A stretch of 38,465 nt of DNA, taken from Burkholderiaceae bacterium. GTDB taxonomy: Bacteria; Pseudomonadota; Gammaproteobacteria; Burkholderiales; Burkholderiaceae. The stretch covers positions 1 to 38,465 of the forward strand of contig JAIXPY010000134.1 of the NCBI GenBank assembly GCA_027486025.1, read 5' to 3'. Under the pieces are notes generated by a model. It did not search any database and was not told the origin of the DNA. It was given only the letters and a program-made list of their open reading frames with translations. The translations under genes were made by a program, and so were the position numbers. This document shows, one piece after another, positions 1 to 38,465 of this stretch. The stretch's first letter is position 1, and each line of letters begins with the position of its first letter.

Positions 1-1094
1 GCGATAAATAAAAAGAGCGGAATAGCAAACTGCTTTACTTCCTCTGGGGGGTCGTACAAGTTAAGTAATTCGGTCCTGAAAAACCAGGCTGTGAGTCCAA
101 TGACGGCGCAGGCAGTAGTTGTAAAAAAGACTGAGGACCAGCCAATCTGCTCTGCTTTCGATTGTTGGTTTGCGCCAATCGATTGCGATACTAAGGTCAT
201 GGTTGCAATAGATAGGGATAAGGGAACCATGTAGATCACGGTACCGATATTGGCCACAATTTGATGTCCAGCCAAAGCTTCTGTACCAAGGCGAGCAATA
301 AAGAGCGACATAAAGGTAAACGAGGTTACTTCGATAAGGTAACTAAAGCCAATCGGCATACCCAGTCTGAGCATGACGCCGATACGGTGTGGATCCGGCT
401 TACTAAATCGAGCAAATAGGGCAAAGGGCTTGTAAAAACGTCCTGCCATCACAATCCACAAGGTAATGAGTAGCCAGAGCCAATTAATGATGACCGTTGC
501 TACTGCACAGCCAGGGCCTCCCATGCCTTCAATCCCAAAAGCCCCATAGATAAACAAATAGTTGAGCGGGAACTTAGCGGCCAAGCCAATCAATTGCACG
601 ATCGTAATGATGGTTGGCCTTGACACTGCATTGTGTAGGGCAACGAGTACGCGCATGATCATACTGGCAGGCAATCCCAGCACGAGGATGTGCATGTATA
701 AACTGGCTTTGGCGTGAATCTCCGGGCTGACTTGCGAAATATCCAAGATCAAATCGGCATTCCAAAGAACCAATGCGCCAAATAGGCTGAGCAGTACTGC
801 AAGCCAAATAGCTTGGCGTACCTCTTCACCGATTTCATCGTAGCGTTTTGCGCCAAACAGTTGACCCGCAATTGGGGCCAATGCTGAAACAACACCGGTA
901 AGTCCCACGTATACGCTAATGAAAATCGCCGAGGCCATGGCCAACGCCGCTAAATCATCTGCAGAGTAACGCGCCGTCATGGCGGTATCGAGCACTCCAA
1001 AGGTAATCACAGCAAGCTGACCCACCAGCAGTGGGCCTGCCAACTTAAGCAATGCCGGAATATCTTCGCGCAAGCGAGAGAGTCTTAGAAGCAT
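1..1094 (-). CDS. MATE family multidrug/Na+ efflux transporter, C-terminus cut by window edge
   Basis: Minus-strand open frame from ATG at 1094 (MLLRLSRLREDIPALLKLAGPLLVGQLAVITFGVLDTAMTARYS...GLTGVVSALAPIAGQLFGAKRYDEIG) running off the window; MATE-like motifs. Not in the ORF track because no stop lies inside the window. Confidence 0.9.
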   Translation of the reverse strand, partial: MLLRLSRLREDIPALLKLAGPLLVGQLAVITFGVLDTAMTARYSADDLAALAMASAIFISVYVGLTGVVSALAPIAGQLFGAKRYDEIGEEVRQAIWLAVLLSLFGALVLWNADLILDISQVSPEIHAKASLYMHILVLGLPASMIMRVLVALHNAVSRPTIITIVQLIGLAAKFPLNYLFIYGAFGIEGMGGPGCAVATVIINWLWLLITLWIVMAGRFYKPFALFARFSKPDPHRIGVMLRLGMPIGFSYLIEVTSFTFMSLFIARLGTEALAGHQIVANIGTVIYMVPLSLSIATMTLVSQSIGANQQSKAEQIGWSSVFFTTTACAVIGLTAWFFRTELLNLYDPPEEVKQFAIPLFLFI

Positions 1095-1238
1095 GGGGAA
1101 TGGTTCATCGGCAACAAGAGGCCGACTGTAATGTTTGTGTTCTTCAAGGAGCTATTTTACTGCTTCACCGATAAAGCATGTTCAGTGGTTTTTCGATCTT
1201 GCTGTGCAGGATCTAAACAAGCATATTGAATGAATCGG

Positions 1239-2957
1239 CTATTCAGGCGTCACGCGGTAAAGCCGCAAGCGCTCCGCACGATCGGCTGCCCGCCGATCTT
1301 CCCACAGCAGAGTAATCGTTTTTTGATTGAGGCTAGCGTAGGCCTTTGCCTCTAACTGACTGTGGGTCAATACATAGGGGCAGCTGGCATCATCCCGCAA
1401 GGGGAGTTTTGTGAAGTAACTAAAGGAGGCTAGCTGCGAGGAGCCAATATTGCTGGTATCAATACAGCGCGCATCCTTTGGGACTGCCTGCACCAATCGC
1501 TCCGCTACAAAGCGGTAGGTTTTAGCGTAATTGATGGTGGGTAGCCAAAGCGTCATGAGAAGCACCCACATTAAGACCGTACCCGAAGCAGAAATAATCA
1601 AACAGCGCCAGATTACTTTGGGCGCCCGCGAAGTACGCCAGCGAATCACCGCAATCCAAAGGCCGGTAATGCCAATGGCGATTACAAACGCAGTAAGACT
1701 AAACTGCGCCTGGTAGCCCGGTATGAAGCGGGCTACATTGGCTGCGGTGCTGGCCGGAAAGCCCGTGATCTTCGCCAGCCAAATGACCCAAATGGCTAAA
1801 CCAATAATGGTGAAGCTCAGCATCGCCAGCCAATCAATAAAGCTAATTAGATTACGTTTTAGAATTGGCAAGCTAAAAATAGCCAGAATGGCCATCGGCG
1901 GAATCAATATGATCAAATCGTGTTCGTTCGCATCAACGCGCAGAAGTACGTAGATGACGCCACTCAATATCAGGCCCAGCGGAATACATAAATGTGCCGC
2001 GCGCCAAGATCCCGCATTTTTTTCGCGAGCCCAATGCACGATTGCCACGATGGCGAGCGGCCATACTGGCCAGGCATAGAGCCAGAAGTTCACACCCAAG
2101 AAGCCCATTGATTCAGCGGAAGGGCTACTCTGCATCGGCGGTACATTGAGCCAGGCATCCAGTGCATTGGCCCGCTGAGATTCGTTTAAATCAAACAGGA
2201 ACCACAGTAAGGGCCAGAGTGCAAAGCCGATTAGACCCAATACGACCGACGTGAGCGACCAGCGAAAACGCAATCGCGCATTACTGACAAATACTGCACT
2301 TACGGTTGCCAAGATAACCAGGATGGTGAGGTATAGGTTGCTAGATAGCGCCAACACCATCACGCCTAGACCAGTACATGCGCCACCTTGCCAAGGCTTA
2401 TCGAGTCCGCGTATCGTGCCATAGAGCACAAAACTAATCCCCATCAATTGCGCCATCATGGGCGTGGTTTCATGAGCGCGCTGAGCCAAGCCAACGCAGG
2501 CTAAGAATATAAGCAGAGCGCCATCTGCCAAAGTCATGCCATAGGCTTTGGATTGCGGTTGACCGCCTACGGCAAGTGCCATCGGCTGTACTTCACGTCG
2601 GCGCCCTAATAGATAGGTGGCATACCAAATGGCAAGAGCGGCTGCAAAAAAACACAGGGCGGAATAAAGTCGGCTGGCGTTCGCTAAGCCAATGAGCGGC
2701 CCAAACCATTCCATCAGTAAGCCGCCAAGCCAGTAAGGTAGTGGTGCGCCGAGCGCAGCATCGCGCCCCGCTAAGTGAGGGACTAACCAATCCTGGAGAT
2801 TGCCTTGGTATAGCGACCACATACCGCCAAAGCCGATGGCATCCTCGTTCTTCCAAGGATCTCGCTGGAATAGACCAGCTAAACCATAGATGAGCGTTAG
2901 TGCAAAGATAACCGTGCGCGGAATCGATGCAGTAGCGGCGGCAGTGAGTTTAACCAT
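1239..2957 (-). CDS. ArnT/PMT-like glycosyltransferase (GT39-type integral membrane protein)
   Basis: Long multi-TM ORF with N-terminal RDPWKNEDAIGFG motif typical of ArnT-like transferases; ATG at 2957 (MVKLTAAA) is a better start than 2996. Confidence 0.7.
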   Translation of the reverse strand: MVKLTAAATASIPRTVIFALTLIYGLAGLFQRDPWKNEDAIGFGGMWSLYQGNLQDWLVPHLAGRDAALGAPLPYWLGGLLMEWFGPLIGLANASRLYSALCFFAAALAIWYATYLLGRRREVQPMALAVGGQPQSKAYGMTLADGALLIFLACVGLAQRAHETTPMMAQLMGISFVLYGTIRGLDKPWQGGACTGLGVMVLALSSNLYLTILVILATVSAVFVSNARLRFRWSLTSVVLGLIGFALWPLLWFLFDLNESQRANALDAWLNVPPMQSSPSAESMGFLGVNFWLYAWPVWPLAIVAIVHWAREKNAGSWRAAHLCIPLGLILSGVIYVLLRVDANEHDLIILIPPMAILAIFSLPILKRNLISFIDWLAMLSFTIIGLAIWVIWLAKITGFPASTAANVARFIPGYQAQFSLTAFVIAIGITGLWIAVIRWRTSRAPKVIWRCLIISASGTVLMWVLLMTLWLPTINYAKTYRFVAERLVQAVPKDARCIDTSNIGSSQLASFSYFTKLPLRDDASCPYVLTHSQLEAKAYASLNQKTITLLWEDRRAADRAERLRLYRVTPE

Positions 2958-3006
2958 GCAGGCGGTGATGGTGAAATTGCATTTGGGCGATATCAATTAC
3001 AGATAA

Positions 3007-3029
3007 GAAAAAAGGCAGCACAAGCTGCC
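3007..3029 (-). terminator. Rho-independent terminator downstream of rpmE2
   Basis: On the minus strand: GGCAGC-TTGT-GCTGCC followed by TTTTTT. Confidence 0.85.
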
Positions 3030-3073
3030 TTTTCAGGGTTGCGGGAGAGAAGCAACTTACTCCCACAAAATCA

Positions 3074-3436
3074 TTACGCCTTCTTAGCAGCGGCTTTTTT
3101 GGCTGCTGGTTTCTCAGCAGCTTTGGTTTCAGCAGCAGCTGCTTTTTTCTCAGCCGTTTTAGCAGCGCCATCGCCAGTTGCTTTAGCAACGGCTTTGCTA
3201 CCAAACTTCTGACGGAATTTCTCAACCCGGCCGGCGGTGTCCATAATTTTCTGGGTACCGGTGTAGAAAGGATGTGACTCCGAAGAGGTCTCAATTTTGG
3301 AGAGTGGGTACTCTTTGCCGTCTTCCCATTTCACGGTTTCTTTGGTGATGATGGTCGAGCGGGTCTTAAAGCTGAAGTTGTTGGAAACATCGACAAAAAC
3401 AACTTCGCGGTAATCGGGGTGAATGCCAGGTTTCAT
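3074..3436 (-). CDS. rpmE2: 50S ribosomal protein L31 type B with Lys/Ala-rich C-terminal extension
   Basis: [29 protein letters not shown]...[26 protein letters not shown] is a canonical L31B core; an AAKK-rich tail follows. Confidence 0.95.
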
Positions 3437-3572
3437 AAGTGTCCTTATTGCAGGTAGCCGTTTCAGTTCCAGTAAGAGAAGTGAAATACTTGCCCAGGTA
3501 AAAGTAAATGCAACGGTGAATCAAAAAAAGCCACACCGAAGGTGTCGCAGAATCGAAATTATGCCATGAAAT

Positions 3573-3607
3573 CAATAAGAAAGGCTAGATTTGCTATCCA
3601 TCTAGCC
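3573..3607 (-). terminator. Intrinsic terminator downstream of rho
   Basis: Minus strand GGCTAGA-N11-TCTAGCC followed by TTTCTTATT. Confidence 0.65.
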
Positions 3608-3615
3608 CAGGCTTC

Positions 3616-4878
3616 TTAGCCTCCGCGGCGCATCAGGTCGAAGAATTCTCCGTTGTTCTTGGTGGATTTGAGCTTATCGACGATGAAGTTCATTGCCTCA
3701 ATGTCGTCCATATCGGCCAATAGCTTGCGTAAAACCCAGATTTTTTGGAGATTTTCTGGCTTAACCAGCAATTCCTCGCGGCGGGTGCCGGATTTATTGA
3801 GGTTAATCGCAGGATAGACCCGACGCTCAGCCAAACGGCGCTCGAGGTGGACTTCCATATTGCCGGTGCCCTTAAATTCTTCATAAATCAGGTCATCCAT
3901 CCGGCTGCCGGTTTCAATCAAGGCGGTGGCCAAAATCGTTAAGGAGCCGCCTTCTTCAATATTACGGGCTGCACCGAAGAAGCGTTTTGGGCGCTGTAAG
4001 GCATTCGCATCAACACCACCTGACAATACTTTGCCAGAGGACGGCACGACGGTGTTGTAAGCGCGAGCAAGGCGGGTAATCGAGTCGAGCAAAATAATGA
4101 CGTCTTTTTTCATTTCCACCAAGCGCTTGGCTTTTTCAATCACCATCTCGGCTACTTGAACGTGGCGCACTGCTGGCTCATCAAAGGTGGAGGCAACCAC
4201 TTCGCCGCGAACGGAGCGCTGCATTTCAGTAACCTCTTCAGGGCGCTCATCGACGAGCAGCACAATCAGAATGGCATCCGGGAAATTGGTGGAGATCGCA
4301 TGGGCAATGTGCTGCATCATCACTGTCTTACCTGACTTGGGTGAAGATACGATCAAGCCGCGCTGACCAAAGCCAATGGGCGAAATCATATCGATGATGC
4401 GGCCCGTTAAATTCTCTTCGGCTTTAATGTCGCGCTCTAAATGAATGGTGCGATTAGGGTGAAGCGGCGTCAAGTTCTCGAACATGATGCGGTTCTTCAG
4501 GGCCTCTGGCGCTAAGCCATTAATCTTATCGACCTTGACCAGCGCAAAGTAACGCTCACCGTCCTTTGGCGTCCGGACTTCGCCTTCAACGCTATCGCCG
4601 GTATGCAGATTGAAGCGGCGAATTTGGGCTGGCGAGATGTAAATATCATCGGGCGAAGCCATATACGAGGCTTCGGGCGAACGTAAAAAGCCAAAGCCAT
4701 CTGGCAATACTTCGAGTACACCGTCGCCGAACACGGATTCACCAGACTTAGCCCGCTTTTTCAAAATCGCAAACATCAATTCTTGTTTGCGCATCCGCTG
4801 GGTGTTTTCAATTTCGAGGCTAGCTGCCATCTCGAGTAGGGCGGAAACGTGGAGTACTTTTAATTCAGTTAATTGCAT
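3616..4878 (-). CDS. rho: Transcription termination factor Rho
   Basis: 420 aa, full-length; [39 protein letters not shown] Walker [45 protein letters not shown]. Confidence 0.98.
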
Positions 4879-5169
4879 TGTGTTTAGTGGTATCAGTAGA
4901 AAAGTGGGGGGGCTGGTTGCTGCCAGAAAGGCGGCGAGCCAAAAGGGAGGGGTTGCGTTACGTTAGGAGGAAGTCAAAATCAAATGGGCGCGCCAAAAAA
5001 TGAGCTTGTAATCAATCAGGGAAACAAATCAAGAAACGAAGAAGAGGGGGATGTAGAGCCAGAAATGGGGAAGCACTGAATAGTGCGTTTAAAGAATATT
5101 ACACCAAAAACGGCAATTGGCAAGATTGGAGGTCAATAAAACCGGATTTACCCAAAAAAGCCTGAAACC

Positions 5170-5198
5170 AAGACAGGCTCGAGTAGTGAGCCTGTCTT
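5170..5198 (-). terminator. Strong hairpin downstream of trxA, probable terminator
   Basis: Perfect 11-bp arms AAGACAGGCTC / GAGCCTGTCTT with 7-nt loop just 3' of the trxA stop; the T-run lies about 10 nt further on, so it is not classical. Confidence 0.6.
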
Positions 5199-5207
5199 GC
5201 GGAATAC

Positions 5208-5534
5208 TTAAATATTGCCGTCGATGAAAGCGGCTAACTGGGATTTGGAGAGCGCGCCTACTTTTTGAGCGGCTACCGCACCCCCTTTGAAAAGGATCAA
5301 GGTTGGAATGCCGCGAATATTAAACTGCGCTGGAACGCCTTGGTTCTCATCCACATTCATTTTGGCGATTTGGATTTTGTCGCCGTACTCGGTGGACAGC
5401 TCTTCCAAAATAGGGCCAATCATTTTGCAAGGACCGCACCACTCTGCCCAAAAATCAAGCAAAACTGGCTTATCGGATTTGAGAACATCTTGCTCGAATG
5501 AAGCGTCACTGACGTATTTAATGCCGGCACCCAT
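5208..5534 (-). CDS. trxA: Thioredoxin 1
   Basis: LLDFWAEWCGPCKMIGPILEEL...RGIPTLILFKGG; 108-aa product from ATG at 5534. The longer ORF start at 5765 is not plausible. Confidence 0.95.
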   Translation of the reverse strand: MGAGIKYVSDASFEQDVLKSDKPVLLDFWAEWCGPCKMIGPILEELSTEYGDKIQIAKMNVDENQGVPAQFNIRGIPTLILFKGGAVAAQKVGALSKSQLAAFIDGNI

Positions 5535-5631
5535 GAAAAATTCCTTATTTATTAGTATGTCGAAGCTTATATTAGCAATAAGCCAGCTTTCTTGCCTAAA
5601 ACAACAGATTACCGCATAAATCCGATTGACC

Positions 5632-8600
5632 ATGAAAACCCCCGCCGCTTTTCCAGCTATTCCTTTGCGTGACGCGCCAGGGTATGGGCAGCCGCTAGCG
5701 TGGTCGCTTAGTCCCGACCGGGATGCCTTAGAAACCCTCTCTGGCGGCATATGGAATGTGGCCATAGAAACCAGTCAGCGACCGCTGGTTGTGCTCAGTA
5801 CGGCCGGACCGTTAATGGCCTTGCGCAGCAGTTTGGAGCGCCATCGCCCAGCAGCAATCAAGCCCCAGATTGCATTTTTACCCGAGGTGATGAGCTTGAG
5901 TGATTGGTTGGGATCGGCTCCGCAAAGCTGGACCTTTCCCAAAGCGCAAACCCCTTTGGAGCGGTGGTTGGCAGTGCATGCTTCACTTCAAGCCCACCCC
6001 AAACTGCGTGCCTGGTTTAGGGCAGAGAGTGAGGCTGGTGCCTGGGGTTTGGCGCAAGCCATTATTACCGCTTGCGACACCTTATCGAGTGCCGTTTTAT
6101 CTCAGTCCGCATCGCTAATGGTGCCTCAGCAGGGCGCGGCATCCAGTGATGCGTGGCTAGGCCCACTTGAGAAGTTGCTTGAAGAGGCCATTGAAGAGGC
6201 CTATCCAGCGCTAGCCCGCAAGGTAGTCGACCGAGAGGCAGAGGTATTGCTGCTCTTTTGGCGTTACCTTAGTGATGCGGGTAATCCGATCGTGCGCAAG
6301 CATCTTGCGCTCGCTGCATACCTACAGGCTGCTAAACAGGCCAAGCATGCAAGACCTTTTATTTGGGTTCAAACCGCCGATGGGCTGGCAAGTGAGCGGG
6401 CCTTGATGCAGCGCTTTATGGATGAGTACGCAGCCCATGCTCCAGTAATTGATATCGGTCTGAACTGGAGTGATGTGGGTTTGTGGCCCGAAGCATTATC
6501 GGCAGGAGAGGCTGAAGCGAGCCAAGCAAGCCAGGCAAAACAAGACGCGACCCACAATGCCAAAACTGCATACCGGGGTCAGTGGCGTTTGCTTTCGGCC
6601 AATCGATTTGAAGAGTTAGCATGGATGGCTGCTAAAAGCGTTGAGCAGCACATCATCGCCGGCAAGAAAAACATAGCGCTGGTTGCGCAAGATCGTTTAG
6701 CCGCCCGCCGGACGCGCGCACTATTGACGCGTTTTGGTCCAGCGCTCGCCATTCGGGATGAAACCGGCTGGAAGTTGTCGACCACACGCGCTGCAGCAGC
6801 ACTGCACAGTTGGCTCTCCCTCATTCGAGCTCCTAAAGAAGGTCCTAGCGCTGCTGATCTATTGGAGTTTTTGCAAAATCCGTTTGTCGATATCCCTGCC
6901 ATCTTAGGAAAAGACCCCCAAGACTGCAACGGCTTGATTGCCGAACTGGAAGATCGCTTGATCGCCAGTCAAGCCTATTGCGGATGGGAATCCTTTTACA
7001 TTGCGATGGAAGGGGTGCGCTACGGCAATGTGTTTCGTCAAGCACCTGCCAATCCCTTGCTATTGGAGTTACTTCAGCTCGTACGTGGCCGCGTCGTTCA
7101 GTGGCGTAGTAAAACCGTAGATGTCAGTCAGGCATATCAGCAATTACAAGGCGACATCACCGCGTTTGGTATGGCAACCACCTTGGCTGCAGACTCTGCT
7201 GGTAAGCAATTGCTGGATGTGCTGCTCACTTTAGAGATGCCCTTGCAGCCCAAGGCAATCAAATCAATTCAGCTGCGACTGAGTGAGTGGATCAGCCTCT
7301 TAAGCTCGGCCATTGAAGAGGCTTCGTATCAAGAGGTCAGCAAGCAGGCAGAGGCTAACCTCAGTATCTTGCCCTTGAGCTCGACTCGCTTACGAGAATT
7401 CGATGCCGTGATTGTGGTTGGCTGCGATGAAAATCAGTTACCAGCATTTTCTGAGCCGCCTTTGTTTTTTTCAGAAGCGCTTAATCGATTGCTGCACGGA
7501 TCAACGATTGAACATGAATTCAAACAACAGGCACGCGATCTTTCGCAGTTATTGGTGAGTTGCCCCGCGGTGGACTTGCTCTGGCAAAGTAAAAGCGCCA
7601 ATGGCGAGCCCATTCGGGCTGCTGCATGGATTCAGCGTTTGCAAATGGCCTTGCCGGATTGGAAGCTGGAAGGCCAAGATAATTCCCCCGGAGCTGTAAA
7701 ACGCGTGGGCACCAGCGAGCGCATGGACGGCGCCCGCGCAACGCCCTGCGCGGAATTACCTTTGCCTTTATCCATGAGTCCAAGTGCGTATCGCACCTTG
7801 CGTGATTGCCCCTATCGTTACTATGTCCGCAGCTTACTGGGTTTACGCAAGCAGCATGGCTTTGATGAGGGCATTGACGCCTCCTTGGCTGGGCAAACCA
7901 TTCATGCGGTATTGCATCAATTTTTTCGCGCACTCAAAACCCACGAGCAAACTGATTTGGCTGCCATTGCCTACGGCAGTGACAATCGACGTGCGTGGAT
8001 GAAACAGCATTTAAACCAGGTATCTGAACGGATCTTTGCTCGCTTTATCGAAGGTGACGAGCGTGTGCTGGGCGTACTGCGCGATTGGCAGAAACAAATT
8101 CCGAGCTTTATTGAGTGGCAATTGGAGCGTGAGTCTGCCGGCTGGCGTTACCTCGACGGTGAAATCCAGGTCGGTTTTGATTTGCCGTTCACAACCGAGG
8201 GCGGAGACTTTCGGATGATGCGCATCGAAGGGTATGTGGATCGCATCGATACCCATATTGATTCGGCAAGCGCAGCAGTGCTTGACTATAAGCATCAAAC
8301 GGTAAAAAAAGTACGCGATCGTGCCGCCAGTGTTCTAGATGATCCGCAGTTATTAATCTACGCTAGAGCAGTAACGGATGCTGACTCGAATTTACCAATG
8401 CAAGGGCGAGCAGTGAGCGATGCAGAGTGGGTCGCCCTAAAAACCGAATTAAAAAATGGCCATGGCAGCGCAGAGCGTTCGATTGCCGTTGCCGACCTCG
8501 CTGATACGGCGATCCAATCTATGGCCCAAATCACCGAGGATGTAGAGCTATTGTGGGCGCGCAAAACCCTCAATGCATTTGCGCCCGATAGCGTGTGTCA

Positions 8601-8643
8601 CTATTGTGAGTCGCGCGGTATTTGCAGGAAGGGGATGTGGTGA
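5632..8643 (+). CDS. AddB-like PD-(D/E)XK nuclease subunit with apparent Fe-S cysteine staple
   Basis: C-terminal EGYVDRIDT...AAVLDYKHQTVKK nuclease motif; Cys in LRDCPYRYYVRSLLGL and CHYCESRGICR; no Walker A seen; immediately upstream of an AddA-like helicase. Confidence 0.85.
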   Translation: MKTPAAFPAIPLRDAPGYGQPLAWSLSPDRDALETLSGGIWNVAIETSQRPLVVLSTAGPLMALRSSLERHRPAAIKPQIAFLPEVMSLSDWLGSAPQSWTFPKAQTPLERWLAVHASLQAHPKLRAWFRAESEAGAWGLAQAIITACDTLSSAVLSQSASLMVPQQGAASSDAWLGPLEKLLEEAIEEAYPALARKVVDREAEVLLLFWRYLSDAGNPIVRKHLALAAYLQAAKQAKHARPFIWVQTADGLASERALMQRFMDEYAAHAPVIDIGLNWSDVGLWPEALSAGEAEASQASQAKQDATHNAKTAYRGQWRLLSANRFEELAWMAAKSVEQHIIAGKKNIALVAQDRLAARRTRALLTRFGPALAIRDETGWKLSTTRAAAALHSWLSLIRAPKEGPSAADLLEFLQNPFVDIPAILGKDPQDCNGLIAELEDRLIASQAYCGWESFYIAMEGVRYGNVFRQAPANPLLLELLQLVRGRVVQWRSKTVDVSQAYQQLQGDITAFGMATTLAADSAGKQLLDVLLTLEMPLQPKAIKSIQLRLSEWISLLSSAIEEASYQEVSKQAEANLSILPLSSTRLREFDAVIVVGCDENQLPAFSEPPLFFSEALNRLLHGSTIEHEFKQQARDLSQLLVSCPAVDLLWQSKSANGEPIRAAAWIQRLQMALPDWKLEGQDNSPGAVKRVGTSERMDGARATPCAELPLPLSMSPSAYRTLRDCPYRYYVRSLLGLRKQHGFDEGIDASLAGQTIHAVLHQFFRALKTHEQTDLAAIAYGSDNRRAWMKQHLNQVSERIFARFIEGDERVLGVLRDWQKQIPSFIEWQLERESAGWRYLDGEIQVGFDLPFTTEGGDFRMMRIEGYVDRIDTHIDSASAAVLDYKHQTVKKVRDRAASVLDDPQLLIYARAVTDADSNLPMQGRAVSDAEWVALKTELKNGHGSAERSIAVADLADTAIQSMAQITEDVELLWARKTLNAFAPDSVCHYCESRGICRKGMW

Positions 8644-11600
8644 GCCCAACCCAAACTAACCAGCAACGCGCATGTAACCCAGCGCGCTCCGTGATGGTAT
8701 CTGCCTGCGCGGGCAGTGGCAAGACTTGGTTGCTGGTAGCGCGTCTGGTGCGCATTCTATTGGCCGGGGCTAAGCCTAATCAAATCCTGGCACTGACGTT
8801 TACACGCAAAGCAGCGCAAGAGATGCGCGAGCGCTTGTATGGACTCTTAGAGCAATTTGCTAGAAGCGATGAGGCGACATTGCTTGCTGCTCTGCGTGAG
8901 CGTGGACTGAATGAGGCCGAGGCACAAGCCGCCGTACCGCAAGCCCGCGCTTTATATGAAACCGTACTCGCAAGTCCGCAAGCGATTGTGATTGATACCT
9001 TCCATGGCTGGTTTGGCAAGCTCTTGGGCGCTGCTCCGGTATCGATTGGTATTCAGCCGGGCTTTAGTTTGCGCGAAGACAGTAAACGCCTCCAAGAAGA
9101 ATGCTTAGCCGATTGGTGGAGTCAAGTCCCCAAGGAGCTTAAGCCTCATTACGAATCCCTTCTACAGCAGCTCGGCGCCCATGAAACCCAACAATTCTTA
9201 ACAGGTAGCTATAGCGCATTTAAGCAACGGGGCGCGTGGACTTTCTTTGAGGCGCGCTGTACCGAGCAAGGTACCACTCCCATTAAACAGCTAGAGCAGA
9301 TGCTGACGCAGGTGAGTGCACCCGACGCGGTATTACACATGTGGAATGCCCCGAATGCCCTTGCCGATTTAGAACTCTTGATGCGTTGCTTTGCTAACAG
9401 TACGCAAACCGAAAAAAATTACTGTACTGTGATTGAAAGCGCAATCGATGCTAAAAAATCCGGATTGGATATAACGCAAGAGCATGTATTAATTGCAGCG
9501 CTTGAAGCGATTTTTCTGACAAAAGAGAAAACGGCGCGCACCGCCAATGCCAAAGTATCCGCAGATCTAAAAAAATGGCTAAGTAAAACTGATCAAGATA
9601 TCAGTGAGTCCAGTTACCTCGCCTGTAAGGAGGCCTGGGCAGATGCATTTTTGGCTAATGTTCAGCGCGATCGCGAAGCAGCTGCTATAAAACTCAATAC
9701 CGCCTGGTTTGCGATGAGCGCTGCAATGCTTGCCCATGTACAGGCGAGCAAAGAAGTAATGCGCGTGCGTGATTTTGATGACTTGGAGATTGGGGTGAGT
9801 CAGCTGATGGCGGATTCGAGTCATGCCGCTTACCTTCAGGCTCGTCTCGATTCGCGCTACCAGCACATTTTGATTGATGAGTTTCAGGATACCAACCCCC
9901 TGCAATGGCAAATCTTACGGTCGTGGTTGGAAGGGTATGGCGCCGATACAAACAAGCCCAGTATTTTTATTGTGGGCGATCCAAAACAATCGATTTACCG
10001 TTTTCGGCGTGCCGATCCGCGCTTATTTGATGCTGCCAAAGACTTTTTGCAAAGCGAGCTGGGTGCCGATTTCATTCAGCTGGATGTAACGCGCCGTAAT
10101 GCACCCGCGATTAATAAGGCCGTTAATTGCACATTTAGCAGTACGCTCTTGCCAGAAAGTTATCCGTATACCCTGCAAACCACGGCATGGAAAGCGCCAG
10201 ACTTGCATGATCCAGCAGCAAGCATAGCCAATCAAGGTGAGGCTTATTTACTTCCCTTGATTCCTTTGGAGGAGCACGAGGCACACGAGCGATCGGGCAA
10301 TGCTTTTGCAGGCCCATTGCCAGATGCTAGTGAGACCGGCACTGTGATGCAGCGCTATCGGGAGGGTCAGCGTATCGCCCAGATGATTCGAGAAGTGATG
10401 CAAACTCGGCGCGTGCTGGAGATGGTGGACGGCCAACAGGTGTGGCGTGATCCACGGCCAAGTGATTTCTTATTATTAGTAAAACGCCGCCTGTACTTAC
10501 CGCAATACGAGCGCGCCATGCGTGAGGCCGGATTTGCATTTGAGAGTTCACGGCTTGGTGGCTTATTAAATACCCTTGAGATTGATGATCTGATTGCACT
10601 CTTAACAGTGTTGGTGACGCCACGCCATGATTTACCGTTAGCGCAGGTATTACGCAGTCCTCTTTTTGGAGCAAGCGAAGACCAAATGCAGTCGCTAGCG
10701 ATAGCGCTGGCAAGTGAGGGCTACCGATCGTGGTGGGATGCTTTGCAGGCCAGCTCTGATCCAGCTTTACTGAAGGCAGGGCGATACCTCGAGCACTGGC
10801 GTGTTTTAGGTGAGCACTTGCCAGTACATGACTTGCTTGATCAAATCTATGCTGAAAATGATGTGCGCATGCGCTATGCGATTGCATCCGATGACTTGCT
10901 CCGGCCGCAGGTCTTAGCGAACATGGATGCCTTTCTAGAGCTTGCCCTTAATCACGACGGCGGACGCTATCCGAGTTTAGGTCGCTTTATTGCTGAGATA
11001 AAGGCGATGCGCCAAGGCGACGATGATGAAACCCCAGATGAGGGGGAGATGGATCTAGAAAGTGAGGCGGCAGAATCCATCGAGCTAGATGATGGGGGCG
11101 GGCTTTCCGAGGCGGATCGCAACAAACGCGTACGTATGATGACCGTCCACGGCGCTAAAGGATTGGAGGCGCCATTTGTGGTGCTGCTTGATACCAATCA
11201 CACCACCGGTATGAATCAACACCGTGGCATCTTGCTCGACTGGCCCCCCAATGAGGCGGCACCAATTCATTTATCGGCCTTTACCAAAGACACCATTACG
11301 AGTCCTCGCACCCAGATTCAGGAAGAAGAGCAGCGCATTGCCTCCAATGAAAACTGGAATGCACTGTATGTGGCCATGACCCGCGCTAAGCAAGGGCTGT
11401 GGATCAGTGGCGTCGCAAAATCCTCAAGCAAAGAAGATGGCATTGACCTCAACTCCTGGTATTACCGAATTCAATCCGCGGAGCTACCTGATTTTGCGAT
11501 ATCAGATGTGGTGACTACGGCACCGAATGACCCTAAAGTTTCTGCGCAAAGCCAAAGTAGTACCAGCATGTCATTTTCGATTGATGACTTTGCTCTTGAA

Positions 11601-12200
11601 TGGGATATGGCGAAAACCAGTCATGTAATGCAATTAGCGAATATTGAAAATGGCATTACAAATATCAATGCAGCAGAGGCTCCAGTAGAGCCAGAAATTG
11701 AACCCCGTATTTTGGAAGATGGGGTGCACTTTCATGCACTTCTGGAATGCTGCACGCTCCAAAGTGGTAGCACGGCCTCGGATTTACCAAGCCTTGCACA
11801 CACCATGAATTGGTTTGGCATTGATGAGGCAAGGGCTACGCTTGCCCTATCTCGGGTTAAAACAGTTTTACAAACAGACGCTTTGAAGCCCTATTTGTTA
11901 GATGGTGAGTGGATTCAGGCGTGGAATGAGATCGACGTACTCATCCCTGCTGATGTAACGCAAGAAGCCGGTGAAAGCAGTAAAACCATACATACGCGCT
12001 TTGATCGCTTAATCGAGTTTGCGGATCGTTTAGTGATTTTGGATTACAAGCTTAGCCTGCCCAAGGAGGGCGATAGCAAAACAGCGCTCTATCAAAAGCA
12101 GTTGCAGCAGTACGCTAGTGGTTTGCAACGCCTTCGAAGCGATAAGCCTATTGAGGCCTATTTGGTTTCAGCGACTGGAGAGCTTCAGCGACTCGTTTAA
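8637..12200 (+). CDS. AddA-like UvrD/RecB family helicase-nuclease
   Basis: SACAGSGKTWLL (Walker A), LTFTRKAAQEM, LIDEFQDTNPLQW, GDPKQSIYRFRRADP, MMTVHGAKGLEAPFVVLLDT, YVAMTRAKQGLW, C-terminal LVILDYKLS nuclease motif. Start likely GTG 8637/8640 after GGAAGGGG; the ORF track uses TTG 8622. Confidence 0.9.
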   Translation: MVSPTQTNQQRACNPARSVMVSACAGSGKTWLLVARLVRILLAGAKPNQILALTFTRKAAQEMRERLYGLLEQFARSDEATLLAALRERGLNEAEAQAAVPQARALYETVLASPQAIVIDTFHGWFGKLLGAAPVSIGIQPGFSLREDSKRLQEECLADWWSQVPKELKPHYESLLQQLGAHETQQFLTGSYSAFKQRGAWTFFEARCTEQGTTPIKQLEQMLTQVSAPDAVLHMWNAPNALADLELLMRCFANSTQTEKNYCTVIESAIDAKKSGLDITQEHVLIAALEAIFLTKEKTARTANAKVSADLKKWLSKTDQDISESSYLACKEAWADAFLANVQRDREAAAIKLNTAWFAMSAAMLAHVQASKEVMRVRDFDDLEIGVSQLMADSSHAAYLQARLDSRYQHILIDEFQDTNPLQWQILRSWLEGYGADTNKPSIFIVGDPKQSIYRFRRADPRLFDAAKDFLQSELGADFIQLDVTRRNAPAINKAVNCTFSSTLLPESYPYTLQTTAWKAPDLHDPAASIANQGEAYLLPLIPLEEHEAHERSGNAFAGPLPDASETGTVMQRYREGQRIAQMIREVMQTRRVLEMVDGQQVWRDPRPSDFLLLVKRRLYLPQYERAMREAGFAFESSRLGGLLNTLEIDDLIALLTVLVTPRHDLPLAQVLRSPLFGASEDQMQSLAIALASEGYRSWWDALQASSDPALLKAGRYLEHWRVLGEHLPVHDLLDQIYAENDVRMRYAIASDDLLRPQVLANMDAFLELALNHDGGRYPSLGRFIAEIKAMRQGDDDETPDEGEMDLESEAAESIELDDGGGLSEADRNKRVRMMTVHGAKGLEAPFVVLLDTNHTTGMNQHRGILLDWPPNEAAPIHLSAFTKDTITSPRTQIQEEEQRIASNENWNALYVAMTRAKQGLWISGVAKSSSKEDGIDLNSWYYRIQSAELPDFAISDVVTTAPNDPKVSAQSQSSTSMSFSIDDFALEWDMAKTSHVMQLANIENGITNINAAEAPVEPEIEPRILEDGVHFHALLECCTLQSGSTASDLPSLAHTMNWFGIDEARATLALSRVKTVLQTDALKPYLLDGEWIQAWNEIDVLIPADVTQEAGESSKTIHTRFDRLIEFADRLVILDYKLSLPKEGDSKTALYQKQLQQYASGLQRLRSDKPIEAYLVSATGELQRLV

Positions 12201-12210
12201 AACAGAAAGA

Positions 12211-12870
12211 TTAGCGGGCTTCTAGGGCTTTGCGTAAATAGGGATCAATATCGCCTTGGCCGAGTAACCAGCGTTTGTAGTCAGCAGGCACATCCGCGAT
12301 GGCCATGCCTTTGTGTTTGCCAAAGGGCATAACGCTGGGAGATCGCGCATTTTCCGACGCGAGCCAGAGTGCTTCAATGCTGTCAATGGAGCGGACCTGG
12401 CAAATGTGCTGCAGAATGACGGCGCAGATCCCGACATCGGCTAGTGCGCTATGGGCATTTTTTAGCATGTCCCTTGCGTTTTTGCGATCCAGAAAATAGA
12501 GCAGGGCGCTTTGATTATGGCTATCGAGCTCAGGCCAAATCGACCGAGCTAGGGCTAAGGTACAGATGCGCTTGATATCGGGATTACCAATCGCCGCCCA
12601 ATCAAAATCCACATTGTGACCAATCATGTACTGCGTAACTGCCGGCAAGGCAAAGGAAGCGCTCGGTGGGCAATCGATGAGCTCCTCATCCAAAATATGG
12701 TGGGTAGCTAAAGCCCCAAGGCTAATCGGCTTACCCGGGTTATAGCGCTGCACCCATGGATTACAGGTCGCAAATGGGCTCAAGGAGCTGAGTTCAAGCC
12801 ATGCCGCCTCAATAATGACGGGATTATTTTTATCGGTTGCTTCGGTATCAAAAATGATGGTGTTTGGCAT
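12211..12870 (-). CDS. 3'-5' exonuclease (DnaQ/exodeoxyribonuclease X-like)
   Basis: IIFDTEATDKNNPVIIEAAW (ExoI), MIGHNVDFDWAAI (ExoII), AHSALADVGICAVIL (ExoIII), C-terminal PFGKHKGMAIADVPADYKRWLL. Confidence 0.88.
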   Translation of the reverse strand: MPNTIIFDTEATDKNNPVIIEAAWLELSSLSPFATCNPWVQRYNPGKPISLGALATHHILDEELIDCPPSASFALPAVTQYMIGHNVDFDWAAIGNPDIKRICTLALARSIWPELDSHNQSALLYFLDRKNARDMLKNAHSALADVGICAVILQHICQVRSIDSIEALWLASENARSPSVMPFGKHKGMAIADVPADYKRWLLGQGDIDPYLRKALEAR

Positions 12871-12901
12871 GAGTAAATGAATCGCTAAATAGTTAAAAGA
12901 G

Positions 12902-13252
12902 TTAGGCTGCCAAAAGATCGCTGTAGGCAGGTATGCGCGGAAGGATATTTTTTAGCTTGCGCTCTGCTTGCCATAAGTCGTAGCGTGATTGCATTTCAAT
13001 CCAAAGCTGTGGTCCATTGCCTAAAAAAGTACCCAATCGCAAAGCAAGCTCAGGAGAGACGGCACTTCGTTCCGATAAAACAGCATGCAAGGTCTGTCTT
13101 GAAATGCCCAAGTGCTTTGCAAACTCGGATACAGAGATTTGCAGTGTCGGATAGACATCCTCTCGTAAGATGGCCCCAGGATGTGTAGGAGGGCGTTTGC
13201 GTAGTGTGCTAACGGAAATTCTCCAAGTTAATAAAGCGGGCGCCGCCTTCAT
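12902..13252 (-). CDS. higA: HigA-family addiction module antitoxin (XRE HTH)
   Basis: RKRPPTHPGAILREDVYPTLQISVSEFAKHLGISRQTLHAVLSERSAVSPELALRLGTFLGNGPQLWIEMQSRYDLW; ATG at 13252. No HigB-like ORF adjacent. Confidence 0.88.
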   Translation of the reverse strand: MKAAPALLTWRISVSTLRKRPPTHPGAILREDVYPTLQISVSEFAKHLGISRQTLHAVLSERSAVSPELALRLGTFLGNGPQLWIEMQSRYDLWQAERKLKNILPRIPAYSDLLAA

Positions 13253-13263
13253 ACCAGCCAAAT

Positions 13264-13312
13264 TAAGGTTACTAAATATGTAAAGTATAACCTTACAGTA
13301 AGAAAGGGTCAA
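13264..13312 (-). promoter_or_regulatory. Promoter plus inverted-repeat operator of higA
   Basis: Minus strand TTGACC-N17-TATACT (-35 at 13312-13307, -10 at 13289-13284); perfect 8-bp inverted repeat TAAGGTTA (13264-13271) / TAACCTTA (13288-13295) overlapping the -10. Confidence 0.75.
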
Positions 13313-13434
13313 CGATACTATTTATTTGTTATTAGTACCTAAAACTGCAATTAACCTCACGTAATACACCAGTCAAGCGAGTCATTTTTCCTACTGTCAA
13401 GAAAGAGTCACGGTTATGTGCTCTGATCGCGCCC

Positions 13435-14100
13435 ATGATTACAGTTGTTATCGCCTCGTACCGATACGGGCACCTCGCAGCACATTGCATCGAATCCCTT
13501 TTATCCCAAACCTGCATGCCGGAACGCATTCTGTTTGTGGATGATGGTGCCAAGGATTGCGCACACTTACAGCTGCTGTATCCCGATATCGAATTCATCT
13601 TACGTCCACACAATTTAGGTACGGTGGCCAACTTTCAAGACATCTTGATGGGCATTGATACCGAGTACGTCCTTTTCATTGGCGCTGATAACTGGCTGCG
13701 TTCCGATGCAATTGAGTTACTGACTGCCCATGCCGGTGCGGATATCGTGACCTACGATATTGTGGTGACAGGTGAGCTCAAAGCAGAGATTACCTTACGC
13801 GTTCCTGGCCAAACCCAGTTGCACCAGGGTGATTTATATTGGGACCGGCAAGGATTGCACCATGGCTCGATGATGTATCGCACGCAACTGGGTAGGCAGG
13901 TTGGTTACCACAAGCGCTTTGCTGAGCGCTCTAATCCCCAAGAAGACTGGAATCTCTGGGACAAGATGCGAGAGCAGGGAGCTTCCGTTTCCAGCATTCA
14001 GGAAGGTTTGCTGTACTACCGCCGTCACCGTGAAAACTTTTTGAAGTACGGTGAGGCCGATTACGCACCACACCTGCAGGAACTGGCGTCGCAGGAGTAA
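13435..14100 (+). CDS. GT2-family glycosyltransferase
   Basis: MITVVIASYRYGHLAAHCIESLLSQTCMPERILFVDDGAKD...VLFIGADNWLRSDAIELL. Confidence 0.85.
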   Translation: MITVVIASYRYGHLAAHCIESLLSQTCMPERILFVDDGAKDCAHLQLLYPDIEFILRPHNLGTVANFQDILMGIDTEYVLFIGADNWLRSDAIELLTAHAGADIVTYDIVVTGELKAEITLRVPGQTQLHQGDLYWDRQGLHHGSMMYRTQLGRQVGYHKRFAERSNPQEDWNLWDKMREQGASVSSIQEGLLYYRRHRENFLKYGEADYAPHLQELASQE

Positions 14101-14110
14101 GCCGTTTGCT

Positions 14111-14521
14111 TTACGCGTTACGTGCTCGTAATTGATTCAGGACAACTTCATCGAGGTGCAGTTTTACTCCCAGTGATCCAGAGTTATTGTGCACGGGACT
14201 CTTGCATAAGCTAATTTCCAAAGACGTAATTTCAGAATAAGCAGAGCAGGCCTGAGCAATTCGGCTAATCAGGCGTTCTTGCGTTTCGTAGTGACAATCT
14301 CCTGCAAGTCGATCAATTTCAAGAACCAGCGGATCATAGTCAAATACATACGCCATGCCATCCTTGGGTATTAAAACCAAGCCGGCATCAATCGAGAGGG
14401 TTAAATTGAGAACGTGTTCATCTGGCACGGTATCGCCTGGCTTGTAAGTGCCAATCTTGGTGCGGAGCTTTAAGTCCTTCAGTTCAATGCAGGCTTGTGG
14501 GGTCATGGGTATTTTCTGCAA
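14111..14521 (-). CDS. Dihydroneopterin aldolase (FolB) family protein
   Basis: CIELKDLKLRTKIGTYKPGDTVPDEHVLNLTLSID...FDYDPLVLEIDRL...ETQERLISRIAQAC...LEISLCKSP; FolB-like pattern. Confidence 0.75.
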   Translation of the reverse strand: MQKIPMTPQACIELKDLKLRTKIGTYKPGDTVPDEHVLNLTLSIDAGLVLIPKDGMAYVFDYDPLVLEIDRLAGDCHYETQERLISRIAQACSAYSEITSLEISLCKSPVHNNSGSLGVKLHLDEVVLNQLRARNA

Positions 14522-14787
14522 TGTGTTTGTGCGGTTTAGTCAGACAAAGTAGGGTCTTCGGTGTTGCAATGCTTTCTATCCTAATGCCAATGCGCTTATT
14601 GCCCATCATCTTGGAATTACTCTTAAAAATACGAACTTAATCAATTATTTATGTGACTTCGGGTATTTACTTACGCACCAAGATAGGGAATTGCATTGAA
14701 ATGGTTTAGGCTTTCAACTAGTGGGTATTCCTTCCTCGGATTGGGTGGCAGGCCTTCTGATTGTTCTAAGTATGTGAGACCAGACCA

Positions 14788-15936
14788 ATGTACACGAGTG
14801 ATGTGGAGACCCAAGCATTAACCAATGCCCAATCCATTGGCTTTGCTATCTCGTTTGTAGATCCGGTAAATTTCGACAGCCGTCTGCGTCAAGTGCAGCG
14901 CTGCTTACGTTACCTTGGCATTAATGACTTAGTCGATTGCAGTATGGGTGAGGGTGTGGATGGTCGCTACCTGCATTTGCGAGCCAGTCATCGCTTAATT
15001 ACTCTTTGCCCTGATTTTGATACCAGCAGTATCGCCACTTTTTTGTGCGCACGTCAACAAGGTCAGCAGCAGACCATGCTGGCTGAAATCATTTTAGCAA
15101 TGGCGCTTAGTCCCGATGTTGTTCACTTTAGCAATCAGCAAGAGCTGAAAAGTAATCTACGCATGCGTTGCGCTGTAGTGCATTTAGCCTCACGTACTGA
15201 GTTGAATTTTGATACCAGCGCTATTACTAGGCCACAGGCCTACTGGTTTTATACCAAAGAGAATGGGTTTTTGTTGCGCCAAGGCGTTTCATTAGCAGAA
15301 GGAATAGAGCGGGCTCTATGTCCGGATGTGAGTGGATATACCTATTCTTTTTCCTGTCAGCGCGCCTCGGAATACCTAATGCTTCATGCGGTTGTAAGCG
15401 AGCTACTGAGGGTCAACAAAGAAGCATTGCAGGCAACGGAGGCGCAGTGGCGTAAACGCGCTTTGACCGGCGATGATTTTTTATTTCGTTTCTTGGAAGA
15501 GCGCGGCACCCGTGACAATCCCATGCCGATGCGGTATTACATTCCAGGCGATCGCATATGGTTTAAGAATCCCGATGACCATTCTTCTGATATTGAAGGC
15601 TTTGAGGGCTCGTGGGTCATTTATTTAGGCGGCGGATGCTTCTGTAATTTATGGGATCGCGCGCGACCCTACACCCTCGAAGAAAAGTGCCTGGAGATTT
15701 ACTATTGGAGCCAATGCGTTGAAGTAAGTCCCGCTGGTGTTCCTTGGATAAATGAGGCGATTGTCAAAGAGTGCGTCCAATTGGCTCTTAGCGATCCAGC
15801 CATAAAAAAACCGATACTACAGAAGATGATGGTCTACCGTGATCCCGCAGGCGTTTATGCAGATGGGGGTTGCATTGATTTGAGCCGTGACTCCTTCAGC
15901 CCAGTGCGTGGTAGGGCTAGCTCTGCCTATATATAG
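14788..15936 (+). CDS. Uncharacterised protein with regions resembling Bacillus protein-glutamine gamma-glutamyltransferase (Tgl)
   Basis: TYSFSCQRASEYLML and PGDRIWFKNPDDHSSDIEGFEGSWVIYLGGGCF resemble Tgl FECATAIVIIYY and GDCLYFKNPEFDPQKAQWRGENVILLGEDKYF (recalled from memory). Confidence 0.5.
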   Translation: MYTSDVETQALTNAQSIGFAISFVDPVNFDSRLRQVQRCLRYLGINDLVDCSMGEGVDGRYLHLRASHRLITLCPDFDTSSIATFLCARQQGQQQTMLAEIILAMALSPDVVHFSNQQELKSNLRMRCAVVHLASRTELNFDTSAITRPQAYWFYTKENGFLLRQGVSLAEGIERALCPDVSGYTYSFSCQRASEYLMLHAVVSELLRVNKEALQATEAQWRKRALTGDDFLFRFLEERGTRDNPMPMRYYIPGDRIWFKNPDDHSSDIEGFEGSWVIYLGGGCFCNLWDRARPYTLEEKCLEIYYWSQCVEVSPAGVPWINEAIVKECVQLALSDPAIKKPILQKMMVYRDPAGVYADGGCIDLSRDSFSPVRGRASSAYI

Positions 15937-15995
15937 TTTTTCAGTCTGAGCGCTAGGGCCGCTGCCTCACCCCGAATCACGTAAACTGAGTTGCT

Positions 15996-17771
15996 ATGGC
16001 ATCCAAACTCAATAGCCTAACTCGCTGGCTGCGCGATTATCGTGTGTTATCCCGCTACCGAGTGCAGTGGACCTTAGCATGCCTTTTTTTACTGTTGGCA
16101 GCAGCCGCTACGCTGGCGGTGCCGCTGGCTTTTCGTGGAATAGTAGACACTGGCCTAACCAGCGACGAAATTGATCTGCAGTTCATTTACTTATTGCTAT
16201 TGGCAGCGGTCTTGGCAGTAATGACCGCCAGCCGCTTTTACATGATGTCGTGGCTAGGTGAACGGGTCGTGGCCGACATTCGGCAACGCGTCTTTGAAAA
16301 TGTATTGCGTCAAAGCCCCCGCTATTTTGAAACCCTGCAAACGGGCGAAGTGTTGTCACGCTTAACGAGTGACACTACCTTAGTGCAAACCTTGGTGGGC
16401 TCGAGCATATCCATTGCACTCCGCAGCCTAGTCATGTTGATTGGGGGCATGACCATGATGCTCGTCACCAGCGCTTGGTTAGCCGGCATCATGATTGTTC
16501 TGCTTGCGGTCATTGTCTTGCCGCTGTGGGCACTGGGTCGCCGCGTACGAAAAATGTCGCGCACCAGCCAAGATAAAGTCGCCGATACCAGCGCGATGGC
16601 TGGGGAGGTATTGAACGCCATCACGACGGTGCAAGCATTTACCCGTGAGCCCCATGAACAGCAACGCTTTAATGCTGCAGTAGAAACGGCTTTTCTGGAG
16701 GCGAAGAAACGCATCACTATGCGCTCCTTGCTGACTGCCGTGGCGATTGTGATGTCGTTCGGTGTGATCGTATTTGTGCTTTGGATTGGCGCGCAGCAAG
16801 TCACTGCCGGTGTAATGACCTTAGGCGAGCTCACGCAGTTTGTACTCTATGCGGCAATCATCGCCGGATCGATTGGCGCACTTTCAGAGACCTGGGGTGA
16901 TTTACAGCGCGCTGCTGGCGCCATGGAGCGCTTGGTTGAGTTAATGCAAGCGCCGCCCGACTTGGTATATCAGGACGCCATTACAAGCCAAGGGCAAATT
17001 CCGCTCCAAACTTCATCCTCACCACCATCGGCCTCTCAAGCGGACGCGATGGTATTTAGTAGTGTGTCATTTGCGTATCCGTCTCGCCCCGACTTTATGG
17101 CCATTAAAGACCTTTCTTTTAATGTCCAGCAAGGCGCTCGGTATGCACTCGTCGGACCATCCGGGGCTGGTAAAAGTACCTTGTTTGCAATGCTCTTGCG
17201 CTTTTATGCACCGACGGCCGGCCAGATTGCTGTGTTGGGCAAAGACATTACCCAGTGGCCAGTAAGTGAGCTGCGTAATCTGATTGGCATCGTTCCGCAA
17301 GAGCCCGTTATTTTTGCCTCGAGCGCCATGGAAAACATTCGCTATGGCAAATTGGATGCAACGGATGAGGAGGTGATTGCTGCTGCAAAAACGGCCCATG
17401 CCGATGGGTTTATCTCTGCCTTGCCAGAAGGCTACGCTAGTTTTTTAGGGGAGCGCGGAGTGCGCTTGTCGGGCGGACAAAAGCAACGGATTTCGATTGC
17501 TAGGGCCATATTAAAGAATCCACCCATTTTGCTCTTGGATGAGGCAACCAGCGCCCTTGATGCGGAATCCGAACGCGAAGTGCAATTGGCATTGGATAGC
17601 GTGCTACCGGGAAGAACGTCGCTAACGATTGCCCACCGTTTAGCTACGGTGCTGCGCGCCGACTGCATCTTGGTCTTGGAGGAAGGGCGTTTAGTTGAGC
17701 AGGGTAGTCACGCTGATCTGATCAAGCAAGGCGGACTGTATGCGCGCTTAGCTGACTTGCAATTTGCCTGA
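15996..17771 (+). CDS. ABC exporter, fused permease and ATPase (MsbA-like)
   Basis: Six-TM domain then GPSGAGKSTLFAMLLRFY (Walker A), VRLSGGQKQRISIARAILKNPPILLLDEATSALD. Confidence 0.93.
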   Translation: MASKLNSLTRWLRDYRVLSRYRVQWTLACLFLLLAAAATLAVPLAFRGIVDTGLTSDEIDLQFIYLLLLAAVLAVMTASRFYMMSWLGERVVADIRQRVFENVLRQSPRYFETLQTGEVLSRLTSDTTLVQTLVGSSISIALRSLVMLIGGMTMMLVTSAWLAGIMIVLLAVIVLPLWALGRRVRKMSRTSQDKVADTSAMAGEVLNAITTVQAFTREPHEQQRFNAAVETAFLEAKKRITMRSLLTAVAIVMSFGVIVFVLWIGAQQVTAGVMTLGELTQFVLYAAIIAGSIGALSETWGDLQRAAGAMERLVELMQAPPDLVYQDAITSQGQIPLQTSSSPPSASQADAMVFSSVSFAYPSRPDFMAIKDLSFNVQQGARYALVGPSGAGKSTLFAMLLRFYAPTAGQIAVLGKDITQWPVSELRNLIGIVPQEPVIFASSAMENIRYGKLDATDEEVIAAAKTAHADGFISALPEGYASFLGERGVRLSGGQKQRISIARAILKNPPILLLDEATSALDAESEREVQLALDSVLPGRTSLTIAHRLATVLRADCILVLEEGRLVEQGSHADLIKQGGLYARLADLQFA

Positions 17772-17811
17772 TGCCTGTGCAGGAATGTTGAAGCTACGAT
17801 AAGCTCCGTAC

Positions 17812-18396
17812 ATGAATATCAATAATGGATCTAACGTAAATGGTGCAGCTGCTCATGTAGGCTTGTTTCAGCCAGCTTATTCACCATATTTAGAGGCTGA
17901 ATTACGTTCTGATCATGCTGGCGAGACAGGTGCAGTTAGTATTTATGACGGCATTATGGCCATCGCGAGAGTGCGCAACGATGCCGAATTAATTGCATTT
18001 GCAAGCATGCATGGCGCTACTGAACAAGAACACTTAAGACTAATTGAGGCATGGTTGCCAACTGCCCAGCGAAGTCGCTTGCTGGGTCCCTGGCGTTTAG
18101 CCGGCTGGCTAACTGGTGCCGTTCCAGCGCTTTTTGGCCGAAAAGCGGTCTATGCCACGATTGCGGCAGTCGAAACCTTTGTGGGCCAGCATTACCAGCA
18201 GCAAATTGACCACCTGCATCAGCATGGAAGCCCTGATGGTCTCGTGGAATTACTGCTGCGTTGTCAGGCTGATGAATTGCATCATCGAGACGAGGCTGCT
18301 GCACTAGCAGGGTCTACAAACTGGTTACTGCGCTCATGGTGCGGACTAGTTGGGACCGGTTCAGTCCTAGCCGTTGTTCTTGCTAGGCGAATTTAG
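17812..18396 (+). CDS. coq7: 2-nonaprenyl-3-methyl-6-methoxy-1,4-benzoquinol hydroxylase (ubiquinone biosynthesis)
   Basis: LRSDHAGETGAVSIYDGIMAIAR...HGATEQEHLRLIEAWLP...AVETFVGQHYQQQIDHL...QADELHHRDEAAALAG; Coq7 diiron motifs. Confidence 0.95.
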   Translation: MNINNGSNVNGAAAHVGLFQPAYSPYLEAELRSDHAGETGAVSIYDGIMAIARVRNDAELIAFASMHGATEQEHLRLIEAWLPTAQRSRLLGPWRLAGWLTGAVPALFGRKAVYATIAAVETFVGQHYQQQIDHLHQHGSPDGLVELLLRCQADELHHRDEAAALAGSTNWLLRSWCGLVGTGSVLAVVLARRI

Positions 18397-18911
18397 TTCG
18401 TCGTATTTCGATTTTGCAAGTGGCGCCACAAAAGCACGCCGCCGCTCGCAAGCTGAATCAAGAGAAGGCTAGTTGATAGTGCAGAGAGCGTTATGAAGTA
18501 TGCCGCTGAAGGCGCATATAGAACAGGCAGCCCATCGAGCAAGGCAGACTCGCGTAAATAATCCATTCGGGGTATCAGCATAAAAGCCACGATTGCAGTC
18601 GAGGCGGCCAAGATAATGGTCGGCAGGCGCAAGCGCTTGTATTCTACGAGGCCCCGCTTAATTAGTAAGTTTGAAACGCTGAGGACGATAAAGGCGATGC
18701 CCAAAAAATAGTTGGCTAAGTATTGCGTAATGATGTCCGCCAGCATGCCGCCTGCTTGAATATCGGAAGAAGCAATGCGTACAACAATAATGCTGAGCAA
18801 TTGTGCGACGAGGCCGCCACCTAGCAAAAGGCAAAGGCAAGTGATGAAACGTCTTGTAGCAGGGTACTGATTTAAGGTTTCAGAGGCATTCGATGGGACG
18901 GGCGGTTGCAT
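18393..18911 (-). CDS. Uncharacterised membrane protein
   Basis: 172-aa ORF with about four hydrophobic segments; overlaps the coq7 3' end by 4 bp in convergent orientation. Confidence 0.65.
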   Translation of the reverse strand: MQPPVPSNASETLNQYPATRRFITCLCLLLGGGLVAQLLSIIVVRIASSDIQAGGMLADIITQYLANYFLGIAFIVLSVSNLLIKRGLVEYKRLRLPTIILAASTAIVAFMLIPRMDYLRESALLDGLPVLYAPSAAYFITLSALSTSLLLIQLASGGVLLWRHLQNRNTTN

Positions 18912-19024
18912 TAGCCAAGTGAGTAGGTAGGGTAATTTAAGAAAATATTCATAGCAAGCATGTACATGAATCAGGTTGCTAGAGAGTCTAATTTAGGCTA
19001 GATCGGGATAATTTTTGAACTTTG

Positions 19025-19133
19025 GGGGTTAAAACCCCTGTTTGCAGTAGTCTTATACGTGGAATGTAAGAAAAGTGCAAACTTAGTATGTTCATGTTTA
19101 ATCCTTGTTGGTCGCCCACGGGCGACTTTTTTT
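19025..19133 (+). ncRNA. Candidate structured sRNA or leader RNA ending in an intrinsic terminator
   Basis: Serial inverted repeats: GGGGTT/AACCCC (19025-19038), GTTTGCA/TGCAAAC (19040-19046 with 19076-19082), then the terminator hairpin; no plus-strand CDS upstream to account for the terminator. Confidence 0.4.
19111..19133 (+). terminator. Rho-independent terminator
   Basis: GTCGCCCACGGGCGAC followed by TTTTTTT. Confidence 0.85.
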
Positions 19134-19198
19134 AAGCAATCTTGATCCTTTTTTGTATTTGTTTCCGCTCCTTCCATAAAGGATTTATTAATAACACC

Positions 19199-19819
19199 AT
19201 GATTCAGATACAAATTTGGGGTGATTTCGAGTGCCCTTACTCCTATCTACAGACGGTGGCACTAGCCAAGCTAAAAGAGCGCTATCAGGATAGCATTGAG
19301 ATTATTTGGAGGGCGATTGAGCTGACCCCCACAATTGGCACAATGCCGCCATCGGAGTCCTACCTCAAGAAACTGCAGCAGGCTGCTGCAGAGCCGATAG
19401 TGCAAGAGGAACAATTGGTATTAAATGCCCCGACCTTTCTAACCTACACCTGGTTAGCGCAGGAGAGCGTATGTTTTGCAAATAAGCGCGGCAAATCACT
19501 GCAATTGGCATTAGCCATCTTTAAATCTGTATTTAGTCAAGGCGCTAACATCAGCAATGAAGATGAAATCATCACCCTGGCTGAGCAAGTTGGCGTAGAG
19601 CCTAATGCCCTACGCGAAGCCTTTGATGATGGAGTAGTGACCAAGCAAGTGATTGCCGATGAAGAAGAATTCAAGGCAAATGGCTTTCAGGGTGTTCCCG
19701 CCATGTTGATTGGAGAAAAGAACTTTTCCCCCAAAAGTTTTATGCCGGTCACAGGCTATACCAACCTGGATGAGCTTGAAAAGTTAATTCCAATCAAATC
19801 ACTCCTAGGCAATAGCTAA
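19199..19819 (+). CDS. DsbA-family (FrnE-like) thioredoxin-fold oxidoreductase
   Basis: MIQIQIWGDFECPYSYLQTVALAKLKERY...DEEEFKANGFQGVPAMLIGEKNF; active site CPYS lacks the second Cys. Confidence 0.88.
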   Translation: MIQIQIWGDFECPYSYLQTVALAKLKERYQDSIEIIWRAIELTPTIGTMPPSESYLKKLQQAAAEPIVQEEQLVLNAPTFLTYTWLAQESVCFANKRGKSLQLALAIFKSVFSQGANISNEDEIITLAEQVGVEPNALREAFDDGVVTKQVIADEEEFKANGFQGVPAMLIGEKNFSPKSFMPVTGYTNLDELEKLIPIKSLLGNS

Positions 19820-19855
19820 TCCCCCAATCTAGCCTAAAAGTGCTAGGATAGAAAC

Positions 19856-20221
19856 ATGGCAAAGAAGTTAATCCACATTCTGTTCGTTCTGCTGGTGCCC
19901 ATGCAAGCCATGGCGGCACTGACGATGGATTTGAAAATGCCACAACACGCCATGACTGAATTACCCTTGGTGCAGGCCGAGCCCTCATCTAGTCACCCTT
20001 GCCATCAAGAGGTCAGTGCTATTGGAGTGCAGGAATCCGATGGCATTTCTGCTGAAAGTCAAAGCAACTGCAATGCGTGCGCATTGTGTATGGCTTTTGG
20101 CCTTCCAGTTGATTCCCGTCTTTTGGTAACCGTTGATCACCTTTCGCAAAGCGTGAATCAGTACATCCAAACTTTCTCTAGCGCTAATCTTACCGGCTCG
20201 ATTAAGCCACCCATTCTGTAA
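19856..20221 (+). CDS. Small exported Cys/His-rich protein, start of putative metal operon
   Basis: Signal-like N-terminus MAKKLIHILFVLLVPMQAMAAL; HPCHQ and CNACALC motifs; same strand and adjacent to a CusF-like gene. Confidence 0.65.
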   Translation: MAKKLIHILFVLLVPMQAMAALTMDLKMPQHAMTELPLVQAEPSSSHPCHQEVSAIGVQESDGISAESQSNCNACALCMAFGLPVDSRLLVTVDHLSQSVNQYIQTFSSANLTGSIKPPIL

Positions 20222-20277
20222 CTCCTTAGGATAAGTCCGCCCATTTTTTGGGCCCATCTATTTTTTTGGAGCGTTAC

Positions 20278-20559
20278 ATGAAAAAAACCATCATTGCTTT
20301 GCTTTGTGTTTTGTCGTCTTTCACCGCTATGGCTGTGGAGTGGGTCAATGGCGAAATTGTCCGTATTGATCCTGCGCGCAATCGCATCGTGATGAAGCAC
20401 GAATACATCCCCAGCATCAAAATGCACGCCATGACTATGCCATTTGGAATTAGCAGCGGCCTCAATGTTGAGCCCTACAAGCCGGGCGATAAGGTACGAT
20501 TTCAGTTTAAGGTGGTGGACGGTACGCTCGATATCACCACGATGGAAATGCGCAAATGA
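20278..20559 (+). CDS. CusF-like periplasmic copper-binding protein
   Basis: Signal peptide then VNGEIVRIDPARNRIVMKHEYIPSIKMHAMTMPFGI...GDKVRFQFKVVDGTLDITTME; CusF-type H/W/M ligand region. Confidence 0.85.
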   Translation: MKKTIIALLCVLSSFTAMAVEWVNGEIVRIDPARNRIVMKHEYIPSIKMHAMTMPFGISSGLNVEPYKPGDKVRFQFKVVDGTLDITTMEMRK

Positions 20560-21206
20560 AGTTCGCTACATTCATCTGCGCTGCGCTGATTAGTTTGCTC
20601 GCGATTGCAGGGCGGGCGCAGGCTGCACCCATGGGCTATAAAAATAGCTGGATGTTCATGGGCGACTTTAGTAAAACCTACCAAGAGCTCTCCTTTAACT
20701 ATGCAACGACTGCTAACGATGCGATTGGATTTTCAGCCAGCGCTATGCAAACCGATGATTACTCCAGGCGTCAGCAAAATGCTGAGGTGGTTTATACCCG
20801 TAAAGTGGCCCGTTGGAATTTACCGAATGCGCAGGCCAATATCTGGTTTATTGGTGGACTAGGCTCAACCACCGGCAGCACCTTTGGGGGCTCAAAAGCA
20901 ATGGCCTCACCTGGCCTGCAGGTCGATTACGAAACGACGCGTTTCTATTCGATGGCATCTGCCCGGGTGTATGCAGCGCAGGGGGCTACTAGCAACATCA
21001 CCACTGCACGGCTTGGGGCATCGTTTTATGAGGTGGATTACGACCAGCCACAACCTTGGCTCGTGATTGAAGCCAGAAGAATGACCTTTGTATCGAATCA
21101 ATATGAATTCACGCCGATGCTTCGGGTTATACACAATCGGTATTTTGTGGAGGTAGGCGCTAATTTGTCTGGCCAACCCCGTTTTAACTTTATGTACAAC
21201 TATTAG
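20556..21206 (+). CDS. Uncharacterised outer-membrane beta-barrel-like protein of metal operon
   Basis: Signal peptide (MKFATFICAALISLLAIAGRAQA), alternating aromatic strands ending in ...PRFNFMYNY; ATGA overlap with the CusF-like gene. Confidence 0.7.
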   Translation: MKFATFICAALISLLAIAGRAQAAPMGYKNSWMFMGDFSKTYQELSFNYATTANDAIGFSASAMQTDDYSRRQQNAEVVYTRKVARWNLPNAQANIWFIGGLGSTTGSTFGGSKAMASPGLQVDYETTRFYSMASARVYAAQGATSNITTARLGASFYEVDYDQPQPWLVIEARRMTFVSNQYEFTPMLRVIHNRYFVEVGANLSGQPRFNFMYNY

Positions 21207-21216
21207 GATAAACGTC

Positions 21217-21543
21217 ATGAAACTATTTAACTTTGTATGTGCAATCGCATTGATGGGATTGAGTCAAGCTAGCCTTGCCAGCATGAAAGTTACCGTCAAC
21301 GGAATGGTTTGTTCTTTTTGCGCCCAAGGCATTGAAAAGAGCTTACTGAAGATGGATGAAACCAAGGCGGTATTAGTTGATTTAAAAAATAAGGTGGTGG
21401 TGGTTGAGGCAAAAGAAGGAAAAACCCTCAATGAAAAAGAAGTCCGCCAAGAAATCATTGACTCAGGCTACGACGTAGTTGCTGTCGAGACTATTCCGCA
21501 AACCGTTGCTCAGTTCAGGGATCAGATGAAAGGCAAAAAATGA
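21217..21543 (+). CDS. Exported heavy-metal-associated (MerP-like) protein
   Basis: Signal peptide plus VTVNGMVCSFCAQGIEKSLLKMDETKAVLVDLKNKVVVVEA; HMA fold with CSFC instead of CxxC spacing seen in typical GMTCxxC. Confidence 0.85.
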   Translation: MKLFNFVCAIALMGLSQASLASMKVTVNGMVCSFCAQGIEKSLLKMDETKAVLVDLKNKVVVVEAKEGKTLNEKEVRQEIIDSGYDVVAVETIPQTVAQFRDQMKGKK

Positions 21544-21932
21544 GTGAGGATGGCTCACCCGATGTAAAAGCGCCGTATTTCAGTTCCATAGTCAGCCTGT
21601 TTGCGAGTTCAAGCACCTTAATCTGCTGCGCGTTACCTGCTCTCTTAGTTAGTCTGGGGGCAGGAGCCGCTTTGGCTTCCCTGGTTGCTGTATTTCCACA
21701 GATTGTGTGGATCAGCGAACATAAAGAGGCAATCTTTTTGATCAGCAGCGGTTTAATGGTGGTAGGCGGAATAATGCAGTGGCGAAATCGCTTTGCGCCA
21801 TGCCCCATCGACCCAGATCTCAGAAACGCCTGCCTAAAGACGCGCCGGACTTCGCTGCGTATTTATTTGCTTAGTTTGGCGCTGCTGCTTATCGGTGGCT
21901 GGTTTGCATTCATGCAGCCACTATTGGGTTAG
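21540..21932 (+). CDS. MerT-like small metal transporter
   Basis: SSSTLICCALPALLVSLGAGAALASL (CC-x-x-P in TM1), second Cys pair APCPIDPDLRNAC; ATGA overlap with the MerP-like gene. Confidence 0.75.
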   Translation: MSEDGSPDVKAPYFSSIVSLFASSSTLICCALPALLVSLGAGAALASLVAVFPQIVWISEHKEAIFLISSGLMVVGGIMQWRNRFAPCPIDPDLRNACLKTRRTSLRIYLLSLALLLIGGWFAFMQPLLG

Positions 21933-22043
21933 AAAACCCGTTTAAATCGACTAAAAAGGCCGATTTCAATCTCTGCAAACAGAAATACGTAGTTTCCAAT
22001 ACGATTGGGTATTACCTTAACGCCTATTCATTTGGTCGATTGC

Positions 22044-22655
22044 ATGGAACATTACCAAGTCATTACGATGTCCGACAGGGTTGCACTGTCCTTTACGAAG
22101 AGCATGCGTTTCTTTGCGGATACATTCTTTCAGAAACGGTATGGCCACCGTGCAGTCGTCTTAGAAACAGTGGCGGGTGTGCCCGGTATGGTTGCGGGTA
22201 TGTGGACCCACCTCATGAGTTTGCGACAAATGCGCCATGGCTATGGCCCTAAGATTCGTACCCTATTGGCTGAGGCAGAGAACGAGCGCATGCATCTGAT
22301 GACATTCATTGAGATTGCCAAGCCCAACCGGTTCGAACGCTATTTGGTTTTATTTGCTCAGGCCATTTTTTGGAATGTCTTTTTCGTTATCTATGTCTTC
22401 TTTCCACGAACAGCGCACCGCATTGTGGGTTACTTCGAGGAAGAGGCGGTGTACTCCTATACCGAGTATTTAAAAGAGATTGATGAGGGTAGAACGCCTA
22501 ATATTCCAGCACCCCAAATTGCGATTGATTACTGGAAGCTACCAGCCAATGCAACGCTACGCGATGTCGTGCTGGTCGTGCGTGAAGATGAGGCAGGGCA
22601 CCGCGATGCGAACCATGCTTTTGCGAGTGAATACGACAAAGCAGAACAAAAGTAA
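22044..22655 (+). CDS. Alternative oxidase (cyanide-insensitive ubiquinol oxidase)
   Basis: RAVVLETVAGVPGMVAGMWTHLMSLRQMRHGYG, LLAEAENERMHLMTFIEIAKP, GYFEEEAVYSYTEYL, VREDEAGHRDANH: all AOX diiron signatures. Confidence 0.95.
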   Translation: MEHYQVITMSDRVALSFTKSMRFFADTFFQKRYGHRAVVLETVAGVPGMVAGMWTHLMSLRQMRHGYGPKIRTLLAEAENERMHLMTFIEIAKPNRFERYLVLFAQAIFWNVFFVIYVFFPRTAHRIVGYFEEEAVYSYTEYLKEIDEGRTPNIPAPQIAIDYWKLPANATLRDVVLVVREDEAGHRDANHAFASEYDKAEQK

Positions 22656-22678
22656 ATCATTTAAGGCGATTATCTGCG

Positions 22679-23089
22679 ATGAAGATGTATGACTTAATTA
22701 CCCTTGCCGAAAAGGCGATCTTAATTCTGATCGCTATTTTTACGATTATTAGTGTTGGTATCGAGATGTATACCGTGATTATCAACGGCAAGATTTCCCT
22801 AACGGACCTGTTGCTGATGTTCATCTATGCCGAGGTCCTTGGCATGGTAGCGGCCTTCTATAAATACAACAAGATTCCGATTACCATTCCGATCTTTATT
22901 GCTATTACAGCTCTGTGCCGCCTCATCATTTTGCAAGGTAAAGGAATTAGCACAATCGATTTGATTTACGAGAGTGCCGCAGTGCTATTGCTTGCAATCG
23001 CTGCGATTGTGATTCAGAAGGTGATGAGAGAATCGGACAGCGATGCCATAGATAATGAAAAGGCACTAGAGGAAAATCAAAAAAAATAA
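22679..23089 (+). CDS. PsiE-family inner-membrane protein
   Basis: 136 aa, four TM, LTLAEKAI..., LLLMFIYAEVLGMVAAFYKYNKIPITIPIFIAITALCRLII typical of PsiE. Confidence 0.8.
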   Translation: MKMYDLITLAEKAILILIAIFTIISVGIEMYTVIINGKISLTDLLLMFIYAEVLGMVAAFYKYNKIPITIPIFIAITALCRLIILQGKGISTIDLIYESAAVLLLAIAAIVIQKVMRESDSDAIDNEKALEENQKK

Positions 23090-23286
23090 TGGTCTTTTGA
23101 CCTTCGCTTTAAGGTCTCAGTGATTTCAATGGAACTGCATAATCCATCACTACTATAAGAATTACATGTTTTATCCACTCTACAGTTAGGCCTTCTTGCG
23201 CCTTTAAAATTGTGTACCGAGTTTTATTTGAAATCTTTCTCGATACAAATTATGAGTGCAAACTATTATTTTGATATATTATGGAG

Positions 23287-23305
23287 ACCTATCAATTTGA
23301 TAGGT
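23287..23305. promoter_or_regulatory. 19-bp palindromic operator of TA operon
   Basis: ACCTATCAA-T-TTGATAGGT: perfect 9-bp arms, 7 bp upstream of the toxin start codon. Confidence 0.75.
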
Positions 23306-23312
23306 ATCTGGT

Positions 23313-23615
23313 TTGACTAGGCTGAGTAAGCCACAAATCCAGCAACATATACGTCATGCCGCACAGGAGTCTATTAATGTCACCATTACTCAGCATGCAA
23401 GTGTCCGCATGCGCGAACGTGGGATTACTAACGCAATGTTGTTTGATGTCTTGCGCCGTGGACTTTTAAATCGCGAACCAGAGCCAGACTTAAGGCATAG
23501 CGGTATTACGTGTTTGATGCAGCGGTATATTGCAGGCGTCAATATTGGAGTGCTTGTAAATGTTAATTCTCCGGCGGTTGGGATGATTGTGATTACTGTC
23601 TTTGAGGTCTCATGA
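23313..23615 (+). CDS. DUF4258-type putative toxin
   Basis: ITQHASVRMRERGITNAMLFDVLRRG...EPEPDLRHSGITCLMQRYIAGVNIGVLVNV...IVITVFEV; TTG start is the only upstream option because of an in-frame TAG at 23301. Confidence 0.8.
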   Translation: MTRLSKPQIQQHIRHAAQESINVTITQHASVRMRERGITNAMLFDVLRRGLLNREPEPDLRHSGITCLMQRYIAGVNIGVLVNVNSPAVGMIVITVFEVS

Positions 23616-24088
23616 AAACGAAAATGTTGCATTACACCGATGGCGGTCTAAAAAACGTTTGGCTCCAAAATGGATTTGAAATACGCAAAACGCCGCACGG
23701 CAAGGGCGTAGCGATTCATGACATAGATGGATTAACGCAGGCCATTTGCTCGGCATTAACCAGTAAGTCCGGATCATTAAATGGCCTAGAGTTTCGCTAC
23801 ATCCGCAATGGCGGAATGCTATTGTCTCAGGCTGGTTTGGCCGCCTTGATGGGTGTTGATGCCCAAACAGTGGCCCGCTGGGAAAAGCATGGCCGTCTGC
23901 CTAAATGGGCCGATAAGATGATTCGACTGTTATTTATGGCACATGCTGATGGGGATCAAGCGATTAGCTTAGTAATGGCACGCATTAGTGCGGTTGAGCG
24001 TTTAATTAATCAGAAAATTGTGGTGCGTGAGGTGCGTAATAAAGGCTGGCGCTCTGATTTAGTCGATGCAGGAAAAGTACTTGCTTGA
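23612..24088 (+). CDS. HTH antitoxin partner of the DUF4258 toxin
   Basis: ATGA overlap with toxin; LSQAGLAALMGVDAQTVARWEKHGRLPKWADKMIR helix-turn-helix. Confidence 0.82.
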   Translation: MKTKMLHYTDGGLKNVWLQNGFEIRKTPHGKGVAIHDIDGLTQAICSALTSKSGSLNGLEFRYIRNGGMLLSQAGLAALMGVDAQTVARWEKHGRLPKWADKMIRLLFMAHADGDQAISLVMARISAVERLINQKIVVREVRNKGWRSDLVDAGKVLA

Positions 24089-24089
24089 T

Positions 24090-25064
24090 TTATTGTTTGT
24101 ACAAGTGATACGCTTTTTCTAACTCCGCTTTCACTCTGCTCTTCAGGCTAGCCGGTCCTAATACCTCAACACCAGAGCCGTGCTTCAAAATATCCATGAT
24201 CAGCTCCGGATCTTGGTTGTAATCAAATTCCAAGATGTAAAAGCCTTCTTTATCAAAGCTACCGACTTGTTGGCCATGCCACTTTTCAGTGGCAACCCAG
24301 CGCGCATGCTCTGGGGTGAAGCGCAGCTTAGCCCGTTGCGTAGCTTTGCCAGAAAAGATGCCATAGCTTTCTGCAAAATGTTCTTGTGCTTGCTTTTCAG
24401 AAACTTCATCCGCTTTGAGGTTCGTGAGAACTGCCTTCCGAATTCCGTCCACTGCAAAGCTGCGCAATTCTTTACGCAAGTGGCAGTAGGCATCGAGGTA
24501 CCAGTTCTCCCGATAAAAAATCAGGCGCTGCGGAGAAATCACCCGCTGGGTTAATTCATCTTTGCCTTTGGAATAATAGGCAACATCCAAGCGATTGCGT
24601 TTGAGCAGGGCAGCACCAATCTCGGCGAAGTTCTCGATGCTGTTCTTGCGGCTACCCATCCCTAATACCTTGATGCGCTTACGCAGTTCCTTGGCAGTGG
24701 TTTCGGATTGACCCAAGATGCCATCGATGATGGCGGTGAGTGGTTCTATATGTGGACCAATTAAACCGCCTTGATCGAGGGACGAGAGTAAGTGCTGCAT
24801 CAGCACGAGTGCAGTGGCTTCTTTTTCGGTAAACCACAAGCCGGGCAATTCCGTTTTCTCTGCATCTTGCGGGCTCTCAAATTGATAGCCTCCTGAGTAG
24901 CGGTCATACACGATGGAGGCATTCATGCGGCTACGGAGATACTCCAGATCGCGCTTAAAGGTGGCATCCGAGATCTCGAGCTCATCTAAAAAGGCCTGCT
25001 TCGGTACGCTTTTGCGTGCCTGAATCATGTACTTGATGCGGTGCAGTCGCTCCATGTCACTCAT
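24090..25064 (-). CDS. WYL-domain transcriptional regulator
   Basis: MERLHRIKYMIQARKSVPKQAFLDELEISDATFKRDLEYLRSRMNASIVYDRYSGGYQ N-terminal HTH, RLIFYRENWYLDAYCHLRKELRSFAVDGIRKA WYL region. Confidence 0.9.
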   Translation of the reverse strand: MSDMERLHRIKYMIQARKSVPKQAFLDELEISDATFKRDLEYLRSRMNASIVYDRYSGGYQFESPQDAEKTELPGLWFTEKEATALVLMQHLLSSLDQGGLIGPHIEPLTAIIDGILGQSETTAKELRKRIKVLGMGSRKNSIENFAEIGAALLKRNRLDVAYYSKGKDELTQRVISPQRLIFYRENWYLDAYCHLRKELRSFAVDGIRKAVLTNLKADEVSEKQAQEHFAESYGIFSGKATQRAKLRFTPEHARWVATEKWHGQQVGSFDKEGFYILEFDYNQDPELIMDILKHGSGVEVLGPASLKSRVKAELEKAYHLYKQ

Positions 25065-25208
25065 GACATTTCCTTAATAAATAGAACTAATAGCAATTAA
25101 AGCAGATTAAGGGAGTAAAGGCTCATATTTTGAGCTCCAGCGGATTGTTATCCTTTAGTTTGTGCACTTTGCCGATGCAGAAACCATAGCTAAATATCCA
25201 GAGGGCCA

Positions 25209-25245
25209 TTGACATTTTCCAACATGTATATACAATGTAGATACA
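25209..25245 (+). promoter_or_regulatory. mazEF promoter with tandem operators
   Basis: TTGACA (25209-25214)-N16-TACAAT; perfect palindrome TGTATATACA (25225-25234) plus TGTAGATACA (25236-25245), 11-bp spacing. Confidence 0.75.
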
Positions 25246-25263
25246 AAAATGAATGGAGTTCTT

Positions 25264-25506
25264 ATGCAGGCAACAATTAAAAAATGGGGTAATAGCCCTG
25301 CGCTACGCCTAAGCTCAAGTTTGATGCAATCTGCGCATCTGAGCTTGGATCAAGAGGTCACTATTAAGGTTGTAAAGGGTAAGCTGGTTATTCAACCGGC
25401 AACCCCCTCAGGATATACCTTGGAAAACTTAGTTAAATCGATCACACCCGAAAACTGTCACGTAGAGGCATCATTCGGGGCGCCCGTTGGTAAGGAAATG
25501 CTGTGA
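25264..25506 (+). CDS. mazE: MazE/AbrB-family antitoxin
   Basis: MQATIKKWGNSPALRLSSSLMQSAHLSLDQEVTIKVVKGKLVIQP. Confidence 0.88.
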   Translation: MQATIKKWGNSPALRLSSSLMQSAHLSLDQEVTIKVVKGKLVIQPATPSGYTLENLVKSITPENCHVEASFGAPVGKEML

Positions 25507-25847
25507 TGGTAAAGGTGTATACGCCCGATGCAGGTGATGTGGTTTGGTTAGAGTTCGACCCACAGGCGGGTCATGAGCAGGCTGGCCATAGGCCGGCAGC
25601 TGTTTTAAGTCCAAAGATTTATAACGGTAAGTCTGGCTTAATGCTGTGTTGCCCGATGACCACCCAAATTAAAGGCTACCCATTTGAGGTTTTAGCTACC
25701 TTAGATGGCGTGCGCACCGCAATCCTGGCGGATCAAGTTAAGTCCTTGGATTGGCGTGTTCGTAAAGCAAAATTTAAAGCCAAGCTTAATTTCGCAAGCC
25801 TGGCTGAGGTAAAAGCAAAATTGAAACCACTCTTACAAATTGTTTGA
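25506..25847 (+). CDS. mazF: MazF-family endoribonuclease toxin
   Basis: PDAGDVVWLEFDPQAGHEQAGHRPAAVLSP...MLCCPMTTQIKGYPFEV...AILADQVKSLDW; stop/start overlap TGATG with mazE. Confidence 0.92.
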   Translation: MVKVYTPDAGDVVWLEFDPQAGHEQAGHRPAAVLSPKIYNGKSGLMLCCPMTTQIKGYPFEVLATLDGVRTAILADQVKSLDWRVRKAKFKAKLNFASLAEVKAKLKPLLQIV

Positions 25848-25911
25848 GTCAATTTGCTCAAATCCATCGCTGCTGTAATTACCCCGTCATAAAAGTCGCT
25901 AAAATCCCCTC

Positions 25912-26451
25912 ATGAGTCAAGATAACCACACACCCAACTATTCAAAACTACGCCCATTGCCACGCTGGATCTTTATGTCCCGTTGGTTGCAGGCGCCGCT
26001 TTATATTGGCTTAATCGTGGCGCAGGGTGTGTATGTATGGCAGTTCTGGTTGGAGCTGGTGCACCTGATCAGCATGATGGCCGACAAGTCAATGACCGAA
26101 ACGGCATTAATGCTGATCGTTTTAGGCCTCATTGATGTGGTGATGATCTCCAATTTGTTGGTGATGGTCATCGTCGGCGGGTGGGAGACCTTTGTATCGC
26201 GCCTGGATCTCAAGAATCACCCCGATCAACCGGAGTGGTTATCGCATGTGAATGCCGGAGTACTGAAGGTAAAGCTGGCAACGGCGATTATCGGCATTTC
26301 TTCCATTCATTTATTGAAGACCTTTATTAACGCGTCTTCCTATGATGAAAAAACACTCCTGTGGCAGACCTTAATACATGTGACCTTTGTCTTGTCTGCG
26401 GTTGCGATTGCGTATACCGAGAAGTTGGTTAATTCAGCGCATAAGCATTGA
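25912..26451 (+). CDS. YqhA/UPF0114 family membrane protein
   Basis: [27 protein letters not shown]...[29 protein letters not shown]. Confidence 0.88.
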
Positions 26452-26484
26452 TAAGCTAGATCCAGGCCAGCAAGGGAGCATGTC

Positions 26485-26715
26485 ATGCCCCGTCGCAATT
26501 CACCCAATCAGATTCAGGACTTGGCTGACCTGAGCCAATTGGGTGAGGTCGTGGTGGATAAGCGCCTTGGCCAGCGCGCGCAAGCCAAAAAGTCTCGGCG
26601 CAATCGCCATTATGAAAAGCAATTTATTCGCAATACCTTGACGCACGTCTCGAGCAAGAAAGTCGCCGACATCGAGGCCTTGCCAGAAAGTCCCCCCACT
26701 AATTTTGGGGATTAA
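26485..26715 (+). CDS. Small basic hypothetical protein
   Basis: 76-aa ORF on the coding strand between annotated genes; no recognised domain. Confidence 0.5.
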   Translation: MPRRNSPNQIQDLADLSQLGEVVVDKRLGQRAQAKKSRRNRHYEKQFIRNTLTHVSSKKVADIEALPESPPTNFGD

Positions 26716-26860
26716 TACGGCCTGAAACACGCTAATTTGTAAGAGAAAAGGCGCATCTGAACAGCTGTAACCCAGTATTCATTGGGCACTATTTCTGAAA
26801 GCACCCAAAGGTGTATTTGATCTATGATGGATTACATCAACCAAAGCAGGAGCACAGCAT

Positions 26861-27457
26861 ATGAACCCCCAAGAAAAAGCCCAACTCGAGCAGTTTTTAC
26901 AACAGCTGAATAGCACCCAAGCCGGAGCAAAAGACGGTGATGCCAATGCCTTGATTGCAGAGTCTGTAAAACAGCAGCCTGATGCTGCCTATCTTTTAGT
27001 GCAGCGCGCGATGGGTTTAGAAATGGCCTTGCAAGTGGCGCAAAAGCAAATGGCAGAGATGCAGGCGCAAATCGACCAAGCCAATCAAGCCAACAAGCCC
27101 AGCTCGGGCTTTTTGAGTGGCATTAACTCCTGGGGTAGGGCAGCGCCAACCCAAAGCACACCAGCAAATGCTATGGCTGCAAGACCAGCAGCGGGAGCGG
27201 CGCAGCCAAGCGCTTGGGGATCGGGCATGCTCGGCGCCATCGCAACGACTGCGGTTGGCGTAGTGGCTGGCTCGATGCTCTATCAAGGCATTCAGAGCAT
27301 GATGGGGCAGGGCAGTGCACATGATGCTGACATGTCATTGGATCATTCCAACACTCCCGCAGATTCAGGGCAGCAGCTTGCTCAAAACTACGATAACAGT
27401 GCCGGTGACTACGACAGTGATTTTGGTGGTGATTTTGATGGCGGCGACTTTGCATAA
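26861..27457 (+). CDS. DUF2076-like protein with Gly/Asp-rich C-terminus
   Basis: AEMQAQIDQANQANKPSSGFL...GMLGAIATTAVGVVAGSMLYQGIQSMMG...DYDSDFGGDFDGGDFA. Confidence 0.75.
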   Translation: MNPQEKAQLEQFLQQLNSTQAGAKDGDANALIAESVKQQPDAAYLLVQRAMGLEMALQVAQKQMAEMQAQIDQANQANKPSSGFLSGINSWGRAAPTQSTPANAMAARPAAGAAQPSAWGSGMLGAIATTAVGVVAGSMLYQGIQSMMGQGSAHDADMSLDHSNTPADSGQQLAQNYDNSAGDYDSDFGGDFDGGDFA

Positions 27458-27506
27458 GCCATCGCGCTATCCATCTTGACTGCACCACTCTTTTAATAGG
27501 AAAACC

Positions 27507-27887
27507 ATGTTTAGTCACATTATGTTGGGCGCCAATGATTTAGAAGTATCGAAAGACTTCTACGATGCAACCCTTGCCACATTAGGAATTAGGGCGGGCG
27601 TGTTTAGTCACGATAAGTATTTCTATCGCAGTCCTACTGGCGTTCTAGCGATTACAAAGCCAATAGACGGAAAAGAAGCAAGCCCGGCTAATGGTGGCAC
27701 GATTGGTTTTAGCGCAAAATCAATTGAGGAGGTAAATGCCTTTCATGCGGCCGGTTTAGTGAATGGTGGCTTCGAGTGTGAGGGCGAGCCCGGTTATCGC
27801 GAAGGTGCCGCCGGCACCATTTACATTGCGTGGTTGCGCGACCCCGTTGGCAATAAGATCTGTGCCATGCATCGACCAGCGAAGTAA
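27507..27887 (+). CDS. VOC (glyoxalase/bleomycin resistance) family protein
   Basis: MFSHIMLGANDLEVSKDFYDATLATLGIRAG...GTIYIAWLRDPVGNKICAMHR. Confidence 0.88.
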   Translation: MFSHIMLGANDLEVSKDFYDATLATLGIRAGVFSHDKYFYRSPTGVLAITKPIDGKEASPANGGTIGFSAKSIEEVNAFHAAGLVNGGFECEGEPGYREGAAGTIYIAWLRDPVGNKICAMHRPAK

Positions 27888-28074
27888 GTTAATTACGCGT
27901 GGACGCTCATTACGTTTAAAATGGCATCAAACCCTTGGCTTTGACGCTGAGGTCTAGTGCTCGCATAAGCGCAGCATCTTCGCTGCCTTCTTAGGCCTGC
28001 TCTTCCTGGGCCTAGCAAACTCCGACCTTAAATCCTCTATATAATTTGTTTTTATCATTTTTGGTCACCACAAC

Positions 28075-28929
28075 ATGACGCGTTTTTTTAAAGCAGTCCT
28101 TTGCCTTTGCCTCTTTGCTGCTTCACTGGGGCTCAGTGCGCAAACCGTCTTGCGCGTCACAACCATTCCAGAAGAAGCTGCAACCGAGCAGATGCGTAAA
28201 TTTGGTCCCTTGACTAAGTACCTGGAACGTACGCTGGGTACTAAAGTCGATTTTGTACCAGTCAATGACTACCCTGCTGCAGTAGAGGCACTTGTAAACA
28301 AGCAAGTTGACCTGGTTTGGTTTGGTGGCTTTACGTATGTACAAGCTCAAATTCGTTCTGGCGGAAAGATCGTTCCCATTGCGCAGCGCGAAGAAGATAC
28401 TAACTTTCGGTCTGTGTTTATTACCCAAACCAATTCTGGTATTAAGACCCTTGCTGATTTAAAAGGAAAGCAAGTCAGTTTTGGCTCGCAATCAAGTACC
28501 TCGGGCCATTTAATGCCACGCTCTTTTTTATTGGACGCTGGAATCGATCCAGATAAAGACTTTAAACGTATCGCATACTCTGGAGCGCACGATGCAACCA
28601 TTGCATCGGTTGTGAGTGGCCGGGTTGATGCGGCAGCGCTGGATATAACAGTATGGCGTAAATTTGTGGCAGAAAATAAGGTTGACACCAGCAGGGTCGA
28701 CGTATTTTATACAACCCCACCGTACTTTAACTACAACTGGTCGGTCCATGCAGACATGCCAGCAGCGCAGCGTGAAAAAATTACTGCAGCCTTGCTTAGT
28801 CTCAATATGAATAACCCAGAGGGTAAAGAAATCTTGACCCTGAATCGTGCCACTAAATACATTCCTACTAAACCAGAAAACTACAAAGGCCTGGAGAGCG
28901 CAGGACGAAGTGCTGGCTTGATTCGTTAA
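28075..28929 (+). CDS. PhnD-type ABC substrate-binding protein, putative selenate/selenium-oxyanion family
   Basis: Signal peptide then TIPEEAATEQMRKFGPLTKYLERTLGTKVDFVPVNDYPAAVEALVNKQVDLVWFGGFTYVQAQ...QREEDTNFRSVFI; immediately upstream of ATPase/permeases and selD. Confidence 0.82.
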   Translation: MTRFFKAVLCLCLFAASLGLSAQTVLRVTTIPEEAATEQMRKFGPLTKYLERTLGTKVDFVPVNDYPAAVEALVNKQVDLVWFGGFTYVQAQIRSGGKIVPIAQREEDTNFRSVFITQTNSGIKTLADLKGKQVSFGSQSSTSGHLMPRSFLLDAGIDPDKDFKRIAYSGAHDATIASVVSGRVDAAALDITVWRKFVAENKVDTSRVDVFYTTPPYFNYNWSVHADMPAAQREKITAALLSLNMNNPEGKEILTLNRATKYIPTKPENYKGLESAGRSAGLIR

Positions 28930-28937
28930 TTGACCCC

Positions 28938-29801
28938 GTGCAGAGTCAAATTACTAATCGCAAGGACTTTGGCATTGAGCTGAGCAATGTCACCGCTCAG
29001 CATCCCGCAGCATCGGTAAATGCTCCCCCAGCAATTCAGGGGCTAAGCTTAACAATCAGTTCAGGGGAGCATGTCGCCATCATTGGCCCCTCCGGGTCGG
29101 GCAAAACCAGCTGTCTGCTCGTGATTGCCGCTGCTTTAAAAGTACAGTCTGGAAATGTCGCCCTAAATCACCAGTCTGTTTGGAATTTGCCTACTCGTAA
29201 GCTACAAAAATTACGCGGCAATCTCTTTTACGCACCGCAAACGCCACCATTGCCTCCTCGGCAGCGCGTCATTACGGCTTTATTGGCAGCTAAATTACCA
29301 GGGCAGGCTTTCTTTGCTAGCCTGATGAGCTTGATTTATCCCCGGGATATAAAAGAAGCGAGTGAGGCTCTTGCGCAATTTGACCTTGCGGATAAGCTTT
29401 GGCAACGAGTAGACCGCCTTTCTGGAGGTGAGCGCCAGCGCGTTGGGTTGGCGCGTGCCTTGCTGGCACCGGCAAAGATCTGGTTAATTGACGAGCCGCT
29501 TTCGGCTTTAGATCCGACCCGAGCACGGCAGGCAATAGAAAGTCTGATTAGCCATGCAAAAGAGCATGAGGTTACTTTAATTACGAGCTTGCACCAAGTG
29601 GATGTAGCAACCAGCCAATTTCCTCGCGTCATTGGCTTGCGTGACGGAAAGCTGGTCTTCGATCTGCCGAGCAGTGAAGTCAGTAAAGAACTGTTGGCAG
29701 ATCTCTACAGGCAGCATGAGCACGAACTGGATCAAACTGCGCCTGTCTCACTCGATAGTCCTCCGGAGCCCGCTCCGGTGAAGATCATCCACTGCCGGTG
29801 A
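28938..29801 (+). CDS. ABC transporter ATP-binding protein (PhnC-like)
   Basis: IIGPSGSGKTSCLLVIAAAL Walker A, LSGGERQRVGLARALLAPAKIWLIDEPLSALDP; GTG start. Confidence 0.92.
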   Translation: MQSQITNRKDFGIELSNVTAQHPAASVNAPPAIQGLSLTISSGEHVAIIGPSGSGKTSCLLVIAAALKVQSGNVALNHQSVWNLPTRKLQKLRGNLFYAPQTPPLPPRQRVITALLAAKLPGQAFFASLMSLIYPRDIKEASEALAQFDLADKLWQRVDRLSGGERQRVGLARALLAPAKIWLIDEPLSALDPTRARQAIESLISHAKEHEVTLITSLHQVDVATSQFPRVIGLRDGKLVFDLPSSEVSKELLADLYRQHEHELDQTAPVSLDSPPEPAPVKIIHCR

Positions 29802-29807
29802 TCAGCA

Positions 29808-30650
29808 GTGCCTAGTACTACAGTCCTGCCAATGAACCCTGCGCTACGAGATCCGGCCTGGATGGGGCGACTATTTTGGTCGATCGCGATCATTGTTCTC
29901 TTGGTGCCCGCATTAATAGCAACGGAGTTTAGGCCTTGGGTTTTAGTGGAGTCGGAGAATCTCAAAGTCAGTTCTCGGTTCCTCGCTGATTTTTTTCCTC
30001 CCAATACGAAGCCTGATTTTTTATTGCTCGTTTTGAAGGAGGCATGGCGAACGATTGCGATTGCGACTGCTGGTACTTTTTTAGCGCTGCTACTGGCAAT
30101 CCCGCTGACATTAATCTCAACCCGTGTGTTATCGATCTCATCCTTATCGGGACGAATGCATCATTTGCCTTTTGCCCTGCGTCAACTCGTACGTTGGGTA
30201 TTAATCATCATTCGCAGTGTTCCCGAGTTAATTTGGGCCTTGGTATTTGTTCGGGTCGTCGGTCTTGGGCCCGCTGCAGGGGTCTTGGCAATTGGACTAA
30301 CGTATGCAGGGATGCTAGGTAAGGTCTATACCGAGATTCTAGAGAGTGGTGATCATCAGGTTTCTAGTAATTTAATGCGCAATGGTTCTAGCCGCTTACA
30401 AGCATTCTTTTACGGAGTCTTGCCGCAGAATTTAACTGAACTGACTAGCTATACCGTATACCGCTGGGAGTGCGCCATTCGGGCATCTGCCGTTCTTGGA
30501 TTTGTGGGAGCAGGGGGGCTCGGGCAACAGCTTGACAATTCGATGCGGATGTTTAACGGCGGCGAAGTAGCAACCATTTTGATTGTCTTCATGTTATTGG
30601 TTGGCTTAGCAGATCTATTAAGTGCATGGCTCAGAAAGATCCTGCAATGA
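29808..30650 (+). CDS. ABC transporter permease 1 (PhnE-like)
   Basis: Multi-TM; RSVPELIWALVFVRVVGLGPAAGVLAIGLTYAGMLGKVYTEILES EAA-like loop. Start GTG 29808 or ATG 29832. Confidence 0.88.
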   Translation: MPSTTVLPMNPALRDPAWMGRLFWSIAIIVLLVPALIATEFRPWVLVESENLKVSSRFLADFFPPNTKPDFLLLVLKEAWRTIAIATAGTFLALLLAIPLTLISTRVLSISSLSGRMHHLPFALRQLVRWVLIIIRSVPELIWALVFVRVVGLGPAAGVLAIGLTYAGMLGKVYTEILESGDHQVSSNLMRNGSSRLQAFFYGVLPQNLTELTSYTVYRWECAIRASAVLGFVGAGGLGQQLDNSMRMFNGGEVATILIVFMLLVGLADLLSAWLRKILQ

Positions 30651-31450
30651 TCAATCCGCACCCAAATCCATGGTTTCGTTGGAACTGCTCCGTGTGTTGG
30701 GTCACGCTGGGCATATTGCTATTAACAATCTTGAGTTTTTGGACTCTAGATCTTCAGTTAGAGCGCTTATTTTCGGTTGATAGTGCCAAGCGGATGGGAC
30801 GGTTCTTGGGCGAACTTCTCTCACCTGATGTGCGAGCCGTTTTTTTGCATAAACTGTGGATCGCGAGTATGGAGACCTTAGCCATGTCGGCGGTCGGTAC
30901 CATCTTGGCGGTTTTTTTTGGCTTACTGCTGGCGATTCCTGCCAGTAAAAGCCATCCTGGTGATCCTGCACATTGGCGCTTCCTGTGTCGACTCATACTC
31001 AATGGCCTTCGCTCAATACCCGAACTCGTATGGGCAGCCTTAGTTTTGATATCGGCAGGTTTAGGACCATTTGCTGGCACCTTAGCTTTAGCACTGCACA
31101 CGACGGGTGTTCTTGGCCGTTTATTTTCAGAATCCATCGAAAACGCACCCCAAGCAGCAGCGCAAGCGCTGCGGGTACAGGGCGCTTCAGAGAGCCAAGT
31201 ATTTTTATATGCCACCTTACCCACGATTATTCCGCAACTCATGTCCTATTCCCTGTATCGCTGGGAGAACAATATTCGGGCAGCTGCTATTTTGGGCGTG
31301 GTGGGAGGTGGTGGCTTGGGGCAAATGTTAGCCTTTCATATGGGGCTATTCCAAATGCAAGAGACCAGTAGCATCTTGATCGCGATGATATTACTCGTCG
31401 TTCTGGTCGATACGCTGTCTTACACCGCTAGACGTCTGATGGCGCGCTAG
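30647..31450 (+). CDS. ABC transporter permease 2 (PhnE-like)
   Basis: ATGA overlap with permease 1; NGLRSIPELVWAALVLISAGLGPFAGTLALALHTTGVLGRLFSESIENAPQAAAQAL. Confidence 0.88.
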   Translation: MINPHPNPWFRWNCSVCWVTLGILLLTILSFWTLDLQLERLFSVDSAKRMGRFLGELLSPDVRAVFLHKLWIASMETLAMSAVGTILAVFFGLLLAIPASKSHPGDPAHWRFLCRLILNGLRSIPELVWAALVLISAGLGPFAGTLALALHTTGVLGRLFSESIENAPQAAAQALRVQGASESQVFLYATLPTIIPQLMSYSLYRWENNIRAAAILGVVGGGGLGQMLAFHMGLFQMQETSSILIAMILLVVLVDTLSYTARRLMAR

Positions 31451-31525
31451 CCCAAGCATGAAGCCCTCCGAATATAATCTGGAGGCTTGTAATGATAAGG
31501 TGCCAGAGTCGCAATCCTATACCCC

Positions 31526-32677
31526 ATGCCCCATCCCCCGTTAGCCGATCATCTCTTGTATGAGCCTTATCCAAATGCTGCGCTTTTAGATGGCTGGCTG
31601 GTGAGTACAAATAGCCTGACGCGCAGCATTCTAGAAAAAATGCGGCCAGGCGATGAATCGGTTGAGATCAATTCCAGTTTGAATCCACCGCATTGGGAGT
31701 TCGGTCACCTCACCTGGTTCCATGAGTTTTGGGTGCATCGCGCTGGTCAGGTAAGCAACCCATCCCTATTGAGTGATGCGGATTATTTATTTAATTCTTC
31801 TGAAATTGCCCATCGGGATCGATGGACGATCCCGATTCCGCCGCTAGACGTACTCCTTGAATATAACGCTCGGGTCATGCAAAAGACGCGCGAGTTATTA
31901 GTGAGGTCGATTGATGCAGAGCAGGTCTACTTTATTCAGTTGGCGATTTTTCATCAGGATATGCACAACGAGGCTTTTGCGTACATGTGGCAAAGCTTAG
32001 GCTATCCAGCGCCATTCGAGCCATTTTCACGGGCTAAACTAGTCACCAATCCAGCGCCCGCATATATTCATTTTCCAGAAACGACGGTCATGGTCGGTTC
32101 TGAGCCGAAGAGTGGCTTCATTTTTGATAATGAAAAGTGGGCGCATTCCACAACACTAACCGCTTTTAGTATTGCGGAGCAGGCCGTTAGCAATGCCGAC
32201 TATTTGGAGTTTATTGAATCGCCTAGCAATCAAGCCGATTTGAACCCAGTAGCACCCCCAATGCATTGGAAAAAAGAGGGGGGAGTGTGGTGCCAGCGCT
32301 ATTTTGATGGGTGGCACGATTTATCTGAGCTTGAGCCTGTGCGGCATATTTCCTATGCGGATGCCAAACGCTATTGTGATTGGCGTCAGTTGCGCCTACC
32401 TACGGAGCATGAGCTGAGTTTATTGATGGCCCAAAAACAACAGGATTGGCAGCCCTCCCATTTATGGGAATGGACCAGTAGCCCGTTTGCACCCTTTCCT
32501 GGATTTAGCAGTGATCCGTATGCCGATTACTCTCAGCCCTGGTTTGATGGCAAGCACCAGGTCCTAAAGGGGTGGAGTATGTATACCCCGGAGCGCTTAA
32601 GGCGCAGTCAATTTCGTAATTTTTATGCCCCCCACCGCAAAGACCACTTTTGTGGGTTTCGCACGTGTTTACTTTAA
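31526..32677 (+). CDS. senA: EgtB-like nonheme-iron sulfoxide/selenoxide synthase, probable selenoneine synthase SenA
   Basis: HWEFGHLTWFHEFWVHRAG, FHQDMHNEAFAYMWQ (His ligands), C-terminal FGE-sulfatase-like LRLPTEHEL...LWEWTSSPFAPFPGF...RRSQFRNFYAPHRKDHFCGFR; next to selD, egtD and a SenB-like GT. Confidence 0.82.
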   Translation: MPHPPLADHLLYEPYPNAALLDGWLVSTNSLTRSILEKMRPGDESVEINSSLNPPHWEFGHLTWFHEFWVHRAGQVSNPSLLSDADYLFNSSEIAHRDRWTIPIPPLDVLLEYNARVMQKTRELLVRSIDAEQVYFIQLAIFHQDMHNEAFAYMWQSLGYPAPFEPFSRAKLVTNPAPAYIHFPETTVMVGSEPKSGFIFDNEKWAHSTTLTAFSIAEQAVSNADYLEFIESPSNQADLNPVAPPMHWKKEGGVWCQRYFDGWHDLSELEPVRHISYADAKRYCDWRQLRLPTEHELSLLMAQKQQDWQPSHLWEWTSSPFAPFPGFSSDPYADYSQPWFDGKHQVLKGWSMYTPERLRRSQFRNFYAPHRKDHFCGFRTCLL

Positions 32678-32737
32678 ATTGAGTAAGCTTACCTAGTCCT
32701 GGCATTTGCCATTTTTTAAATACTAAATACATTCTTT

Positions 32738-33784
32738 ATGACTACTTCGTATAACGGCCGCTTAACTTCTTTATCGCATGGTGGAGGCTGTGGCTGCAAG
32801 ATTGCCCCAGGAATCCTGAGCGATATTCTGAAAGCCTCACCCATCCGCAATTTGCCTGCTGCGTTACTCGCCGGCTCTGACAATAATGAAGATGCCGCGG
32901 TCTATCAAATTAATGAGCATCAAGCGATCGTTGCTACAACGGATTTCTTCATGCCCATTGTGGATGATCCATTTGAGTTTGGCCGGATTGCCGCAACCAA
33001 TGCCATTTCGGATATCTATGCCATGGGTGCCCAGCCCTTGTTTGCACTCGCACTATTAGGCATGCCGATTGGAGTTTTACCCTTAGATGTGATTCAACAA
33101 GTCACTGCTGGCGGGGAATCGGTCTGCAATGATGCGGGCATCATGATTGCTGGCGGCCACTCCATTGATACAGTTGAGCCCATTTATGGTTTAGTCGCGA
33201 TTGGTGTTGTAGACCCCAAAAAACTCAAACTTAATAGTGGCGCCCGGGCAGGTGATAGCATCATTTTGAGTAAGCCATTAGGAGTAGGCATTCTTTCTGC
33301 AGCGCTAAAAAAAGAGCTGCTCTCCGAGGCAGGCTATCACGAGATGATTGCGCTGACCACCAAATTGAATAAGCCTGGCGTTGCCCTGGCACAGCTCGAT
33401 GGTGTCCATGCCCTAACGGACGTCACCGGTTTTGGCTTAGCAGGACATCTTCTGGAAATGGCCAGGGGATCGAAGTTAATGGCGCAAGTCAATTGGGATG
33501 CCATTCCAGTCGTTCAGGAAGCGGTCGAGCACGTCAAGGCCGATATCTATACGGGCGCCTCTACGCGCAATTGGGCTGGCTATGGCAGCGAAGTAAGCCT
33601 CGCGAGTAACCTGGCGTTGTGGCAACAAAACCTATTGACCGATCCACAGACGAGTGGTGGTCTGCTCATTTCGTGCGCGCCAGAACAAGAGGCGGAAGTC
33701 CTGTCGATTCTAAATAAAGGCGGCTTTGCCAGCGCCCAGAAAATAGGTCATTTTGCTGCGGGTACCGGATTATCGGTTGTATAG
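32738..33784 (+). CDS. selD: Selenide, water dikinase (selenophosphate synthetase), Cys form; SenC role
   Basis: SLSHGGGCGCKIAPGILSDIL, DNNEDAAVYQI, ATTDFFMPIVDDPFEFGRIAATNAISDIYAMGAQP, DVTGFGLAGHLLEMA, DPQTSGGLLI. Confidence 0.96.
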   Translation: MTTSYNGRLTSLSHGGGCGCKIAPGILSDILKASPIRNLPAALLAGSDNNEDAAVYQINEHQAIVATTDFFMPIVDDPFEFGRIAATNAISDIYAMGAQPLFALALLGMPIGVLPLDVIQQVTAGGESVCNDAGIMIAGGHSIDTVEPIYGLVAIGVVDPKKLKLNSGARAGDSIILSKPLGVGILSAALKKELLSEAGYHEMIALTTKLNKPGVALAQLDGVHALTDVTGFGLAGHLLEMARGSKLMAQVNWDAIPVVQEAVEHVKADIYTGASTRNWAGYGSEVSLASNLALWQQNLLTDPQTSGGLLISCAPEQEAEVLSILNKGGFASAQKIGHFAAGTGLSVV

Positions 33785-33796
33785 AAAGAGATTGCA

Positions 33797-34729
33797 GTGA
33801 AACAAACCTTGCTTGAAGAATTGCATCTTAGCCTAACTGCCGATGCGCCCTTTATATCGCCTAAGTTTTTCTACGATGACATCGGCTCTCATCTCTTTGA
33901 TGTCATTACCTTGCTCGAGGAGTATTACCCCACGCGCACGGAGCAATGGATCATGGATGCCCATCGCGCTGCTATTGCGCAGGCTGTAGGCGACTGCGAC
34001 GTGTTGCTCGACCTTGGGGCAGGCAATTGCGCTAAGGCAAGTCAGCTTTTTAATAGCATTCAACCAAAGCAATACCGGGCGCTGGATATCTCTAAAGAGT
34101 ATCTAGAGGCTGCCGTTGCTGATCTCCAAAAAAAGTACCCACAGATTGACATGTGCGCAGAGGCGATTGACTTAAGCTTGCCCCTGGCATTTCCGGATAT
34201 TGCAGAACGCCGGAAGATCTTTTTCTTTCCGGGATCCTCGATTGGAAACTACGACCCCAAAAAAGCAGATCAATTTTTTGCTAATCTCGCACAGGAATGC
34301 CATGGCAATGGTGGGCTGTTAATCGGCGTTGACTTAGTCAAAGATCGTGAAACATTGCATCTTGCCTACAACGACCCTTTGGGTGTTACCGCATCGTTTA
34401 ATTTAAATATTCTTTTAAATGTCAATCGAATCACGGGCAGTAACTTTAATCTGCAGGATTGGGAACACGTCGCCTTCTTTAATGAATCACAGTCTCGCAT
34501 TGAGATGCACCTGCGTGCGCGATCGGATGTAGAAGTACACCTTCCGAATGATGGCAGCAAAGGACATGCTATTCAATTCAAGGCGGGTGATTTGATCCAT
34601 ACCGAAAACAGCTATAAGTACACGCAAGAGGGCTTTACAGAAAAGCTCCGCCAAGCAGGATTTGACAACATACAAACGTGGACAGATCCCAAGAAGCACT
34701 TTTTGGTGTGCTTCGCCAATGCTAAATAA
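33797..34729 (+). CDS. egtD: L-histidine N(alpha)-methyltransferase (hercynine synthase)
   Basis: PKFFYDDIGSHLFDVITLLEEYYPTRTE, VLLDLGAGNCAKASQL, FFFPGSSIGNYDP, LLIGVDLVKDRETLHLAYND. Confidence 0.94.
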   Translation: MKQTLLEELHLSLTADAPFISPKFFYDDIGSHLFDVITLLEEYYPTRTEQWIMDAHRAAIAQAVGDCDVLLDLGAGNCAKASQLFNSIQPKQYRALDISKEYLEAAVADLQKKYPQIDMCAEAIDLSLPLAFPDIAERRKIFFFPGSSIGNYDPKKADQFFANLAQECHGNGGLLIGVDLVKDRETLHLAYNDPLGVTASFNLNILLNVNRITGSNFNLQDWEHVAFFNESQSRIEMHLRARSDVEVHLPNDGSKGHAIQFKAGDLIHTENSYKYTQEGFTEKLRQAGFDNIQTWTDPKKHFLVCFANAK

Positions 34730-34743
34730 TGAACGTAAGCTAG

Positions 34744-34798
34744 CGCTATTACTACATAGTTGCTGCATAGTTAATGCGCAGTTAATCTGTAGTTACTG
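34744..34798. repeat. Degenerate 11-bp tandem repeat between convergent egtD and senB
   Basis: CATAGTTGCTG / CATAGTTAATG / CGCAGTTAATC / TGTAGTTACTG (34755-34798), with a weaker copy CGCTATTACTA at 34744-34754. Confidence 0.65.
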
Positions 34799-35752
34799 CG
34801 TGATTAAGCTGCTCACCAAATCGTGAATAGACTGTTTCTCACGTGCTGGTGTAATCAGCTCTCTGCGTAAATCAATGTGCTTTTGCAGTGATGCAAAAAA
34901 GCTAGGCATCTTTTCCGCGCGATATAAAACAGTAGCCAGTGCATTCTCATCGCCTACTGGGTAGTAGCCGGGGTAATCTTCACCCAGCAAACCGCGATTG
35001 CCTGGAATGTCTGATGCGATCACCGGAATGCCGAGCGCAATCGCCTCGGAGACGACGTGAGCGCCACCTTCCATGCGGCTAGAAATGACCATCAGGCGAC
35101 TATTGGAAAGCATCTTCAAGGCATCTGCATGACTCACCTCACCAAGCCATTGGTAGCGATCGATGGTTGCATTGAAATTTTCGGCCTGATCTTTCATTTG
35201 CGCGTTCATTGCCTGACCTAAATGCTTTACCGTGATTTTGGAATCGGCTGGCAATAGCGGGAGGCTACGCACTATACAAAAGGGATCTTTCTCATCCCTG
35301 AGGTGCCCAATCACGCTAACTAAAAAGTCTTCTTTACTAGCCGAATCCCTTATATCCATCTCAACCGATTGATAGATCACTTGGACTTTATATTGGAGGT
35401 GAGTGGGTACGGAATGGATTGCGGCTGCCTGCAAGACAACTAACTGATTTGCAATCTCCATCGATTGAAGCACTTCACTGTGATTTGCTATGTCCCGATA
35501 GATATCAGTTCCGGTCAGAATCAAAACAATGGGTCTGCCGGAGTATTGTTTCTTAAACGCCACAATGGATTGGTGGCTACGATAGGCATGCAGTGCGATT
35601 AATAAACCAGTATCACCTCCAGACCACGACTCGGTGACATCCACCGAATAGCCAAGCTCCTCCAAAAATCCTCGCCAGCGCAGGGCAGTGATCCGGTTTC
35701 CATGGAGACTCCCAGCTGGTGCCGGGGTCACGATTTCAATCAGGGGTTTGAT
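34793..35752 (-). CDS. senB: TIGR04348-like glycosyltransferase, probable selenosugar synthase SenB
   Basis: IVTPAPAGSLHGNRITALRWRGFLEELGY, LLIALHAYRSHQSIVAF, LTGTDIYRDI, LVVLQ, ISSRMEGGAHVVSEAIALGIPVIASDIPGNRGLLG. 5' end uncertain: ORF track uses GTG 35731; homology style suggests a start near 35752. Confidence 0.85.
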   Translation of the reverse strand: MKPLIEIVTPAPAGSLHGNRITALRWRGFLEELGYSVDVTESWSGGDTGLLIALHAYRSHQSIVAFKKQYSGRPIVLILTGTDIYRDIANHSEVLQSMEIANQLVVLQAAAIHSVPTHLQYKVQVIYQSVEMDIRDSASKEDFLVSVIGHLRDEKDPFCIVRSLPLLPADSKITVKHLGQAMNAQMKDQAENFNATIDRYQWLGEVSHADALKMLSNSRLMVISSRMEGGAHVVSEAIALGIPVIASDIPGNRGLLGEDYPGYYPVGDENALATVLYRAEKMPSFFASLQKHIDLRRELITPAREKQSIHDLVSSLITQ

Positions 35753-35764
35753 GTTCGGCCTTTA

Positions 35765-37282
35765 TTAAATGTTCTTATGCTTGATTTTAGGCGTTAGCAA
35801 AGCCTGCGCTAACAGAGCCAAAATAGCCGCCGGAATGGCTCCAGCCAGCATCAGGGCATGGTCATTTACGGCAAGTCCAGCCACGATGCGATCGCCAAAG
35901 CCTCCAGCGCCCACGAGCGCCGCTAGGGTGCACGTACCGACGCCGATTACGGTGGCGGATGAGAGACCGGTCATGATGACCGACTTAGCGGATGGAAGCT
36001 CGATGGATAAAAGCAATTGCTTATTACTGCAGCCCAGGGCAAGCGCCGCTTCTTTTAAATTGGCAGGTACTTCCATGAGGCCAATGTGGGTTGCATTCAC
36101 AATCGGCAGTAAGCCATACAGAAACAGGGCGATAACGGCCGGAACGGCGCCAATCTGATCTAAAGCAGCTATTAGGATTGTCAATAAAGCCAGTGACGGA
36201 ATGGTCTGTAAGATTCCAGCGGCGCCCAGTATCCATACTGCAAAACGCGGGCGGCGCTGCGCTAGAACACCCAAGGGAATGCCAACGAGGAGGGCGAGCG
36301 TCGACGAGATGACGACCAACAGCACATGGTCTCGTAGTGCAGTAAAAAAATCAGGCCCAAAGAGGAGCTTAAAAAAACGAGCAGAAGTCGATGCATTCCC
36401 CTCTTGAGCGGATGCGGAATTCAAAAAGGTTCTCGCCACTTGTTCAAAATTAGCGCCCGCTTCGGCTTGCCCATTCAGTTTTGCCATCGCTGCTTCATTT
36501 AGACGGTTGGTTAAGTTTTGCAGGGGCTTTTCATCAAAATCAGAGCGCATTAGAAGTACTGCGTCGTAACGCGGAAATGCCTGCCGATCATCCTCCAGTA
36601 AGACTAAGCTTTGCTTCTCAATGGCCGCATCAGTCGTGTACGCATCGACAATATCGACATCACCACGGGCGAGGGCGCCATACGCTAAACCATGTTCTAA
36701 AACGCGCTGAGGCTGGATCGTGAGCTTATAGCCTTTGACTAGGGCAGGCCATCCATCCATTCGCGTCTTAAATTCAGGGGAGAGGGCAATGCGCAGCTTC
36801 GATTGTTGCTCCGGGGTCAACTTGGTAATATCACTGATTTTTTTGATACCCAAGGCATTGGCTCGATCCGCCTTCATGGCCAAGGCGTAGGAATTATTAA
36901 AGCCCAGCGGTATCGCCACTTTAAGCCCCATAGGCGCCAGCATGCTATTGAGATCAGCAAGCGAAACGGCAGACTCGGGTCGCTTTAGTATCTCGCGCAC
37001 AATAGTGCCAGTGTATTCAGGGTAAATATCAATTTGCCCGGTGGTGAGGGCTTTTAGGACGATTGCGGTATTGCCAAGTCCTTGGCGATGAATCGATTGA
37101 ACACCGGCATCACGCAAGGATAGATTGATGATCTCACCCAGCACATAACTCTCGGTAAACCGTTTTGATCCAACCGTCACTTTTGATTCGGCTGGCTGAG
37201 CCATGCCAGAGCAGCTAAATGCCAGACCTAGGCATAGGCTGACTTTGATCCAGGCGCGAAAAATAGACCGATTAATTGACAA
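35765..37282 (-). CDS. Fused substrate-binding/permease osmoprotectant-type ABC transporter (OsmF/EgtU-like)
   Basis: Signal peptide, VTVGSKRFTESYVLGEIINL...GQIDIYPEYTGTI binding domain, then RPRFAVWILGAAGILQTIPSLALLTILIAAL...VGAGGFGDRIVAGLAVND permease; stop 12 bp upstream of the inferred senB start. Confidence 0.9.
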   Translation of the reverse strand: MSINRSIFRAWIKVSLCLGLAFSCSGMAQPAESKVTVGSKRFTESYVLGEIINLSLRDAGVQSIHRQGLGNTAIVLKALTTGQIDIYPEYTGTIVREILKRPESAVSLADLNSMLAPMGLKVAIPLGFNNSYALAMKADRANALGIKKISDITKLTPEQQSKLRIALSPEFKTRMDGWPALVKGYKLTIQPQRVLEHGLAYGALARGDVDIVDAYTTDAAIEKQSLVLLEDDRQAFPRYDAVLLMRSDFDEKPLQNLTNRLNEAAMAKLNGQAEAGANFEQVARTFLNSASAQEGNASTSARFFKLLFGPDFFTALRDHVLLVVISSTLALLVGIPLGVLAQRRPRFAVWILGAAGILQTIPSLALLTILIAALDQIGAVPAVIALFLYGLLPIVNATHIGLMEVPANLKEAALALGCSNKQLLLSIELPSAKSVIMTGLSSATVIGVGTCTLAALVGAGGFGDRIVAGLAVNDHALMLAGAIPAAILALLAQALLTPKIKHKNI

Positions 37283-37342
37283 AGCGAATGGATACCTTGA
37301 TTGAATAGATTCCCATCATAAATCAGGAATCTAGTAAGGACA

Positions 37343-37696
37343 TTAAGCCGTTTTTAATCGACGGCTTTTGCGCGTGCGCTCAAAAAAATCATCGGGCTTT
37401 AAACGAACCCATGCGATAAAGCCCACCATCTCTTCCTGCTGTTTTAGGAGCTCAATGGAGTGGTATTGGCGGGCTAGCTCGGTTTCAGTAAAAACCGCAT
37501 GAATTTGTCGGTGGCAAATGCGGTGCAGTACAGCGGTAAGGCGACCGCCATGAGACTTGGGAATGAGGTGGTGTTCGTCGCGTTGCAGCTTGGGAATTGC
37601 CCTATCGCACAGTGGGCAAATAAGGTCTTCTGGCTGAAGTGCTATGAAATTACTACGTTCAGCCTGAATCTGTTTTTTCTTAATGCGTCCAGTCAC
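37343..37696 (-). CDS. HNH endonuclease-like protein
   Basis: ICPLCDRAIPKLQRDEHHLIPKSHGGRLTAVLHRICHRQIHAVFTETEL: HNH motif with zinc CxxC. Confidence 0.85.
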   Translation of the reverse strand: MTGRIKKKQIQAERSNFIALQPEDLICPLCDRAIPKLQRDEHHLIPKSHGGRLTAVLHRICHRQIHAVFTETELARQYHSIELLKQQEEMVGFIAWVRLKPDDFFERTRKSRRLKTA

Positions 37697-37710
37697 GATC
37701 GAACAATCGC

Positions 37711-38465
37711 TTAGGGCTTATACGGCTGGGGCAGTGGCCTCCCATCAAGCCATGCGCCCAGCGTTTCTGTAATGCCTTTAGCAAATGCGGCAAAAATGGG
37801 TTCAGCCACAAAGCCCAAATGCGGAGTGACTAACAGGTTGGGCGTATTGCGAAGCGGATCAGCTAACGGTAGTGGCTCAATATCGAACACATCAATCGCC
37901 GCTTGTGCAGGTGTGCCTTTCTTGAGGGCATTTAATAAATCCGGCATTGCAATCAGGGATGAGCGTGAGGTATTGACCAAAATCGAATCGGGGCGCATCA
38001 GCGCTAACTGATCGGCGCCGATGAGGCCTTTACTACCTGGCCCAGCCACCAAATGCACGCTCACTACTTTAGAAGTACTCAATAGCTCATCCATGCTAAC
38101 GGATATTGCATTCTCAGCAGCAGCGCGCTCTGGGGTCATTTTGGGACTCCAGCAAACGACTTCCATGCCAAACGCACGACCCACCCGCGCAACCCGGCTA
38201 CCAATCCCACCTAAACCCAGGATGCCGAGGCGTTGCCCGGAGAGCATCGGCAATACAGAATGGGCATCGCGCCAACCGCCACTAGCTAGCAATGCACTTT
38301 GCTCTGCTAAGCGCTTTGAGGCTGCCAGTATGAGTGCCCAGGTTAATTCGGCAGTCGTTGCTTTTGAAGGTCCACTAGGAGTACATGCAATTGGAATGTT
38401 GCGTGAGAGCAGGGCAGCTGAATCGAGTGTGCCGTTACGCTCGCCCGTAAACATCAATAACTTCA
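37711..38465 (-). CDS. D-2-hydroxyacid dehydrogenase (NAD-binding), N-terminus cut by window edge
   Basis: GQRLGILGLGGIGSRVARVGRAFGMEV, SILVNTSRSSLI, AAIDVFDIEPLPLADPLRNTPNLLVTPHLGF; frame open to the window end. Confidence 0.9.
   Translation of the reverse strand, partial: KLLMFTGERNGTLDSAALLSRNIPIACTPSGPSKATTAELTWALILAASKRLAEQSALLASGGWRDAHSVLPMLSGQRLGILGLGGIGSRVARVGRAFGMEVVCWSPKMTPERAAAENAISVSMDELLSTSKVVSVHLVAGPGSKGLIGADQLALMRPDSILVNTSRSSLIAMPDLLNALKKGTPAQAAIDVFDIEPLPLADPLRNTPNLLVTPHLGFVAEPIFAAFAKGITETLGAWLDGRPLPQPYKP

Follow-up and report, generated by a model that had tools for sequence, protein, structure and literature searches.

Introduction

The biosynthetic pathway of selenoneine has already been published (PMC9814287, PMC10702425), and the closest described system is the sen cluster of Variovorax paradoxus, which encodes SenA, SenB and SenC/SelD. 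A related enzyme, OvsA from Halomonas utahensis, is involved in ovoselenol formation and uses histidine as substrate. For uptake, two groups of ABC systems are relevant: the PhnD1/PtxB importers for phosphite, phosphate and phosphonates, and the TIGR04553 family, for which selenate as cargo is a database prediction that is already contained in the family name. A review of May 2026 states that a specific high-affinity selenium transport system has not been identified in prokaryotes (PMC13188914), which makes a selenium-importer hypothesis worth testing.

Here, we describe a gene cluster from a freshwater Polynucleobacter that probably combines selenoneine synthesis with an uptake cassette of its own, as judged by computation from family assignments, residues of the active sites, linkage in the genome and co-occurrence. 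The locus resembles the Variovorax cluster in its SelD and in a SenB of the same family with the same catalytic residues, and its SenA-like enzyme shares the fold and the hercynine triad of Variovorax SenA. In contrast to that cluster, the gene run additionally contains egtD and an ABC importer, senB is convergent and has a non-AUG start, and the SenA-like protein belongs to a different clade and scores below the NCBI SenA cut-off. With OvsA it shares a homologous selenoxide synthase fold, but it differs by hercynine-type residues and by EgtD as partner. The importer has the binding protein and the full ABC cassette of TIGR04553 systems and goes beyond the family prediction alone by being physically joined to selenoneine genes; its binding protein has the fold and the oxyanion-binding residues of PhnD1/PtxB, while it falls below the PhnD cut-off, carries an Asp-to-Asn exchange in the pocket and is linked to selenium genes. 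Finally, the EgtB-EgtD ergothioneine pathway of other Polynucleobacter has the EgtD step in common with the locus, but these bacteria carry a true EgtB above cut-off and lack SenB. The literature searched, from which the original sen cluster paper (Kayrouz 2022 Nature) is excepted, contains no description of a linkage between this importer and sen genes. The locus thus places a strong candidate importer next to a complete and assayable selenium pathway in a compact arrangement, which renders the question of selenium transport directly testable, and it adds a widespread freshwater group with a divergent SenA clade to the bacteria predicted to make selenoneine.

Gene Content and Setting of the Locus

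The window, i.e., the whole stretch of 38,465 nucleotides that was analysed, is one contig of an assembly of 1.87 Mb in 206 contigs that is 85% complete, so that genes missing from it can be called absent only provisionally. The closest named relatives of the host are Polynucleobacter MAGs, some of them labelled P. meluiroseus. The G+C content does not differ between the locus (48.9%) and the sequence outside of it (49.5%). The features are as follows:

28075..28929, plus strand: periplasmic binding protein of a PhnD-type ABC importer, TIGR04553 "putative selenate" family
28938..29801, plus strand: ATPase of the ABC importer, PhnC-like (Pfam ABC_tran)
29808..30650, plus strand: permease 1 of the ABC importer, PhnE-like (TIGR01097, 217.4 bits, cut-off 216.7)
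30626..31450, plus strand: permease 2 of the ABC importer, PhnE-like (TIGR01097, 254 bits), overlapping permease 1 by 25 bp
31526..32677, plus strand: predicted SenA-like Fe-dependent selenoneine synthase (NF041186, residues, AF2 model)
32738..33784, plus strand: SelD/SenC selenophosphate synthetase (TIGR00476, NF002098)
33797..34729, plus strand: EgtD histidine N-alpha-trimethyltransferase, which makes hercynine (TIGR03438)
34793..35752, minus strand: SenB selenosugar synthase, a GT-B glycosyltransferase with an ATC start (TIGR04348)
35765..37282, minus strand: betaine-type ABC gene with a binding domain fused to a permease (Pfam OpuAC and BPD_transp_1), of uncertain system membership

The first-pass annotation had reported the first eight of these genes, and all of these open reading frames, their order and their strands were confirmed in the sequence. 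Seven of them form a plus-strand run (28075-34729) with gaps of 8, 6, -25, 75, 60, and 12 bp, and egtD and senB converge at a distance of 63 bp. The family matches of the locus proteins have E-values mostly below 1e-60 and the same gene set was found again in other species, so that the set lies far beyond chance. Curated NCBIfam cut-offs were passed by SenB, SelD, EgtD, the binding protein and both permeases; the ATPase, with 187 bits against PhnC (TIGR02315), stays below the cut-off of 266 bits. A regulatory hairpin considered between the gene of permease 2 and the SenA-like gene was rejected, as it is not conserved and has a fold z of -0.27. The promoter and terminator scan gave fewer matches than shuffled sequences, and Rfam and tRNA searches of the window returned no match.

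The SenA-Like Enzyme

The score of the SenA-like protein against the SenA model NF041186 is 397 bits at a cut-off of 420 bits, which was passed in none of the 151 Polynucleobacter genomes searched (0/151), and the protein was therefore filed as SenA-like rather than as certified SenA. Against EgtB (TIGR03440) it reaches 205 bits, at a cut-off of 360 bits. A sequence search of solved structures ranked Variovorax SenA (196 bits) above OvsA (154 bits) and EgtB (84 bits), and structure matches of the AlphaFold (AF2) model, which has a pLDDT of 87.8, came in the same order with Variovorax SenA (8ryz) as best PDB entry. The three histidines of the iron site, H61, H143, and H147, are invariant, and the triad Y335, N365, and F366 is invariant across 25 relatives. 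The title of PDB entry 8ux5 describes the OvsA variant M401Y/Q430N/A431F as having hercynine binding and selenoneine-forming activity. Alignment of the wild-type and variant OvsA chains places the Tyr, Asn, and Phe of the variant at Y335, N365, and F366 of the window protein, where the wild-type, histidine-using OvsA has Met, Gln, and Ala. In a tree with 48 rows, the window protein branches outside EgtB (support 100/97), within a separate clade made up largely of SenB-linked enzymes, and OvsA lies inside the SenA-like tree in a different subclade; a single SenA clade without OvsA is neither established nor refuted (p-AU 0.07). By sequence, predicted fold, tree and triad, the protein is closer to SenA than to EgtB, and the EgtB-like protein of the first-pass annotation is thus SenA-like and no ordinary EgtB.

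Two other products were weighed against selenoneine. The enzyme might form an ovoselenol-type product from histidine, and the rank of OvsA as second-best solved match, the missed SenA cut-off and the position of OvsA within the SenB-linked tree would all be in line with this; because OvsA nests there, function is not readable from the tree alone. On the other side, the triad corresponds to that of the hercynine-binding variant instead of wild-type OvsA, and EgtD, the hercynine-forming enzyme, is encoded in the same gene run, which together make hercynine and selenoneine the favoured substrate and product, in preference to histidine and ovoselenol. OvsA also belongs to another subclade, and we regard an ovoselenol-type product as very unlikely. 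That the locus makes ergothioneine, with an ordinary EgtB and with SenB as sugar transferase of some other pathway, appears extremely unlikely. The presence of EgtD and the enzyme superfamily common to EgtB and the SenA-like protein would fit, but an identity as ergothioneine EgtB was rejected by the score, by the tree and by SenB-less Polynucleobacter relatives, which have a separate, true EgtB (481 and 505 bits, cut-off 360) beside EgtD; moreover, SenB is confirmed and its catalytic residues are kept.

SenB, EgtD and SelD

SenB scores 378-383 bits against TIGR04348, at a cut-off of 300 bits. It shares 35% identity with Variovorax VpSenB, and 12/12 functional residues, which are those tested by mutagenesis in the Variovorax enzyme (PMC10891094), are identical (N20, T23, H58, R61, T83, T85, Q131, R155, K158, E231, H235, and E239); the assignment of the glycosyltransferase to the SenB family in the first-pass annotation is thereby borne out. 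At the natural N-terminus of senB there is no ATG, GTG, or TTG in frame. The predicted start is an ATC at 35752-35750, at a position that is conserved in relatives: in about 17 of them senB starts with ATC, or in a few with ATT, preceded by an AGG or GGA motif, and other relatives have TTG or ATG at this position or close by.

EgtD scores 346 bits against TIGR03438 (cut-off 290.9), its best PDB match is the EgtD structure 4pim, and the GS-IGN, EM, and E-S-K motifs are retained in the alignment. SelD reaches 413 bits with TIGR00476 (cut-off 125) and 507 bits with NF002098 (cut-off 299). The profile checks proposed earlier for SenB (TIGR04348), the binding protein (TIGR04553) and EgtD thus all ended above the curated cut-offs. 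The first-pass annotation had further read SelD as possibly dedicated to the small molecule and not to seleno-tRNA synthesis, and it had proposed a genome-wide search for sel genes. Run for selU and selA, this search recovered selU on another contig (C161:26812-27732; 363 bits, cut-off 219.75), and selA was not found in the 85% complete assembly. The window SelD is the sole SelD match across the assembly. Since selU is present elsewhere and only one SelD match exists, SelD is, on this sequence evidence, most likely common to seleno-tRNA synthesis by SelU and to selenoneine synthesis, which contradicts an exclusive role for the small molecule. Among the Polynucleobacter tested, selU is present in 55/56 and selA in 3/56.

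The ABC Importer and Its Cargo

The binding protein scores 363 bits against TIGR04553 (cut-off 250) and 165 bits against PhnD (TIGR03431, cut-off 261). With the oxyanion-holding residues of PhnD1 as reference (PMC5700983, PMC10284923), all pocket positions are kept (Y66, S141, T142, S143, H172, and the capping Y220), and N219 stands in place of D205 of Prochlorococcus PhnD. The predicted pocket is of the phosphate/phosphite type and would fit any small tetrahedral oxyanion; as the PhnD1 oxyanion residues are all kept, sequence offers no means of distinguishing a selenium cargo (selenate, selenite) from a phosphorus one (phosphate, phosphite). The Asp-to-Asn exchange was considered as a selenate signature and dropped, as other sen-linked importers keep the Asp and some cyanobacterial PhnD1 have Asn.

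In 151 Polynucleobacter genomes, SenB occurs in 30/33 importer-positive vs. 19/118 importer-negative genomes (p=1.6e-15), and across 349 genomes of the order in 48/76 vs. 62/273 (p=1.6e-10), by Fisher tests that count related genomes as independent and ignore shared ancestry. The three importer-positive Polynucleobacter without SenB comprise two with selA and one with decayed sen genes. Within the order, SelD is found in 70/76 importer-positive genomes, and three have neither SelD nor SenB. An importer confined to makers of selenoneine or selenocysteine was rejected: it occurs without SenB in 28 genomes of the order, and 15/28 are also without selA. Importer and SenB lie within 15 kb of each other in 13/48 genomes of the order that have both (expected 0.44), representing seven families, and in some SenB-less genomes the importer adjoins selD. 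The tree of binding proteins requires at least nine switches between sen-linked and unlinked states, and the importer of the window type, upstream of senA, is separated by a 100/99 split from the commoner Polynucleobacter type with the order selD-importer-egtD; the importer was therefore recruited to selenoneine loci more than once. Physical linkage is better support for the tie between importer and sen genes than the co-occurrence tests.

These observations bear on the reading that selenoneine is made while the cassette, a neighbour unrelated to selenium, takes up phosphate, phosphite or a small phosphonate. The closest solved relatives of the binding protein are the PhnD1 proteins of Prochlorococcus and Synechococcus, which bind phosphite, phosphate, and methylphosphonate, and the conserved pocket and capping Tyr, together with Asn at position 219 also being found in some cyanobacterial PhnD1, agree with such a cargo. 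It is at odds with the strong co-occurrence with SenB and SelD, with the fact that the importer became attached to sen or selD genes repeatedly and independently in different families, and with a binding protein above the TIGR04553 cut-off and far below that of PhnD, and we consider a phosphate-type cargo unlikely, though deserving serious attention. We give even weight for and against the more far-reaching proposal that the TIGR04553 cassette is a dedicated high-affinity bacterial importer of selenium oxyanions, which was repeatedly and independently recruited into selenoneine loci and feeds the shared SelD. Comparative genomics lends support to selenate import, as proposed by the first-pass annotation, and makes it plausible, but the pocket residues are those for phosphate and phosphite. 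From its genomic context, the importer is a good candidate for the dedicated selenium uptake system that has so far been missing.

Proposed Pathway

In the proposed pathway, selenate or selenite would enter the cell through the ABC importer, and enzymes whose genes lie outside the locus would reduce this oxyanion to selenide. According to their families, SelD would form selenophosphate, SenB would transfer the selenium to a UDP-sugar, and EgtD would trimethylate histidine to hercynine. The SenA-like iron enzyme is predicted, likewise by family, to join the selenium of the selenosugar to C2 of hercynine, and elimination from the selenoxide followed by reduction would yield selenoneine. SelU would draw on the same SelD for 2-selenouridine in tRNA. 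The first-pass annotation had assigned the whole route from oxyanion import to selenoneine to this locus. For biosynthesis this agrees with families, residues, tree and predicted structure; as the locus contains no selenate or selenite reductase, "whole route" is an overstatement.

A Betaine-Type ABC Gene Next to senB

The OpuAC-permease fusion gene lies on the same strand as senB and ends 12 bp upstream of it. The first-pass annotation, whose end coordinate 35752 for senB fits the conserved ATC start, missed this neighbour; the betaine-type ABC gene and the conserved non-AUG start of senB are two features absent from it. EgtU-type ergothioneine importers are marked by Gly244, Phe293, and Tyr337 in the binding domain (PMC9732360). 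The fusion protein does not show these markers and has instead F42, Y90, and F128 in its pocket, which are of the glycine-betaine ProX type, and a role as EgtU-type importer of selenoneine or ergothioneine is therefore disfavoured. No ATPase partner was found nearby in the loci examined, and the first 0.4 of 1.55 Mb of one sen-less genome contained no match to the fusion transporter. In relatives, the fusion gene directly precedes senB, senA, or egtD, and this variety of sen neighbours suggests that it is more than a fixed neighbour.

Gene neighbourhood and translation start of senB

Two features adjoin or open the senB gene of the window:
35765–37282, minus strand: ABC transporter gene encoding an OpuAC-permease fusion, 12 bp upstream of senB
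35750–35752, minus strand: putative start codon of senB, ATC, i.e., AUC

The fusion gene recurs at sen loci of other Polynucleobacter genomes, in which it directly precedes senB (loci L064, L073, and L078), senA (L066, L067, L074, L080, and L083) or egtD (L096). Judged from its residues, the binding pocket of the fusion protein is predicted to be of the ProX betaine type, and no ATPase gene for it was seen nearby in the loci examined. AUC appears to act as the initiation codon of senB: ATC or ATT is kept at this position, with an AGG or GGA motif ahead, in approximately 17 Polynucleobacter loci, and TTG or ATG is found at or near the same position in other relatives.

Distribution of sen genes and SenB homologues

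Polynucleobacter genomes lacking SenB carry an EgtD-EgtB pair (L109–L113) with a true EgtB, the two scanned scoring 481 and 505 bits (TIGR03440 cut-off: 360 bits), and this pairing suggests that the genus is divided into ergothioneine makers and selenoneine makers.

One Polynucleobacter genome (G406) contains two senA-egtD-senB sets (L076 and L077), both without an adjacent selD. Two further sen loci are decaying: in L108 (genome G446) selD is intact, while the gene for the importer's binding protein is broken, as are senA, egtD, and senB, and in L092 (G451) senB lies in two pieces.

Some SenB homologues, among them top-scoring TIGR04348 members, have neither SenA nor EgtD within the fetched region. 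They adjoin SelD alone (L101 and L118), precede an MFS-like transporter gene (L102, L104, and L105) or occupy conserved housekeeping neighbourhoods (L127–L129, L131, L134–L138, and L140), which hints at uses of selenosugars besides selenoneine.
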